DNA of 64,000 bases from an uncultured Erythrobacter sp. (GTDB lineage Bacteria; Pseudomonadota; Alphaproteobacteria; Sphingomonadales; Sphingomonadaceae): positions 1,054,001 through 1,118,000 of the forward strand of contig CANKYI010000001.1 of the NCBI GenBank assembly GCA_947488085.1. The letters are read 5' to 3'. The position numbers and the translations under genes were made by a program. Below are positions 1 to 64,000 of this stretch, piece after piece; the stretch's first letter is position 1, and every line of letters begins with the position of its first letter. The notes under the pieces are model-generated. The model searched no databases, had not been told where the DNA came from, and saw only the letters and a list, made by a program, of their open reading frames with translations.

Positions 1-1
1 T

Positions 2-1771
2 GAGATGCGCCTTGAGGAAGGCAACGTCCTGTCGATCACGGACAATGGCCGCGGCATTCCGGTGGATGAGCATCCGAAGTTTCCCGGCAAATCGACACTA
101 GAGGTCATCCTCTCCACTCTGCACTCGGGCGGTAAGTTCTCAGGCAAAGCCTATGCGACCAGTGGCGGTCTGCACGGCGTCGGGGTCAGCGTGGTCAACG
201 CGCTGTCATCACTGACACGGGTCGAAGTCGCGCGCGACAAACAGCTTTACGCGCAGGAATTCTCCAAGGGGCAAACACTGGGCCCCATCGAAACCGTTGG
301 CTCTGCTCCCAATCGGCGCGGGACCAACGTCACCTTTACCCCCGATACAGAGATATTCGGCGACCGTGCGTTCAAACCGCATCGCTTGTTCAAACTCGCC
401 CGGTCTAAGGCGTACCTGTTCGCAGGGGTCGAGATCCGCTGGAAATGCGCAGAGAGCCTTGTCAGCGATGACGTGCCCGCCGAGGCAGTGTTCAAATTCC
501 CGGGCGGATTGGCTGATCATTTGGCCGAACAAGTAGGCACGCGCGAATGCGTGACCGCTGAACCGTTCACCGGGCGTCAGGATTTTGCGGACAGCCAAGG
601 CCGCGTGGAATGGGCCATCGCTTGGCCGCTTTATTCCGATGGTTCGACCAGCTGGTATTGCAACACGGTGCCCACTCCCGATGGCGGCACCCACGAACAA
701 GGCGTGCGCGGTGCCTTGACGAAGGCCTTGCGCGCATTTGGTGAATTGACGGGCACGAAGAAAGCCAAGGACATTTCCGCCGACGACGTGATGACCGGCG
801 GCGAAGTCATGCTCAGCGTCTTTATCCGCGATCCGCAATTCCAGTCACAGACAAAAGACCGCCTGACATCGCCAGAGGCCGCGCGCTTGGTTGAGGCCGC
901 CGTGCGCGATCACTTTGACCATTTCCTCACCGACAATATGGATCGCGGCAAGGCGCTGCTCGGTGAAGTGATGGAGCGCATGGATGAACGCCTGCGCCGC
1001 AAACAAGAGCGCGAGATCAAGCGCAAAACCGCCACCAATGCGAAGAAGCTACGTTTGCCGGGCAAGCTCACCGATTGCAGCGGCGAAGGCGAACGCGAGA
1101 CCGAATTGTTCATCGTCGAGGGGGATTCAGCAGGAGGCAGCGCGAAACAAGCGCGCGACCGCAAGAGCCAAGCGATCCTGCCAATTCGCGGTAAAATCCT
1201 GAATGTCGCCAGCGCCACCGCTGACAAAATTCGCGCCAATTCTGAAATAGCCGACCTGACGCTCGCCATGGGTTGTGGCACGCGCAAGGAATGCGATGCG
1301 AACGATCTGCGCTATGACCGCATCATCATCATGACCGACGCGGATGTCGATGGCGCTCATATCGCCACCCTGTTGATGACGTTCTTCTTTCAGGAAATGT
1401 CGGCGATTGTGCGCGATGGGCGGCTCTATCTGGCACAGCCCCCGCTTTATAAGCTCACCGCTGGTAAAGAGAGCCGCTATGCTCGCGACGATGCACACCG
1501 TGCCGAGTTGGAGGCGACCGTCTTCAAAGGCAAAAAGGTCGAAGTTGGTCGGTTTAAGGGTCTTGGTGAGATGAACCCGGCGCAGCTGCGCGAAACGACT
1601 ATGGACCCTGACACACGCTCTTTGATCCGCATCACCTTGCCCGCGGAATTTGAAAAGCGCGCAAGTGTGAAGGAGCTCGTCGAACAGCTCATGGGCCGCA
1701 ATCCAGAGCACCGCTTCAACTTCATCCAAAACCGCGCAGGTGAGATGGATCGCGATATGATCGATGCCTAA
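2..1771 (+). CDS. parE: DNA topoisomerase IV subunit B (partial, 5' end missing)
   Basis: ATPase/TOPRIM subunit of topoisomerase IV, which uses ATP to decatenate daughter chromosomes together with ParC. The reading frame is open at the left edge, so the start lies outside; roughly 55-65 N-terminal residues seem to be missing against the usual 630-660. Visible are the GHKL nucleotide-binding motifs (NGRGIP near the beginning, GLHGVGVSVVNALS near residue 60), the TOPRIM motif EGDSAGGSAKQAR (about residue 372) and the metal-binding DADVDGAHI (about residue 443). The sequence after EGDSAGG and the lack of a large C-terminal insertion favour ParE over GyrB. Its last codons overlap the start of the next gene by 8 bases. 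Confidence 0.95.
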   Translation, partial: EMRLEEGNVLSITDNGRGIPVDEHPKFPGKSTLEVILSTLHSGGKFSGKAYATSGGLHGVGVSVVNALSSLTRVEVARDKQLYAQEFSKGQTLGPIETVGSAPNRRGTNVTFTPDTEIFGDRAFKPHRLFKLARSKAYLFAGVEIRWKCAESLVSDDVPAEAVFKFPGGLADHLAEQVGTRECVTAEPFTGRQDFADSQGRVEWAIAWPLYSDGSTSWYCNTVPTPDGGTHEQGVRGALTKALRAFGELTGTKKAKDISADDVMTGGEVMLSVFIRDPQFQSQTKDRLTSPEAARLVEAAVRDHFDHFLTDNMDRGKALLGEVMERMDERLRRKQEREIKRKTATNAKKLRLPGKLTDCSGEGERETELFIVEGDSAGGSAKQARDRKSQAILPIRGKILNVASATADKIRANSEIADLTLAMGCGTRKECDANDLRYDRIIIMTDADVDGAHIATLLMTFFFQEMSAIVRDGRLYLAQPPLYKLTAGKESRYARDDAHRAELEATVFKGKKVEVGRFKGLGEMNPAQLRETTMDPDTRSLIRITLPAEFEKRASVKELVEQLMGRNPEHRFNFIQNRAGEMDRDMIDA

Positions 1772-2135
1772 AGGCGGGAAATACCCCGACCCGCGCGAAG
1801 AAGACATTATGGCGGGCGACCGGCGGATATCACGCCCTGATAGCGCCCTGCCGGATTCCATCATTCCCGATGCGAAATATCGGCCCATCCCAATCGCTTG
1901 GTTTGCTGCTGCGTTTCTCATTCAATTGGTCGTTTTGTGGGCCATCTTCATGATTCTCTCAGCGCAAAATGGGTGGTTCACCATCATCATATCTGCGCTC
2001 GCCACAGGAGCACTCGGCATGTGGACGTGGGATCGGGGCATGCGCGATGCCGGCACCGGCTGGCAGGTTACGACGATCGCAATGCTCGCGGTCCAACTCG
2101 CCTTTATATGCCTTGGTGCAAGCGCTCGGATTTAG
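1764..2135 (+). CDS. Small membrane protein of unknown function
   Basis: A 123-residue protein with a charged, proline-containing N-terminus of about 40 residues followed by three hydrophobic segments (roughly residues 44-66, 70-86 and 100-120), so probably an inner-membrane protein. I do not recognise the family. The ATG at 1764 overlaps the parE stop region, which suggests translational coupling; an internal ATG at 1809 would give a 108-residue version keeping all membrane segments. Topology and existence are supported by the frame and hydrophobicity; function is unknown. Confidence 0.6.
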   Translation: MPKGGKYPDPREEDIMAGDRRISRPDSALPDSIIPDAKYRPIPIAWFAAAFLIQLVVLWAIFMILSAQNGWFTIIISALATGALGMWTWDRGMRDAGTGWQVTTIAMLAVQLAFICLGASARI

Positions 2136-2192
2136 CCTTGGCCATAGAGCGAATGGGGGCTTAGAAGAAGAAATTGCCTTTGGGAGACCCCA

Positions 2193-3497
2193 ATGAAATC
2201 CGTTGTTTTTGCCGCCCTATTCACAAGCTCGATCTGTGCGATGGGTTCATCTGCACTCGCACAGGATAGCGACACCGCCGCCGTGCAAACCACCGAACAA
2301 TCTGCCCTGCAAATGCGGGCTGAGCAGATCGTTGCATTGCTCAATGGCGATATTGAGCCGCAGGATGTTTTTACAGATGGATTTCTGGCTGCGGTGCCGC
2401 CTGAACAGATTGACGCGCTGTCCCAGCAGCTAATCGGAGAATTCGGTGCCGCTGTTTCGGTCGAGACGCTCGATCCCCCTGACGGCACGCGTGCAAGCTT
2501 AGCAATCCGCTTGGAACAGGCGATTACCCGCGGCGGCATTGCAATTGATCAGAATGACGACAACCGCGTGAGCGAACTGCTCTTCCAGCACTTTGATCCG
2601 CTTGAGAGCAATCCGGAGGAGATTGAGACCGATCTCGCCGGACTACCGGGCAAAGTCACATGGTGGTTTGGCCCTCTGGATGGATCCGAACCAATCATCG
2701 CCAATGCGCCCGGTGAGCAAATGCCTCTGGGCTCCACATTCAAAATCTATGTGCTCGCTGCGCTTGCTCGTGAAGTGAAAGACGGCAAGCGGAGCTGGGA
2801 CGATGTCGTCACTCTGGGTGATTTGCGCAGCTTTCCCAGCGGGATGATGCAGGATTGGCCCAGCGATGCGCCCGTGACGCTGGAGACACTGGCGAGCCTG
2901 ATGATCTCTATCAGCGACAACACCGCCACCGATGCACTGATCCGCATCTTGGGACGCGATGTTGTGATGCAAACAGTGATCGATAGTGGGCACAGCCAGC
3001 CTGAACTCAACAATCCGTTCCTGACCACGCGTGAGATGTTTATGCTCAAAGGTGGCCCCCGTGGTCGGCTAACGACATATGCGGCGAGCGATCCTGCGGT
3101 CCGCGCACAAATCCTTGATGGTTTAGAGGATGCTCCGGTCCCTCCTAGTCGGATTCAGGCAGCGTTTTCGGGCGGACCAATTGCATTGGATGTTGAATGG
3201 TTTGGCAGTGCACCAGACCTCACCTCGCTCTATCAATTTATGCGTGAAACCGCCGATCCGCGCGCGTTTCAGATTATGGCGATCAACCCGCAAACCAGCG
3301 AAGATACCGAGCAAATGTGGAATTATGTCGGGTATAAAGGTGGTTCGGAACCCGGCGTACTCAACCTGTCGTGGTTCCTCACCGACAAAGCGGGCGTTGA
3401 TCGCGCGCTCATCCTCAGCTGGCGCAACGAAGATGCCAACTTAGACGAAGACTCGCTGGAGGCCATCGCGCAACGCATTCTGCGCCTCCCACAATAA
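2193..3497 (+). CDS. Exported two-domain serine hydrolase with class A beta-lactamase fold
   Basis: A 434-residue protein with a signal peptide (MKSVVFAALF... ending at ALAQ) and probably periplasmic. Residues about 30-140 form a separate helical/mixed N-terminal domain; the rest carries the penicillin-recognising signatures: S-x-x-K as STFK at S181, SDN at 241-243, and a K-G-G motif at K382. The omega-loop reads Q-P-E-L-N around residue 269, so by eye the deacylating Glu166 of true class A beta-lactamases is Gln. That argues for an esterase, amidase or peptidase-like role rather than efficient lactam hydrolysis. The N-terminal domain plus beta-lactamase fold resembles the architecture known from clavulanate-cluster ORF12-type proteins. 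It has no obvious operon partner. Confidence 0.8.
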   Translation: MKSVVFAALFTSSICAMGSSALAQDSDTAAVQTTEQSALQMRAEQIVALLNGDIEPQDVFTDGFLAAVPPEQIDALSQQLIGEFGAAVSVETLDPPDGTRASLAIRLEQAITRGGIAIDQNDDNRVSELLFQHFDPLESNPEEIETDLAGLPGKVTWWFGPLDGSEPIIANAPGEQMPLGSTFKIYVLAALAREVKDGKRSWDDVVTLGDLRSFPSGMMQDWPSDAPVTLETLASLMISISDNTATDALIRILGRDVVMQTVIDSGHSQPELNNPFLTTREMFMLKGGPRGRLTTYAASDPAVRAQILDGLEDAPVPPSRIQAAFSGGPIALDVEWFGSAPDLTSLYQFMRETADPRAFQIMAINPQTSEDTEQMWNYVGYKGGSEPGVLNLSWFLTDKAGVDRALILSWRNEDANLDEDSLEAIAQRILRLPQ

Positions 3498-3590
3498 GAC
3501 GCTGCCAATTCGAATAGGGTTCTGCCCTCTTGCGCCTGAGCGCCCAGCCCCTTATCGCGCCACACAAATATCCGTTTTGAAGGGAAACTC

Positions 3591-4448
3591 ATGAGCGACG
3601 AACAGCGTTTTGACGGCACCAGCGATTACATCGCGACAGATGATCTGAAAGTTGCGGTCAACGCCGCCGTTACCTTGCGCCGCCCATTGCTTGTAAAAGG
3701 CGAGCCGGGAACGGGTAAAACCGTCCTTGCGCATGAGATTTCCAAAGCCATCGGCGCGCCGTTGATCGAATGGAACATCAAATCCACCACGAAAGCTCAG
3801 CAAGGCCTCTACGAATATGACGCGGTTGCGCGTTTGCGCGATGGCCAGTTGGGCGAAGAGCGCGTCCATGACATCCGCAATTACATCAAAAAGGGCAAAT
3901 TGTGGGAGGCCTTTACCTCCGAACAGCTGCCCGTTCTTTTGATTGATGAGATCGATAAGGCCGATATCGAGTTTCCGAATGATCTGTTGCAGGAACTCGA
4001 CCGGATGAGCTTTGACGTTTATGAAACGCAGGAGCGGATCGAGGCGAAAGAGCGCCCGATTGTGGTCATCACGTCGAACAATGAAAAGGAATTGCCTGAC
4101 GCATTCCTGCGCCGTTGCTTCTTCCACTACATCAAGTTCCCCGACCGCGACACGATGCAGTCGATCATCGATGTGCACTATCCCGGCATCCAAAAGGCGC
4201 TCGTGAAAAAGGCGATGGATATCTTTTACGAGCTGCGTGAAGTGCCCGGTCTTAAAAAGAAGCCATCAACCAGCGAACTGCTCGATTGGCTCAAACTGCT
4301 GTTGAGCGAGGATATGCCTCTGGAGGTGTTGCAAGACGCCAACCCTAATAGCGCTATTCCGCCGCTCCACGGAGCATTGCTCAAGAATGAGCAGGATGTG
4401 ATGCTGTTCGAACGCCTCGCATTTATGGCGCGCCGCAACCCGACCTAG
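3591..4448 (+). CDS. MoxR-family AAA ATPase
   Basis: A 285-residue AAA+ ATPase of the MoxR group, which act as chaperones for assembly or metal insertion of partner complexes. Walker A GEPGTGKT lies near residues 37-44 and Walker B LLIDEIDKAD near 116-125, followed by a sensor region ending in ITSNNEKELPDAFLRRC. MoxR ATPases normally pair with a VWA-domain protein; the matching CoxE-type VWA gene is at 6017-7201 on the same strand, separated by a chemoreceptor gene on the opposite strand. The two are therefore probably functional partners although not one uninterrupted operon. The substrate complex is not visible. Confidence 0.9.
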   Translation: MSDEQRFDGTSDYIATDDLKVAVNAAVTLRRPLLVKGEPGTGKTVLAHEISKAIGAPLIEWNIKSTTKAQQGLYEYDAVARLRDGQLGEERVHDIRNYIKKGKLWEAFTSEQLPVLLIDEIDKADIEFPNDLLQELDRMSFDVYETQERIEAKERPIVVITSNNEKELPDAFLRRCFFHYIKFPDRDTMQSIIDVHYPGIQKALVKKAMDIFYELREVPGLKKKPSTSELLDWLKLLLSEDMPLEVLQDANPNSAIPPLHGALLKNEQDVMLFERLAFMARRNPT

Positions 4449-4465
4449 GGCATTGGTGTCGGTGG

Positions 4466-5890
4466 TTATGTGTCGAACAAGTGCTCGTAACCACCTAGCA
4501 TATATGCGAATTTGAGATCGCCCCAGCGCTGACCTTTGACAAACAGAGGCACGTAGACGCTGCGCACAATGTAGTATTGTTTGCCGTCCCCTTCTTGGCG
4601 GAAGACTGACATGCGATACGGAGCGGTGCTTTTCAGTGCAGCCTTGTCAGCCTCGTCCATGACAATGCGACCATTGCGACAGAACCGCGTGTCATGCGCA
4701 ATGTCACCTGTGGGATCCTGTGAAAATTGTTCAATATGCGTCGGCATAAATCCATCTGTGTTGGCACAGACAGTCGCCACGCAATCGCCAATTTCGTTGG
4801 TAATTCCGGTTATGATCGGGCGCCAATGCTCATCAGCAAATTTGGTGAAGCGATTGGTGAAGCGTTCGGGGTTGGAACCTGGAACAGGACGGTAGTCGCG
4901 ATCAAACACTTCTGCTGATTTCAGCGAGCCATCGGCAAGCGCACTCTCAACCACCTCGATCACTTGGCGCGCCGTCGTCTGCGCGTGATCGACCATCACA
5001 CTGTCAGCGGGTGAAAGCCCCGATCTGACAAGGCCGTCAAACATGTCGTTTGCCGTGCTTTCCAGATCGCTCATCCGGGTCTGCGCGACTTGCAGCTCTT
5101 CTTCGTTGTTCCGGCTTGAACTGCGATACCCCTCCAGAACAGTCTGCACCTTCGACACATGCCCGCTAATCGTGCCGGTCGAGCGGGCAATGACATCGTT
5201 TTGCTTGTCGACTTCCTCAACCAGTTCACCGACGCTGGAGATGGTGCTGTCGATCCGCGCCACTGATGCTTTGGCCTCGGCGCTTGCCTTGGAACCATTT
5301 TCGATGCGGCCAATCATTGTCCCGGCCTCTTCGCCAAGAGCATCAATCGTAGACGCGATTTCGACGGTCGCCTTGCGCGTGTCATTGGCGAGGCTTTTAA
5401 CCTCACTGGCGACCACCGCAAAAGTGCGCCCCGTCTCGCCCGCTCGCATAGCTTCGATTGTCGCATTGAGAGCAAGGATATTGGTCGTCTCAGCAATATC
5501 TTCGATATCTTTTGCGCTTCGCCGCACCTGCTCCATCGCCGCAGAGAAACTGGTCACGTGCTGTTCCAATGAATCGACCAACTCAAGCAGCGAGCCAATT
5601 TGGCCAAGCGAGGATTGGATCAGCGATGTGCCTTCGCCGAGGCGCTCTATCGCGCGCTCTGATAGCAAACGGGCCTCGTCACTCGCCTCAGCGACCTTGG
5701 CCTGATCCGCTTCCAATGCTGTGACCGTTCCGCGCAGCGCCTCATGCTCTTCACGCAGAGCCTCCGATGATCGGATAACCGCCTCAACCACACCTGCAAC
5801 GTCGGCACAGCCGACGGTCACTGCACCACACTTTTCTGGAATTTGATCCAGCGCCGATGCATCGGCGGTATCTATGGCGATTGGCTTCAT
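4466..5890 (-). CDS. Cytoplasmic methyl-accepting chemotaxis-type protein with C-terminal sensor
   Basis: A 474-residue chemoreceptor-like protein. Residues about 40-280 form a long coiled coil with the conserved hairpin tip ([19 protein letters not shown], residues 134-152), the part that contacts CheA/CheW. There is no hydrophobic segment, so it is soluble. Residues about 310-474 form a separate globular region with an [11 protein letters not shown] motif, conserved cysteines (CVATVC, then FC) and a WGDLKFAYM end, which resembles the terminal strands of Cache/PAS-like sensor modules. The sensor follows the signalling domain, the reverse of the usual order. It lies between and antisense to the moxR and VWA genes. 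No other che genes are in the window; the ligand is unknown. Confidence 0.85.
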
Positions 5891-5948
5891 GTTTTGGCTC
5901 GATCCCTTGTTTGGATCACCACTATGATAGATATAGTTAGCGAACTCT

Positions 5949-5987
5949 TAAGGAGGATTACCGATGCCCTGTGTGAAGGGCTGGTAA
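5949..5987 (+). promoter_or_regulatory. Putative 7-residue leader peptide with near-perfect ribosome site
   Basis: TAAGGAGGA (5949-5957) is an almost exact complement of the 16S 3' end and precedes ATG at 5964 by six bases. This opens a seven-codon frame (MPCVKGW) ending at TAA 5985-5987, 29 bases before the VWA gene. The VWA gene itself has only a weak ribosome site. It may be a translated leader that couples to or attenuates the downstream gene. Direct observation for the motif; the role is inference. Confidence 0.35.
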
Positions 5988-6016
5988 GAGCGTAGTTTCG
6001 CAGGTAAAGAGCGCCC

Positions 6017-7201
6017 ATGTTTTTCAACTTTATGGACGAGCTGCGCGCATCTGGCATTGGCGCAAGTTTCAAAGAACATCTGACCTTGCTCGAGGCGCTC
6101 GACAAGGATGTGATCGAACAGACGCCTGAGGCATTTTACTACCTCAGCCGCGCGACCTTCGTGAAAGACGAAGGGATGCTCGATACGTTCGATCAGGTGT
6201 TCCAGAAAGTGTTCAAAGGGATCATGTCCGATTACGGACAGAACCCCGTCGACATCCCCGAAGATTGGCTGAAAGCGGTCGCTGAAAAATTCCTCACCGA
6301 AGAGGAAATGGCCGAGATTGAAAGCCTGGGCGATTGGGACAAGATTATGGAGACGCTGAAAGAGCGTCTGGCCGAGCAGGAAGAACGCCACGAGGGCGGC
6401 AACAAATGGATCGGCACCGGGGGCAAATCACCCTTTGGCAATTCGGGATACAATCCCGAAGGCGTGCGCATCGGCGGCGAAAGCAAGCATAAGCGCGCGA
6501 TCAAAGTCTGGGAAAAGCGCGAGTTCAAAAACCTCGATAACACCAAGGAATTGGGCACTCGCAACATCAAGATGGCCCTGCGTCGGTTGCGCCGTTTTGC
6601 GCGTGAAGGCGCGCAAGATCAGCTTGATCTGGACGCGACCATTGATGGCACTGCGAAGCAAGGCTGGCTCGACATTCATATGCGTGCCGAGCGCCGCAAT
6701 GCGGTCAAATTGCTGCTGTTCCTTGATGTCGGCGGATCAATGGATCCCTTCATCAAATTGGTCGAAGAATTGTTCAGCGCCGCGACGGCAGAGTTCAAAA
6801 ACCTCGAATTCTTCTACTTCCACAACTGCCTTTACGAAGGGGTCTGGAAGGACAACAAACGCCGCTGGCAAGAGCGTACTAAAACCTGGGACGTGCTCCA
6901 CAAATATGGCCATGATTACAAAGTGATATTCGTTGGCGATGCCGCGATGAGCCCCTATGAAATCACCCATGCGGGCGGCTCGGTCGAACATATGAACGAG
7001 GAAGCGGGCGTCACATGGATGAAGCGCGTGACCGACACCTACCCTGCAACCGTATGGCTAAACCCCACGCCTGAAAAGCAATGGGGCTATTCGCAGTCCA
7101 CCAAGATGATGAAAGAGCTGGTGAATGACCGGATGTATAGTCTGACACTCGACGGTTTGGATGAAGCGATGCGGGAGCTTAGCCGTAAGCAGGGGCACTA
7201 A
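6017..7201 (+). CDS. CoxE-type VWA domain protein
   Basis: A 394-residue protein of the VWA-containing CoxE family, the usual partner of MoxR ATPases. The N-terminal half is helical and charged. The VWA domain begins near residue 230 with the metal-site motif D-V-G-G-S-M (about 237-242), a recognised CoxE-group variant of DxSxS, and includes VIFVGDAAMSPYE further on. No signal peptide, so cytoplasmic. The ATG at 6017 is chosen because it starts the conserved N-terminus; its ribosome site (AGGTAAAGAG) is weak. It presumably acts with the ATPase at 3591-4448 in maturing an unidentified target. Confidence 0.88.
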   Translation: MFFNFMDELRASGIGASFKEHLTLLEALDKDVIEQTPEAFYYLSRATFVKDEGMLDTFDQVFQKVFKGIMSDYGQNPVDIPEDWLKAVAEKFLTEEEMAEIESLGDWDKIMETLKERLAEQEERHEGGNKWIGTGGKSPFGNSGYNPEGVRIGGESKHKRAIKVWEKREFKNLDNTKELGTRNIKMALRRLRRFAREGAQDQLDLDATIDGTAKQGWLDIHMRAERRNAVKLLLFLDVGGSMDPFIKLVEELFSAATAEFKNLEFFYFHNCLYEGVWKDNKRRWQERTKTWDVLHKYGHDYKVIFVGDAAMSPYEITHAGGSVEHMNEEAGVTWMKRVTDTYPATVWLNPTPEKQWGYSQSTKMMKELVNDRMYSLTLDGLDEAMRELSRKQGH

Positions 7202-7513
7202 AGGCGACAGCAATTTCGCCCCCGAACACTCGCGATTGATTGGTTCGATTCCGGTTGCGCAGCCGAGAGCTGCGTTGACACAATCGCGCGCTCGTCTGAT
7301 CGGGCCGGACAACACCTAACAAAATTCTGAGTAAGATGGTTAAGGAGGTTGTGTTTGTTAGTCAGGTTGTTAGGCCAATTTCACACATGCGGGTCGCAAG
7401 TTGTGCGTGCAAGGCCACCAAAGTGGCAGCATGCTTAAGGGTATACAGGGCGACCGCTGCCTCGCGTGCTTTGCGAAATTATACATAGCACCTTGCCGTA
7501 GATCGTCCCTCGT
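7202..7513. other. Intergenic region upstream of the curlin gene
   Basis: About 310 bases without a credible gene. It should hold the promoter of the curlin-repeat gene. A -10-like TATACA is present at 7480-7485 without a convincing -35. Short GTTAG-containing repeats occur near 7357-7375. No terminator with a T-run is visible after the VWA gene. Nothing more can be supported. Confidence 0.4.
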
Positions 7514-9934
7514 ATGGGGGAAAAGACTTTGAAAATTCGGTATTATGTCGCTTGCTCAGCGCTTGCGCTCGCAACCACTGCTCCGGCACTTGCGCAGAGT
7601 GTATCAACCGTTGATCAGAACGGTGACAATCTGGTTGCGGATGTTGTCCAAACAGGGGCAGGCAACGATTCCGATATCGATCAAGACGGAACCGGCGCCA
7701 GCGCCGATGTAACCCAAGACGGCGACACCAACCTTTCGAGTATTATCCAAACCGACGATGACGTTGATTTGCTCGATCCATCCGCCGTTGCGATCCAGCA
7801 AGGCAACACAAACGTATCAAACATCACCCAAAGTTCGACGGGCAATGTCGGCGGCACAATGACGGCCAGTGTCACTCAAAACTTTGACGGTAATCGCTCT
7901 GATCTTGTGCAGACTTCTACGGCTGCCACAGCGGGTTCGGTAGACGCCGACGCGGTTCAGTCGAATGGTGCGACCTCTAACATCGCTCAGACAGTTAACG
8001 GCGCGAACAATTACAACGCCTCCGCGATGGTTACCCAAGATGGTGCCAGCCAATCGCTGATCACGCAGACGCTCGACAATGGCGACGCCAATGCCGAGGC
8101 GACCGTTATGCAGACGGGCGACGGCCATTCCTCCGACATTTTGCAGGCAAATACCGGGCGAAATACGAGTGCATTTGTAAGCCAAGAAGGCTCTGATAAC
8201 ACCTCGGACATCGATCAGATGGGCTTAGGCGGCACTGCCATCGTAAATCAGACCGGAACAAACGGCACGTCGACAATCCTGCAAGACAGGTTCAGCCTGA
8301 CCGCGCGGCTCGACCAAGCAGGCGATAGTAACGCTTCCTCGATCATTCAGAACGGCCCGTTCGCGGCGCGAGCTTTTGTCGAGCAGAACCTCAACAGTGT
8401 CGGCGGAAACAACCGATCGTCCATCACCCAAGGCGGTGATAATAACGGCAAGAATGTACGTGCAACCGTTATCCAAGAGGAATCGGACAACACGTCAAGA
8501 GTCGTTCAAAATACTACAATCGATTCGCAACTCAACCGGATCGCCATTGATGTGACTCAGACGGGTAGTGACAACAGGTCGTCCGTTTTGCAGTTAAACC
8601 CTGGCCTCGATTTGGGCGCCGAGGTTATTCAAAGCGGCGATTCCAACGCAGCGAACATTACTCAGGGAGGCGATGCTGCGGGTGGGCTGCTTCCTCCTGC
8701 AGCGGACTTCGCATCGATAACGCAGCTCGGTTTTGCAAACAGGGGTGTCATCCAGCAATCTCTCAATTCGCGCGGCGACACTGCCAGAATCCTTCAGCAA
8801 TTAGACACGATATCAAACTCCGCCACTATTTCACAAAGTGGCGATGCGACTTCTGGTGATCCGGCCAGCAACAGCACTGCGGTGATCGAGCAGAATAGCG
8901 GTATTTTGAACTCTGCGACTACAAGCCAAAGTGGGACTGATAACTCAGCCGATACGTTTCAAGATGGCGATCGCAGCGTCTCATCGACGGTCCAGACAGG
9001 CTCAAGAGGCTTTGTCGATGTGGACCAAAACGGCAATGGCAACAATTCAAATGTATTCCAGTCGAGCGATTGGACCGTTGCGCTGGTCAGCCAGACGGGT
9101 GACCGTCAAACTTCAACCGTTACTCAGTCTCCATCGGATGCGGGCCTAGCACCTGCGGGCGCGGAGGTTGCGCAGGCAGGAGCTGACAATACGTCGACCA
9201 TCACTCAAACCGGCGGCTCAGACGAGTTCTCGTTCTTCACCGGAGGCATACTCACTAGCAATGTTCCGTCCGCCCGCGTGGATCAGAACGGTACGTTCAA
9301 CACCGCTACGGTCACTCAGTCCGGTTTGAGCGAGGGAAGCTTCAATTTTCAAGTCGGCAACACCAACGACATTCTCGTCACACAAGATGGCGCGAACCAG
9401 TTCCACAACAACTTCCAAACCGGTGATAATAACAGCATCAGCGTGACCCAAAATGCTGTTTCGGCTGACCGCACTTTCACCGTGCTGACCAACATTCAAA
9501 ATAGCAACTTCAACAGTTCAGTTACCACGCAAGACGGTACTTCAAATTCGGCAAGTGGGAACACCCAAGCTCGGGTCACACAGACCGGGAATTCGAACAT
9601 ATCGAACCTCACTCAATCGGGCGCAGGTGACGTTGCCTTTGTCAGTCAGATTGGGGACACCAATCGCTCGACAGTGTTGCAGAATGTCGGCGGATTTTCG
9701 AATGTCGTCAATTCAAACCAAACGGGCAGCAACGGTATCTCTGAAATTACCCAGTCAGGTGATGAAAACGATGCCGCGCTCAACCAGTCAGGCTCGTTCA
9801 ACCAGAGCTTCCTGACACAAGACAGCAGCTCAAACGGTGCGACAGTCAATCAAGGTGGCTCGATGAACGTATCGAACATCACACAGACCGGGATAGGCAA
9901 CAACGCGATTGTTTCCCAGAACGTGTCGCCGTGA
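7514..9934 (+). CDS. Giant curlin-repeat (curli-like amyloid) protein
   Basis: An 806-residue exported protein. After a signal peptide (cleavage near APALAQ) the whole chain consists of imperfect strand repeats of the type V-T-Q-x-G-x-x-N-x-S-x-I-x-Q; I count about sixty Q-centred half-repeats. This is the curlin repeat of CsgA/CsgB, stacked beta-strand units that polymerise into extracellular functional amyloid. CsgA has about ten such strands, so this is several times larger. It is rich in Q, N, S, T, G and D, nearly lacks lysine, and has no Cys. The ATG at 7514 is used; a TTG at 7529 preceded by GGGGGAAAAG would give a neater signal peptide. No csgG, csgE or csgF is in the window. A strong terminator follows. 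Confidence 0.88.
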   Translation: MGEKTLKIRYYVACSALALATTAPALAQSVSTVDQNGDNLVADVVQTGAGNDSDIDQDGTGASADVTQDGDTNLSSIIQTDDDVDLLDPSAVAIQQGNTNVSNITQSSTGNVGGTMTASVTQNFDGNRSDLVQTSTAATAGSVDADAVQSNGATSNIAQTVNGANNYNASAMVTQDGASQSLITQTLDNGDANAEATVMQTGDGHSSDILQANTGRNTSAFVSQEGSDNTSDIDQMGLGGTAIVNQTGTNGTSTILQDRFSLTARLDQAGDSNASSIIQNGPFAARAFVEQNLNSVGGNNRSSITQGGDNNGKNVRATVIQEESDNTSRVVQNTTIDSQLNRIAIDVTQTGSDNRSSVLQLNPGLDLGAEVIQSGDSNAANITQGGDAAGGLLPPAADFASITQLGFANRGVIQQSLNSRGDTARILQQLDTISNSATISQSGDATSGDPASNSTAVIEQNSGILNSATTSQSGTDNSADTFQDGDRSVSSTVQTGSRGFVDVDQNGNGNNSNVFQSSDWTVALVSQTGDRQTSTVTQSPSDAGLAPAGAEVAQAGADNTSTITQTGGSDEFSFFTGGILTSNVPSARVDQNGTFNTATVTQSGLSEGSFNFQVGNTNDILVTQDGANQFHNNFQTGDNNSISVTQNAVSADRTFTVLTNIQNSNFNSSVTTQDGTSNSASGNTQARVTQTGNSNISNLTQSGAGDVAFVSQIGDTNRSTVLQNVGGFSNVVNSNQTGSNGISEITQSGDENDAALNQSGSFNQSFLTQDSSSNGATVNQGGSMNVSNITQTGIGNNAIVSQNVSP

Positions 9935-9971
9935 GCTAGCTCACGGGTATTAGCCAAGTGAATTGAGATGG

Positions 9972-10005
9972 GGGCGCAGGCGAAAGCTTGCGCCCCATTT
10001 TTTTG
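9972..10005 (+). terminator. Rho-independent terminator of the curlin gene
   Basis: An 11-bp GC-rich stem (9972-9982 with 9987-9997, one G-T pair) closed by a GAAA tetraloop and followed by A and seven T. It begins 38 bases after the curlin stop codon. Confidence 0.92.
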
Positions 10006-10055
10006 GCTCATTCAGTCAGACTTATTGAAAAGCGGATCGCCCGCCATCCGCTGGC

Positions 10056-11285
10056 TTAATACAGCAAGTGCTCGCGCACGGCCTGTACCCAAGCAGCCTC
10101 ATCCGCTGACGCCAGCGCGTCCAATGCGTCCGGCCCTGCCCGCGCATTATCGACCCATTCGCGCAATGACGGCCCGCCATTGATCACATCAATCGCCAGC
10201 ACATCATTGGTGTATTCATATTTGAAGTCAGTGCCCCGCCACAGATCATATTCGGGATAGAGGTTGCGGATCGCTCTAAATGCCAAGGCTTGGATACGCC
10301 ACGGCTTGAATGCCTCGTGATCGTAGTCTGGACCTTCTGCGTGCAACATCAATGCATTGCACAGCTTTCCTGAATGTTTGTGGAAAGTCGGTTCAAACCA
10401 GCAATCGCGCATGCGCACGCCAGCGCACCAATCGGGCGCAATGCTCAGCATCTCCGCCATTACAGCCTTGGCGTCGATATCGGGTGCGCCGAACAGGACC
10501 TCCAATGGCCGCGTGGTCCCGCGACCCTCTGACACGGTGGTGCCTTCGATCATCACGGTGCCCGCATAGCATCGCGCCATATTGACGCTGGCCGCATTGG
10601 GTGACGGGTTGATCCAGATGCGCTCAGCGGGCCATCCATATCCGGACCCCACCGCATCGCTCCCGACGTCAGGCTGCCAGCCCTCCATTGCCACCACTTT
10701 GTATGCGACGTTGAGGCCGAAATGCTTCACGAACCAATGGCCCATTTCACCCATGGTTAGGCCATGACGCATCGGCATCGGAGCGGCACCAACAAAGCTC
10801 TCATTTCCGGGAACCAACAGCGTGCCTTCAACTGGACGACCCGCCGGGTTTGGGCGGTCGAGCACCCACACTTCTTTGCCCGCTTTCTGAGCCTCTTCAA
10901 GCAGATAGAGCAGAGTGGTGACAAAAGTGTAGATGCGGCAACCAAGGTCTTGCAGATCGAACAGGAACACATCCGCACCGCTCATCATTTGCCCGGTCGG
11001 ACGGCGCACTTCGCCATACAGCGAGAAAATCGGGATGCCGTATTGTGCATCCGTCTCATCAGCCGTTTCGACCATATTGTCCTGCTTATCGCCTTTCAGC
11101 CCATGTTGCGGGCCAAACGAGCTGGTCACGTTCACGCCTGCTGCGATCAGCGCATCGAGGCTGTGGGTCAGATCCTCAGTCACGCTGGCTGGATGGGCGA
11201 CCAACGCAACACGGCGACCCTCCAATTGCTTGAGGAGAGCAGGGTCAGCCAGCAGCCGGTCGATGCCAAATTTCACAGATGTCAT
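10056..11285 (-). CDS. NamZ-like exo-beta-N-acetylmuramidase (DUF1343)
   Basis: A 409-residue protein of the DUF1343 family, whose characterised member NamZ removes terminal MurNAc from peptidoglycan fragments in cell-wall recycling. Recognisable segments are GIDRLL...GRRVALVAHPASV at the start, SFGPQHGLKGD, PIFSLYGEVRRPTGQM, FDLQDLGCRIYTF and LDRPNPAGRP. The start at 11285 (MTSVKFG) is preferred to an upstream ATG at 11321 because the conserved region begins there. No clear signal peptide is visible, so a cytoplasmic location is possible. It is divergent from tspO. Confidence 0.85.
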   Translation of the reverse strand: MTSVKFGIDRLLADPALLKQLEGRRVALVAHPASVTEDLTHSLDALIAAGVNVTSSFGPQHGLKGDKQDNMVETADETDAQYGIPIFSLYGEVRRPTGQMMSGADVFLFDLQDLGCRIYTFVTTLLYLLEEAQKAGKEVWVLDRPNPAGRPVEGTLLVPGNESFVGAAPMPMRHGLTMGEMGHWFVKHFGLNVAYKVVAMEGWQPDVGSDAVGSGYGWPAERIWINPSPNAASVNMARCYAGTVMIEGTTVSEGRGTTRPLEVLFGAPDIDAKAVMAEMLSIAPDWCAGVRMRDCWFEPTFHKHSGKLCNALMLHAEGPDYDHEAFKPWRIQALAFRAIRNLYPEYDLWRGTDFKYEYTNDVLAIDVINGGPSLREWVDNARAGPDALDALASADEAAWVQAVREHLLY

Positions 11286-11356
11286 GCCGGTCCGGTTGGA
11301 ACAGCTGCGGGATAAAGGCAATTGCTTTTGCGTGCGCTAGGCCTATCGCAAGGCCT

Positions 11357-11848
11357 ATGGACATTGAATGGACCCCTGCCCTGATCGCCGCCGCATGGGC
11401 GATAATATTGGGCGGTGCTGGCGGATTGCTGACGGAGATCGGGCCATGGTACCGCGAGCTAAAGAAGCCCAGCTGGCAACCGCCCGATTGGCTGTTTGGT
11501 CCAGCATGGACGGTGATTTTGGCCATGTCCGGTTGGAGTTTTTACCTCGCTTGGACATCGGCCACGAAGTTGGGCGATTACGTGTTTATCGCGGCACTGT
11601 TCGCAGCGAACTTCGTCCTGCATCTCTTGTGGTCGCCACTGTTCTTCAAGATTAAGCGTCCCGATTGGGCTTTGTTTGAGAACGTATTTTTGTGGTGTTC
11701 GGTTCTGTCGTTGTTTGTGTTTTTTGGCGATTATTCGATGGACGCAAGGTGGTTGAACACGCCGTATCTCGCATGGGTTACATTCGCGGTGTTTCTCAAC
11801 TGGAAAATCGTGCAGCTGAACGGTCCGTTTGGGAAAGCCGCCGTTTAG
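11357..11848 (+). CDS. tspO: TspO/MBR family tryptophan-rich membrane protein
   Basis: A 163-residue protein with five hydrophobic segments, the size and topology of the TspO/peripheral benzodiazepine receptor family. It carries the characteristic KPSWQPPDWLFGPAWT stretch near residues 36-51 and a W/N-rich loop (HLLWSPLFFKIKRPDWA). Family members bind porphyrins and sterols and modulate tetrapyrrole-linked or stress responses in alphaproteobacteria. An open frame runs back to 11279, but the start at 11357 (MDIEWTP) matches family length and avoids overlap with the divergent muramidase gene. Its stop overlaps the convergent DOMON-like gene by four bases. Confidence 0.9.
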   Translation: MDIEWTPALIAAAWAIILGGAGGLLTEIGPWYRELKKPSWQPPDWLFGPAWTVILAMSGWSFYLAWTSATKLGDYVFIAALFAANFVLHLLWSPLFFKIKRPDWALFENVFLWCSVLSLFVFFGDYSMDARWLNTPYLAWVTFAVFLNWKIVQLNGPFGKAAV

Positions 11849-12375
11849 CTACGCTCGGCAATAATCTGGCGGCATGCCTCGGAGTGGAACTCCGCTTTGC
11901 CCGGACCAAATGCGAGCGCCCAGAACTGCAATCCGCCATCTTTGTGCTCGACAATCGCGTTGAGCGCGATTTGCGCAGGCGCGGGGAGATCGGCGGCGAT
12001 GCTGGCCTTTAAGACCAATTCCCCGCCGCCATTCGCCGATGCGTGCGATGATCCAAGTGAAATGGCATCCACCGGCGCATCGCGCATCCCCTCACGGAAA
12101 GCGTCGAAATCATACGCCGCCCAGCGGCCCGAAGGCGACAGGTTGAATTCGCGATAATAGGTCCCGCCAATGGGCTGCCAGAAAATCTCAAAGCAGGTTG
12201 TCTTCCACAGATCATCGGTACGCACCGACGGCCCCGTCTCTGGCAAGATGATCGCATCTACCGCTCCATCAAGGCGGAATTCCGCCTCACACCCGGTCGC
12301 GGTGGCTTTGATTGCGGCAGTCACAGCCCTAATCGGGCCAAGGTCACAGGTCTGATGAAGCATAAGTGGTTGCAT
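11845..12375 (-). CDS. DOMON-like domain protein
   Basis: A 176-residue protein resembling the DOMON-like beta-sandwich proteins (heme- or sugar-binding fold) common in sphingomonads. Conserved-looking features include DDLWKTTCFEIFW and YYREFNLSPSGRWAAYDFD near residues 54-95. There is no signal peptide. The ATG at 12375 is preceded by AGAGG; an alternative is 12363. It starts 75 bases from the divergent tyrS. Ligand and role are unknown. Confidence 0.72.
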   Translation of the reverse strand: MQPLMLHQTCDLGPIRAVTAAIKATATGCEAEFRLDGAVDAIILPETGPSVRTDDLWKTTCFEIFWQPIGGTYYREFNLSPSGRWAAYDFDAFREGMRDAPVDAISLGSSHASANGGGELVLKASIAADLPAPAQIALNAIVEHKDGGLQFWALAFGPGKAEFHSEACRQIIAERS

Positions 12376-12450
12376 CGCGCCTCTATCGCGGAGCGGAATG
12401 CACTCGGCAAGCCACTAGATGCGTGTGCCGCACACTGTTAAGCGGCGCAT

Positions 12451-13677
12451 ATGACTTACGAATCCGACTTGCTGCGCCTGTTAGAGGAACGCGGCTATAT
12501 CCATCAGGTTACCGACCCCGGCGCGCTGGATCAGCTCGCTGCAAAACAGGTCGTGCCCGGATATATCGGCTTTGATGCGACTGCACCGTCTTTGCACGTC
12601 GGCAGTCTGGTGCAGATCATGATGCTGCGCCGATTACAGCAGGCGGGGCACAAACCGATCGTCGTGATGGGCGGCGGGACGACCAAGATTGGCGATCCAT
12701 CGGGCAAGGATGAAAGCCGTCAGATGCTTACGCCTGAGCTGATTGATGAGAACATCGCCAGCATCCGCAAGGTCTTTGAAAAGCTGCTCACATTTGGCGA
12801 CGGGCCGACTGATGCGGTGATGGTCAATAATGATGAGTGGTTGTCGGCGCTGGGCTATGTCGAGCTGCTGCGTGATGTCGGGCCGCATTTCACCATCAAC
12901 CGCATGATGACATTCGATTCGGTAAAGCTGCGTCTGGACCGCGAACAGCCGCTGACCTTTATCGAATTCAATTACATGATCCTGCAAGCCTATGACTTTG
13001 TCGAGCTTGCGCGGCGCTATGATTGCCGTTTGCAGATGGGCGGATCGGATCAGTGGGGCAATATCGTCAACGGTATGGAGCTGGGTCGGCGGATGGAGGG
13101 GCGCGATCTGTTCGGGCTGACCACACCGCTGCTGACCACGGCTGATGGCGCAAAGATGGGCAAGACCGCCGCGGGTGCTGTGTGGCTGAATGAAGAACAG
13201 CTGCCTGCGTATGATTTCTGGCAATATTGGCGCAACAGCGATGACCGCGATGTGGGCCGCTTCCTGCGCCTGTTTACCGACTTGCCATTGGACGAGATCG
13301 CTCAGCTTGAGGCGCTGGAAGGCGCGGCGATCAACGATGCGAAAATCGTGCTGGCTAACGAAGTGACTGCTTTGGTGCGTGGGCACGATGCAGCGAAAGC
13401 TGCGGAGGCAACCGCGCAGGAGACGTTCGCAGGCGGAGGCGCGGGTGAGGATTTGCCAACGATCAGCGTCAGTGCATCCGGCATGCGGCTTGGCCAAGTG
13501 CTCACCGAAATTGGCTTCACCACCTCTAACAAAGAAGCCAAGCGCAAGATTGCGGAGGGCGCAGTGAAGATCAATGATGAGGTCATCCTCGACCCTGGTT
13601 TCGTCGTGATCGCACATGCCGATGAGACGCTCAAACTCAGCCTTGGGAAGAAGAAACACGGGCTAGTCACGCGATAG
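12451..13677 (+). CDS. tyrS: Tyrosyl-tRNA synthetase
   Basis: A 408-residue class I synthetase that charges tRNA-Tyr. The HIGH-type motif appears as PSLHVGSL near residues 45-53, the tyrosine pocket as [26 protein letters not shown], and the KMSKS-type loop as KMGKT near residue 235. The final 65 residues form an S4 RNA-binding domain ([11 protein letters not shown]...[13 protein letters not shown]). Length matches the bacterial TyrRS family. Confidence 0.97.
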
Positions 13678-13792
13678 AGCGAGCCGATAATGCGGCGTAA
13701 GCTCACGGCTTTTTACCAATTGTCAGGCTTTGTCAGACATTAGGGACATGCACCGGGGAAACTCGGGCGGGTCAATAATGGAGGCGTAGTCT

Positions 13793-14131
13793 GTGACTGC
13801 CGGAGCAAATCTTAGTGTTACCGACCTGCGCCGCGCGGCGCGTCACCCCGTGGATTTCCCGGTGATCGTCGAACATTTTACCCATGGCGATCTCAATCTG
13901 CACATCTCAAACCTGTCTGCGCACGGCTTTATGGTCGATGATGCAGGTGAGCTGAATCGCGGTGACCGGGTCATCATTCGCTTGCCAATCGTTGGGCGGA
14001 TTGAAGCCTATGTTATCTGGACGCGCGACAAACGCGCCGGTTTTCAGTTTGAACGCATTATCCGTCTGGATGATTTTGTGGCTATCATTGATACGCTGCA
14101 ACCCAATCCACGCCTGCGCAAGGGGCGCTAA
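13793..14131 (+). CDS. PilZ domain protein (probable c-di-GMP receptor)
   Basis: A 112-residue single-domain protein. It shows the cyclic-di-GMP binding signature: an R-rich N-terminal segment (DLRRAARHPVDF, RxxxR-type) and the second motif SNLSAHGF (D/NxSxxG) near residue 40, followed by alternating beta strands ending in AGFQFERI. The GTG start at 13793 has GGAGG at 13780-13784, eight bases upstream. Cytoplasmic; the output partner is not visible. Neighbouring genes (tyrS, MFS transporter) do not suggest a pathway. Confidence 0.88.
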   Translation: MTAGANLSVTDLRRAARHPVDFPVIVEHFTHGDLNLHISNLSAHGFMVDDAGELNRGDRVIIRLPIVGRIEAYVIWTRDKRAGFQFERIIRLDDFVAIIDTLQPNPRLRKGR

Positions 14132-14189
14132 ACCTAAGCTTCGCTGACAATTAGCAAGCCTCCGCTTGGCAGCACGTGATGTGCCTGCC

Positions 14190-15494
14190 ATGGCTTTGCG
14201 CGTGAGCACACCGGCCCCTACCCATCCGTTACAGGTCCATAATTACCGCGCCTATCTAATGTCGCGCTTTGCAATGACCTTGGGGCAATATGCGATGATC
14301 CTGATCATCGGATGGCAGGCGTATAATCTGGCGCGCGATGGGGGCATGAGTATTGCAGAGGCATCGGGACAATTGGCTCTGATCGGGCTGCTCCAATTCC
14401 TGCCGCTATTTGTGCTTACCCCATTTACCGGGCTGGCAGCTGATCGGTTTGATCGGCGCACAATCGGCCTGCTCACCATATTCCTGCAATTGGGCTGTGC
14501 CAGCGTGCTGGGCTGGTTCACCTACACAGAACAGATTTCTCTACCGATCCTTTTCGCGGTCGCCGTGGTCTTGGGCATCGCGCGTGGATTTGCCGGACCT
14601 GCTCTATCCGCGCTTGCACCCAACCTTGTGCCAAAGACATTGCTGCCCACGGCCATCGCGGTTTCAACCGTCGCTTGGCAGCTCGGTTCAATTCTGGGCG
14701 CGGCGATGGGCGGCTATCTCTACTCACTGACTCCCGCCCTGCCCTATGCCGTGGCTGGCGCGCTGTTCACATTTGGTTTTGTGATGCTTGCGCTTGTTAG
14801 CAAAGTGCCACAGCCGGTAATGCGCAAGGACCGCCGCCCCATCGGGCAAATTGTCGACGGGATGCGCTATGTTGTGCGCAATAAGATGGTGCTGGGCGCG
14901 ATCACGCTCGATCTGTTCGCGGTCTTTCTGGCGGGGGCAAACGCGCTGCTTCCCGTCTTTGCCCGCGACATTTTGGAAGTCGGCGCAGATGGCTTGGCTC
15001 AGCTTGCCATGGCTCCGGGCATCGGGGCCGCGCTGACGGCTGCCTATTTCTCATTTCGCCCCCTCAAAACCAATGTCGGACCAAAGATGCTGTGGTCGGT
15101 TCTGGTCTTTGGACTGGCGACAATCGCCTTTGCCCTGTCGCGATCAATGGCGCTCAGCCTAGCGATGCTGTTCATCATCGGGGCGGCTGACATGTTCAGC
15201 GTCTATATCCGCCAATCCCTCATCCAACTTCACACACCCGACGATAAACGCGGGCGGGTTTCTTCGGTCAGCATGATGACGATCAGCGCTTCAAACGAAG
15301 GCGGCGATGCATTCTCTGGCACCCTCGCCTTTCTGATCGGTCCCGTTGCCGCCTTGATCGCCGGCGGCGTGGGCGCAATTGTAACCGTTGCCCTGTGGAG
15401 CCGTATATTCCCAGTGTTGCGGACGACAAAAACCTTCGATCCGCCCGATGATCTGTTAGAAGACAAACCAACAAAACATCCCCAGGAGGCCTGA
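14190..15494 (+). CDS. MFS transporter (EntS-like group)
   Basis: A 434-residue major facilitator with about eleven to twelve hydrophobic segments and the A-loop motif [15 protein letters not shown] between TM2 and TM3. The arrangement resembles the MFS_3/EntS-like exporters. The ATG at 14190 is chosen over a TTG at 14166 because it begins a plausible short cytoplasmic tail. Only one base separates its stop from cysK, so both are probably cotranscribed. Substrate unknown; export of a small metabolite is an inference from subfamily resemblance. Confidence 0.85.
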
Positions 15495-15495
15495 A

Positions 15496-16416
15496 ATGAA
15501 AGCTGCAAACATCCTTGAGACGATTGGCAACACTCCGCACATTCGATTGTCGCGGTTGTTTCCCAATCACGAAGTGTGGCTGAAATCAGAGCGTTCCAAT
15601 CCCGGCGGATCGATCAAGGATCGCATCGCGCTCGCTATGGTTGAGGATGCCGAGGCGAAAGGTCTGCTGAAACCCGGCGGCACAATCGTTGAACCCACCA
15701 GCGGCAACACGGGCATTGGTCTGGCGATGGTCGCCGCGGTCAAAGGCTATTCATTGGTGCTGGTAATGCCTGAAAGCATGTCAGTCGAACGCCGCCGCTT
15801 GATGCTTGCCTATGGTGCGACGTTTGATCTGACGCCTAAGGAAAAGGGTATGAAAGGCGCGATTGAGCGAGCGAGCGAGATTGTCGAGAGCACCGAAGGC
15901 GCATGGATGCCGAGCCAGTTTGAAAACGGCGCAAACCCCGCTGTCCACGCGCGCACGACTGCGCAAGAAATCCTCGCGGACTTTGCCGACGCACCAATTG
16001 ATGTGATGATCACCGGTGTTGGCACAGGCGGGCACCTGACCGGCTGTGCCGAAGAGCTGAAAAAACATTGGAGCAGTTTCAAAGCTTACGCCGTCGAACC
16101 CGAAGCCTCTCCCGTCATCAATGGCGGTGAACCTGGCCCTCACCCCATCCAAGGGATCGGCGCGGGCTTCATTCCTACGAACCTGCACACCGATGCCATC
16201 GATGGAGCAGTCGCGGTAAACGCCGATGCGGCCAAGGAAATGGCTCGCCGCGCAGCAGCGGAAGAAGGCATGCTGATTGGTATATCTTCCGGCGCAACAC
16301 TGGCTGCGATCGCAAAGAAACTGCCTGAGTTGGACGCGGGTGCCCGTGTGATGGGCTTTAACTACGACACAGGTGAGCGCTATCTGTCGGTGCCGGACTT
16401 CCTACCAGTGGAGTGA
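15496..16416 (+). CDS. cysK: Cysteine synthase A (O-acetylserine sulfhydrylase)
   Basis: A 306-residue PLP enzyme making L-cysteine from O-acetyl-L-serine and sulfide. The PLP lysine sits in NPGGSIKDR (K about 42), the substrate loop in TSGNTG (about 68-73) and the phosphate-binding loop in [10 protein letters not shown] near residue 178. A strong AGGAGG ribosome site (15483-15488) lies inside the end of the MFS gene, implying coupling. Length fits CysK rather than cystathionine beta-synthase. It ends immediately against the convergent gene at 16417. Confidence 0.95.
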
Positions 16417-17358
16417 CTAGCCTGACGCGATGAGCTTTTCGTAGATCTCTTGAAATCTTTGATCAGTTCTCTCGGACAATAAGTACATCACCTCATCAAC
16501 ATTATCGATGTAGTCAGCGTCGTTGTTGTATTGTGACAAGACTTTCCGGAGCCTTTTTCGGCCATCTGGCTCGTTTTTGTAGGTGTCCCAAGCGTGTTTT
16601 AGAATCGAGACACCAGCACAGACACTTTCGAAATCGCTTAGCGATTTGCGATCAGATACCTGCATCAGACCAGTCGTGGCGGTTTCGCGCCAGAAGATCG
16701 CTCTCTCAAACATTCTTATAAATGGTGGACGACAATAGTTTTCGTAGATCGCTACCCCGTAAACGAGTAACTTGAGTTCATCCTCATTCTCAGATTCTTC
16801 GATAACATCTGAGAAACTGTTGCGAATTTTTCTATAAGATTGGGTTATATAGTTCTGCTTACGCCGTTCAACGGCGTTTTCAGAAAGCTCAACTTTGTTG
16901 CTAATTGCATACAAGAAAGCAAAAATTGCCAACCATACCTCATTTCCAATTGTCTCCAGATTCGGCAGTAGAGACTTGTTCGGAAGAATTAGTGATACGT
17001 ATGCCCAGTATGAAAGTATTGAACCTAACGCTGCCTGCGCGAAGTAACGCCACCAGTTGACCAGTACGACACGGTCAATGGCCACAATGACCATCGCTCT
17101 AATCACATAGTATATTATGACTGTCCAATATATCCCCAGACGCAGTTGGGGCTCGCCGAACGACACACACGCGGCAGAGAAGATGACTATAAATACAGTC
17201 GGAGCAACAACTCTTACAAGTATATTGAGAGCAACAGACTCTGTAGGTGTCTCAAAAAGATTAGAGCTACTGTATCCAAAATCTACAGCATGCCTTCCAA
17301 TCCAATTTATTGAGAGGAAGAGAACACCGGCAAGTAAAAAATATAATAGAAATATCAT
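16417..17358 (-). CDS. Lower-GC membrane protein with lysozyme/transglycosylase-like motif
   Basis: A 313-residue protein whose base composition and codon use are clearly more AT-rich than its neighbours, suggesting recent transfer. Residues 1-155 contain about five hydrophobic segments (2-20, 43-66, 75-98, 105-126, 138-153). The soluble C-terminal part has AIYENYCRPPFIR (203-215) followed by TTGLMQV (228-234), then GVSILKHAW and a Q-Y-N-N motif near 276-279. The spacing of a Glu, a G-L-M-Q segment and a later YN recalls lysozyme-like lytic transglycosylases; E206 would be the candidate acid. This is resemblance by eye only. The gene sits alone between cysK and a terminator. Confidence 0.65.
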   Translation of the reverse strand: MIFLLYFLLAGVLFLSINWIGRHAVDFGYSSSNLFETPTESVALNILVRVVAPTVFIVIFSAACVSFGEPQLRLGIYWTVIIYYVIRAMVIVAIDRVVLVNWWRYFAQAALGSILSYWAYVSLILPNKSLLPNLETIGNEVWLAIFAFLYAISNKVELSENAVERRKQNYITQSYRKIRNSFSDVIEESENEDELKLLVYGVAIYENYCRPPFIRMFERAIFWRETATTGLMQVSDRKSLSDFESVCAGVSILKHAWDTYKNEPDGRKRLRKVLSQYNNDADYIDNVDEVMYLLSERTDQRFQEIYEKLIASG

Positions 17359-17395
17359 GTGACACGCTTAACACTAGACATCATTTTTTCTATTC

Positions 17396-17435
17396 ACAAA
17401 AAGAGGTCCGGCTCCCCCCAGAACCGGACCTCTCT
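17396..17435 (-). terminator. Terminator of the acyl-CoA dehydrogenase gene
   Basis: Read on the minus strand, a perfect 10-bp stem (17433-17424 with 17411-17402) with a 12-base loop is followed by a run of T. It lies 24 bases beyond the dehydrogenase stop codon. Confidence 0.88.
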
Positions 17436-17458
17436 CACGTGACGATACGGGTATTTCG

Positions 17459-19264
17459 TCAGGCTGCAGTGGCGAAAGCTTCTTCGGGAAGAGCCATCAT
17501 ATGCTCACTGCCCGCTTCCAACTTGCGCCTCAGAGCCCCTGCATCGGGCAAAAACCGTTCCATGTAATAGGACGCAGCCGTCATTTTCGCTTCATAGAAC
17601 GCTGCATCCACAGGCGCGCCTTCTAACGCCGCGCTCGCCGTCTTGGCCATTTTTAGCCAGAACAGACCCAGCGTCACGATACCCATAATGTGCATGTAGT
17701 GATGCGCGCCCGCACCCAGATGGTTCGGATTAGCCATGGCGTTGTTCATGAACCACATGGTCGCGGCTTTCTGTTCACCCAGAGCTTTCTCAAGCTTCTC
17801 AGCCATCTCAGCCGTCGCAGTGTTCAGCTTGGCAGAGGCGATTTCCTCGTCGATCATTGCAAAGAATGCCTGGATCGCGCGTCCGCCCTTACTGGCCAAT
17901 TTGCGTCCACACAGATCCATCGCCTGCACACCATTGGTTCCTTCGTAGATCATGGCGATGCGGCTATCGCGCACGAACTGCTCCATACCCCATTCTTTGA
18001 CATAGCCGTGACCGCCATAGACCTGTTGCATGTTGTTCGCGATGTCATAGCCCTTGTCAGTGCCATAACCCTTGATCACTGGAGTCATCAGGCCGATCAG
18101 GTCGTCTGCCAACTGGCGCTCTTCCTCTGTTTGAGCCTTATGCGTAAGGTCGACTTGCAAAGCGCCCCACATGCACAATGCCCGCATACCTTCGTTGAAG
18201 ACTTTCGCATCCATCAACATCCGACGCACATCGGGGTGCACAAAGATCGGATCGGCTTGCTTGTCAGGCTCGCTCGGACCGGTAAGTGCACGGCCCTGAC
18301 GACGGTCAAGCGCGTAGGTCACGGCATTTTGATACGAGACTTCGGCTTGCGCATAGCCCTGCATACCGACGCCCAAGCGCGCGGCGTTCATCATTACGAA
18401 CATCGCGGCGAGGCCTTTGTTCTCCTCACCGACCATATACCCGGTCGCGCCATCATAGTTCAGCACACAAGTAGCGTTGCCATGGATGCCCATCTTCTTC
18501 TCAATTGAGCCGCAAGACACAGCGTTACGCTCGCCCGGCTCACCATTCTCATCGAGAGTGAATTTGGGGACGATAAAGAGTGAGATGCCCTTGGAACTGT
18601 CCGGTGCACCAGGCGTCTTGGCCAGAACCAGGTGGATAATGTTGGTGGTCAGGTCATGCTCACCCGCAGAGATAAAGATCTTCGTGCCGGTGATCGCATA
18701 GCTGCCATCCGCCTGCGGCTCGGCCTTTGTTCGGATCATGCCCAGATCAGTGCCGCAATGTGGCTCGGTCAGGTTCATTGTGCCCGACCATTCGCCTGAG
18801 ATCATCTTGGGCAAGTAAGTCTCTTTCAGCTCTTGCGATGCAGCCACTTCAATCGCGGATGATGCTCCGTTGGTGAGCCCTGGATACATACCAAAAGCCT
18901 GGTTCGCAGTGCCCATGAACTCTTCGACAGCAAAACCCAAAACATGCGGCATCCCCTGCCCGCCAAATTCCTCTGGCTTAGCAATCGTGCCCCAACCACT
19001 CTCGACATAGGAGGCATAAGCTTCCTTGAACCCTTTGGGCGTTGTGACAGAGCCGTCTTCGTGCCGAGTACAGCCTTCTTCGTCGCCCGATTGGTTCAGA
19101 GGTGCGAGAACTTCTGCGCAAAACTTACCAGACTCGTTGATGATTGTGTCGATCATATCGGGCGTGGCGTTTTCAAAACCCGGCAGGTTTCCATAGCTTG
19201 CGAGGTCGAGCATTTCGTTGACGACGAAACGCATGTCACGGGTCGGAGCGGTATATGTTGGCAT
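17459..19264 (-). CDS. Acyl-CoA dehydrogenase, C-terminally extended class
   Basis: A 601-residue flavoprotein of the acyl-CoA dehydrogenase superfamily; the extra C-terminal domain places it with the ~600-residue class that includes DmdC-like enzymes, not the 380-residue classical ones. FAD/acyl-CoA contacts are seen in NLTEPHCGTDLG and ITGTKIFISAGEHD; the Glu-containing C-terminal motif is IYEGTNGVQAMDL near residue 440. The start at 19264 (MPTYTAPTRDM) with AAGGGGAT upstream is chosen; the open frame extends further but lacks conserved sequence. A MerR regulator lies directly upstream on the same strand, as is common for acyl-CoA catabolic operons. The acyl substrate cannot be told. Confidence 0.9.
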   Translation of the reverse strand: MPTYTAPTRDMRFVVNEMLDLASYGNLPGFENATPDMIDTIINESGKFCAEVLAPLNQSGDEEGCTRHEDGSVTTPKGFKEAYASYVESGWGTIAKPEEFGGQGMPHVLGFAVEEFMGTANQAFGMYPGLTNGASSAIEVAASQELKETYLPKMISGEWSGTMNLTEPHCGTDLGMIRTKAEPQADGSYAITGTKIFISAGEHDLTTNIIHLVLAKTPGAPDSSKGISLFIVPKFTLDENGEPGERNAVSCGSIEKKMGIHGNATCVLNYDGATGYMVGEENKGLAAMFVMMNAARLGVGMQGYAQAEVSYQNAVTYALDRRQGRALTGPSEPDKQADPIFVHPDVRRMLMDAKVFNEGMRALCMWGALQVDLTHKAQTEEERQLADDLIGLMTPVIKGYGTDKGYDIANNMQQVYGGHGYVKEWGMEQFVRDSRIAMIYEGTNGVQAMDLCGRKLASKGGRAIQAFFAMIDEEIASAKLNTATAEMAEKLEKALGEQKAATMWFMNNAMANPNHLGAGAHHYMHIMGIVTLGLFWLKMAKTASAALEGAPVDAAFYEAKMTAASYYMERFLPDAGALRRKLEAGSEHMMALPEEAFATAA

Positions 19265-19314
19265 CAGGAGATCCCCTTCTGAGCTTGGATGAGCAAATGT
19301 GAAATTGTGGCGTA

Positions 19315-19770
19315 TCAGCCCAGATCGAGCGTTTCGATCTCGCTGACAAACCCGGTAAGTTCTTTGATCGATGAATCGATGTCGGCACGCTGCGACTTGA
19401 GTTTCGCGATGTGAGCTTTGCATCGTTCAATCGTAACGCGACGCTGCTCAACCCGGCCATCACCAAGGTCGTACAGATCGATCATCTCGCGGATTTCGGT
19501 GAGGCTAAACCCGACATTCTTGGCCCGCATGATCCATGCGAGGCGTGCGCGATCGCGCTTTGAATAGACACGGGTCAATCCGACGCGAGCCGGATTGATC
19601 AACCCTTCATCCTCATAAAAGCGCAAAGCGCGCGCGGTGCAGCCAAATTCCGAAGTCAGGTCGGAAATGGAGAATTGCTCGCGGCTGAGTTTGTCGGGGC
19701 GGTCGAGATGCGCGCCATTGCCGATAGGGCCTTCGGGCGCGGCGGTCTTGTGATCGGGTGCTGTAGCCAT
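19315..19770 (-). CDS. MerR-family transcriptional regulator (LiuR-like)
   Basis: A 151-residue regulator. Residues about 33-100 form the MerR winged helix (FSISDLTSEFGCTARALRFYEDEGLI), followed by a dimerisation coiled coil (RVEQRRVTIERCKAHIAKLKSQ). There is no cysteine cluster of the metal-sensing kind. MerR proteins of this build next to acyl-CoA dehydrogenases often control fatty-acid or branched-chain amino-acid degradation (LiuR/PsrA-like context). The gap to the dehydrogenase is 50 bases, so it may be cotranscribed or autoregulate the pair. Confidence 0.85.
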   Translation of the reverse strand: MATAPDHKTAAPEGPIGNGAHLDRPDKLSREQFSISDLTSEFGCTARALRFYEDEGLINPARVGLTRVYSKRDRARLAWIMRAKNVGFSLTEIREMIDLYDLGDGRVEQRRVTIERCKAHIAKLKSQRADIDSSIKELTGFVSEIETLDLG

Positions 19771-19802
19771 GACCGATTCACTACCTTACCTTTACGTGAG
19801 CG

Positions 19803-20204
19803 TCAAGTCTTGACCCTTACGAGAGCAACCGTGTCGTCCACTTCGGCATTAAGCATGCGGTAAAAGCAGCTTGTCTCGCCCGTATGGCAAGTTGGACCTG
19901 CGGGAGTTGCGGCAATGACCAGCGCATCCTGATCGCAATCGACGCGGATCTCTTCCACCTTCAACACGTTTCCGGACGTCTCCCCCTTCATCCAAAGAGC
20001 GTTGCGAGAGCGGGACCAGAAGTGTATTTTGCCTGTGGATCTGGTGAGACCAAGCGCTTCCTCGTTCATAAATGCAACGACCAGCACATCTTTGCTCAGC
20101 GCATCGACCACCACACAGGTAAGCAATCCGTTCGAATCGAATTTGGGTGCGAAGTGGGACCCAGTCTCGCGTTCTTGCGATGTAAGCGGTGCAGAAGAGG
20201 ACAA
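19803..20204 (-). CDS. hisI: Phosphoribosyl-AMP cyclohydrolase
   Basis: A 133-residue enzyme opening the purine ring of phosphoribosyl-AMP, step three of histidine synthesis. It shows the conserved core VVAFMNEEAL, the metal-ligand region VDCDQDALV and the C-H-T-G-E-T-S-C segment. It is the stand-alone HisI without the pyrophosphohydrolase domain found in HisIE fusions; no other his genes are present. Confidence 0.95.
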   Translation of the reverse strand: MSSSAPLTSQERETGSHFAPKFDSNGLLTCVVVDALSKDVLVVAFMNEEALGLTRSTGKIHFWSRSRNALWMKGETSGNVLKVEEIRVDCDQDALVIAATPAGPTCHTGETSCFYRMLNAEVDDTVALVRVKT

Positions 20205-20546
20205 GGCAAAGTCTCCAAATGGAACATAAACACGTTTAAGCGCGGCAGACGGTGGGTCTTATGCGACGATTTGTTGCACGATAACAACAGACGCTCACGA
20301 AAATTTGCGTATTCGAGCGTTAACCCTTCACCATCGGTAAGATGAATGGAAGAAGGCTGCCATTGAGTGTGCAAACGCTCATCCACCAATTATCCGGTGT
20401 CATACGACGCCAGGTTCAGGGGGTGGTCGATCAGAGCTAGCCGCGGGGGGTTAGCATGATCGTTTGAACGATGAGGGATTGGATCCTGATAGCGAAGTTA
20501 GGGGGTCGCTGTCTGAGCTCTTTTTGAGCGGTTCCGTACCATTTCG
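20205..20546. other. Intergenic region between hisI and comF
   Basis: About 340 bases without a credible gene; it should hold the hisI promoter. The only structure I can point to is a 14-base palindrome, ATCGTT-TG-AACGAT at 20459-20472, which could be an operator. A T-run at 20520-20525 has no convincing stem before it. Confidence 0.4.
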
Positions 20547-21377
20547 TCACGTGGCGCCCGGGGCTGTAATGGCCTCGGGCGTTTCGCTTTTCTGGGTCCG
20601 ATTTCGCCCGCTTGGTCCCATACCCTGCCCATCAATCACCCGCGCAAAACATGCGATCCGCACTGATTGCGCCCCTGCGTCCAGTAGCGCAAGCACACAT
20701 GCATCACTGGTCGCGCCGCTGGTCAATACGTCGTCGACCAAGATGACATCGCGACCGACGATCTGCTCACTTCGACCAGGACGGATCGTGATTGCGCCTG
20801 ACAGTGCTGCTTTTCGTTCATCACCGCCCAATCCGCCGAGGCTGGGGGTTTGCTTGTGCCGGATCAGTGCATCAACGATCAACTCACCCTTGCCCCGCTT
20901 TGCGATATCACGCGCAAGCATCGCTGCTTGATTGAACCCACGCCGCCATAACCGCCAGCGGTGCAATGGAACGGGCGCGAGCACCGGCAATTGCCCACCG
21001 CTCGCCAGCGGGATGCGCGAGGCCATCAACTGCCCCAACAGCGGAGCGAGCGCGATTTTGCCGCCGTGTTTGTATGACAGGATGAGCTTACGCGAGGCGT
21101 CGTTGTAAATGCTCGCTGCGATGATTCCCGAATGCAACGGCGGTGTGGTCGCACACTCATAACAAGTCTGGGACTTCGCCGCCGCGGCGCTTCCCATGGG
21201 ACGTTGGCAGCTCTTGCAGGAGGGATCGCCCGGCACGTCCAGATCGCCCCAGCAGTCGACGCACAGCCCGCCCTGCGCCGCAATCGCGTCTCCGCAAAGC
21301 GGACAACGTGGCGGATAGACCAGGTCGATGACCGGTCTCAAACCCTCGGCAAGTTGCGACCCCAGCCCCATGCGCAT
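20547..21377 (-). CDS. ComF-family phosphoribosyltransferase-like protein
   Basis: A 276-residue ComF/GntX-type protein. The N-terminal part has a four-cysteine zinc-binding module (PRCPLCGDAI, CVDCWGDL, CKSCQRP, CYEC), and the C-terminal part is a PRTase fold with the PRPP loop VILVDDVLTSGAT near residue 225. ComF proteins take part in DNA uptake in competent bacteria; in alphaproteobacteria the role is unproven. The start is uncertain (21371, 21377 or up to 21425). It is divergent from the methyltransferase gene at 21431, a pairing often seen in this group. Confidence 0.88.
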   Translation of the reverse strand: MRMGLGSQLAEGLRPVIDLVYPPRCPLCGDAIAAQGGLCVDCWGDLDVPGDPSCKSCQRPMGSAAAAKSQTCYECATTPPLHSGIIAASIYNDASRKLILSYKHGGKIALAPLLGQLMASRIPLASGGQLPVLAPVPLHRWRLWRRGFNQAAMLARDIAKRGKGELIVDALIRHKQTPSLGGLGGDERKAALSGAITIRPGRSEQIVGRDVILVDDVLTSGATSDACVLALLDAGAQSVRIACFARVIDGQGMGPSGRNRTQKSETPEAITAPGAT

Positions 21378-21430
21378 CTGTCTGGCATGGCTTGCACTGC
21401 ATAGGCAAGCACGGCAGTGAAGCACACATC

Positions 21431-22180
21431 ATGAACAGTGCCCCTCCCCGTATCTTCGATCGACGCCAAGCCTCTGCTAAATGGGCCCGCGCTCGTGCTC
21501 GCCAGAGTGGCAGTGGCGCGACTTATCTCGCCGATACGATGGCTGAGGATGTGCTGGAGCGGATCGACTTCATGCGGTTCGAACCTGCGCGCGCACTGAT
21601 CATCGGTGACGCCTCGCGCAGGTTGTCGGACGCGCTTGCTGAGCGCGGGGCTAAGGGGCAGATCGGCCTTCTGGGCGAATTCGAAGAGGAACAACCCGGC
21701 CCGACCGCCATGTTCGATCTGATCGTCCATCTGCTCGGACTTGGGATGGTCAATGATCTGCCAGGGGCGCTGATCCATGCCCGCAACGCACTTGCCGAGA
21801 GAGGTCTGTTCGTTGCTGCTTTTCCCGGCGCGGGCAGCCTACCAGTCTTACGCGAAGTGATGCTTGCCGCGGACGATGAGCGGCCCGCAGCGCGTATCCA
21901 TCCGCAAGTCGACAATCGCGCCGCCACTGCCTTGCTAGAACGGGCTGGTTTTGCGCGGCAAGTTGTCGACAGCTATCCCTTGCGGGTCCGTTTCCCCAGC
22001 CTTGAACGCATGCTCAACGACTTGCGCGACCATGGTATTACCAGTTCGCTCGCCAGTCCCGCGCCATGGATCACTAGAGCTGGCCTAAAGCGTGCGAGTG
22101 CGGCGTTTGACTCATTGCGGGACGAGGACGGCAAAGTGACTGAAACCTTTGAAATCCTGGTTCTGACTGGGTGGCGTTAG
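21431..22180 (+). CDS. SAM-dependent methyltransferase-like protein (NDUFAF5/BioC-like)
   Basis: A 249-residue protein resembling the class I methyltransferase group close to BioC and the mitochondrial complex I assembly factor NDUFAF5. It starts with the typical PPRIFDRRQASAKWARA segment, then ARALIIGDAS in place of the glycine-rich SAM loop, FDLIVHLLGLGMVNDLP and a LFVAAFPGAGSL strand. The glycine-rich motif I is weak, so SAM use is inferred from the fold family. The start at 21431 is chosen over an upstream ATG at 21392 because family sequence begins here. The stop overlaps the convergent ppdK by four bases. Confidence 0.8.
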   Translation: MNSAPPRIFDRRQASAKWARARARQSGSGATYLADTMAEDVLERIDFMRFEPARALIIGDASRRLSDALAERGAKGQIGLLGEFEEEQPGPTAMFDLIVHLLGLGMVNDLPGALIHARNALAERGLFVAAFPGAGSLPVLREVMLAADDERPAARIHPQVDNRAATALLERAGFARQVVDSYPLRVRFPSLERMLNDLRDHGITSSLASPAPWITRAGLKRASAAFDSLRDEDGKVTETFEILVLTGWR

Positions 22181-24843
22181 CTCTTTAGGCCCGCCTGAGC
22201 CGCCGCCAATCGTGCAATCGGCACTCGGTATGGGGAGGCACTGACGTAGTCCAACCCGACCTTTTCACAGAATGCGATGCTGGCCGGATCGCCGCCATGT
22301 TCGCCGCAAATGCCAAGCTTGATGTCGGCGCGGGTCGCCCTGCCTCGCTCTGCTGCAAGTTCGACCAGTTGTCCGACGCCTTCGACGTCGAGACTCACAA
22401 AAGGATCGCGAGCGAATATGCCCTTATCGACGTAAGGAGCTAAGAACCTTGCAGAATCATCGCGGCTAACTCCCAATGTCGTCTGCGTCAGATCGTTCGT
22501 GCCAAAGCTGAAGAACGCGCCCTCATGCGCGATCTCTCCCGCCATCAAAGCCGCCCGAGGCAATTCGATCATTGTGCCGACGAGATACTCGACCCGCGCG
22601 CCCTTTTCGGCAAAGACCTCGTCTGCAACCCGTTCCACCAAAGTGCGCAGGATTGCCAGCTCTTTGCGGGTCGCCACCAGCGGCACCATCACCTCCGGCA
22701 ATGGCGCATCGCCCGATGCAGCCTGCACATCGCATGCCGCCTCGAAGATCGCGCGCGCCTGCATCTCGTATATCTCAGGGTATGTGATCCCTAGGCGGCA
22801 GCCACGGTGCCCCAGCATCGGGTTGAACTCATGCAGCTCATCAGCTCTCCGACGCAAGTGATCCACACCCAGCCCCGTCGCATCAGCGAGGTCTGCGAAC
22901 TCCTCATCGCGCGTCGGCAGGAACTCATGCAAGGGCGGATCAAGCAGCCGGATCGTGCAAGGAAGACCAGTCATCACTTCGAAGATAGCGGTGAAGTCCG
23001 CGCGCTGTTCTGGTAACAGCTGTTCCAATGCGCGGCGACGCCCGGCTTCATCTTCGGCGAGGATCATCTGGCGCACCGCGCTAATGCGGGAGGCATCGAA
23101 GAACATGTGCTCTGTGCGGCACAGCCCGATCCCCTCCGCGCCGAACTGACGCGCCATTTTGCAGTCTGCCGGAGTCTCTGCATTGGTGCGCACGCGCATC
23201 CGGCGCAGCTCATCGGCCCATTCCATCAGAGTGCCAAAGTCGCCCACCAGCTCTGGCTCAACGGTTGGCACGATGCCCAGCATCACCTGACCGTTTGCGC
23301 CGTCCAGCGTGATCTCATCGCCCTCTTTCAATTCCGCATCGCCGATCCGCAAAGTGCGTCCGTCGCGGTCAATCGACACACCGTTCGCGCCAGAGACGCA
23401 AGGGCGGCCCATGCCGCGCGCAACCACCGCCGCGTGGCTCGTCATGCCGCCACGCGCAGTCAGGATGCCTTGCGCTGCGTGCATACCATGGATGTCCTCG
23501 GGACTGGTCTCAACCCGAACCAGGATGACCTTGTCTCCGCGCCCCGCCCATTGCTCGGCCGTGTCTGCATCCAGCACGATCTTGCCTGCCGCCGCGCCCG
23601 GTGATGCCGGGAGGCCTGTGGTCAACACATTGCGCGCCGCATCGGGGTCAAGCGTCGGGTGCAGCAACTGGTCAAGAGCCATCGGGTCAACCCGGCCAAC
23701 CGCCTCGCGTTTGTCGATCAGCCCTTCACCCACCATGTCCACCGCCATCTTCAGCGCAGCCTTAGCCGTCCGCTTGCCAGAGCGCGTTTGCAGCATCCAC
23801 AGCTTGCCGCGCTCCACCGTGAACTCAATGTCCTGCATGTCGCGGTAGTGCGCCTCTAACAGGTCGAACACGCGCGCCAACTCGCCGTAAGCCTCTGGCA
23901 TGGCCTCTTCCATCGATAGCGGCTTTGCGCCCGCCGCCTCTCGTGCAGCCATTGTCAGGTATTGCGGCGTGCGGATGCCAGCGACCACGTCTTCGCCTTG
24001 CGCGTTGATCAGGTATTCGCCGTAATAGGCGCGTGTTCCGGTCGCGGGATCGCGGGTGAAGGCGACACCGGTCGCGCTTGTCTCACCCATATTGCCGAAC
24101 ACCATCGCTTGCACGTTGACCGCCGTGCCCCAGTCGGCGGGGATGTCGTTGAGGCGGCGGTATACCTTCGCCCGGTCGCTATCCCAGCTGTCGAACACGG
24201 CTGCAATTGCGCCCCATAGCTGCTCTGTCACATCCTGTGGGAACGGGCGGCCAAGCTCGCTTTCAACGATGCCCTTGAACTCTGCAACCAGCGTCTTCCA
24301 GTCATCGGCAGACAGCTCTGTATCCGCGTAGAAGCCGTTGTCTTCCTTAGTGATCTCCAGCGCCTCTTCGAACAGTCCATGATCGAGGCCCAGCACCACA
24401 TCGGAGTACATCTGAACGAAGCGGCGATAGCTGTCCCATGCGAACCGCTCATCCCCGCTTGTCGCCGCAAGCCCTTCGACCGTTGCATCGTTCAGGCCAA
24501 GGTTCAGCACCGTGTCCATCATCCCCGGCATCGATACGCGCGCGCCGGAGCGGACCGACACCAGCAGCGGGTCAGTTGCATCACCAAGCCGCTTGCCAAC
24601 AGCCGCCTCGATGTGAGCCAGCGCTGTCGTCACATCCGCTCGCAGAGCATCGGAGAAGTCCGCCCCTTCGCGCAGGTATCGCACGCTTTCCTCGGTCGTG
24701 ATGGTGAAGCCCGGAGGCACTGGCAATCCGATACTCGCCATCTCAGCGAGGTTTGCACCCTTGCCACCAGTAATCGTCTTGTCCTTCTGCCGAGCGTCAG
24801 AGTGGGGTGCGTTGCCGCCGAAGGTGTAGACCGTATTGCTCAT
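22177..24843 (-). CDS. ppdK: Pyruvate, phosphate dikinase
   Basis: An 888-residue enzyme interconverting pyruvate, ATP and phosphate with phosphoenolpyruvate, AMP and PPi. Visible are the N-terminal ATP-grasp start GGKGANLAEM, the phosphohistidine domain GGMTSHAAVVARGMG near residue 465, the PEP-domain segments CRTEHMFFDASR and HRGCRLGITYPEIYEMQ, and the C-terminal FGTNDLTQTTLG. Length is normal. In alphaproteobacteria it can serve gluconeogenesis or PPi-linked glycolysis. The gap to the preceding glyS is 108 bases. Confidence 0.97.
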   Translation of the reverse strand: MSNTVYTFGGNAPHSDARQKDKTITGGKGANLAEMASIGLPVPPGFTITTEESVRYLREGADFSDALRADVTTALAHIEAAVGKRLGDATDPLLVSVRSGARVSMPGMMDTVLNLGLNDATVEGLAATSGDERFAWDSYRRFVQMYSDVVLGLDHGLFEEALEITKEDNGFYADTELSADDWKTLVAEFKGIVESELGRPFPQDVTEQLWGAIAAVFDSWDSDRAKVYRRLNDIPADWGTAVNVQAMVFGNMGETSATGVAFTRDPATGTRAYYGEYLINAQGEDVVAGIRTPQYLTMAAREAAGAKPLSMEEAMPEAYGELARVFDLLEAHYRDMQDIEFTVERGKLWMLQTRSGKRTAKAALKMAVDMVGEGLIDKREAVGRVDPMALDQLLHPTLDPDAARNVLTTGLPASPGAAAGKIVLDADTAEQWAGRGDKVILVRVETSPEDIHGMHAAQGILTARGGMTSHAAVVARGMGRPCVSGANGVSIDRDGRTLRIGDAELKEGDEITLDGANGQVMLGIVPTVEPELVGDFGTLMEWADELRRMRVRTNAETPADCKMARQFGAEGIGLCRTEHMFFDASRISAVRQMILAEDEAGRRRALEQLLPEQRADFTAIFEVMTGLPCTIRLLDPPLHEFLPTRDEEFADLADATGLGVDHLRRRADELHEFNPMLGHRGCRLGITYPEIYEMQARAIFEAACDVQAASGDAPLPEVMVPLVATRKELAILRTLVERVADEVFAEKGARVEYLVGTMIELPRAALMAGEIAHEGAFFSFGTNDLTQTTLGVSRDDSARFLAPYVDKGIFARDPFVSLDVEGVGQLVELAAERGRATRADIKLGICGEHGGDPASIAFCEKVGLDYVSASPYRVPIARLAAAQAGLKS

Positions 24844-24951
24844 GGATAAGCCCTTTTTGGGGTCATGTGACCGTGTGACATGGACCGCATGTTACACGCT
24901 TTAGTAGGAAAACACCCAAGGGGTGCGTTTGAGGTCGTGGCCCGCGTCATC

Positions 24952-27264
24952 TCAGCCTTCGATTCGGCTAAAATCGGCGACATTGCCGACCGCTTTTGTG
25001 AAGCGCGCCAACAGGTTAAGTCTCGCCTCGCGTTTGTTAGGGTCGCTATCATTGACCGTCACATCCTCAAAAAACGCATCGATAGGCCCGCGTAATGTCG
25101 CAAGCGCGGCCATCGCATCCTCAAACCGCTCTTCGGATACTGCCGAGGCCGCTTTAGGCGCCGCATCAGCAAGCGCGTCAATCAGCGCCTTTTCCGCTGT
25201 TTCGGCAGTGTAGGAAAGGTCTTTACCATCGAGGTTTTCTGGAGCGCTCCATTCCTCTTTCTTGAGGATGTTCGCTGCGCGTTTGTAGCCTGCGAGAAGG
25301 TTGGTGCCGTTATCGGTTTCGATGAAGCTCTGGAGAGCTTTCACGCGAGCGAGTAGCCGGACAAGATCGTCTTCTCCGCCCAGTGCAAACACCGCGTCGA
25401 TTAGATCGTGGCGAACGCCTGCTTCGCGTTGCTGGACTTTGAGACGGTCTGCGAAGAAGTCGAGAAGCGCTTCTCGATATGCAACAAACCTCAGGAATTC
25501 GAATACGCCGCAGTCTTGAAGTTCGTAGTCGTAAAGTTCTCTTGTGTCGTCGTAATCGTAGTACTCGATGAGCAAAAGCTTGCTGAAATCTGGATCCTCG
25601 AAGAGATCAGAATCTGGATCAACAGGACTAGGCACAATGTACCAACCCTCGGTCCCATCGTCGCTTTTGTAGGCTGTGCGCCCAATTGACAGACAAGCGA
25701 GGCGGTCCTCCGCACGCCAATCATAGATCAACTCACGATAAGAGCGTTCGACAAGACGCTCGAGGGGCAGTCTAATTTGGTTTCGCTCCAATGATGCCAA
25801 AACACCAATTGATGCTCGACGAAGCGCAAAAGGATCTTTCGAGCCAGTTGGATGCAAATCCGCCATGAAGAATTGGAAAAGGTTATCCAGTTTATCCGCC
25901 AACGACACCGCCACCGTCACCGGAGCAGTCGGCACCACATCGCCCTGCCCCACCGGCTTGTAGTGATCGCGGATTGCATCGGAGACTTCTTGCGGCAAGC
26001 CCTCTTTCGCCGCGTAATATCCACCCATGAGGCCTTGCAGCTCAGGAAACTCGCTAACCATCTCGGTCACTAGGTCCGCCTTGCACAAACGCGCCGCTTG
26101 CTCGGCCAAGTCGGGGTCACCTTTGACAATGCCTTCTTCGCACAACCACCGCGCCAACTTCGCAACCCGGTCAACCTTATCGGCCACGGTGCCAAGCTTC
26201 TCATGGAAGGTGATCCGCTCCAGACCCTTGGCGTGCTCATCGAGCGTTTTCTTCTGATCCAGCTCCCAGAAGAAGCGCGCATCGGAAAGCCGAGCAGCGA
26301 GGACCTTGCGATTGCCATCGACCACCACGGCGGGGTCTTCGGCTGCAATGTTTGCCGTGCAGATAAAAGCGTTGGCGAGGCTGGTTGTGCCATCGGGCGC
26401 GCGCTCTTCGCAGACGAAGTATTTCTGGTTCACACGCGCGGTGAGCTGAATTGTCTCTGGCGGCACATCGAGAAAATCATCCTCGAACCGACCCAGCAAA
26501 GGCACCGGCCATTCGGTCAGGCCAGCATTCTCAACCACCAGACCTTCGTCTTCGACCACGGTCAAACCAGCAGCCTTGGCCGCTTTGCGAGCGCCCTCGC
26601 GAATGATGCCAGCGCGTTCCTCATGGTCGACCAAGACACAGGCGTCGCGCAATTTCTCTGCGTAATCGTCCGCCCCCGCGATCTCAATCTCGCCATCGGA
26701 ATGGAAGCGGTGGCCGCGCGTAACGCGTCCGCTGGCTAGGCCATCGGTGACACACGGCACGACTTCTCCGTCCAACAACGCCACGATGCCGGATAGCGGG
26801 CGAACCCAGCGTGTGCTCTCACTGCTGATCGATGCCGCGCCCCAGCGCATACTTTTGGGCCAAGAGAAATCGCGGATGATCGCAGGGATTGCGGCAGCGA
26901 GCAGGTCAGCAACCGCCTGACCCGGCTTCTCAATCACCGCGAAATAGGTCTCGCGTCCTTTGACCTCGCGCACTTCCAACTGGTCGCGTGTGACGCCGTT
27001 CTTGCGGCAGAACCCATCGACCGCCTGATCGGGCGCGCCCACAGGAGGCCCCTTTGCCTCATCATGCACAGCCTCCGTTTCGGTCGGCAGCCCGCGCGCA
27101 ATCAGTGCAAGGCGGCGCGGCGTCGACCAGATGGTGAGGTCGCCGACTTCTACGCCAGCGGCATCCATTTCGCGGCGCAGCAGCTTTTCCAGCTCGCCGC
27201 GCGCACCCTTTTGCATGCGCGCCGGTATCTCTTCACAGCGCAATTCGAGGAGGAAATCAGCCAT
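24952..27264 (-). CDS. glyS: Glycyl-tRNA synthetase beta subunit
   Basis: A 770-residue beta subunit of the alpha2beta2 GlyRS; it includes the HD-like and tRNA-binding regions. It starts [18 protein letters not shown], the family N-terminus, so 27264 is preferred over 27279. Its ATG overlaps the glyQ stop by one base (TAATG), implying coupled translation of the stoichiometric partner. Most homologues have about 690 residues; here an extra acidic, tyrosine-rich block near residues 525-588 (containing IEYYDYDDTRELYDYEL) accounts for the length and is lower in GC than its surroundings. Confidence 0.96.
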   Translation of the reverse strand: MADFLLELRCEEIPARMQKGARGELEKLLRREMDAAGVEVGDLTIWSTPRRLALIARGLPTETEAVHDEAKGPPVGAPDQAVDGFCRKNGVTRDQLEVREVKGRETYFAVIEKPGQAVADLLAAAIPAIIRDFSWPKSMRWGAASISSESTRWVRPLSGIVALLDGEVVPCVTDGLASGRVTRGHRFHSDGEIEIAGADDYAEKLRDACVLVDHEERAGIIREGARKAAKAAGLTVVEDEGLVVENAGLTEWPVPLLGRFEDDFLDVPPETIQLTARVNQKYFVCEERAPDGTTSLANAFICTANIAAEDPAVVVDGNRKVLAARLSDARFFWELDQKKTLDEHAKGLERITFHEKLGTVADKVDRVAKLARWLCEEGIVKGDPDLAEQAARLCKADLVTEMVSEFPELQGLMGGYYAAKEGLPQEVSDAIRDHYKPVGQGDVVPTAPVTVAVSLADKLDNLFQFFMADLHPTGSKDPFALRRASIGVLASLERNQIRLPLERLVERSYRELIYDWRAEDRLACLSIGRTAYKSDDGTEGWYIVPSPVDPDSDLFEDPDFSKLLLIEYYDYDDTRELYDYELQDCGVFEFLRFVAYREALLDFFADRLKVQQREAGVRHDLIDAVFALGGEDDLVRLLARVKALQSFIETDNGTNLLAGYKRAANILKKEEWSAPENLDGKDLSYTAETAEKALIDALADAAPKAASAVSEERFEDAMAALATLRGPIDAFFEDVTVNDSDPNKREARLNLLARFTKAVGNVADFSRIEG

Positions 27265-28196
27265 TAGACGAGGCTCCATTCCGGATATTTCTCAGCCCAT
27301 TCGGGTGCCTTTAACTCGGCGTACTTCTCGCAAGATCCGCGCGCCAGGTCGCGCACCCGGCCGATATAGCTGGCGCGTTCCTGCACGCTGATCACGCCGC
27401 GCGCTTGGAGGAGGTTGAAAATGTGGCTCGCCTCAATCGCCTCTTCATAGGCGGCAATCGGCACATTGTTGGCGATCTGATTGCGGCATTCCATTTCCGC
27501 CATCTCGAACTTCTTGAACAGCAAATCCGTGTCGAATACTTCGAAATTGGCCTTCGACATCTGCTTTTCGTTCTCAAGAAACACATCGCCATAAGAAACG
27601 CCGTGCTGGTTGAATGCGAGGTCGTAGACGCTGTCGACGCCTTGAATATACATCGCGAGGCGTTCGAGGCCGTAGGTCAGCTCACCCGCGACAGGTTTGC
27701 AGTCAAAGCCGCCCATTTGCTGGAAATAGGTGAACTGGGTGACTTCCATCCCGTCGCACCAGACCTCCCAGCCCAGCCCCCATGCGCCCAATGTCGGCGA
27801 TTCCCAATCATCCTCAACAAAGCGGATATCGTGTTTGAGTGGGTCGATGCCGATCGCTTTGAGGCTGTCGAGATACAATTCTTGAATGTCGGCCGGCGAA
27901 GGCTTCAGGATCACCTGATATTGGTAATAATGCTGGAGCCGGTTGGGGTTCTCACCATAGCGGCCATCGGTCGGGCGGCGGCAAGGCTGCACAAAGGCCG
28001 CATTCCACGGCTCAGGACCGAGCGCGCGCAGGGTCGTGGCGGTGTGGAAAGTGCCCGCGCCCATGCGCATGTCATACGGTTGCAGGATGACACAGCCCGC
28101 CGCTGCCCAGAAATCATGCAGCGTCAGGATCATATCCTGAAAAGAACGGGCAGGATCGCGCGCGATGGTCGGCGTGGATTGCAACTGGGTGTCCAT
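27264..28196 (-). CDS. glyQ: Glycyl-tRNA synthetase alpha subunit
   Basis: A 310-residue catalytic class II subunit that activates glycine. The family signatures are plain: [35 protein letters not shown] and [19 protein letters not shown] near residue 85. It forms an operon with glyS (one-base overlap). A dozen extra residues precede the conserved start, so initiation slightly further in is possible. Confidence 0.97.
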
Positions 28197-28354
28197 GCGG
28201 CAGCGCCATGCCCTGCCCCCTCTGACCCGTCAATGGTGCAGCGCAGCAAGTGCGCTGTGCATCCCCGATATGGGACCAGCATTTGGGTGATTGCACGCGG
28301 CCTTGCACGTGGCTAAATCATTGAAATGTGATTTATTCGCGAGGGCGGCGACGA

Positions 28355-29368
28355 ATGATAAGACGGCTTATATCGATACCTGTAATACTGGGCATTATTG
28401 CCAGCCCGGTGAATGCGAGTGGCCTCAAAACACCGCCCGTCATTCCAGAGAAGATCTGCGAGTTTGGTGCTCTAACGCCAATCGCCGATCTCGAATTCGA
28501 ACCGCCCGTGCAGGATTACGCGCCGTCACCCGCAATGTGGAGGATCGCGGATGATGATACGACGATCTACCTGTTCGGCACGTACCACATCCTGCCAGAG
28601 GGGTTTGCATGGCGGACCGAGCTGTTTGATCAAGTCGTCGAGAATGTCGATGAATTGGTAATCGAATCCCACGACGATCCTGACAACACAGCGACAGCGA
28701 GCGACATGGATCAGGCGCGGATCATGCAGCTTTTCACCGAATATCGCCCGAAAGTTCCACTCTCGCAACGGTTGTCCAAGCATAACCGCGCCAAATTCCT
28801 TGGCCTGCTCGATGCATTTGGCCTGCCGCGCGAACGAGTTGAGTTGGCACCCCCGTTGATGGCCATGTTTGGGATCGCTATGGCGATGACCCGTGCTCAA
28901 GGCTCAGAGCGTACATTCGGCGTTGAGACCGTGCTCAAAGCCGAGTTTGACGAGACCAATCGTTCTATCTCCGGGATTGAGGATGCAGTTCAAGTGTTTG
29001 AAAACTTGCTGAACATCAACACAGACCGAATGATCAGCGACATCGATAAGAGCTTCGATGAATGGGATGGCTGTGACGGGAGCGAGCTGGAAGACTTAGT
29101 TGATCGAGATTGGTCCTCGGAACATTCATGGGCGAAAGGTGATCTTGATGATGACCTTACCGAAGAGATGACCGAAGACCCGTTTGGACGCGCATTTTAT
29201 GATGTGCTGATCGTGGACCGGAACACGGCATGGAGGGATTGGGTCGAGTCGCGACTCGAGCGTCCCGGCAGCATTTTATTGGCTGTTGGAGCCGCGCATA
29301 TGGACGGCGATCACTCGCTTGTCCTGCTGTTGGAGCAGAGCGGCATTTCGATCGAGAGAATCCAGTAA
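28355..29368 (+). CDS. TraB/GumN family protein (first of three)
   Basis: A 337-residue exported protein of the TraB/GumN (PF01963) group, distantly related to Tiki metalloproteases. A signal peptide (MIRRLISIPVILG..., cleavage near VNAS) is followed by the first metal-type motif FGTYH near residues 72-76, an acidic LVIES, and the second motif GAAH near residue 312. The start at 28355 has GAGGG at 28341; a GTG at 28328 is less likely. It is closest to the copy at 33035 (both have DDTTIYLFGT-type and D-x-x-x-x-W-x-x-W segments). It opens the TraB/membrane-array locus. Periplasmic role unknown. Confidence 0.85.
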   Translation: MIRRLISIPVILGIIASPVNASGLKTPPVIPEKICEFGALTPIADLEFEPPVQDYAPSPAMWRIADDDTTIYLFGTYHILPEGFAWRTELFDQVVENVDELVIESHDDPDNTATASDMDQARIMQLFTEYRPKVPLSQRLSKHNRAKFLGLLDAFGLPRERVELAPPLMAMFGIAMAMTRAQGSERTFGVETVLKAEFDETNRSISGIEDAVQVFENLLNINTDRMISDIDKSFDEWDGCDGSELEDLVDRDWSSEHSWAKGDLDDDLTEEMTEDPFGRAFYDVLIVDRNTAWRDWVESRLERPGSILLAVGAAHMDGDHSLVLLLEQSGISIERIQ

Positions 29369-29457
29369 CCCTCTAAAAATAATTGGAAATATGAATCAAT
29401 CCTGAGCAATAACTCGGGTCGATTTGTCGTGCCTTCATGACCAAATGTCAGGTCATG

Positions 29458-29486
29458 TTGACATTGTCAGCAACTCGCTACATAAA
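29458..29486 (+). promoter_or_regulatory. Probable sigma70-type promoter of urcA
   Basis: TTGACA at 29458-29463, a 17-base spacer, then CATAAA at 29481-29486. The -35 overlaps an ATGTCA...TGACAT inverted repeat (29445-29450 with 29459-29464) that could be an operator. About 70 bases separate the -10 from the urcA start. Confidence 0.55.
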
Positions 29487-29557
29487 GTAAGGGCAACCTG
29501 ACATAACGGAAGGTTGACGAGACAAAACAACCACTCTTCCTCCCCAGGAGATTACAC

Positions 29558-29917
29558 ATGCGTAAGACCATCATCACCATCGTCGCTGCTGCAACTGCCA
29601 TCGCAACTCCTGCAATCGCTCACGCATCACCGATCAACGAAACTCAGTTTAATCAGACAATTGAGCACGATGACCTCGACCTCACCACACAACGCGGCAT
29701 TGCACGGCTTGATGAGCGTGTGCGCACCGAAATTCGCCGCGCCTGTGCCAATGGCGGCCGTGACAGCGCCTCAGTCCGGCTAGAGCGGGAATGCCGCGCA
29801 ACCGCCTTCGCATCAGCTGAACGCGAAATTCGCTTCGCCATTGCCGAAGCCAACGCAGACCGCGTGCGCTTCGCGAAGAACTCTGCGGCGTCAGACACCG
29901 ACACTCCCGGTGCATGA
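29558..29917 (+). CDS. UrcA family protein
   Basis: A 119-residue exported protein with a signal peptide (MRKTIITIVAAATAIATPAIAHAS) and the UrcA family core: a D-L-D-L-T-T-x-x-G segment, L-D-E-R-V near residue 52 and a conserved Cys pair (RRACANGG, ERECRATAF). UrcA proteins are small periplasmic proteins frequent in sphingomonads and caulobacters; their function is not established. A good AGGAG ribosome site lies at 29546-29550. A strong stem-loop follows the gene. Confidence 0.85.
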   Translation: MRKTIITIVAAATAIATPAIAHASPINETQFNQTIEHDDLDLTTQRGIARLDERVRTEIRRACANGGRDSASVRLERECRATAFASAEREIRFAIAEANADRVRFAKNSAASDTDTPGA

Positions 29918-29925
29918 TGCTGATC

Positions 29926-29977
29926 GCCGCTCTCGCCTCTTGGCCAAACCCCGAAGGCCGGAATCAGCGAGAGCGGC
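29926..29977 (+). other. Large GC-rich stem-loop between urcA and the membrane-protein array
   Basis: A perfect 11-bp stem (29926-29936 with 29967-29977) encloses a second GGCC/GGCC hairpin (29942-29945 with 29956-29959). It is not followed by a T-run, so it is not a typical terminator. It may protect the urcA transcript end, pause polymerase or reduce read-through into the genes that begin at 30020. Confidence 0.6.
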
Positions 29978-30019
29978 ACCCCCTTCACACCCAATCAAGT
30001 CGTCGGAGCACATTTTGAG

Positions 30020-30409
30020 ATGAACAAAGCCAACATCTTTATGGGCGCAGGTTGGGTCGGGCTTGCCGGAATTGGCGGTTTCCTGATCAGCGCGCTCGAT
30101 GTTATTCCGGCCTGGGTTGCAATCGCCGGCGGACTGATTGCAGTGGCCGCTTGCTGGACCATGCTGTTCACCCGCAATGCTGATGAGTACACCCGCGGAT
30201 TGTGGACTTCAGGCGCAAGTACAGCCTTTGCGATCATGCTCATCCTGTTTCTCACCGTGCCCTTTTTCGAAGGGGTCTATGATGGTTTCAACGATGCCCA
30301 CAACGGCACCGACGCGGCCGAACGCGACATTCCCGCCATCCTAACCATCGCGAGCGCAATCGCCGGATTTTACATCGGATTGTTCTGGAAGCGACTTTTT
30401 GGAACCTGA
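30020..30409 (+). CDS. Membrane-array protein 1 (unknown family)
   Basis: A 129-residue protein with four hydrophobic segments (about 5-25, 30-50, 66-84, 104-124). After the second segment comes R-N-A-D-E-Y-T-R-G-L-W (52-62), a motif repeated in changed form in the next four membrane proteins of the locus. I do not recognise the family. Two bases separate it from the following gene, so it begins a tight operon. Confidence 0.72.
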   Translation: MNKANIFMGAGWVGLAGIGGFLISALDVIPAWVAIAGGLIAVAACWTMLFTRNADEYTRGLWTSGASTAFAIMLILFLTVPFFEGVYDGFNDAHNGTDAAERDIPAILTIASAIAGFYIGLFWKRLFGT

Positions 30410-30411
30410 TC

Positions 30412-30933
30412 ATGACTGACAGCATTCAAATCTCCCCTCGCCAGAAAAAGGTCGACCGCTATTTGCGCGCAGCGAATATCGGGACTGTGGCAGCGATTGC
30501 GGCCCCGTTTATTTACTTCGCAATCGATCATGTGTTCACAGGCTGGGAAGAGGATGACGCACTCCTCATTCCCGCGCTCACTCTGCTTGCGATCTTGGTG
30601 TTCCTTGTATTCGAAGCTTATGCGGTTCTTGCCGTGTTTGCCCGTCGTAAGACTGACGAATTCACTCTGGCCATGTGGCACAGCGGCACTTCCTATGCAT
30701 TTTTTGCCGCTATCATATGGTTCATCATCGGACCCTGGGCCGAGCTGGTTTTCGATTTGTGGTTCGCACTGGATCCGGATCAACTGGCGCAGGCAAGCAC
30801 CACGGACGATTCTGACCAGCTTACCGACACCTCTCTAATGGAGGCGACCATTATCGAACGGTACGCAACTCCGGTCATCTTCGGCGCGTTTTTCCTCGGC
30901 TTCCAGATCAAGCGATTCAGAGGGGATATCTGA
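30412..30933 (+). CDS. Membrane-array protein 2 (unknown family)
   Basis: A 173-residue protein with four hydrophobic segments. R-K-T-D-E-F-T-L-A-M-W at 79-89, followed by an SGTSYAF segment, corresponds to the motif of protein 1 (DEYTRGLW, SGASTAF), so the two are paralogues. An acidic loop of about 30 residues (about 120-150) lies before the last segment. It ends with a basic tail. Function unknown. Confidence 0.72.
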   Translation: MTDSIQISPRQKKVDRYLRAANIGTVAAIAAPFIYFAIDHVFTGWEEDDALLIPALTLLAILVFLVFEAYAVLAVFARRKTDEFTLAMWHSGTSYAFFAAIIWFIIGPWAELVFDLWFALDPDQLAQASTTDDSDQLTDTSLMEATIIERYATPVIFGAFFLGFQIKRFRGDI

Positions 30934-30973
30934 TGTCCTATGATCTCAAATCTATCACAGAGGAGCAACGGGC

Positions 30974-31474
30974 ATGAACGCGATCGACAAGCCCACTCCC
31001 AAGAGCCCCAAAGATCCGCTCCGCTACCGGGCCTATTTCTGGCTTATGGACGCAGCCTTTGTTGCCTCGGTTATCGTTTGGCTAGCCTTTATCCTTCTTC
31101 AAACAACGGGCATCAGCGCATTCGGATTGCCACCGCTGCTTCAAACGTTGCTTGCCCTAATCCTGTGGCCGCTCGTTGCCTTTGCACCATTCTTTCTGCT
31201 GATCGCCCGCTTTATGCGCGATGAGTACGCGGAAGGGATCTGGCGGCGCAGCGTGGTTGTCCTCGCTTATGCAGCGGCGATCCTACCTATGGCTTATTTT
31301 CTAACTGCCTGGGGCACCTTCTTTGCCGCGGGCCAACCCGAAGAGCCTCCTGCAATATTTGCTTGGTCCATTCAGGAAGTCAGCTGGGGTTTTGCGATTT
31401 GGGCAGCATTCTCAGTCTACATGCAGATCTTTGTCTTCATCTTTCAATTCCTCCGCTGGAGGGATTCCAGATGA
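30974..31474 (+). CDS. Membrane-array protein 3 (unknown family)
   Basis: A 166-residue protein with four hydrophobic segments and an R-D-E-Y-A-E-G-I-W motif at 82-90, equivalent to the DEYTRGLW motif of protein 1. GAGGAG precedes the ATG. Its stop overlaps the start of the small Cro-like regulator (ATGA at 31471), so protein and regulator are translationally coupled. Confidence 0.72.
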   Translation: MNAIDKPTPKSPKDPLRYRAYFWLMDAAFVASVIVWLAFILLQTTGISAFGLPPLLQTLLALILWPLVAFAPFFLLIARFMRDEYAEGIWRRSVVVLAYAAAILPMAYFLTAWGTFFAAGQPEEPPAIFAWSIQEVSWGFAIWAAFSVYMQIFVFIFQFLRWRDSR

Positions 31475-31668
31475 AGAACCGCCTCAAAGTCCTGCGCGCT
31501 GAACGCGATTGGTCACAGGCCGAATTAGCGATGCAACTCGATGTGTCGCGTCAGGCCGTCAATGCCATTGAAACGGGAAAGCACGACCCCTCCCTCCCCC
31601 TCGCCTTTCGCATTTCGCGTCTGTTCGACATGCAGATTGAGGAGATTTTCCATGATGAAAGCAATTAG
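31471..31668 (+). CDS. Small Cro/XRE-type transcriptional regulator
   Basis: A 65-residue protein that is almost only a helix-turn-helix: LKVLRAERDWSQAELA, DVSRQAVNAIETGKHDPS and a short tail (IEEIFHDESN). This is the size of YozG/Cro-like regulators that commonly accompany small membrane proteins. ATGA overlap with the preceding gene, and possible overlap with the next, suggest fixed stoichiometry with the membrane proteins. It probably autoregulates the operon, an inference from context. A frame upstream of 31471 adds 36 residues that do not look like protein of this family. Confidence 0.85.
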   Translation: MKNRLKVLRAERDWSQAELAMQLDVSRQAVNAIETGKHDPSLPLAFRISRLFDMQIEEIFHDESN

Positions 31669-32317
31669 GGAACAAGCCATGGAACATGATGATAATCCAA
31701 CACTTCTGGCAAGAACTGCTTCGGTCCTTGTCCCGTCAACCTGCTTTGCTGTTGGCATTGGAATGCTGTTCGGCGGGCTTGCAGGCGCTTCGAGTGCGTT
31801 TGACCGTGAAACGCTAACATCCGGGCTCGCCCTTGGCAGTATGGCCGTGCCTGCTCTCGGTGCAGTAGTGGTTGTTTTGACCTTCCGAAAATGGCCGACA
31901 TTGCGTTCCGGAGATCCTGATACGCCAAGGACACGTCGGATTAGCATGGGAATGATTGCCCTCATGGCTATCGCATGTGTCACAGCCATCTTGTTTTCGA
32001 TTGGAGACGGCGAGGCGCGCACCTCAGAGCTTTTTTCGAATGGCCCACTGCCTACATCAGTCGCGGTAGCGGCCTGTGCGCTCTGGTTACTGGGTATCCC
32101 GGCCCTTGCCTACTTCTCACGTCGCAATGCCGATGAAGTTGATATGGAATATCAGAAGTTTGGCGAAACTATCGGCTTCCAGTTCTTTGGTGTCGTCGCG
32201 CCAGTTTGGTGGGTCGCATGGCGCGGAGGATTTGCCCCTGAGCCCGATGTGATGATCCTGTTTGTCGCAGTCCTCATCGTATCAGTAGTTGGCAATTATA
32301 TTCGGAGGGCAATGTGA
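31652..32317 (+). CDS. Membrane-array protein 4 (unknown family)
   Basis: A 221-residue protein with about six hydrophobic segments. The start at 31652 has AGGAG seven bases upstream and overlaps the regulator gene by 17 bases; ATG at 31679 with AGGGA is an alternative giving 212 residues. It shares with protein 5 the series SNGPLP, a N-A-D-E motif (159-162), F-G-V-V-A-P-V-W-W and P-D-V-M-I, and the D-E position matches proteins 1-3. Function unknown. Confidence 0.7.
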   Translation: MMKAIREQAMEHDDNPTLLARTASVLVPSTCFAVGIGMLFGGLAGASSAFDRETLTSGLALGSMAVPALGAVVVVLTFRKWPTLRSGDPDTPRTRRISMGMIALMAIACVTAILFSIGDGEARTSELFSNGPLPTSVAVAACALWLLGIPALAYFSRRNADEVDMEYQKFGETIGFQFFGVVAPVWWVAWRGGFAPEPDVMILFVAVLIVSVVGNYIRRAM

Positions 32318-32976
32318 GCAATTCCACGTTTGATGACACAAGCGAAGAGATCGAAACAGAACAATCAGACGTTGTGCGTGGGATCAAGATTGGTCTGGGC
32401 GCGACACTTTACCTCGCATCCCTTTGGACAATCATTGCTGCCCAGCATGGTGCCTTTGATGGTTTGAGCGGTGCCTTGCCTGCCGCCCTGGCGCTCGGTT
32501 CGGCGCTTATGGTAATTATTATCTCGATGCTGTGGCTAAATACGCTCAATCTCACCACGGGTAAGGATGAGCCGGTCGCCAAGAGCACAAAAAAGGCCAG
32601 ACGCGCGCTTATTTGGTCATGCGTCCTGGGCCTGGTTATTGTGGTGATCTTCTACACTTCGCTTGGCTCTGACCTGAGCGAGGTCGAGTTGATGAGCAAC
32701 GGCCCGATTCCCGCTTATTTAGCGATTTTGGTTAGCGTTATTTACGCAGTGGGCGGCGTCTATGTCACAGTGGATTGGAACGCCAATGTCGACGAGCATG
32801 AGCGCGCCGCCTTGTACACCGGGCTGTACGGTTCGTTCATGACCTATGGTATCGTGACCCCGATCTGGTGGTTGGGACAGCGTGCCGCGCTGCTTCCTGA
32901 TCAAGACCCAATGATCATGTATTCCCTTATCCTGACTACATTTTGCGCACTCTGGACCTATCGTCGCGGCGGCTAA
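32314..32976 (+). CDS. Membrane-array protein 5 (unknown family)
   Basis: A 220-residue protein with about six hydrophobic segments after an acidic N-terminal tail. The start GTG overlaps the preceding stop (GTGA). Clear paralogue of protein 4: SNGPIP, N-A-N-V-D-E (156-161), Y-G-I-V-T-P-I-W-W and D-P-M-I-M. The next gene, a TraB/GumN protein, starts 58 bases later after its own good ribosome site. Confidence 0.7.
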   Translation: MSNSTFDDTSEEIETEQSDVVRGIKIGLGATLYLASLWTIIAAQHGAFDGLSGALPAALALGSALMVIIISMLWLNTLNLTTGKDEPVAKSTKKARRALIWSCVLGLVIVVIFYTSLGSDLSEVELMSNGPIPAYLAILVSVIYAVGGVYVTVDWNANVDEHERAALYTGLYGSFMTYGIVTPIWWLGQRAALLPDQDPMIMYSLILTTFCALWTYRRGG

Positions 32977-33034
32977 TCGCTTGCTCTTTGAACCCAATTT
33001 CAAATATCCACCCTATCCAACCGGAGAATAACCA

Positions 33035-33967
33035 ATGAAAAGCCCCCTCAACACCCTGACAACCGGCCTTGCAGCCACAATTGCACTGGTCGCTGCGACA
33101 CCCGCTCTGGCCGATGCGCACACAGAGGCGACACCGACCGCTGAGACAGAATTACCTAGCGGTCCCGAAGGCCCCGCGCTTTGGAAAGTGTCCGATGAAG
33201 ACACCACTATCTATCTGTTCGGAACGGTCCACGCTCTATCGCCAGACGTGATGTGGTACGATGCTGAGATTGATGCTGCATTGGCGTCTTCGGACACGGT
33301 CGTCACGGAAATCCGCATGGACCCTGCAAGTCAGGCCGAACTCCAGCAAATCGGCATGCAAAAGAGTATGTTCACAGACGGCACTACGTTGCGCTCGCTG
33401 CTTGATGAAGAGCAGACCGCTGCATATGAGAGCGCGCTGACCCAATTGGGCATTCCTGCGGCGGCTTTTGATCCGCTTGAGCCATGGATGGTGGGCCTGA
33501 CATTGAGCGTCCTACCCCTTCTGCAGCAAGGCTATGATTTGGAGGCTGGCGTCGACAAAGTGATCCTGTCGAAAGCGGGTGAAGCGCAGCAGGAGGCGCT
33601 GGAGACGGCAGAATTCCAGCTCAGTATCTTCGACACGCTTTCTCAGGATGATCAACTGGAATTCCTGATGGCCGCGGTCGAAGGAATGGACGAGGTTGGA
33701 GCAACGCTCGATTCCATGGTTGCAGAATGGCTCGAAGGGGACGCCGATGCGCTGGCAGCGATCATGAATGAGAATATGGAAGACGGCGACCTTGCGAAAG
33801 CCCTGCTATTTGATCGCAACGCCAATTGGGCCGAATGGATTGATGCGCGTCTCGACAGCACACCCGGCACCGTCTTCGTCGCGGTTGGCGCAGGGCATCT
33901 TGCAGGCGATTTGAGCGTGCAAGACTATCTCGCACAGCGCGATATCGAGGTCACTCGAGTCCAGTGA
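33035..33967 (+). CDS. TraB/GumN family protein (second of three)
   Basis: A 310-residue exported protein: signal peptide ending at PALADA, then LWKVSDEDTTIYLFGTVH with the first G-x-x-H motif near residues 62-66, an acidic VVTEIRMD, and GAGH near residue 285. The near-identical layout to the copy at 28355 makes them paralogues. CGGAG precedes the ATG. Its stop overlaps the start of the third copy (GTGA). Tiki/TraB proteins coordinate a metal through such motifs; activity here is untested. Confidence 0.88.
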   Translation: MKSPLNTLTTGLAATIALVAATPALADAHTEATPTAETELPSGPEGPALWKVSDEDTTIYLFGTVHALSPDVMWYDAEIDAALASSDTVVTEIRMDPASQAELQQIGMQKSMFTDGTTLRSLLDEEQTAAYESALTQLGIPAAAFDPLEPWMVGLTLSVLPLLQQGYDLEAGVDKVILSKAGEAQQEALETAEFQLSIFDTLSQDDQLEFLMAAVEGMDEVGATLDSMVAEWLEGDADALAAIMNENMEDGDLAKALLFDRNANWAEWIDARLDSTPGTVFVAVGAGHLAGDLSVQDYLAQRDIEVTRVQ

Positions 33968-34866
33968 TCCGCACCATACCTTTGCTGTTTGCCGCCATAG
34001 CCTCGTTGGCTGTGGCGGCTTGCGGTTCTGGAGCGACGTCTGAGGTAGTTGCGATCTCTGGTGAAAAACCCAATCCAATCTTCTATGAAATCTCAAACTC
34101 TTTGGGGCGCACCGAAGGGTGGATGCTTGGCACCATCCACGCACTGCCTGATGACACAGAGTGGCAAACACCGGCGATCCGGAAAGCTATCGAAGACGCA
34201 GATCGTGCGGTCGTCGAAGTGGTCGATCTTACCAATAGTCAGGGTCTTGCAGAAACTTTTGTAAGGCTTGGCACTTCCCCAGAGCAGGGTTCTTTGAGCC
34301 TGCGCGTGGCTAGAGAATATCGCGAGCCGCTTGATGAAATGGTAGAACAGTCGGAGTTCAGTCAGGCCCAGTTCTACGACACTGAAACCTGGGCTGCGGC
34401 GATCATGCTTGCCCGTCTTGGTGCGGTTGGAAAACCGCGCAACGGCGTAGATCGTTATGTCATTTCCCAATTTCGAGACAGACAAGTCTACGGATTTGAA
34501 CTTGCCCATGAGCAATTGGGTATCTTTGATCGGTTGGCTGAGCAGGATCAGCGAGAATTGTTGGAAGGCACCGTGCAGGAGTGGCAGGCGTCACGGGACA
34601 ATCCTGGCCAACTTACCAAGGCGTGGTTCGCCGGGGATGAAGCCGCTCTGTTAGAAGTCACAGAAACGGGCATCATGGCCGACCCGGAGATCCGCGATGC
34701 TCTGCTTGTCCAGCGAAACAAGGATTGGCTACCGATCATTTTGAAGCACCTGGATGACCCAGGACGTCCATTGATTGCAGTCGGCACGGCTCATCTTGTT
34801 GGTCCGGATGGGCTAAAGACCATGCTCGAAGGAGAAGGCTACACGGTAACTCGCGTCACTAATTAG
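33964..34866 (+). CDS. TraB/GumN family lipoprotein (third of three)
   Basis: A 300-residue protein with a lipoprotein signal (SLAVAAC, Cys about residue 19), so it is probably anchored in a membrane facing the periplasm. It has GTIH near residues 55-58 and GTAH near 273-276, matching the other two copies, but is otherwise more divergent. The GTG start overlaps the previous stop, so copies two and three are one translational unit. A lipid-anchored and a soluble paralogue made together suggests a complex or substrate relay, which is inference. Confidence 0.86.
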
Positions 34867-34976
34867 AAGTTGCCTTTTCACTCAATCGCGCTATTTGCCC
34901 GCGCTTCGGCGTTCTGGTCATCCCTGGAGGCGGCGCGCCGAAAAACACTGTAATCTGTATTCGAAAGGCTTTTGTT

Positions 34977-35645
34977 ATGAGCGACGCTCTCACACTGCCG
35001 GCTGAAACGCGCGAACGGGCAGGCAAGGGAGCCTCCCGTGCACTTCGCCGCGAAGGTCGGATCCCCGCCGTTATTTATGGCGGCAAGGAAGAACCCATCA
35101 CGATCCACGTTGAGGAAAAGGAACTTATCCGTCAGTTGATGACCGGTCAGTTCATGAACTCAATTGTGCAGATCGAGCTTGGCAAGGACACAATCCGCGC
35201 CATTCCCAAAGACGTCGCCTTGCACCCGGTCACTGACCGTCCAACTCACGCCGATTTCTTCCGCCTCGCAAAAGGCGGCAAGATTGAAGTCAGCGTGCCA
35301 GTGGTCTTCACCAACGAAGAAGAATCACCCGGCCTTAAGAAGGGCGGCGTTCTCAACGTGGTCCGTCACGATCTGGAACTGGTCTGCGAAAACGACAAAA
35401 TCCCTGGCGAGATCGAAATCGATGTCACCGGCAAGGAAGTTGGCGATTCGATCCATATCAGCGAAGTGAACCTGCCAGCAGGCAGCGAAAGCGCAATCAC
35501 CGATCGTGACTTCACCATCGCAACACTGGTCGCCCCATCCGCGCTCAAGAAGAGCGAAGAGGAAGAGGACGAGGTCGAAGAAGTGGCAGCAGATGCCGTG
35601 GAAGCGACTTCCCAGAAAGCAGAAGAAGAGGAAGGCGGCGAATAA
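34977..35645 (+). CDS. rplY: 50S ribosomal protein L25 (Ctc form)
   Basis: A 222-residue protein with the 5S rRNA-binding L25 domain (residues about 5-93, ending [15 protein letters not shown]) and the longer TL5/Ctc C-terminal beta domain, then an acidic Glu-rich tail. The long form is normal in alphaproteobacteria. It lies upstream of pth, a pairing found in many genomes, but a strong terminator separates the two here. Confidence 0.96.
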
Positions 35646-35677
35646 GCCACCGACCCTTTTGCAACAAATCACCAAGG

Positions 35678-35710
35678 CGCGGAGTTGGGAAACCAACTCC
35701 GCGTTTTTTT
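35678..35710 (+). terminator. Rho-independent terminator of rplY
   Basis: An 11-bp perfect stem (35678-35688 with 35693-35703) with a GAAA tetraloop followed by seven T, 32 bases after the rplY stop. Confidence 0.95.
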
Positions 35711-35834
35711 GTTTGTGCTCCCCATTCGGGGGCTCTTTCCTCGTTCCGGCGGCCTAAAGGTCCGGTCACGGATCCGATGCGAAAAACCAAGATACCGCGC
35801 TTGCCCCCTGTCGCACGCTCGCTATCTAACCCTC

Positions 35835-36407
35835 ATGCAAATCTGGACAGGCCTAGGAAATCCCGGACCGCAGCACGCGCTGCAACGGCACAATGTCGGC
35901 TTTATGGCGATGGACGTCATCGCCGATATGCACCGCTTTGGCCCAGTGCAGAAGAAGTTCCAGGGCTGGGTTCAGGAAGGGCGCATTGGCACCGAGAAAA
36001 TCCTGCTGCTCAAACCCGCGACCTATATGAATGAAAGCGGACGCAGTGTGGGTGAGGCGATGCGGTTCTATAAGCTGGAATTGGACGCGCTTACGGTGTT
36101 TCATGACGAGCTAGACCTCGCGCCGTTCAAGATCAAAGTGAAACAAGGCGGCGGTCATGCCGGTCACAATGGCCTGCGCTCAATCGACCAGCATCTGGGC
36201 GCAGATTTCCGACGAGTGCGCATCGGCATCGGCCATCCGGGACACAAGGATCGCGTCCACGGCTATGTGCTGGGCAATTATGCAAAGGCCGAACAAGATC
36301 CGCTCGCCGCAATGCTGGGCGCGATAAGCGCGTCGGCAGACTGGCTCGCCGAGCACAATGACCCACGATTTATGAGCGAGATAGCGCTGCGCCAACAAGA
36401 CGGCTAA
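35835..36407 (+). CDS. pth: Peptidyl-tRNA hydrolase
   Basis: A 190-residue enzyme releasing peptides from stalled peptidyl-tRNA. The conserved beginning MQIWTGLGNPGPQHALQRHNVGF includes the catalytic His (RHNVG), and HDELDL carries the catalytic Asp; GGGHAGHNGLRS and RIGIGHPG follow as expected. The frame is open from 35685, but the family N-terminus and length fix the start at 35835. Confidence 0.97.
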   Translation: MQIWTGLGNPGPQHALQRHNVGFMAMDVIADMHRFGPVQKKFQGWVQEGRIGTEKILLLKPATYMNESGRSVGEAMRFYKLELDALTVFHDELDLAPFKIKVKQGGGHAGHNGLRSIDQHLGADFRRVRIGIGHPGHKDRVHGYVLGNYAKAEQDPLAAMLGAISASADWLAEHNDPRFMSEIALRQQDG

Positions 36408-36432
36408 GCATTACCCTCAAAGGAGCCCCGAA

Positions 36433-37425
36433 ATGCCACAGATCAACCGCCGCACCCTGCTCGCAGGCGCCGCCGCGACCACTGCTCTCACCGCAACATC
36501 GAATGCCGCTGCGCAGCCCGTCGCCACAACTCAGCCCGATATTCGTGGCAAAAGCATTCTGATCACCGGTTGCTCAACCGGATTTGGCCGCCTCGCTGCA
36601 GAGCACTACGCCCGCGAAGGCGCTCGCGTGTTTGCCACCATGCGCAGCTTGCCTCGCACAGAGGCCGACGAATTGCGGACCCTCGCCTCCGATGAACAGC
36701 TCGACCTGCATGTGATCGAAATTGACGTTCTCTCAGATGAGCAAGTCGCCACTGGCGTGGCCAAAGCTATCGAACTGAACGGCGGCCCGATTGACGTTTT
36801 GATCAATAATGCCGGTATCTCATTCGGCGGGCCGATCGAGATTCAGGACATGGAAGCGACGCAGCTGACCTTTGACACAAATGTCTTTGGCGCGCAGCGG
36901 ATGATCCGAGCCGTTCTACCCAGCATGCGTGAGGCAAAGAGCGGTTTGATCCTCAATATCACTTCGCAGCTTGGCCGAGTAATCGCGCCCAGTTATGGGA
37001 TGTATTCGCCTAGCAAATTTGCGCTCGAAGCCTTGAGCGAAGGCCTCGCCTATGAGCTGGTCCCGCACAATATCGAGGTGACAATCATTGAGCCGGGCGG
37101 TTATCCGACCATGATCTGGTCCAACTCGAACACCAACAGCGTCGCGTTGCTCGAACGCTCCGATGACACGCACACTGCGGGCTATCCCGCATTGGTCGCT
37201 CCACTGGGTAAGCGCACCGGCGGTGGCTCCACCGATCCGATGGATGTGCCACGCGCCATGGCTAACGTGATCGCGCAAGCGCCAGGATCGCGCCCATTGC
37301 GGGTGACCGTCCATCCCGGAAGGAAGCCTCAAATGCCGATCAATGCGCTGACCGCCGAGGTCCAAGTTGGTTGGCTGGGTGAGAGCGCATATGGTCCGTG
37401 GATCAAGGATGTGCACAACATCTGA
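36433..37425 (+). CDS. Tat-exported short-chain dehydrogenase/reductase
   Basis: A 330-residue SDR with a twin-arginine signal (NRRTLLAGAAATTAL) and so probably folded with its cofactor before export to the periplasm. The Rossmann motif is GCSTGFG near residues 49-55, NNAG near residue 125, and the catalytic Tyr-Lys pair is YSPSK near residue 191. It belongs to classical SDRs acting on unknown alcohol or carbonyl substrates. AGGAG lies upstream of the ATG. Export is unusual for an SDR of this type. Confidence 0.85.
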   Translation: MPQINRRTLLAGAAATTALTATSNAAAQPVATTQPDIRGKSILITGCSTGFGRLAAEHYAREGARVFATMRSLPRTEADELRTLASDEQLDLHVIEIDVLSDEQVATGVAKAIELNGGPIDVLINNAGISFGGPIEIQDMEATQLTFDTNVFGAQRMIRAVLPSMREAKSGLILNITSQLGRVIAPSYGMYSPSKFALEALSEGLAYELVPHNIEVTIIEPGGYPTMIWSNSNTNSVALLERSDDTHTAGYPALVAPLGKRTGGGSTDPMDVPRAMANVIAQAPGSRPLRVTVHPGRKPQMPINALTAEVQVGWLGESAYGPWIKDVHNI

Positions 37426-37552
37426 TCGGGTTACACCCCTCAATTCGCGTGGCCCATAGTGGGACAAGCGGATCGTTCGAACAGACGCGTTTGCAAGAGG
37501 ATGGTAAGCGATTGCTTAACCAATACTTCTTCGAACAGGGATCTTCGAAACG

Positions 37553-37783
37553 ATGCGCTCTTTCAACATCTTTCACGCTTTGATTGTGATCACCGCACTG
37601 GGCATCGCGGCACAGCCTGTGCACGCGCTCAAACCTCCTCCCAAAGATCCACCGGTCAGCAGTTCTTCCGGCGGATCATCGGGCGGCGGCACACCCGTGC
37701 CAGAACCATCAAGCCTGGTCCTTTTCGGCGCAGGCGCAGCGGCATTCATGATGGCAAAGCGTCGCCGCAAAAACGACGCGTAA
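37553..37783 (+). CDS. Small PEP-CTERM sorting-domain protein
   Basis: A 76-residue protein: signal peptide (about 1-25), a low-complexity Pro/Ser/Gly middle part, and a C-terminal VPEPSS motif with a hydrophobic stretch (LVLFGAGAAAFMMA) and basic tail (KRRRK). This is the PEP-CTERM signal recognised by exosortase EpsH-type enzymes encoded elsewhere. Such proteins are usually exported and linked to exopolysaccharide or biofilm. The mature part would be only about 25 residues. A strong terminator follows. Confidence 0.85.
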   Translation: MRSFNIFHALIVITALGIAAQPVHALKPPPKDPPVSSSSGGSSGGGTPVPEPSSLVLFGAGAAAFMMAKRRRKNDA

Positions 37784-37809
37784 AGCAAACACGGCAGTTC
37801 TGCCTGATA

Positions 37810-37850
37810 GAGGCGCGCCTTCCTAGCGGTTCGAAGGCGCGCCTCTTTTT
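37810..37850 (+). terminator. Rho-independent terminator of the PEP-CTERM gene
   Basis: A perfect 13-bp stem (37810-37822 with 37833-37845) with a 10-base loop followed by five T, 27 bases after the stop codon. Confidence 0.92.
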
Positions 37851-37947
37851 GCATGTCCAACACATCAATCACAACGCGCCCTCTGGTAAAGTGTCAGCAC
37901 CCTCGTTAAAGCGCGCCCTTTCTCAAGCGTAACAAAGCGAGCTTCCC

Positions 37948-39048
37948 ATGGGTTTCCGTTGCGGGATCGTGGGCCTGCCCAATGTCGGCAAGTCCACCCT
38001 TTTCAATGCACTCACCGAAACGCAGGCCGCACAGGCCGCGAATTATCCGTTCTGCACGATTGAACCGAATGTCGGCCAAGTCGCGGTTCCAGATGAACGG
38101 CTCGATAAGATCGCTGCCATTGCGAACAGCGCGAAAATTGTCGCGACGCAGCTCAGCTTTGTCGACATTGCCGGCCTTGTAAAAGGCGCAAGCGCAGGCG
38201 AGGGTCTGGGCAATCAGTTCCTTGGCAACATCCGCGAAGTGGACGCGATTGTGCATGTGCTGCGGTGTTTTGAAGATGACGATATTCAGCACGTCTCCAA
38301 CCACGTCGACCCTATCGCCGATGCCGAAGTCGTAGAGACCGAACTGATGCTCTCCGACCTTGAAAGCCTCGAAAAACGCGTTCCCAATGCGCAAAAGCGC
38401 GGCAATGCTGGCGATAAGGAAGCCAAAGCTCTGGCAAGCGTTCTTGGCCAAGCGCTCGACCTGCTGAAAGACGGCAAGCCCGCGCGTCTGACCGAGCCAA
38501 AGGATGACGAGGAAGAACGCCTTTTTGCGCAGGCGCAATTGCTGACCGCAAAACCCGTTCTGTATGTTTGCAACGTCGCGGAGGAAGAGGCGTCCGCTGG
38601 CAATGCCCTATCCGAGGCCGTCTTTGCGAAAGCCGCATCTGAGGGCGCACAGGCTGTCGTTGTCTCTGCTGCGATTGAGGCTGAGTTGGTCGAAATGCCG
38701 ATGGAAGACCGCGCCGAGTATCTCGCCGAGCTGGGCCTGAAAGAAAGCGGCCTCGCCCGCGTCATCCGCGCAGGTTACACGCTGCTGGGCCTCAACACAT
38801 TCTTCACCGCCGGTCCCAAGGAATCACGTGCATGGACCTTCCCTGCCGGTGCAAAAGCTCCGCAGGCTGCTGGTGAAATCCACACCGATTTCGAAAAAGG
38901 CTTCATCCGCGCAGAGACGATTGCCTATGACGACTACATCGCGCTGAACGGCGAAGCGGGCGCGAAAGAAGCAGGCAAAATGCGCCAAGAAGGCAAGGAC
39001 TACGACGTGCAAGACGGCGATGTGATGCTGTTCAAGTTTAACGTTTAG
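37948..39048 (+). CDS. ychF: Redox-regulated ATPase YchF (Obg-family P-loop protein)
   Basis: A 366-residue P-loop NTPase of the OLA1/YchF group that associates with ribosomes. P-loop GLPNVGKSTLFNAL near residues 8-21, the FVDIAGLVKGAS switch II region, and a C-terminal TGS domain (TFPAGAKAPQAAGEIHTDFEKGFIRAE) are all visible. YchF often sits next to pth; here an SDR and a PEP-CTERM gene lie between. Confidence 0.97.
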   Translation: MGFRCGIVGLPNVGKSTLFNALTETQAAQAANYPFCTIEPNVGQVAVPDERLDKIAAIANSAKIVATQLSFVDIAGLVKGASAGEGLGNQFLGNIREVDAIVHVLRCFEDDDIQHVSNHVDPIADAEVVETELMLSDLESLEKRVPNAQKRGNAGDKEAKALASVLGQALDLLKDGKPARLTEPKDDEEERLFAQAQLLTAKPVLYVCNVAEEEASAGNALSEAVFAKAASEGAQAVVVSAAIEAELVEMPMEDRAEYLAELGLKESGLARVIRAGYTLLGLNTFFTAGPKESRAWTFPAGAKAPQAAGEIHTDFEKGFIRAETIAYDDYIALNGEAGAKEAGKMRQEGKDYDVQDGDVMLFKFNV

Positions 39049-39134
39049 GCGACGCAGCCAAGCCCCTTCATCGTTGAAACTTGAATTTCAATAGACGTAC
39101 GTATATTCACCCCGTTACTTGGGGGAGAAATACT

Positions 39135-39566
39135 GTGCGCAAGATTTTATTGATCCTTTGCCTATTCACGTCGGCATGTGTTTCATTCGCACCAAACTTT
39201 TCAGAAGATATATTTTCCAGCCTAAAAAAAGGTAACGAAGAGCTTGAGAAAATTGAGACTGCGGTGGCCGTTCCTTATACGCCAAGCCCTTCATATAAAG
39301 ACTTAGAACAGAATTATATTTCTGCAATTGCCTCATTTGAGCGCGCCAAACGTATCGCTGATCAGAGGCCACCCTATTACGATAGAATGCCCGCCGCTGA
39401 GTCATCGCAGCTTGTTGCTAGTGCCATCGAAAACTGTTTGACGGCCGTTCGACTGCAAATGGAACAGCATCAAGCCGGCAGCCTTTCAAGAGAATTGGGT
39501 GAGGTTTCCCCAGTACTGGGCACATGCTCAATCCCGCAAACGATGGAAACTTTGTTGAAGGACTAG
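39135..39566 (+). CDS. Predicted small lipoprotein, unknown function
   Basis: A 143-residue protein in a lower-GC stretch. GTG at 39135 after GGGGGAGAAA gives a signal peptide with lipobox LFTSAC, so a lipoprotein. The mature part is helical (LKKGNEELEKIETAV, AIASFERAKRIADQ), with a late Cys (GTCSIP). No family recognised. Five bases separate it from the next gene. Confidence 0.6.
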   Translation: MRKILLILCLFTSACVSFAPNFSEDIFSSLKKGNEELEKIETAVAVPYTPSPSYKDLEQNYISAIASFERAKRIADQRPPYYDRMPAAESSQLVASAIENCLTAVRLQMEQHQAGSLSRELGEVSPVLGTCSIPQTMETLLKD

Positions 39567-39570
39567 AACT

Positions 39571-39933
39571 ATGCCTGTCGATCTTGATACATTCAAACCC
39601 GAAAGTGCGGAAGACTTCGCTTCTGCTATCGTTCAAGTGGTTGTTGGCGAAGTAAAAGATTTGTGGAACGAGGCGAAGGATACTCTCCTATCCCACATCA
39701 CAGCGTTGGCAACTGCCGTCGCAAAGACGCAAGAGCGCCTGATATCAGGCGTTTTCTCGGAGGCTGACGCGGATTACGCGATCCATCAGCAGGAGCTCTA
39801 CTTCAACAACATTTTGTTGCTTTCCGAGTTTCTGCCCTATGTGCTTGCGCAGCGGATACTGAATGGTGTCTTCACGTTGATCAATGCCGCAATCAAAAAC
39901 GTGACGGGGATCGACCTTGGTTTTGGTAAGTAA
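39571..39933 (+). CDS. Small acidic protein of unknown function
   Basis: A 120-residue protein, acidic at the N-terminus, helical, with amphipathic hydrophobic stretches toward the C-terminus (LLLSEFLPYVLAQRILNGVFTLINAA). It might associate with membranes. No family recognised. It is probably cotranscribed with the preceding lipoprotein gene. Both are lower in GC than the flanking housekeeping genes. Confidence 0.6.
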   Translation: MPVDLDTFKPESAEDFASAIVQVVVGEVKDLWNEAKDTLLSHITALATAVAKTQERLISGVFSEADADYAIHQQELYFNNILLLSEFLPYVLAQRILNGVFTLINAAIKNVTGIDLGFGK

Positions 39934-40034
39934 CCAAATGCGCTGCTAGACGCAGCGACGGAGCCAAGTTGCGATACTAGTAGTTCGCCCTTTAGCCGGA
40001 TACGCAATATAGTCATCGGTTGGCTGCTGCATTC

Positions 40035-40133
40035 TCAATGCCGCGCGAACCGATTCTCGACATCGTACAGATCAAGCTTCCCCTACCTGGGCCGCTCATG
40101 ATTGCGTTTTCCTGACTGCGGCGTGGCCTCCTG
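40035..40133 (-). pseudogene. Decayed second copy of the mutL 3' end
   Basis: On the minus strand, about 33 codons translate to a sequence aligning without gaps to the MutL C-terminus: ATPQSGKRNHERPR, stop, GKLDLYDVENRFARH, stop, against ATPRSGQCNHGRPTW and onward. I count 18 identical residues of 30 and 57 identical bases of 78, with an internal stop in place of Trp. The 13-mer TTCTCGACATCGT is identical at 40054-40066 and 40681-40693. cspA lies between the remnant and intact mutL. Confidence 0.85.
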
Positions 40134-40177
40134 CACGCTTGGTTGAACACGCGCGCAGGAGGAGCACAAGCAGATGG

Positions 40178-40390
40178 TTAGTCAGCAGCTGAAAGGTTGA
40201 CAGCGCTTTCTTTACCGTTGCGACCAACTTCGACTTCGAAGTTCAGGCGCTGTTCTTTGTCGAGCGTCTGCATGCCAGCAGCTTGCACCGCACTAATATG
40301 GACGAAGCTGTCGTTTGAGCCATCATCAGGCTGAATGAAACCATAGCCTTTGTCGGCGTTGAAGAATTTCACTTTTCCAGTCTTACTCAT
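40178..40390 (-). CDS. Cold-shock protein (CspA family)
   Basis: A 70-residue cold-shock domain protein, a single-stranded nucleic-acid chaperone. RNP1-type K-G-Y-G-F-I and RNP2-type FVHISAV are present. MSKTGKVKFF at 40390 is the family start. A long untranslated leader precedes it, as for cold-induced csp genes. Confidence 0.95.
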   Translation of the reverse strand: MSKTGKVKFFNADKGYGFIQPDDGSNDSFVHISAVQAAGMQTLDKEQRLNFEVEVGRNGKESAVNLSAAD

Positions 40391-40592
40391 AGTAGTTCCT
40401 TTCAAGAACTCATAGGTTTGCCGCGCTGCGATATGCGGAGCGGTTGTGCGTTAAATCGTCAAATGAAAGGAAGTCGTAGTCTGGTTTGCGTCTGCGCCGT
40501 TGAAGGCAAGCAGCGGTAGTCAAAGTGCGAAGCCCGTTGCAAATTCCAACGTAAGCAGCACCCTTATATCAGGATTTTGTCAAAGCTTCCAA
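40391..40592 (-). promoter_or_regulatory. cspA promoter and long 5' leader
   Basis: On the minus strand, TTGGAA (40592-40587), an 18-base spacer and TATAAG (40568-40563) form a plausible promoter. Transcription from about 40556 would give a leader of about 165 bases, comparable to cold-shock mRNAs whose leader folding changes with temperature. Confidence 0.5.
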
Positions 40593-40661
40593 GCTCTAAG
40601 TTCGAACCCAAACGTTAGGGTCTAACGAGCGCCCGCGTTTTGGCTTACAACCAGCGCCTCA

Positions 40662-42506
40662 TCAGTGCCGCCCAAAGAGCTTCTCGACATCGTCCATATC
40701 GAGTTTCACCCAAGTCGGTCTGCCGTGATTGCATTGCCCTGATCGCGGCGTTGCTTCCATTTCTCGCAGCAGCGCATTCATTTCTGCTACGCTCAGTACG
40801 CGCCCTGCCCGCACCGATCCGTGGCACGCCATTGTCGCCAGCACATATTCAAGGCGCTCGGCCAGAAGCAGTGATCCGCTATCGTCCTGCTTGCCATGTT
40901 TGGCGATATCATCTGCGAGGTCTTGCAGCAGTTTGGTCGTATCGGCCTTTGCGATTGCTGAGGGCACAGCGCGCACCAGCATCGCAGCAGGGCCAAAGCG
41001 TTCAACAGAAAGACCAAATCGCGCCAGCCCTTCCGCAGCATCCTCCAAGCGGTCGCAATCCGCTTCGTCCATTTCGACCACATCAGGGACCAGCAAAGCC
41101 TGACTTCGGGTGACTGCATCATGAGCACCGGCGCGTTTCAACCGTTCAAGCACAAGCCGTTCATGCGCCGCGTGTTGATCGACCAGCACCAGACCATCGG
41201 CGCTTTCGGCGACGATATAGGTGTTGGCGACCTGCCCTCGCGCAATGCCAAGCGGGTACTCTGCGGCATCTTCAGGCAAAGGCGCGGCTTCTTCGGCGCG
41301 GCCCGTCGGCAACGCCGCATCGTGCGCGTCGCCCGATTGCGCGTTCCACTCGCGACGCGGTTCTGCAACTCGTCCGCCAGACGGCGCACTCCAATCGCGT
41401 CCTTGAAACATGGATCGAAGCGCGGGCGCTTGCTCGGGCGGCTCTTGCTGCCACTTCTCCATCGCCGCGCGGTCTGGGCCTTGTGCGGAGCGTCTATCAC
41501 CTGTGTCCAAGGCTCGTCGCAGACCCGACACGATAAAGCCGCGAACATGCGCCGCATCGCGGAACCGCACTTCGGTCTTGGCCGGGTGAACATTCACATC
41601 GACATCTTGCGGAGGCACCTCAAGGAAAAGCGCGAGCACAGCATGACGATCACGCGCTAACATATCGGAATAGGCTCCGCGTACGGCACCAGTCAGCAGC
41701 TTGTCCTTAACCGGACGACCATTCACGAAGAGGTATTGGTGATCCGCAACCCCGCGATTGTATGTCGGTAGGCCCGCAATCCCGGTCAGACGCATTGTGC
41801 CATACGGTGTCTCCCGCTCAAGCTCGATGGCAACCGCATTGTCTTTTAGCTCGCGCGCAATGATCTGTGCGACACGGGTCGAGAGTTCCTCATCCGCCTG
41901 TGTTGATAGCGCCTTGCGAGACTTTCCTTCCGAACCGTTCTCCAACGTGAACGCAATGTCTGGCCGCGCCATCGCCAATCGGCGCACAATATCAAGGCAA
42001 GCGATATACTCACTGCGCGGTGTGCGCAGGAATTTTCGGCGCGCCGGGACCTTAGCGAATATTTGCTCCACCCGAACCCGTGTGCCCACTGGCAAAGCCG
42101 CCGGACCGTCCTCGACCAAATCGCCGTGATCGACGACGCGGCGCCATCCGTCATCGCTACCCGCAACCCGACTTTCCAAAGTGAGCCGCGCTACGCTCGC
42201 AATAGAAGGCAGCGCTTCCCCGCGAAAGCCCAGGGTGGTGACCATCTCAATCGCCTCATCTGGCAATTTCGATGTCGCATGACGTTCAAGAGCCAACGCC
42301 ATATCATCGCTGGTCATGCCACAGCCATCATCGGTCACTTCCAAACGGGTCAGACCGCCATCGATCAGCGACACACCGATTCGCCGCGCGCCAGCATCAA
42401 CGGCGTTCTCAACCAGCTCTTTGAGCGCCGCAGCGGGCCTTTCAACGACTTCACCAGCGGCGATTCGGTTCACAAGAGCGTTGGGAAGGCGTCTAATTTG
42501 GGGCAT
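40662..42506 (-). CDS. mutL: DNA mismatch repair protein MutL
   Basis: A 614-residue MutL. The N-terminal GHKL ATPase is shown by AAGEVVERPAAALKELVENAVDA and LTRLEVTDDGCGM. The C-terminal part has the endonuclease motif DQHAAHERLVLE near residue 440 plus ACHGSVRAGR and CNHGRPTW, so it is a nicking MutL, as expected where MutH is absent. MPQIRRLPNALVNRIAAGEV at 42506 is the family start. A decayed copy of its last 30 codons lies beyond cspA. Confidence 0.97.
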   Translation of the reverse strand: MPQIRRLPNALVNRIAAGEVVERPAAALKELVENAVDAGARRIGVSLIDGGLTRLEVTDDGCGMTSDDMALALERHATSKLPDEAIEMVTTLGFRGEALPSIASVARLTLESRVAGSDDGWRRVVDHGDLVEDGPAALPVGTRVRVEQIFAKVPARRKFLRTPRSEYIACLDIVRRLAMARPDIAFTLENGSEGKSRKALSTQADEELSTRVAQIIARELKDNAVAIELERETPYGTMRLTGIAGLPTYNRGVADHQYLFVNGRPVKDKLLTGAVRGAYSDMLARDRHAVLALFLEVPPQDVDVNVHPAKTEVRFRDAAHVRGFIVSGLRRALDTGDRRSAQGPDRAAMEKWQQEPPEQAPALRSMFQGRDWSAPSGGRVAEPRREWNAQSGDAHDAALPTGRAEEAAPLPEDAAEYPLGIARGQVANTYIVAESADGLVLVDQHAAHERLVLERLKRAGAHDAVTRSQALLVPDVVEMDEADCDRLEDAAEGLARFGLSVERFGPAAMLVRAVPSAIAKADTTKLLQDLADDIAKHGKQDDSGSLLLAERLEYVLATMACHGSVRAGRVLSVAEMNALLREMEATPRSGQCNHGRPTWVKLDMDDVEKLFGRH

Positions 42507-42718
42507 TTGTCGCAGGCTAGCCGTCACACGCCGCAATTTCGAGGGCTACCGGGGAAAATACCGACCTGCGTCAACAAAAATTTTAGCCTTTTTGGCAAGC
42601 TTTCGCTAGGCGACATGGGTCTCGTCAATTTTGGGATCGATTGCGGGCATCCTGTGCACAAAACAACAGTTCAACTCAGGAAACGCGTAAAATCCGGTCT
42701 GCTTACGGAAAAAGATAA

Positions 42719-43765
<1,047 letters not shown>

Positions 43766-43832
43766 CAGAGTTAGACTATTATCCACGCGAAGGGCGCGCG
43801 GGAGATACAATATAAGGGATTAGGGCAAGGTC

Positions 43833-44777
43833 ATGGCGCAGCCATCATCGCGTCGATCGGGCTTTTCGAAGAAGCAGCAATATTCGGTCTTTACCGGATA
43901 TCTGCTGGCGTCGCTGGGTGCCATATTGGGTCTGGCATTGTTGGCTCTTTCGCTGTGGCAACCGGCCGCATTGCAGCCGTTGCGCGGCGGAGCGAACGAT
44001 GTTTCCGCTACCATTGGCGAAGCTCCTGCCACAGCGCGCGCTGGCGGCAACAACACTTGGGATACAATCAAAGCCTACTGGCAAGCAGGCAGCCAAAACG
44101 CTGACCTTCGGCGCGAAGTAGAGGTCGCACGCATCCGATTGGCCGAAGCGCAAGCTGTGGAAGCAGAAAACCGCCGCTTAAAAGCACTCCTTGGCCTTGC
44201 CGAAGAGAATGTCGAACCCGTCGTCTATTCGCGCCTTGTCGGGTCCAGCTCAACGTCGGCACGCCGGTTTGCCTATCTTGGCGTGGGATCTGCTGCAGGC
44301 GTAGAGATTGGAATGCCAGTTCATTCGGAGCGCGGTGTGATTGGCCGGGTGCTTGAGACATCGCGCGCATCTTCGCGCGTGCTTCTGCTTACAGACAGTG
44401 AAAGCGTCTTGCCGGTGCGACGCGCATCAGATCAAACCGTCGCCTTTGCCGAAGGGCGCGGTGATGGGTTGCTGCGCATTCGTCTTATCAATCTGGGGCT
44501 AAATCCGCTTGAGATTGGCGATGTCTTCGTGACCAGCGGTGCTGGCGGATATTACCGTCCAGGCGTCGCAGTTGCAGTCCTTAGCGAGATCACGTCCGAT
44601 GGCGGTATTGCACAACTGATCGCAGAGCCATCTGCCACGAACTACGTTGTAGTCGAACCCGTCCATGAAACACTTGCCGTCGAAGCCAGCGAAGTGCGCG
44701 ATGGCGAGGCATTGTCGGAAGCGGGCCTAGGTGAAGAGCCGGTAAACCGACCCGAAAATGCGAGCACAGGCGATTGA
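43833..44777 (+). CDS. mreC: Rod-shape-determining protein MreC
   Basis: A 314-residue bitopic inner-membrane protein: one TM helix (about 30-50), a periplasmic coiled coil (residues about 88-125, NADLRREVEVARIRLAEAQ) and the MreC beta-domains (GSAAGVEIGMPV, GVIGRVLETS, LLLTDSESVLPV). It activates PBP2 and links MreB to peptidoglycan synthesis. The C-terminal 50 residues are an acidic tail. Its stop overlaps mreD. Confidence 0.96.
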   Translation: MAQPSSRRSGFSKKQQYSVFTGYLLASLGAILGLALLALSLWQPAALQPLRGGANDVSATIGEAPATARAGGNNTWDTIKAYWQAGSQNADLRREVEVARIRLAEAQAVEAENRRLKALLGLAEENVEPVVYSRLVGSSSTSARRFAYLGVGSAAGVEIGMPVHSERGVIGRVLETSRASSRVLLLTDSESVLPVRRASDQTVAFAEGRGDGLLRIRLINLGLNPLEIGDVFVTSGAGGYYRPGVAVAVLSEITSDGGIAQLIAEPSATNYVVVEPVHETLAVEASEVRDGEALSEAGLGEEPVNRPENASTGD

Positions 44778-45334
44778 TCGACCGGCTCGCCCCACCCTCT
44801 CAACGCCGCGCCTATGGAAGTGGCGGGATCAACCGCGTCACATCTCCGTGGCGGGCGAACATTGTGCCATATGCATCGATCCTGATAGGATCGCTTATCC
44901 CGTTCTGGGTTATGACCGATGTGATGCCTCTCGCCCCGCCGATTGGCTTTATTATCTTTCTCAGCTGGCGGTTGATGCGGCCTGGACTTTTCCCGCTTTG
45001 GATTGGGGTGCCATTAGGCGCATTTGACGATCTGTTCAGCGGACAGCCATTTGGCAGCGCAATTCTGCTATGGTCTGTCACCATGATTGGTATTGAGCTT
45101 GTGGAAACGCGCTTTCCCTGGCGCGGATTTTGGCAAGACTGGTTCACCGCCGGTCTAGTCATTCTCATCTATATCTTTGCTTCCATGCTTACTTCTGGCG
45201 CTACGATCACTCCGCACATGCTGATTGCCACCATTCCGCAGCTTCTGCTGGCATTGTTGGTTTATCCGCTATTTGCGCGGATCGTGGCATGGTTGGATCG
45301 GTTCCGCCTGTCGCGCTCGCGGAGGATCGGGTGA
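44774..45334 (+). CDS. mreD: Rod-shape-determining membrane protein MreD
   Basis: A 186-residue polytopic protein (about five TM segments) with the MreD-type stretch PLWIGVPLGAFDDLFSGQPFGSA. The TTG start at 44774 overlaps the mreC stop (TTGA), implying coupled translation. MreD is a required but poorly understood elongasome component. Its stop overlaps the next gene start. Confidence 0.93.
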   Translation: MIDRLAPPSQRRAYGSGGINRVTSPWRANIVPYASILIGSLIPFWVMTDVMPLAPPIGFIIFLSWRLMRPGLFPLWIGVPLGAFDDLFSGQPFGSAILLWSVTMIGIELVETRFPWRGFWQDWFTAGLVILIYIFASMLTSGATITPHMLIATIPQLLLALLVYPLFARIVAWLDRFRLSRSRRIG

Positions 45335-47472
45335 AGCCTTTCTTCTCTCTCAATTCGTCTGCGAGAAAGCGTCCCAAACGCAAAGGTCCGATTGTCAACG
45401 CATCGACTTTGCGTAATGCATTTGATCGCCGCGCATTTGTCATTGGTGGCATGCAATATGGCGTGGGCATTCTGCTTGCCGGGCGCATGGCTTATCTCGC
45501 CATTGCCGAGAACGAGAAATACAGCCTTGCCTCGGAAAGCAACCGAGTGAACCTCACACTGATCCCGCCGCGCCGTGGTTGGATTATGGATCGCAATGGT
45601 GCGCCACTAGCTTCCAACAGAGCCGATTTTCGGGTTGATGTGATCCCTGAAAGGCTCGCTGATCCCGAAAAGACTATTGATGAGATTGGCGCGCTGCTGG
45701 CTCTCGAACCAACGCGCATTGCCGATATCAAATCAAAACTTGAAGGCGCTCGCGGCTTTGCAGCGGTCGAAGTGGCGAGCGGGCTTAATTACGAACAATT
45801 TGCTGCGCTCAGCGTGCGCCTGCCAGATATGCAAGGGGTGCTGCCACAACGTGGCTTTTCGCGGTATTATCCCACCGCATCGAGTGTGGGTCATCTAATC
45901 GGTTATGTGGGCCCTGCTTCGGCAGAAGAATATGAGCTTGATCGCAATCCAATCCTGATCACGCCAGGCCATAAAATCGGCAAGGACGGGTTAGAGAAGC
46001 AGTTCGAACAGCGACTGCGCGGTGTACCGGGCGCACGCCGTGTCGAAGTGACCGCCGGTGGCCGGGTTCTGCGCGATCTGGAAAGCCGTGACGATATCCA
46101 AGGCGACCCGGTAAAGCTCACGATCGATGGGCCGTTGCAGGACTATGCTGCAAGGCGAATTGGCCTCGAAAGCGGGTCTGTTGTCGTAATGGACTGCCAA
46201 ACGGGTGATCTGTTGTGCATGGCAAGCATGCCCAGCTTTGACCCTAACAGCTTCTCCGACGGCATTGGCAGTGCGGAATATGCGATGCTGCGCGAAGATC
46301 AACGCGTACCGCTGCGCAACAAGGTTCTCAAAGGACTCTATCCGCCCGGCTCCACCGTCAAACCGATGCATTGCATGGCATTCCTGAAAGCTGGAATCAG
46401 CCCACAGGAAACGATCAGCTGTGCCGGCGGGCGACGGATCGGGAACCGGTTCTTCAATTGCTGGAGCAATCACGGCACGGTCGACATGGCCAAAGCTATT
46501 TATCAAAGCTGCGACAGCTATTTCTATCATTACGCCCAGCAAATCGGCTTCGACAAAGTTGCTGAAATGGCCAAAGATTTGGGTATGGGTCAGGAATTCG
46601 AACTGCCCGTGACCAGCCAGTTTTATGGCACGGTTCCAGACCCAGATTGGAAGTTCAACAAATTTGGCCGTGAATGGGAGCCGTTCGACACCGTCAACGC
46701 CTCTATTGGTCAGGGCTATTACCTTGCCAGCCCCCTGCAATTGGCAGTCATGAGCGCGCGGCTTGCAACCGGCAAGCGGCTCAACCCGCGCCTAATCCTC
46801 AACAGCGAAGCACCCTCTCCGCCCGATTACAATTTCGATGCGGATGAAATCACCTATATCCGCAAAGCAATGAGTGACGTGGTCAATGGGCCCGGCACAG
46901 CGGGTCGTGGGCGGTTGCCGCTGGCGGACGTCAAAATGGCGGGCAAGACCGGGACCGCGCAGGTTGTCTCGCTCAGTGTGTCCGACGGCCGCAGCGGACC
47001 TTGGAAGTATCGCGACCACGGTTTGTTTACATTCTTCGCACCGACGGAGAACCCACGCTATGCGGGCGCTGTTGTCATTGAGCATGGCGGTGGTTCTGGT
47101 GCGGCCTACCCCATCGCGCGCGATGTGATGACATTTATGTTCGACCCGCAAAAGGGGATGGACGCGCTAACCTCTCTCGAACGGCAGTGGGGCGGGACAG
47201 CGCAACAACGGCTTGACCAACGCTATGCCGCCTATGCCGCAGAACGCGGTGCAGAAGTGCGCCCTCCCCCGCGGCGCGATGAGGACATCTTCGATCAAGT
47301 CGAAGCAGAAGCCCGAGTTGCGGCCGAGCAAAGTCAGGAAATCGGTGATGAATTTGTCGCGCCGCGACCAACGGCCAATCCGTCAGGCACTCCGCCACCC
47401 GATGCAGTAACGCCAACGACCGGTATCCAATCGACCAGCCCCGCACCCGCTCCAACATCTGGAGCGAATTGA
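45331..47472 (+). CDS. mrdA: Penicillin-binding protein 2 (class B transpeptidase)
   Basis: A 713-residue monofunctional transpeptidase of the elongasome, cross-linking peptidoglycan made by RodA. One N-terminal TM segment, a dimerisation domain, and the catalytic motifs S-T-V-K in PPGSTVKPM (S about 340), S-C-D, and KTGTAQ (about 538). The GTG start at 45331 overlaps the mreD stop and has GGAGG upstream; a longer open frame back to 45130 is in mreD. After the transpeptidase comes a proline/alanine-rich tail of about 90 residues (from roughly residue 625), longer than in E. coli PBP2. Confidence 0.96.
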   Translation: MKPFFSLNSSARKRPKRKGPIVNASTLRNAFDRRAFVIGGMQYGVGILLAGRMAYLAIAENEKYSLASESNRVNLTLIPPRRGWIMDRNGAPLASNRADFRVDVIPERLADPEKTIDEIGALLALEPTRIADIKSKLEGARGFAAVEVASGLNYEQFAALSVRLPDMQGVLPQRGFSRYYPTASSVGHLIGYVGPASAEEYELDRNPILITPGHKIGKDGLEKQFEQRLRGVPGARRVEVTAGGRVLRDLESRDDIQGDPVKLTIDGPLQDYAARRIGLESGSVVVMDCQTGDLLCMASMPSFDPNSFSDGIGSAEYAMLREDQRVPLRNKVLKGLYPPGSTVKPMHCMAFLKAGISPQETISCAGGRRIGNRFFNCWSNHGTVDMAKAIYQSCDSYFYHYAQQIGFDKVAEMAKDLGMGQEFELPVTSQFYGTVPDPDWKFNKFGREWEPFDTVNASIGQGYYLASPLQLAVMSARLATGKRLNPRLILNSEAPSPPDYNFDADEITYIRKAMSDVVNGPGTAGRGRLPLADVKMAGKTGTAQVVSLSVSDGRSGPWKYRDHGLFTFFAPTENPRYAGAVVIEHGGGSGAAYPIARDVMTFMFDPQKGMDALTSLERQWGGTAQQRLDQRYAAYAAERGAEVRPPPRRDEDIFDQVEAEARVAAEQSQEIGDEFVAPRPTANPSGTPPPDAVTPTTGIQSTSPAPAPTSGAN

Positions 47473-48611
47473 TGCAAACAGCCCGCCGAAGTGTTATACC
47501 CTACCCCATAGCTCGCCAGCCATGGGGGATGCTGATCCCGCTATTCATGTTGGTGTTGTTTGGCGCAGCCGTGCTTTATTCCGCCGCTGGTGGATCGATG
47601 ACGCCTTATGCTTCATCACACCTCGTCCGGTTCAGCGTGTTCCTGGTTATGGCCTCAATCATAGCATCGCTGCCGCGTGAGCTGGTGCGCTTCCTGACCT
47701 ATCCCGCCTATATCGTTGTGCTTTTACTGCTGCTTGCGGTGGAGATTATGGGGCGCGTCGATGGCGGCAGTCAGCGCTGGCTCGACCTTGGCTTTATGGT
47801 CTTGCAACCATCCGAATTGATGAAACCCGTAATCGTTGTGACTCTGGCGCATTACTTTTCATCATTGCCCGTGGGAATGATCACCAGCTGGCGCGCACTG
47901 CTGGTGCCGGGTGCGATGATCGGAATGCCGGTGGGATTGGTTCTGTTGCAGCCCGACCTTGGTACTTCGCTCGCTATTGTGTTTGGTGGCGGAGTTGTTT
48001 TGCTGTTGGCCGGACTGCCGTTGCGCTGGTTTATTGGGGCAGGTGTTGCCGCCGCGGCGGCCGCCCCGCTCATCTTTTATTTCGGCCTTCAGGACTATCA
48101 ACAGCGCCGCATCCTGACCATGTTCGATCCCGAAGCGGACGCCTTGGGCGCGGGCTATCATATCGCGCAGTCAAAAATCGCTATCGGATCAGGAGGGATT
48201 TTCGGTAAAGGCTTCAACAACGGATCGCAAAGCCACCTGCAATATCTGCCGGAGCCGCATACGGATTTTGTCTTTGCGACCATGGCGGAGGAATGGGGCC
48301 TGATAGGCGGCCTATTCGTGCTCGCCGTGTTCTCCATCATCTTGCGCTGGGGTCTAGGCGTTGCCCGTACCAGCAAGGATCGCTTCTCTAGCTTGCTCGC
48401 AGCGGGCATGGCAGCGACAGTCTTTTTCTACATTGCAGTCAATTTGTTGATGGTGATGGGCATGGCACCAGTGGTCGGCATCCCCTTACCCTTTATGAGC
48501 CATGGCGGATCATCGATGCTGACCAATATGATCTGCATCGGCGCTCTAATGATGGTCAATCAGTGGAATCGCAAAGCACCACGCGGCGGGCTCTCCGGTG
48601 AGATAAGCTAA
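47472..48611 (+). CDS. rodA: Peptidoglycan glycosyltransferase RodA
   Basis: A 379-residue SEDS-family polymerase that extends glycan strands from lipid II, with about ten TM segments. SEDS signatures include GSQRWLDLGFMVLQPSELMKP (residues about 96-117), LLQPDLGTSL and a late PLPFMSHGGSSML. The ATG overlaps the mrdA stop (TGATG). The final stop overlaps the convergent luxR-type gene. Confidence 0.97.
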   Translation: MQTARRSVIPYPIARQPWGMLIPLFMLVLFGAAVLYSAAGGSMTPYASSHLVRFSVFLVMASIIASLPRELVRFLTYPAYIVVLLLLLAVEIMGRVDGGSQRWLDLGFMVLQPSELMKPVIVVTLAHYFSSLPVGMITSWRALLVPGAMIGMPVGLVLLQPDLGTSLAIVFGGGVVLLLAGLPLRWFIGAGVAAAAAAPLIFYFGLQDYQQRRILTMFDPEADALGAGYHIAQSKIAIGSGGIFGKGFNNGSQSHLQYLPEPHTDFVFATMAEEWGLIGGLFVLAVFSIILRWGLGVARTSKDRFSSLLAAGMAATVFFYIAVNLLMVMGMAPVVGIPLPFMSHGGSSMLTNMICIGALMMVNQWNRKAPRGGLSGEIS

Positions 48612-49318
48612 ACTCGCACCAACCCCATCTGCAGCGCCTTTACGACCGCTCCAACCCGATCAGTCACATCAAGCTTTGCATAAATACGCTTCGAATATGT
48701 CTTCACCGTATCGGGAGACAGATCCAGTATGGTCGCAATTGTCGAAACCGACTTACCGCGCGCCGTCCATGTCAGAACTTCCACCTCGCGCTCTGAAAGC
48801 GTGGGAGCAGCCGCCGGAGGCGCAAGCAGAACGCATACTCTTTGATGCTCAGCTTGCGCCAATGTCCTTACCATCCCAAGCACCTGCGGCTCAATTTCCG
48901 ATACAGGCATGTCGAAATCGATCCCGGCATAACCATCGCGCCCACTCGGCCCGAACAGGGGAATGCCAACACCATGGACTAGACCCTCCTCTCGCATCGC
49001 TTCGAAATAGGCTTCGTTCTCCGGCGTGTTAGGCGCCGCAAGCATGGCATCGGCCCAAGTCATCATCGAGCCATGCTGCAAAACCCGCTTGGGAATGGGA
49101 TCAGCCGCGCGAAACTCTCTCTGCGAATATTGGTTCAGCCACTTGTCGCTAAAACCCGCCGCATAAACCGTTGTAGTCTTTGAAACTGGATCATCAAACA
49201 CAGGGGTCACATGGTAGCTCATGCGGACAACGCCCTGTGAAAAGCAGCGGTCGCGAGCGTTTGCAAGCAACGCCCCCACATCGTTGAACGACTCAATAAT
49301 CTCAAATTGCCGCTGCAT
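48608..49318 (-). CDS. LuxR-type quorum-sensing regulator (solo in this window)
   Basis: A 236-residue regulator. The N-terminal autoinducer-binding domain keeps the residues known to contact acyl-homoserine lactones in LuxR/TraR: W and Y in KWLNQYSQREF, D-P in AADPIPK, W in MMTWADA. The C-terminal GerE helix-turn-helix reads LSEREVEVLTWTARGKSVSTIA...VKTYSKRIYAKL. Start 49318 (MQRQFE) is chosen because upstream residues are unlike the family. No luxI synthase is in the window, so it is a solo here. It is convergent with rodA. Confidence 0.9.
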   Translation of the reverse strand: MQRQFEIIESFNDVGALLANARDRCFSQGVVRMSYHVTPVFDDPVSKTTTVYAAGFSDKWLNQYSQREFRAADPIPKRVLQHGSMMTWADAMLAAPNTPENEAYFEAMREEGLVHGVGIPLFGPSGRDGYAGIDFDMPVSEIEPQVLGMVRTLAQAEHQRVCVLLAPPAAAPTLSEREVEVLTWTARGKSVSTIATILDLSPDTVKTYSKRIYAKLDVTDRVGAVVKALQMGLVRV

Positions 49319-49537
49319 GATACATATTATTACCAGATGTAACCCAAGTGGGCGACTTTCCGTAAACGTCAACATACGCGATAACACTTAAGGCTTGGAA
49401 GAGCCTAGCGTTCGGGTCGCAGCCAGCAACATGCGTGGCACTTGTTGAACGCTTAAGTCCTGACGGCAGAGGTGCGCCCCCCAATTGTGCCATCTGTCGT
49501 CAGGCACCCAGTTTTTTGATTGTTTAGAGGTTTCGTC

Positions 49538-49876
49538 ATGCTTCGTTTGCGAGCAGTGTTTTCAGGCGTTTATCGCCGATTGCCATTTGGGAAGCCCGCG
49601 CCTTTGCCTCCGGTGGAGGGGGACATTGCGCGCATGACACAAGTGACATCTGCAATCCATCAACGCCAACTCGGTGGACAGACCACTTCGCTACGACAAC
49701 TTCATAAGATTTGTAACCTAGACCAGTCGGAGGCGCTTTCCGTGCTGGCGCAATTGCGTACTGCTGAGCTTGTTTCGATCGAACAGAACATGGTCGATGA
49801 ATTCGAATCACTTGTGGTCGTCAATGAAGACGCGTCGCGACGTTTGGCTCAAGTGGTCGAACGCGCCGCAGCCTGA
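49538..49876 (+). CDS. Small winged-helix-like protein, unknown function
   Basis: A 112-residue protein. The region LRQLHKICNLDQSEALSVLAQLRTAELVSIEQ (split by eye into three helices and a wing) resembles a MarR-like winged helix, but this is weak evidence. The ATG at 49538 has AGAGG nine bases upstream. It precedes tRNA-Lys and has no recognised partner. Confidence 0.6.
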   Translation: MLRLRAVFSGVYRRLPFGKPAPLPPVEGDIARMTQVTSAIHQRQLGGQTTSLRQLHKICNLDQSEALSVLAQLRTAELVSIEQNMVDEFESLVVVNEDASRRLAQVVERAAA

Positions 49877-49991
49877 AGCCTAATCGCAAAAGCCTTTTCA
49901 TCTGAAAAAGGCACGCTATATGCAGCGCCTCGCGACATTCAGAGGCGGCTAAACGCCGGTTCTAAACTCGCTCCGATCACGAAATCGGCAC

Positions 49992-50067
<76 letters not shown>

Positions 50068-50070
50068 TTT

Positions 50071-53000
50071 TTACCCTCCGCCTTTATCGGTCACCATTCG
50101 GCCAAACCGGGCAGTTGCACGGGAGTGCAATACGACCAGAGCTGGTATCACGAGCATCAAAAGCGCCGTCCCGATCAGCACTCCAAAGCCAAGGCTGGCT
50201 GACATCGGAATTAGGAATTGCGCCTGAGTGCTGGTCTCAAATGTGATGGGTGCGACCCCCAAAAAGGTTGTCACTGCAGTTAGCATAATGGGGCGAAAAC
50301 GCGATTTGGCAGCGTCGACTACCGCTTCCTTCGGGTTCATCCCGCGAGCGACTTTCTCATTGTAGAAGTCGATCATCACTAGCGATCCGTTGATGATCAC
50401 GCCGGATAGGGCAACGATCCCAAATATAGATAGCAGCCCAAGCGATATACCTAGCATAACATGACCAAATAGCGCTCCGACCAAGCCGAACGGGATCGCA
50501 GCCATAATCACCATTGGTTGAGTGTAAGACTTAAACGGGATCGCTAGCAGCGCATAAATGACCACCAGCGCGAGCATGAATGCCGAACCCAAATCACCAA
50601 AACTCTCAAGCTGTTGTTCTTGTTGTCCGCCAAATTTGTACTGTAGCGTTGGGAAATCGGCGAGAATGTCAGGCAAGATCTCGCGCTCCACCAAGTCGGT
50701 GACCTCTTGGCCGGTAACGACATCCTCATTCACATCGGCAGAAATCGTCACTTTGCGCCGACCATCTTCGCGACGGATTTGCGCTAGGGCTTCAGTGAAA
50801 GACGCATCCGCAATGGCTCCTAGCGAGGTAAAGCCGCCCGGAACCGCGACGCGGAAACTTTCAATGTCCGCGACCGAATTACGCTCTTCCTCTGGCAATC
50901 GCACATAAACGCGCACGTCTTCGCTGCCGCGTTGAACTCGCACTGCTTCTGATCCGAAAAAGCCCGACCGCACTTGCGCAGCGACATCCTGTAGCGTCAC
51001 GCCTAAGGTGCGGGCCGAAGGTTTAAGCCTCAGCTCAATCTCGCGCATCCCGGCGTCTTGGTCGCTTTCAATGTCGAACACGCCGCTAATCGGAGCGAGT
51101 TCGGCCATGATACGTTGGCGCGCGGCGTCGAGGACTTCGGGATCGCTGTCGAAGATGCTGATGTTGACCGCTGCGCCGAACGAAAGCTCATCCGATGTGA
51201 TCGAAAAAGATCGCGCATTGGGAAGTTCACCCAACTCCTCGCGCCATGCCTGTTCGATCTCAAACGCACCGACATCGCGATCGCCGCTGGCGGTCAATGC
51301 GATCTGCACAGCAGCTATATTGGAACCCAACTGCTGCTGTTGACCCCCAGGACCCTGATCGATGGGACGAGTGCCGATGGTGGTGAAAATGGCCTCGACA
51401 AAATCGGGCCGGGTTTGATCGGAACCGGCGGGAATATACCGGGCCAGCACACGGTTGCCTGCGTCCTCTATCTTTTTCGCGATCGCCTCTGTGCTCTGTA
51501 TGTTTGAGCCTGCGGGCAGCTCTACGGATGCCGTCACCACGTCGCCTTCGATATCGGGGAAAAAGCTAAATTTGATGATCCCTGCGGGCAAAAGAGCGAC
51601 CATAACAATCAGCAGAGCGACTGCTCCGGACAGTAGAATAAATGGGAAGGTGACAGAGAAACGCAGGGCCCGATCAAGCGGCCCATCTACAAATGCCCTA
51701 AATCGACGGTCCACAGCATTCTGAACCCGTTCAAAGAAGCGCGTGACCGCATTGCTCGCAACAGTGCCAGCGGCGGGGAGACTGGAGAGGTGATGCGGAA
51801 GGACCAGTAGCGCCTCAACAAGCGAGAGCGCCAACACCGCCACCATCACGATCGGAATATCACGCACAACATTGCCAATAGTGCCACCAACGGAAAAGAG
51901 CGGCATCACCGAAGCCAGCGTAGTCAACACCGCAAAGATCACAGGGATCGTTACCCGCTGGGTGCCCGCAATGGACGCGCCGAGCCCACTGCGCCCACTT
52001 TCGCGTTCGGCATAGACATTCTCCCCGACAACAACAGCGTCATCAACCACAAGGCCCAGCGCCAGAATGAAGCCGAAAAGCGAGAACATATTGATGCTGG
52101 ACCCGACCAGATCGAGCAGGAAGATCGCGCCGGTAAAGGTCGCCCCGATGCCCGCAGCCGTCCAGAATGCTAACCGGAGATCAAGAAACAATGTGAGCGA
52201 AACCAGCACTAGAACCAGCCCGATTGCGGCATTACGCAAAAGCAGACTGAGCCGGTCTTCGAGAAACTCCGAATTGTCGTTCCAAACGGCATATCCGATC
52301 CCCTGCGGCGGAGTGTAGTCCTCGTCCAGCAGTGTTTTTACGGCTTCGGCAACGTCGAGAACGCGCTCATCGCTGGTGCGGTAGACATCGACAAAGGCAA
52401 CCGGTTGATCGTTGAATCTCGCGATCAGATCAGCGTCTTCGAAACCGTCGCTGACCGTTGCGACATCGCCCAATCGCAGCAGGTCACCCTCCCCGCCCGA
52501 GATGAGGATGATGTCTTCAAAGTCGCTCTGTGTGTAGTTCTGCCCTACTGTGCGCACGCGCACTTCTTCGGATGCCGTATCAACCGATCCGGCGGAGCTA
52601 TCGAGGCTGCTTGCGGCGACGATCTGCGAGACTTGGGGCAATGACAGACCCAGTGCGCGCAGGCGCTCCTGAGGAACGTCGATAAATATCTGATAATCGC
52701 GCACTGAGCTGGTTTGGACGTAGCTCACCTCGTCCAAGTCCGCGATCCTGTCTTCTAACGCCTGCGCAGTTTCCTTTAGCGAGCGCTCCCCCACATCGCC
52801 GAACACCGCGACCCTAAGGACAACCTGTCGGTTGGTGAGTTCGCGGATGGATGGTTCGTCGGCTTCGGCGGGGAACGTCTGGATCTGGTCGACCTCAGAT
52901 TTCACCTCATCAAGGGCGGTTGAGATGTCAGCGCTGCTCTCCAGCTCCACATTGACAGTGCCCTGTCCCTCGCGCGCAGTGGAAGTGATTTTCTTGACGC

Positions 53001-53286
53001 CTTCGACCGCCTCGACGGCTTCCTCGATGCGCTGGACAATGCCCTCTTCGATCTCGCTTGGGGTGGCGCCAGGATAGGATACGCTGACAGAAATTGTGTC
53101 GAGGCTGCTTTCGGCAAACACCTCCTGCACGATGCGTTCATAGGCGAACAGGCCGGACGCAAGGAGGAAAATCATCAGAAGATTGGCCGCGACCCCATTG
53201 CGCGCCATAAACGCGATGACGCCTTTACGGTCACGCGCAGGAGCCGAACTTGGATCTTCCGGTGGGGAGGCAGCAGCCTCGCTCAT
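50071..53286 (-). CDS. RND efflux transporter permease
   Basis: A 1071-residue inner-membrane RND pump (AcrB/MdtB type) with twelve TM segments and two large periplasmic loops. Near residue 40 begins a long periplasmic region; GLVVDDAVVVGENV in TM4 holds the Asp-Asp pair of the proton relay, and a second VALSGVIINGSLVMIDF lies in TM10. Its start overlaps the adaptor stop (ATGA at 53283-53286). Third gene of the NodT-adaptor-permease operon. Substrate not evident. Confidence 0.95.
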   Translation of the reverse strand: MSEAAASPPEDPSSAPARDRKGVIAFMARNGVAANLLMIFLLASGLFAYERIVQEVFAESSLDTISVSVSYPGATPSEIEEGIVQRIEEAVEAVEGVKKITSTAREGQGTVNVELESSADISTALDEVKSEVDQIQTFPAEADEPSIRELTNRQVVLRVAVFGDVGERSLKETAQALEDRIADLDEVSYVQTSSVRDYQIFIDVPQERLRALGLSLPQVSQIVAASSLDSSAGSVDTASEEVRVRTVGQNYTQSDFEDIILISGGEGDLLRLGDVATVSDGFEDADLIARFNDQPVAFVDVYRTSDERVLDVAEAVKTLLDEDYTPPQGIGYAVWNDNSEFLEDRLSLLLRNAAIGLVLVLVSLTLFLDLRLAFWTAAGIGATFTGAIFLLDLVGSSINMFSLFGFILALGLVVDDAVVVGENVYAERESGRSGLGASIAGTQRVTIPVIFAVLTTLASVMPLFSVGGTIGNVVRDIPIVMVAVLALSLVEALLVLPHHLSSLPAAGTVASNAVTRFFERVQNAVDRRFRAFVDGPLDRALRFSVTFPFILLSGAVALLIVMVALLPAGIIKFSFFPDIEGDVVTASVELPAGSNIQSTEAIAKKIEDAGNRVLARYIPAGSDQTRPDFVEAIFTTIGTRPIDQGPGGQQQQLGSNIAAVQIALTASGDRDVGAFEIEQAWREELGELPNARSFSITSDELSFGAAVNISIFDSDPEVLDAARQRIMAELAPISGVFDIESDQDAGMREIELRLKPSARTLGVTLQDVAAQVRSGFFGSEAVRVQRGSEDVRVYVRLPEEERNSVADIESFRVAVPGGFTSLGAIADASFTEALAQIRREDGRRKVTISADVNEDVVTGQEVTDLVEREILPDILADFPTLQYKFGGQQEQQLESFGDLGSAFMLALVVIYALLAIPFKSYTQPMVIMAAIPFGLVGALFGHVMLGISLGLLSIFGIVALSGVIINGSLVMIDFYNEKVARGMNPKEAVVDAAKSRFRPIMLTAVTTFLGVAPITFETSTQAQFLIPMSASLGFGVLIGTALLMLVIPALVVLHSRATARFGRMVTDKGGG

Positions 53287-54539
53287 TCGCTATCCGCCGC
53301 ACCAACGCGCAAGGCCATGCCATTGATCGGCGCGCGTAACGCGCTGACGATCAATTGCCCACCCTCGGCAAGCGAAGGTGTGCTGATATAGGCAAGCTCA
53401 TCCGTCCGCTGAATCACGCGCACGGGCAGCACATTCAATTTCCCATCGCGCACGACCCATATCTCATTGCCCGGGCGGACCGCGATTGCGGGGACTTCGG
53501 CATAGCTATCAAGGCTGGCCCCGGTGATCTGAGCATTGACGAACGCGCCCAACAACAGAGGTGGCGCGTTCCCGGTGTCGCCCTCATCAACCGCACGTCC
53601 GCCGGAAATCGGTGCGGGGACGCGCACGAACACTTCGACATTGCGCGTTGCGGCATCGAGGATTGCGCTGGCGCGGTCGACATAGCCATCCCAGCGATAC
53701 AGCTTTCCGCCGTACTCATAGGTGACGCTGGCCGGGATGCGGGCGCGTGCCCCTTCGAGCAGGCCCGGGATCAAGGCAGCTTCGTCGGCGGTGAAGGACA
53801 GGCGCACTTCATATGAGGCAGTTGAAACGATAGAGCCAAGCGCTTGTCCCGGTTGCACCAGTGATCCGAGCGCAGCGTCCTCTGAGCGAACCAAGCCGCC
53901 AAATGGCGCGGTGACCCGCGTGCGGCTCAACGCCAATTGCGCATCGGCCAGTCCGGCGGCGGCTCGTTCACGTGCGGCTTGAGCGGAGCGCAATTGCGGC
54001 TCTCGCGTGGCTAGCCCTGACGAAGCGGGTTCGCTCGGGATTGCATCACCAGCATCCAAACCGCGCGGCGCAAGGATTTCGGCCTCGCTCACTGCGCCAG
54101 CACCCAAGCTCTCACGCTCAGCGAACCGGCGCAGCTCATCGCTGGCAATCGCGACTTCTTCTTGCGCTTGCAACACCGCCACATCTTGAGCTGCCACATC
54201 AGCGCGCGCGATGCGCACGTCATTGCGAAACTCAGCCGGATCAATCCTCAACAAAGTTACGCCAGTAGGGACTATGCCGCCTTCGCGAAAGGCTGGATTG
54301 ACATAAGTGAGCCGCCCAGCAACCTGAACACCAACGGTCACTTCATCGCGCGCCTGCACAGTGCCCGAGCCCAGCACTGGGATCGGACCCGAAGCCGCAT
54401 TGAAGGCAACTACCTCCACCAAAGGAGCTTCCACAACGGGCTCTTCCTGCAGAGGAGCAGGACGCAGCCATACCATAAGTACGGCAATCAAAACCGCGCC
54501 TCCCAACAATCCGGCAGACCAGATAAATTGTCGGTTCAA
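53283..54539 (-). CDS. RND efflux periplasmic adaptor (membrane fusion protein)
   Basis: A 418-residue adaptor joining the pump to the outer-membrane channel. One N-terminal TM segment, a barrel-sandwich hybrid (GSGTVQARDEVTVGVQVAGRL, near residue 60), a helical hairpin, and a beta-barrel (APFGGLVRSEDAALGSLVQPG). TTG at 54539 is chosen: GGAG lies six bases upstream and it overlaps the stop of the preceding gene (TTGA). An upstream ATG at 54581 adds unrelated sequence. Confidence 0.92.
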   Translation of the reverse strand: MNRQFIWSAGLLGGAVLIAVLMVWLRPAPLQEEPVVEAPLVEVVAFNAASGPIPVLGSGTVQARDEVTVGVQVAGRLTYVNPAFREGGIVPTGVTLLRIDPAEFRNDVRIARADVAAQDVAVLQAQEEVAIASDELRRFAERESLGAGAVSEAEILAPRGLDAGDAIPSEPASSGLATREPQLRSAQAARERAAAGLADAQLALSRTRVTAPFGGLVRSEDAALGSLVQPGQALGSIVSTASYEVRLSFTADEAALIPGLLEGARARIPASVTYEYGGKLYRWDGYVDRASAILDAATRNVEVFVRVPAPISGGRAVDEGDTGNAPPLLLGAFVNAQITGASLDSYAEVPAIAVRPGNEIWVVRDGKLNVLPVRVIQRTDELAYISTPSLAEGGQLIVSALRAPINGMALRVGAADSE

Positions 54540-56029
54540 CGCGTTTCTCCTATTGCCTGTTCGGGCAAGTCCGACGCCCAATCGCCGCCCAATGCGCGGT
54601 GCACGCCAAGCCTCGCCAATGCGGTATCGCGAGCGGCGGATGAGAGGCTTCCCTCGACCTGATACAATGTTCTCAAGGCATCGAGATAAGCGGTGTATTC
54701 GCCAACACCGGCGGCAAATCGGCGCCTTTGCAGATCAAGCGAGGCCTGTGCATTCTGACGTTGCGCGGTCACCAAGCGATAGCGCCGCCGCTCTTGGCTG
54801 TATTTGCCAATCGCGCTTTGCACCTCGCCATATGCTCCCAGTACCGACTGCGCATAAGCAGCTGCGCGTTGATCATAGACGGCGCGCGCGCTGCGAATAT
54901 TGGCGGATATGCGCCCTGCATCAAAGATCGGCGCGACGATGGAAGATGCGAGGGAAGACGCCCAATTATTGCCAATGTCGAACACTGCGCCGGGGCTCCC
55001 ACCTTGTGTGCCAATCGACCCGCTCAGGTTGATACTGGGAAAGCGCTCTGCCCGCCGTGCCCCGATCCGCAAGCGCGCTGCCTCCATGCGAACGGCTGCG
55101 GCCGCCACATCGGGTCGCTGTTCCAGCAGTTCGATAGGCAGGCCGCTCGGCACATCTTCGAAGACCAGGCGCGGTTGCAACTCGCCCGACAGTGTCTCGG
55201 TCAACTCGTCCGGATACACACCAAGCAACAGCGCAAGTCGCGCTCGCAAACCACCTAGGCTCGTTTCCAACTGCACCAGAGAAACCTGCGTCGCGCGCAA
55301 ATCCTGGCGCACTTGATAGAGTTCGAAACTCTCAATCAATCCTCGCGAAAAACGCTCTTCGCTGCGGCCCACACGGTCTTCCAACACTTCGCTGGTCAAT
55401 TTCGCCAGCTCAATCTGGCGGCGCGCATCGACGATATCGAAATAGGCCGAGATTGTTTCGGCTGCCGAGCTGAGCTGAACAGTGCGCAGGTCATAGGCGC
55501 TGGCGACTGCATCTTGGCTTGCCGCACCCGCATCGCCGCGCACTCTTCCGAACAGATCGAGCTCATAGGATGCGCCTAGGCTGGCGGCGTAATTCTCATT
55601 CTCGATCCGGTCGATGGCACCGCCCGCAATATCGCCAAAGGGTAAGCCGTCCACCGGAGAGCTTGTAGAACTGCCATCCGCACTGGCATTGACCGAAGGC
55701 AGCAGAGCTGAGCGCGCAATCCGCGCTTGCGCACGAGCCTGTTCCAAACGCCCCGCCGCCTCCACTATGTCGAGATTGTTAGCGAGCGCTTGTTCAACAA
55801 AGCCATCAAGCACCGGGTCCTCAAACGCCAGCCACCATTTCTGTGGCACGTATTCACTGGGTTGAATGTCACTGCCAAATGTTGTCGGCAGTTCTGTCAC
55901 GATCTCAGGCTCTGTCGCTTCGGGCGCGAGCGAAACACAAGCTGATAACAGCGACATTGCTCCAAGCGCACCAGCCATGCGCAAGGCAATGCCGCCGTGT
56001 TGATCGAAAGTGCCCGATGTCAGTCTCAC
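54536..56029 (-). CDS. NodT-family efflux outer-membrane lipoprotein
   Basis: A TolC-like channel protein of the NodT lipoprotein group. A lipobox (SLLSAC) ends the signal; the family repeats are seen in WWLAFEDPVLDGFVEQALANNLDIVEAAGRLEQARAQARIARSALLPSVN and in the C-terminal half (TAQRQNAQASLDLQRRRFAAGVGEYTAYLDALRTLYQ). The start is uncertain: GTG 56029 (used), ATG 55978 or ATG 56092; none has a strong ribosome site. First gene of the efflux operon, divergent from ribB. Confidence 0.9.
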   Translation of the reverse strand: MRLTSGTFDQHGGIALRMAGALGAMSLLSACVSLAPEATEPEIVTELPTTFGSDIQPSEYVPQKWWLAFEDPVLDGFVEQALANNLDIVEAAGRLEQARAQARIARSALLPSVNASADGSSTSSPVDGLPFGDIAGGAIDRIENENYAASLGASYELDLFGRVRGDAGAASQDAVASAYDLRTVQLSSAAETISAYFDIVDARRQIELAKLTSEVLEDRVGRSEERFSRGLIESFELYQVRQDLRATQVSLVQLETSLGGLRARLALLLGVYPDELTETLSGELQPRLVFEDVPSGLPIELLEQRPDVAAAAVRMEAARLRIGARRAERFPSINLSGSIGTQGGSPGAVFDIGNNWASSLASSIVAPIFDAGRISANIRSARAVYDQRAAAYAQSVLGAYGEVQSAIGKYSQERRRYRLVTAQRQNAQASLDLQRRRFAAGVGEYTAYLDALRTLYQVEGSLSSAARDTALARLGVHRALGGDWASDLPEQAIGETR

Positions 56030-56082
56030 AATGAAACGGGTTAAAGGGGGCGGTGAACCGTGCAAGTGAAAATTTGTCGCGC

Positions 56083-56178
56083 AATGTGACACGGGCTAGT
56101 GGAAGGCATAAAAACGACCGATTCACATTGCAATATCACATTTAGTAGGTTGTCATCACATTTTGATGTGATATTGCA
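56083..56178. promoter_or_regulatory. Operator-like repeat region between the efflux operon and ribB
   Basis: A perfect 13-bp inverted repeat, TGCAATATCACAT (56129-56141) and its complement (56166-56178), ends on the A of the ribB start codon. TCACATT occurs at 56123-56129, 56136-56142 and 56156-56162, and inverted at 56083-56089. No FMN riboswitch and no ribosome site is visible before ribB. It may be a binding site for the HTH domain of the RibB fusion itself, and in RNA it could mask the start codon. Confidence 0.6.
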
Positions 56179-57434
56179 TGAAAATGAGCACACCGACAAT
56201 CACACGCGTCCGCAACCTCGTCGAAAGCGGAGACATGACCAAGGCCGGCCTCGCACGCGCTGCTGGTCTTCATGCCAACACTTTGCGCGATGCGGCAGAG
56301 CCGGACTGGAACCCGACCGCCGATACGCTGGCAAAGCTTGAGAGTTTTCTCAACGCGAATGATGATCGTCCGGTCCTTGTCGGAGCCGAAGAGATCATCG
56401 ACGAAGCGCGCAATGGGCGCATGTACATCCTTGTCGATGACGAGGATCGAGAGAATGAGGGCGACCTCATCATCCCTGCCCAAATGGCGACACCCGCGGC
56501 AGTCAACTTCATGGCGACGCATGGCCGTGGATTGATCTGCTTGGCGCTGGATAAAGCACGGGTCGATGCACTCGGCCTTGAGCCGATGAGCCGCAACAAT
56601 AAAGAGAGCATGCAGACCGCTTTCACGATCTCGATCGAAGCGAAAGAAGGCGTGACCACTGGTATCTCTGCGGCGGACCGCGCTCGGACCATCTCTGTCG
56701 CGATTGATGCAACAAAGGGCGCTGACGACATCGTGACGCCTGGCCATGTTTTCCCCCTTACAGCGCGCGAAGGCGGCACTTTGGTGCGCGCTGGTCATAC
56801 TGAGGCTGCGGTTGATATCTCACGTCTCGCTGGACTGAATCCATCGGGTGTAATCTGCGAGATCATGAACGAGGACGGCACGATGGCCCGGCTCGATGAT
56901 CTCGTCGCGTTTGCCCGCAAGCACAGCCTCAAAATTGGCACTATCCGCGATCTCATTGCCTACCGAATGCGCAATGACCATCTGGTTGAACGCTTAAGTG
57001 AGCGCAGTTTCGAGAGTGATTATGGCGGTGACTGGCGCCTCATCACCTATCGCGACCGGATCGCCAATAGCGAGGCTTATGTTCTGCAAAAAGGGCATGT
57101 TACCGCCGATCAACCCACCCTGGCCCGCGTTCACCCGATCTCCGTCTTTGACGATGTTCTAGGAGCACCCGGCCCGCGCAAACGCACTTTGCAACGGGCA
57201 ATGGGCGCGATTGGCGATCATGGCTCAGGCGTTATCGTGATCCTCACCCAACGCGTCGGATCAAGCGGTGAATGGAGCCAAGACGAAGAGATCCGCAATA
57301 TCGGCATTGGCAGCCAAATCCTCGCCGATCTGGGCGTGCACGACATGGTCTTGCTTTCCAATTCACGGCCCGATCTCGTCGCGCTTGAGGGATATGGCAT
57401 CACCATCACCGATTTTCATTCGATCCCGGAGTAA
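56178..57434 (+). CDS. ribB: HTH-RibB-RibX fusion: 3,4-dihydroxy-2-butanone-4-phosphate synthase
   Basis: A 418-residue three-part protein. Residues about 5-60 form a helix-turn-helix of XRE type ([21 protein letters not shown]). Residues about 70-270 are DHBP synthase, converting ribulose 5-phosphate to the four-carbon riboflavin precursor; the metal/substrate motif is [11 protein letters not shown] (86-97) and the C-terminal part of the fold is seen in [15 protein letters not shown]. Residues about 280-418 resemble GTP cyclohydrolase II but lack the zinc cysteines and SLRCDCG segment, as in RibBX variants known from proteobacteria, so GCHII activity is unlikely. ATG at 56178 or 56184. Eight bases before ribH. 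Confidence 0.93.
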
Positions 57435-57442
57435 CAGTTCAC

Positions 57443-57865
57443 ATGGCCAAAATTCTTATTGTTGAGGCTCGCTTTTACGCCGAGTTGAACGACATGCTGA
57501 TCGCGGGTGCAAAAGCTGCGATTGAGGCTGCGGGGCATGAGGCAGAGGTGCTGACCGTGCCCGGTGCGCTCGAAATTCCCGGAGCCATCGCGCTAGCGGT
57601 GGAGAGCGGCGACTATGCGGGCTTCGTGGCAATTGGCGTCGTCATTCGCGGTGAAACCTATCACTTCGAAATCGTCGCTGGTGAGAGCGCGCGGGCAATC
57701 ATGGCGTTGACGATGGATGCGATTGCGATTGGCAATGGCATTCTGACAGTTGAAAACGATGCGCAGGCATTGGTCCGCGCAGACCCTGCACAAAAGGACA
57801 AGGGCGGCGAGGCCGCAAAGGCGGCTTTGGCGTTGATGGAACTCGCGGATCGCTTCGGCCGCTGA
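57443..57865 (+). CDS. ribH: 6,7-dimethyl-8-ribityllumazine synthase
   Basis: A 140-residue enzyme joining the RibB product to the pyrimidine to form lumazine, the riboflavin precursor. Family features: [13 protein letters not shown] near residue 40, [14 protein letters not shown] with the catalytic His near residue 72, and a phosphate site. It follows ribB by eight bases, so one operon. Other rib genes (ribA, ribD, ribE) are not in the window, which fits the inactive look of the RibX domain. Confidence 0.96.
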
Positions 57866-58001
57866 GTAGCACGTTAACTGTTAATCGCGCGGATTACGTG
57901 TTTCTACGGATACAGTGATTCATAAGAGCAGGCTAACACAGTCACGCAGGGGCATCGCAGGACCCGCAACCGAACCGGGTCGCACCGAACGGGATATTCG
58001 C

Positions 58002-58229
58002 GTGACAGATTTTAAAGTAACCGAAACGCTGGAATTGCAAGAGTGCCAGCGCGTATTGGAATGTGCATTGCGTCAACTTGACCAAGTCGGGGCTGGCATT
58101 GCCGCGATTCATGTCAATGCGGCAATCGAACAACTCAAAACCAATATTGCTCAAGTCAAAGGTAGCGCCGAAAACAATCTTGAGCCCATGTTGAATTATG
58201 CTTCAGACAGCCCTCGCATCGTGCATTGA
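58002..58229 (+). CDS. Small protein of unknown function
   Basis: A 75-residue protein from GTG 58002 after GGGAT, helical, with ECQRVLECALRQLDQ and a hydrophobic AAIHVNAAIEQLK segment. A longer frame from GTG 57915 exists but its first 29 residues look arginine-rich and non-coding. No family recognised; no clear operon. Confidence is limited. Confidence 0.45.
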   Translation: MTDFKVTETLELQECQRVLECALRQLDQVGAGIAAIHVNAAIEQLKTNIAQVKGSAENNLEPMLNYASDSPRIVH

Positions 58230-58467
58230 TTCACTTTTATTTCATTTTTAATCAATGGGATAGGGGCCATATTGACCGCCTTAGGGGCTTTCCCGTAATG
58301 TGCAGACGCCCAATTCTGGCCTAACACTTTGATCGGGGCACAAGTGGTCTTTTGATCAGCCGTTCTGGCGTGCTCCCCTGATCGGAGACCGTTTTGGCGC
58401 ATTCCAGATCCCTATTGGCCAAGTCCTTTTTGGCAACGTGCCGACCTTCTCATCGGGGGCGTCGCAT

Positions 58468-59073
58468 ATGAGCCAGATGAAGAGCGAACGGCTGCTGACG
58501 GATATCACCATCCACGATACCAGCCCGTCTCAACAAACCGAGATGGACCTCGCGATGCTTGCGGACCAATTGCTGGCGATTGCAGGGGAATTGCGCCGCA
58601 ATGAAGAAACCGGGACCGACAAAGCATGCGTGTCCGGCGCACCTCTGGAGCTTGCACCGCGCGCCGACCGTCTTGCCCAGTTGACGAAGCGGGAAGACAG
58701 CTCAAGTGGATACTCAGGCCGCAGTAAACAGCGCCAAGACCATCTGAACTGGGCCAAGGCCGCCTACACCAATCGTCGCACACGTACGGCCGTTTTTGGC
58801 AACCCGGAGCTGTTTGGAGAGCCAGCATGGGACATCCTACTTGATCTCTACATTGCCTATGTGGAGGACAAGCCAGTCTCTGTTTCAAGCGCGTGCATCG
58901 GGTCAGCAGCCCCGCCTACAACGGGGCTGCGGTGGCTGGGTGTCTTGGCGGAGAACAACCTGGTCTTGCGCGAACACGACCCTGAAGATCAGCGTCGCGT
59001 TTTGGTGCGCCTAACTGCAGCAGGCCTCGCCGCGATGGATGAATATTTTGTCAGAGTGCGTGCGGCCGCTTGA
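58468..59073 (+). CDS. MarR-like winged-helix protein
   Basis: A 201-residue protein. The last 90 residues look like a MarR/winged helix: PAWDILLDLYIAYVEDKPVS, VSSACIGSAAPPTTGLRWLGVLAENNLV, then a wing DPEDQRRVLVRLTAAG. The first 100 residues are polar with KREDSSSGYSGRSKQRQ, probably disordered. Start at 58468 chosen over GTG 58438. It may control genes elsewhere; no adjacent target is evident. It is convergent with eno. Confidence 0.75.
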   Translation: MSQMKSERLLTDITIHDTSPSQQTEMDLAMLADQLLAIAGELRRNEETGTDKACVSGAPLELAPRADRLAQLTKREDSSSGYSGRSKQRQDHLNWAKAAYTNRRTRTAVFGNPELFGEPAWDILLDLYIAYVEDKPVSVSSACIGSAAPPTTGLRWLGVLAENNLVLREHDPEDQRRVLVRLTAAGLAAMDEYFVRVRAAA

Positions 59074-59089
59074 CTGCACCCTGTATGTA

Positions 59090-60502
<1,413 letters not shown>

Positions 60503-60572
60503 TTAGATTATCATATCACGTGCGCGCGCTTTCCCACTGGCAAAGCGCGACAAGTAAGGGCAAAGAGACGAC

Positions 60573-61175
60573 ATGGCAGATGCAAAAACGACCAAGACCA
60601 CCAAAACAACCACGACAAAGCGTGCTGCGCCGAAAAAGCGCGCCGCTCCAAAGAAAACTGGCGCGACCGCCAAGCCTGCGGCAAAACCGGCCGCGACCGG
60701 CTCTGTCGAAGCGAAAAGCCGCTTTAACGCCGCGCTAGAAGAGGCAAAGGCGGGTGCTAATGCACTGCGCGCAGAGGCTGGTAGCCGTGCCGGCGAATAT
60801 CGCGAACAGGCCAAGAGCCGAGGAGATGATTTGATGACTGACGCCAAAGAATACGGCGAAAAAGCGCGTGTGCGTGCTGGCGAGCTGGCAACGGACAGCA
60901 AAACAGCAGCAAGTGATGCAATTTCTTCACTCGGCAAAGTCGTTGGTGATACCGCAGAACAGATTGATGACCGCTTTGGCGAGCAATATGGCGACTATGC
61001 CCGCTCTGCATCGCGCACTCTGGCGGAAACTTCCGCAAAGCTCGAAGCCAAAAGCGTTGAAGAACTGGGCGAAGATGCCCGCGAAGCGGTTCGCAAAAGC
61101 CCCGCGGTCGCTGTTGGCATTGCTGCTGTTGCGGGCTTCCTGCTCGCACGATTGTTTCGCGGTTCGCGCGACTAA
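60573..61175 (+). CDS. Lys/Ala-rich coiled protein with C-terminal membrane anchor (YqjD/ElaB-like)
   Basis: A 200-residue protein: residues 1-45 are a KTT/APKK-rich tail that may bind nucleic acid, the middle is amphipathic helix (AEAGSRAGEYREQAKSRGDDLMTDAKEYGEKARVRAGE), and the end is a TM helix (SPAVAVGIAAVAGFLLARLFRG) of the YqjD/ElaB kind. E. coli YqjD-type proteins can tether ribosomes at the membrane; whether this protein does is unproven. First of four genes in a row. Confidence 0.72.
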   Translation: MADAKTTKTTKTTTTKRAAPKKRAAPKKTGATAKPAAKPAATGSVEAKSRFNAALEEAKAGANALRAEAGSRAGEYREQAKSRGDDLMTDAKEYGEKARVRAGELATDSKTAASDAISSLGKVVGDTAEQIDDRFGEQYGDYARSASRTLAETSAKLEAKSVEELGEDAREAVRKSPAVAVGIAAVAGFLLARLFRGSRD

Positions 61176-61202
61176 TAATACGCGCGTTTTCGGGGGCAGT
61201 GC

Positions 61203-61625
61203 ATGAATGATATGAGCCGGCAATCGGGCGCAGAGGAAGCCAATTCCCCTGCCCCAGAGGCCGCCCCCACTTCTTCCGAAGACGAATCCTTGTTTGATGA
61301 GCTGGGCGCATTGATCGACAATGGTCGCAATTACGCGGCTGCCGAACTCGCCTTTCAAAAGACCCGCGCAGCACTGGCCGGTCGGTCGATCGGCATTGCG
61401 GCGGTTTGCGCAATTGTTGCGATCATCCTGTTGCATATCGCCTTTCTGGCGCTAGCCGTTGGGCTAGTCATGGCGCTGGAGCCAGTCGTCACAATCTGGG
61501 GTGCGATTGGGATCGTGTTCGGCGGGTTGCTGGTCTTGGTTGGCGGTCTTGGCTGGATTGCACTCAAGAACGCGCAGAAGCTCGGTCGCCTATTCTCACC
61601 CGGTGATGAGGGTGGCGAAGCATGA
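61203..61625 (+). CDS. Holin-X/YqjE-family membrane protein
   Basis: A 140-residue protein with two TM helices (about 60-84 and 95-118), of the YqjE / putative holin superfamily III type. In this setting a phage role is unlikely; the neighbouring YqjD-like proteins make it a cell-envelope protein. ATGA overlap with the next gene. Confidence 0.8.
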   Translation: MNDMSRQSGAEEANSPAPEAAPTSSEDESLFDELGALIDNGRNYAAAELAFQKTRAALAGRSIGIAAVCAIVAIILLHIAFLALAVGLVMALEPVVTIWGAIGIVFGGLLVLVGGLGWIALKNAQKLGRLFSPGDEGGEA

Positions 61626-62017
61626 GCAAACTTGAAGCCCGCTTCGAAGAAGACCGCGCGTTGCGCGACACAGCTCGCAAAGTGTTGCTGGCTGATATCG
61701 AAAATGCCCGCACCGATTTCAGCGCAAAGGGCATTGCTGATCGCCTTGGTGGGCGCATTGGTGACGGTGCCAAAGACGTCTATGAAGTCGCCAAGATCCA
61801 TACCGACGACAATCGCGGGATTATTGCGATTATAATCGGCGTCTTGCTGATCTGGCTCGGCCGCGAGCCGATAATGGAAGCTCTTGGCATGGTTGAAGAA
61901 GTGCTGGAGGAAGCCCTCGAGGAAACAGCGTCTGAAGTCGAAGAAGCCCCAGACACCGATATTCCTGACACAATCCCCGAAGTCCCCCTCACACCCGGAG
62001 ATGATGATGAGCACTGA
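61622..62017 (+). CDS. Single-TM protein with acidic tail, unknown function
   Basis: A 131-residue protein: helical N-terminus (ARFEEDRALRDTARKVLLADIENARTDFS), one TM segment (GIIAIIIGVLLIWLG, about 67-82), and a Glu/Asp-rich tail (EEAPDTDIPDT...). Start overlaps the previous stop (ATGA). It overlaps the next gene by 11 bases. Function unknown; part of the YqjD-like cluster. Confidence 0.7.
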   Translation: MSKLEARFEEDRALRDTARKVLLADIENARTDFSAKGIADRLGGRIGDGAKDVYEVAKIHTDDNRGIIAIIIGVLLIWLGREPIMEALGMVEEVLEEALEETASEVEEAPDTDIPDTIPEVPLTPGDDDEH

Positions 62018-62579
62018 AGACCAACGTGACGAGCTGCGCGCGAAGATCGAAGCCAGCGAACGCCGGATGGCGGAACGCACTCTTGCCGACAGCGCGCAGG
62101 AAGTCGCGGGCGTGGCGACCGATTACGTGAAGAAAAATCCTCTCACAGTGCTGGGAGGCGCGGTTGCGGTTGGACTGTTGCTGGGCGCAATGTCCAAACC
62201 GGGGCGGCGGGCGGTTAAAACTGCGGCAACTGGTGCGGCAACCACCGTGAGCGGGGCTGTCGGAGGCGTAGCATCCGGTGCGGCGAGCAGCGTCGGCACG
62301 GCGGCTAAGAAGCGCGGCACCGCGTTTGGCGGACTGTTGGCTGATGCAATAATCGCCTATGGCGTAAAGCTGATCGATGAAGCGATGGACGGAGCGCGCT
62401 CGAGCAAGGACGCAGCTGAAGATATTGGAGACAGCGCTACCGCAAAAGCGCGCGAATTGCGGCGTGATGCAAGCTATGCTGCAGGCACCGCCGCCGATAA
62501 AGGACGCGCCGTCACAAAACGCACACGCAGACGAGCAACGCGCGCAGTACGGGATTTGACCAAGCGGATCAGCAATTAG
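62007..62579 (+). CDS. DUF883/YqjD-like membrane-associated protein
   Basis: A 190-residue protein. Residues 1-45 are helical and charged, then comes a YVKKNPLTVLGGAVAVGLLLGAMSKPGRR segment typical of YqjD-type anchors, a Gly/Ala-rich region, and a basic C-terminus (KRTRRRATRAVRDLTKR). The ATG at 62007 has GGAG six bases upstream and overlaps the preceding gene. Last gene of the cluster. Confidence 0.74.
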   Translation: MSTEDQRDELRAKIEASERRMAERTLADSAQEVAGVATDYVKKNPLTVLGGAVAVGLLLGAMSKPGRRAVKTAATGAATTVSGAVGGVASGAASSVGTAAKKRGTAFGGLLADAIIAYGVKLIDEAMDGARSSKDAAEDIGDSATAKARELRRDASYAAGTAADKGRAVTKRTRRRATRAVRDLTKRISN

Positions 62580-62656
62580 GGGAAAGCGCCCGGCTTGCTA
62601 AGACGAGCGAGCACGGTAAAGGGTCGCTAACAGGCACTTTTTCAGGATCCGATCAA

Positions 62657-62887
62657 ATGGAAGAAACCACCCCAACCCAGCGTCTTCACCTCGTTATGGG
62701 CGGGCGCGTCACCGATCCGCGCGGACATGAATTTGCCGATCCAGAAAGCTTGCACGTCGTCGGCGTGTTCAGCTCTTACGAAGCCGCCGAGTCCGCATGG
62801 CGCGGTCAAGCGCAGCGCACGGTCGACGATGCAGAGATGAAATATGTGATCGTGCATATTCACCAGCTGCTGACCCCCGGCGAATAA
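62657..62887 (+). CDS. DUF4170 family protein
   Basis: A 76-residue protein matching the small alphaproteobacterial DUF4170 family: YLVMGG-type beginning (LHLVMGGRVTD), DPESLHVVGVFSSYEAAESAWRGQAQRTVDDAEMKYVIVH and a short tail. Function unknown. It precedes the GNAT gene by 18 bases. Confidence 0.85.
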   Translation: MEETTPTQRLHLVMGGRVTDPRGHEFADPESLHVVGVFSSYEAAESAWRGQAQRTVDDAEMKYVIVHIHQLLTPGE

Positions 62888-62905
62888 GTCGTTAAACTGG
62901 GCAAT

Positions 62906-63394
62906 ATGCCCTACACAATCCGACCCTTTGTTGAGAGCGACGCGGATGGTCTTGCGGCGCTTACACTGAGCGCTATCCATGCGATCGGCGGGTTGCGCTA
63001 TTCACATGTCCAGATTGACGCATGGGCTGCGAGGCATCCTGGGCCCGACCGATTTGTCGCCCGCCATGCCAAGGGTGATCTGATTTTCGTAGCCGTTGAT
63101 GCGCATGACATATCCGTCGCCTATTCCCTCTTGGAATTGGGCGATGGAGCAAGCGGACATCTCGACATGCTCTATTGCCATCCCGATCACAGCGGCAAGG
63201 GTTTAGCTGACAGACTGCTTGAAGCGGCAGAGGAATCGGCCCGTAGAAACGCAATCACGCGCCTCTTCACAGAAGCAAGCGAATTGGCCCGCCCCGCTTT
63301 CAAACGTGCAGGCTATGAAGTGCTACACCGCCGAAACTTCGAAATCGAAGGTGTCGCGATACACAATTATGCGATGGAAAAACACCTTACTTAG
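62906..63394 (+). CDS. GNAT family N-acetyltransferase
   Basis: A 162-residue acetyltransferase-like protein. The N-terminus IRPFVESDADGLAALTLSAI, the acetyl-CoA binding stretch LYCHPDHSGKGLADRLLEAAEESA near residue 90, and TEASELARPAFKRAGYE near 125 are typical. Substrate unknown. Probably cotranscribed with DUF4170. Confidence 0.88.
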   Translation: MPYTIRPFVESDADGLAALTLSAIHAIGGLRYSHVQIDAWAARHPGPDRFVARHAKGDLIFVAVDAHDISVAYSLLELGDGASGHLDMLYCHPDHSGKGLADRLLEAAEESARRNAITRLFTEASELARPAFKRAGYEVLHRRNFEIEGVAIHNYAMEKHLT

Positions 63395-63413
63395 GTGACT
63401 TGTCGCACAAAGC

Positions 63414-63890
63414 TCAGATGAATTCGATCTTTTCGACGAGGTAGAACTTGTCACCTGACGGGACGGTCACCTCGATCTCTTCTTCGACCTCTTTGCCAAT
63501 CATCGCGCGGGCTAGCGGTGATGAATACGAAATGCGGCCTTTGGCTGCATCCGCTTCAGTTTGACCGACAATCTGATACTTGATCGGCTTGTCGTCTTCA
63601 TCGAGCAAAGTGACGGTCGCGCCAAAGATGATCTTATCACCCGACAATGTTGTGGGATCGATGATCTGTGCACGACTAACCTTGTCCTCCAGATCAGAGA
63701 TATGCGCCTCAACCTGGCCCTGGCGTTCCTTGGCAGCGTGATATTCGGCATTTTCCGACAAATCGCCGTGCGCGCGCGCTTCTTCGATTGCATCGACAAT
63801 AATTGGGCGTTCCTCGCGTAGCGCTTTGAGGTCGGCCATGAGCAGCTCATACCCCTCTGCCAGCATCGGAACCTTTTCCATCGTTGCCAT
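63414..63890 (-). CDS. greA: Transcription elongation factor GreA
   Basis: A 158-residue factor that rescues backtracked RNA polymerase by stimulating transcript cleavage. It starts [14 protein letters not shown] (a few residues before, MATMEK), has the acidic pair of the coiled-coil tip in [21 protein letters not shown], and ends in the FKBP-like domain ([26 protein letters not shown]). Divergent from nothing in view; its promoter lies right of 63890. Confidence 0.97.
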
Positions 63891-64000
63891 TCCCGTTTCT
63901 TTCTCTGTCTAAACCCTGCCCCCGTCCCTATTTTACCGAAATTTCGACTGTGGCCGCTCCGGTAGAAAGCGGCATCTAACCATCGAAATGTCGGGAAAGA

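Follow-up and report, generated by a model that had tools for sequence, protein, structure and literature searches.

A conserved unit of a CylR2-type XRE regulator, membrane proteins and TraB/GumN proteins behind a predicted operator array in Erythrobacter

The window, a 64,000-nucleotide stretch from the genome of an uncultured Erythrobacter sp., contains a locus of ten genes, all on the + strand, in which a small XRE regulator and five membrane proteins (MP1-MP5) are found among three TraB/GumN proteins and a UrcA family protein. A reading-frame check of the window recovers the open reading frames (10/10) at the coordinates given for them in an earlier note on this DNA. The genes and the sites predicted between the first two of them are as follows.

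28355-29368, + strand: TraB1, TraB/GumN family (PF01963, E 5.6e-46)
29446-29463, + strand: predicted operator O1, TGTCAGGTCATGTTGACA, overlapping a -35-like TTGACA; 0 mismatches to the pattern, kept in relatives
29458-29463, + strand: -35-like TTGACA, within O1
29481-29486, + strand: -10-like CATAAA, 17 nt past the -35, read by eye
29486-29503, + strand: predicted operator O2, AGTAAGGGCAACCTGACA, starting 40 bp after the start of O1; pattern match, conserved
29558-29917, + strand: UrcA family protein, the gene nearest the operators on their 3' side (TIGR04433, E 9.8e-18)
30020-30409, + strand: MP1, 129 aa, about 4 TM
30412-30933, + strand: MP2, 173 aa, about 4 TM
30974-31474, + strand: MP3, 166 aa, about 4 TM
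31471-31668, + strand: XRE regulator, 65 aa, CylR2-type (HTH_3, E 4e-14)
31652-32317, + strand: MP4, 221 aa, 6 TM helices in a structure model
32314-32976, + strand: MP5, 220 aa, MP4-type
33035-33967, + strand: TraB2, TraB/GumN family, signal-peptide-like start (PF01963, E 5.6e-75)
33964-34866, + strand: TraB3, TraB/GumN family, lipoprotein-like start (PF01963, E 9.8e-51)

The 65-residue XRE gene is overlapped into its neighbors as originally described, by 4 nt with MP3 and 17 nt with MP4, and overlaps of 4 nt also occur between MP4 and MP5 and between TraB2 and TraB3. The genes at 29558-34866 (UrcA-MP1-MP2-MP3-XRE-MP4-MP5-TraB2-TraB3) probably constitute one operon. TraB1 probably belongs to another transcription unit and not to this XRE-regulated operon, because the operator and promoter lie between it and UrcA; the suggestion that all three TraB genes share an operon is not supported. 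No operator match was detected upstream of TraB1 with up to two mismatches allowed. A promoter and terminator scan of the region returned no more matches than were obtained in shuffled sequences, and the promoter at 29458-29486 is absent from the promoter-scan list. Terminator-like sites number three, fewer than in the shuffles (7.2).

TraB1, TraB2 and TraB3 score 158, 253 and 173.6 bits against a curated PF01963 cut-off of 26.8 and thus belong to the family, and the paired GxxH motifs reported for them are present in all three. Across 44 TraB/GumN sequences, the window's three included, residues G63, H66, E92, E190, R261, G285 and H288 are invariant. Read by eye, TraB1 and TraB2 have signal-peptide-like starts, and TraB3 has a lipobox-like start (LAVAAC), in agreement with the claim that one of the three is a lipoprotein. 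A fourth TraB/GumN gene is located in the same genome away from the locus (C1:2285047). The structure model of TraB2 (pLDDT 89.9) found nothing with E < 0.001 in Foldseek, and its best alignment is to a Tetrahymena complex IV subunit (8bqs_DQ; Z 11.1, rmsd 4.5, 212 aligned). It also aligns with ChaN (2g5g; Z 6.1, rmsd 4.6, 152 aligned) and the erythromycin esterase EreC (6xcq; Z 4.7, rmsd 8.7, 165 aligned), but identity between TraB2 and the ChaN/erythromycin esterase fold group is 9-12%, and the fold likeness shows no function. We know of no TraB/GumN substrates in Gram-negative bacteria. The UrcA assignment stands as well, at 64.1 bits against a TIGR04433 cut-off of 25.

MP1-MP5 have no match above cut-off in Pfam or NCBIfam, nor do ten of their relatives in Pfam. 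The five are related to one another, as the earlier note had proposed: an invariant D-E and a C-terminal R are common to all in the alignment, and profiles of the MP1/MP2 and MP4/MP5 types match (hhalign 94.7%, E 6e-8). The final membrane-protein profiles were built from trimmed starts, as over-long ORFs had run through the XRE gene in a wrong frame; early TraB, MP2 and MP3 profiles served gene location only. With the MP4 model, the best Foldseek match has an E of 0.33, and VIA-align reaches at best Z 7.0, to unrelated helical proteins; neither assigns a fold. Family matches of the membrane proteins below cut-off are read here as generic helix similarity. They include transporter-like matches to an antiporter subunit G (7.9e-5, MP1) and to MgtE (3.2e-4, one relative), which would fit a model in which the membrane proteins are small-molecule transporters or immunity-type proteins and XRE senses the molecule directly in the cytoplasm. 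However, the regulator is a bare 65-aa HTH protein without a ligand domain, and the MP4 model has no Foldseek match below an E of 0.33; we consider such a model very unlikely.

Across the named loci, a crude TM count finds a membrane protein next to XRE in 72 of 80, and the membrane proteins beside XRE are homologous across phyla. TraB-linked units contain one to five of these XRE-accompanying proteins, each with 4-6 TM helices, and in other phyla CylR2-like regulators are likewise accompanied by 4-6-TM proteins and related operators. In a minority of relatives, a single-TM protein of 32-61 aa is encoded directly 3' of the operator.

The XRE protein is homologous to CylR2 (phmmer E 1.1e-11 over residues 3-61, 59 aligned; profile E 1e-18), and its closest solved relative is 9k3w (E 1.7e-24). 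XRE repressors are frequent as antitoxins, and weak matches to antitoxin models could suggest a toxin-antitoxin-like module with XRE as the antitoxin and one membrane protein as the toxin. Against this, XRE falls far below the cut-off of each curated antitoxin model that it touches (37 versus 71.65 bits for the Y4mF family, for example), and Makarova et al., in the available part of their paper, left XRE-membrane pairs aside because a type II system that includes a membrane component was not known to them (PMC2701414). The genomic slot, the conserved operator and the presence of up to five membrane proteins would also be unlike an addiction module, and this explanation appears the most doubtful of those weighed here.

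Conserved palindromes are located at the operon promoter in the window and in relatives, and an operator role is predicted for them from sequence. They form an array, TGTCAGGTNNACCTGACA, around the promoter, which in the window occupies 29446-29503. A scan of the window's own genome detects this array solely at the promoter of XRE's own operon. Of 119 genomes from the family, 32 carry the double operator, in one place apiece, 87-2538 bp upstream of XRE; all 32 are among the 37 genomes with the best XRE matches, and the strict double operator is missing in 5 of those 37. A reversed-pattern control across the same 119 genomes yielded zero double operators. With a coding match in glyQ masked, the operator occurs in 77 of 82 distinct TraB-linked loci, with a mean of 2.1 sites against 0.06 in unmasked shuffles; the unmasked count of 80/83 rows is inflated by the glyQ match and includes one locus (L071) twice. 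The consensus was derived from part of the tested loci, and the controls are the shuffles and the scans of the own genome and of the 119 genomes.

The operator follows the regulator. Scored by script with glyQ ORFs masked, it is present in 29/32 loci with XRE versus 2/29 without; by inspection, the counts are 30/32 versus 0/29. The two counts differ by glyQ-like matches in L026 and L072 and by the wrongful masking of L071, and before masking there were matches in 11 of the 29 XRE-less loci, every one glyQ-like. Related operators also occur in 31 of 42 loci where XRE is unlinked to TraB/GumN, with a consensus picked after some of those loci had been viewed. Local self-regulation of the operon, as predicted from these sites, is well supported at the sequence level, and the earlier suggestion of a local regulator gains from the operator pair upstream of UrcA, found in one place per genome.

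The proposal that XRE, membrane proteins and TraB/GumN form a conserved unit also finds support. Among the 119 genomes, the best XRE matches have TraB/GumN downstream on the same strand in 37/37 cases, at an XRE-to-TraB-domain distance of 179-1517 bp, in a ranking that is partly circular, as 31 TraB-linked loci supplied the sequences for XRE profile A2 (without the XRE of L040). Six further genomes in the top 37 lie outside this profile (G103, G026, G009, G082, G016 and G006), and 6/6 are linked. The next five XRE matches, beneath a dividing line of 137 bits that was set after inspection, are linked in 0/5 cases; the XRE of G055 (109 bits, locus L040) adjoins a TraB gene, and the locus has no operator site.

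TraB/GumN itself is present in 118 of 119 genomes and commonly occurs where the array is missing (XRE is absent from 29 of the 61 mapped loci, in a sample drawn from the TraB list with MP-matching loci first, which is biased to the array and does not give population frequencies). More distant XRE and membrane-protein pairs without TraB/GumN are also common (28 of 80 named loci show no TraB/GumN in the available sequence, some on short contigs). The earlier note had taken regular occurrence of each part without the other as the sign of an accidental association. The half concerning TraB/GumN is borne out, since these genes often lack the array; the other half is not, since XREs of the window's group have TraB/GumN next to them in 37/37 cases. 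The switch does not seem to require TraB, because TraB/GumN is common without the module and many XRE/membrane-protein pairs lack TraB/GumN.

It could still be that TraB/GumN and the XRE module are neighbors by ancestry, held in one slot with unrelated functions. Most linked loci do occupy a common slot, glyQS-[module]-TraB-TraB-rplY-pth, and a single group of the XRE tree holds 78 of the 86 linked XREs. However, 12 of 52 linked named loci have neither glyQ nor rplY nearby (some on short contigs), locus L027 of G091 has XRE-MP-TraB away from the slot together with operator-like sites, and the linkage recurs in a second family, the Caulobacteraceae (L183, L184). On the poorly resolved tree, the linkage label needs nine changes, at least five of them by starred branches, and the three terminator-like sites against 7.2 in shuffles point in the same direction. 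The association of XRE and TraB/GumN is not accidental, and neighbors of unrelated function, already disfavored, are an improbable explanation.

The reading that we prefer, at about even confidence, is an operon that regulates itself and works like CylR1/CylR2 (promoter and operators at 29446-29503, genes at 29558-34866): the membrane proteins would pass on a signal from the envelope, with TraB/GumN as the output. XRE would repress the operon by sitting on O1, over the -35, and on O2, just past the -10. At least one of the 4-6-TM proteins may hold or free XRE via a cytoplasmic loop that carries the conserved D-E, and the trigger would be a membrane or periplasmic signal, with no phosphorelay. 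Release of XRE would yield more membrane proteins and two periplasmic TraB/GumN proteins. In the least certain step, TraB/GumN might cleave or clear the inducer, probably a peptide, and so complete a feedback circuit, in the way proposed for PrgY/TraB and enterococcal pheromone. We infer the sensor, signal and protease steps of this switch, and the role of the membrane proteins as sensor, not channel, is suggested via the regulator's CylR2 homology only.

A rival account is an envelope quality-control operon, with the same regulation and no signalling molecule, in which damage to the membrane or envelope, not a peptide, is what the membrane proteins detect, and TraB/GumN and UrcA serve as general helpers in the periplasm. 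The periplasmic or lipoprotein starts of TraB1-3, the presence of UrcA in the operon, the unrelated fold of the membrane proteins and the wide occurrence of XRE and membrane-protein pairs in free-living bacteria all agree with this possible, if rather unlikely, account. The very fast divergence of the membrane proteins fits a changing partner better, though not decisively: the adjacent membrane protein has a median pairwise identity of 21%, against 84% for XRE and 45% for the first TraB. A near-invariant regulator paired with so variable a membrane partner suggests that receptors have diversified. A bolder extension of the CylR1/CylR2-like reading, which we hold to be unlikely, is Gram-negative peptide signalling, in which one self-regulated operon would unite such a switch with a signal-degrading protease of the TIKI/TraB type and the fast-evolving membrane proteins would be strain-specific receptors. 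If it were true, tandem arrays of membrane proteins, such as the five in the window, would broaden the range of signals, and the 32-61-aa single-TM protein could be a signal or modulator.

Two components are of already-known kinds, XRE and membrane-protein pairs and TraB/GumN. As available, Makarova et al. 2009 describe PA2784-like, YoaS-like and PA4076-like gene pairs, which resemble the present unit as a conserved duo of small XRE regulator and membrane protein, compared here by gene-pair type; that text assigns them no function and leaves TraB/GumN unmentioned (PMC2701414). Such pairs, found in many phyla, were left unexplained there, and control of a CylR2-type repressor by its membrane protein is described as not understood in the available text of PMC3709268. 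The present locus offers a testable case: each genome has a single operator array and a single operon, the promoter is short and suits a reporter, and TraB/GumN is part of the unit.

The closest parallel is CylR1/CylR2 of the Enterococcus faecalis cytolysin operon, which, as far as the available texts go, has a small homologous HTH repressor, a partner membrane protein and local promoter control with no phosphorelay (PMC3709268, PMC11343131). CylR1 is described there with three predicted TM helices, in a lanthipeptide operon without TraB, whereas XRE-TraB units combine TraB/GumN with one to five proteins of 4-6 TM and, in many cases, an operator array, and the likeness runs via CylR2 only. PrgY/TraB and the TIKI family have in common with the locus PF01963, paired GxxH motifs and an extracytoplasmic enzyme beside a regulatory circuit; the available account of PrgY/TraB concerns conjugation control in enterococcal pheromone plasmids through an imported peptide (PMC7117660), while the operon in the window is chromosomal and Gram-negative. 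The combination of XRE, membrane proteins and TraB/GumN was not found in print, and what is new here is the conserved operator array around the promoter.

The ten genes that the earlier note had read from the sequence, all on one strand, were recovered in full on the + strand: three TraB/GumN genes (TraB1-3), a UrcA gene, five small membrane proteins (MP1-MP5) and a 65-residue helix-turn-helix regulator of the CylR2 type (XRE; 31471-31668), in the order TraB1, UrcA, MP1, MP2, MP3, XRE, MP4, MP5, TraB2, TraB3. In profile searches, TraB1-3 match Pfam PF01963 far above the cut-off, XRE matches Pfam HTH_3, and UrcA matches NCBIfam TIGR04433, while no Pfam or NCBIfam family passes its cut-off for MP1-MP5. 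Judged by sequence, these five are related to one another, because a D-E pair and a C-terminal R are invariant across them and profiles of the MP1/MP2 type match those of the MP4/MP5 type (94.7%, E 6e-8). Adjacent genes overlap by 4 nt at MP3/XRE, MP4/MP5 and TraB2/TraB3 and by 17 nt at XRE/MP4, which suggests that their translation is coupled.

In a family sample of 119 genomes, 118 contain a TraB/GumN gene and 71 an XRE of this general type (E <= 1e-12). The top 37 XRE matches, one per genome, are all followed on the same strand by a TraB/GumN domain (179-1517 bp, median 621), and none of the next five is; the ranking is partly circular, because the XRE profile was drawn from 31 of the 37 loci, and the six outside the profile set are also linked to TraB/GumN. 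Across 60 stretches of family genomes examined for gene order, the unit typically occupies a slot with the order glyQS (reverse)-[UrcA]-[MPs]-XRE-MP-TraB-TraB-rplY-pth. The mapped loci, including the window, comprise 32 with XRE and 29 without, and TraB/GumN is therefore not dependent on the array of membrane proteins and XRE. The earlier note had held that the association would be accidental if relatives regularly carried TraB/GumN without the array and the reverse. The first situation occurs, at these 29 loci; the second was not seen for the XRE group of the window, which lacks TraB/GumN in 0 of 37 cases among the 119 family genomes.

The unit also occurs outside the slot and the family. Among the best 80 loci from an XRE-profile scan of named genomes (each flank at most 5 kb), 52 include TraB/GumN, a count lowered by short contigs. 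Neither glyQ nor rplY is present in 12 of these 52, a number that short contigs may inflate: five in Sphingomonas (L138, L139, L144, L156, L162) and seven in Caulobacteraceae (L126, L132, L140, L148, L149, L164, L171). In genome G091, an XRE-MP-TraB unit outside the slot is accompanied by two operator-like sites (L027; L190). In a class-wide sample, XRE is detected at E 1e-30 in 11 of 289 genomes; seven of the 11 are outside the family, with TraB/GumN beside XRE in two (one genus; L183, L184) and not in five. A tree of 132 XRE sequences, poorly resolved over 66 columns and unable to distinguish gains from losses, requires nine changes of TraB label, and at least five going by its starred branches, versus 38 in shuffles.

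By a crude transmembrane count, a membrane protein adjoins XRE in 72 of the best 80 named loci, and three of the remaining eight (L165-L167) start at XRE. Paralogous XREs in the family likewise adjoin a membrane protein, and in other phyla it is mostly directly upstream; a set of 23 such proteins shows homology to both the MP4 type (hhalign 97.7%, E 1.3e-12) and the MP1 type (96.8%, E 2.7e-10). Counts of recognised MPs are profile-based and hence lower bounds; in 83 TraB-linked entries they are one in 50, two in 15, three in 8, four in 4, five in 3 (including the window) and none in 3. Where all genes are present (47 loci), pairs of XREs share a median identity of 84%, adjacent MPs 21%, first TraBs 45% and L25 proteins 74%; for second TraBs the median is 37% (42 loci). 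A fairly confident MP4 model (pLDDT 83.8, pTM 0.71) has no clear match. Judging from the basic residues, the D-E loop appears to be cytoplasmic, where it could contact XRE. At L101:4801-4986, a short MP reading frame with a typical start and C-terminus lacks the middle and was probably left by a deletion, as if members were being lost from arrays. Elsewhere in the window's own genome, paralogous XRE and membrane-protein modules occur without TraB at C1:2424068-2424250 (L078) and C1:1780986-1781168 (L079). A DUF2975 membrane protein (PF11188) is encoded at C1:2938333-2938671 (L098), with no close relative of the window's XRE in its 1.5-kb flanks (+ strand). The DUF2975 family is frequently paired with XRE regulators.

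Upstream of linked units is an 18-bp palindrome, TGTCAGGTNNACCTGACA, the candidate operator, repeated at steps of 40 bp (22 pairs) or 21 bp (9 pairs) around a promoter-like TTGACA-17-CATATA. The window has two sites:

29446-29463, candidate operator, no mismatches to the searched pattern
29486-29503, candidate operator, no mismatches to the searched pattern

Once a match within the glyQ coding sequence is masked, 77 of 82 distinct linked loci carry one or more upstream sites at 12 of 16 positions, on average 2.1 sites against 0.06 in shuffles. With one mismatch or fewer, the window's own genome has two further, single sites besides this pair, four places in all (reversed control, three). Searched as a single 58-bp pattern (at most one mismatch), the double operator is found in 32 of the 119 family genomes. 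Each of the 32 has it only once, on the strand of XRE and 87-2538 bp upstream of that gene; the reversed pattern has no match in the 119. All 32 are within the top-37 set, with none in the other 82 genomes, and five of the 37 lack it (G039, G082, G091, G095, G107). Operator sites are absent from mapped loci without XRE, a glyQ-like match set aside. Upstream of XREs unlinked to TraB (sphingomonad paralogues plus Acidobacteriota, Balneolota, Chloroflexota and others), a related palindrome, TGTCAAGTNNACTTGACA, occurs within 800 bp in 31 of 42 loci (shuffles 0.65); autoregulation by regulators of this type thus seems to extend beyond the loci linked to TraB.

Between operator and XRE, 13 of the 83 linked entries (L023, L029, L041, L057, L064, L066, L068, L075, L102, L108, L112, L117, L134) have a reading frame of 32-61 residues with one hydrophobic stretch, ending 3-48 bp before XRE. 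The motif G[YF]AxGxIxAKxxxALGF is common to four of these (L023, L102, L112, L117). The window has no such frame; its first gene there is UrcA.

In 44 TraB/GumN proteins, including the window's three, both GxxH motifs, E92, E190 and R261 (TraB2 numbering) are invariant. By sequence they match no solved structure; the best structural match of the TraB2 model (pLDDT 89.9), with Z 11.1, is a subunit of Tetrahymena mitochondrial complex IV (8bqs_DQ, 7w5z_E, 8b6h_DQ; Z ~11), and the model also aligns with ChaN at Z 6.1 and with EreC at Z 4.7. In the window's own genome, a fourth, divergent TraB/GumN gene (54.5 bits) is at C1:2285047-2285832 (L097), far from the locus.

Gene order, homology and a conserved predicted operator at one place per genome are documented by the sequences. 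No described system of this composition was found in searches of the open-access literature. The closest solved relatives of XRE are 9k3w (PbsX family) and CylR2. CylR2 represses the cytolysin promoter, induction requires CylR1, a suspected membrane protein, and signal passage is described as not understood (PMC3709268; PMC11343131). Pheromone degradation outside the cell is attributed to PrgY/TraB (PMC7117660), and the pairing of XRE genes with membrane-protein genes was noted, then put aside, in 2009 (PMC2701414). Given the kinship to CylR2 and these precedents, we propose that the locus may be a CylR-like switch with TraB/GumN as its output, in which XRE would repress, the membrane protein would act as sensor, the signal may be a peptide, and TraB, by its putative activity, would clear it.
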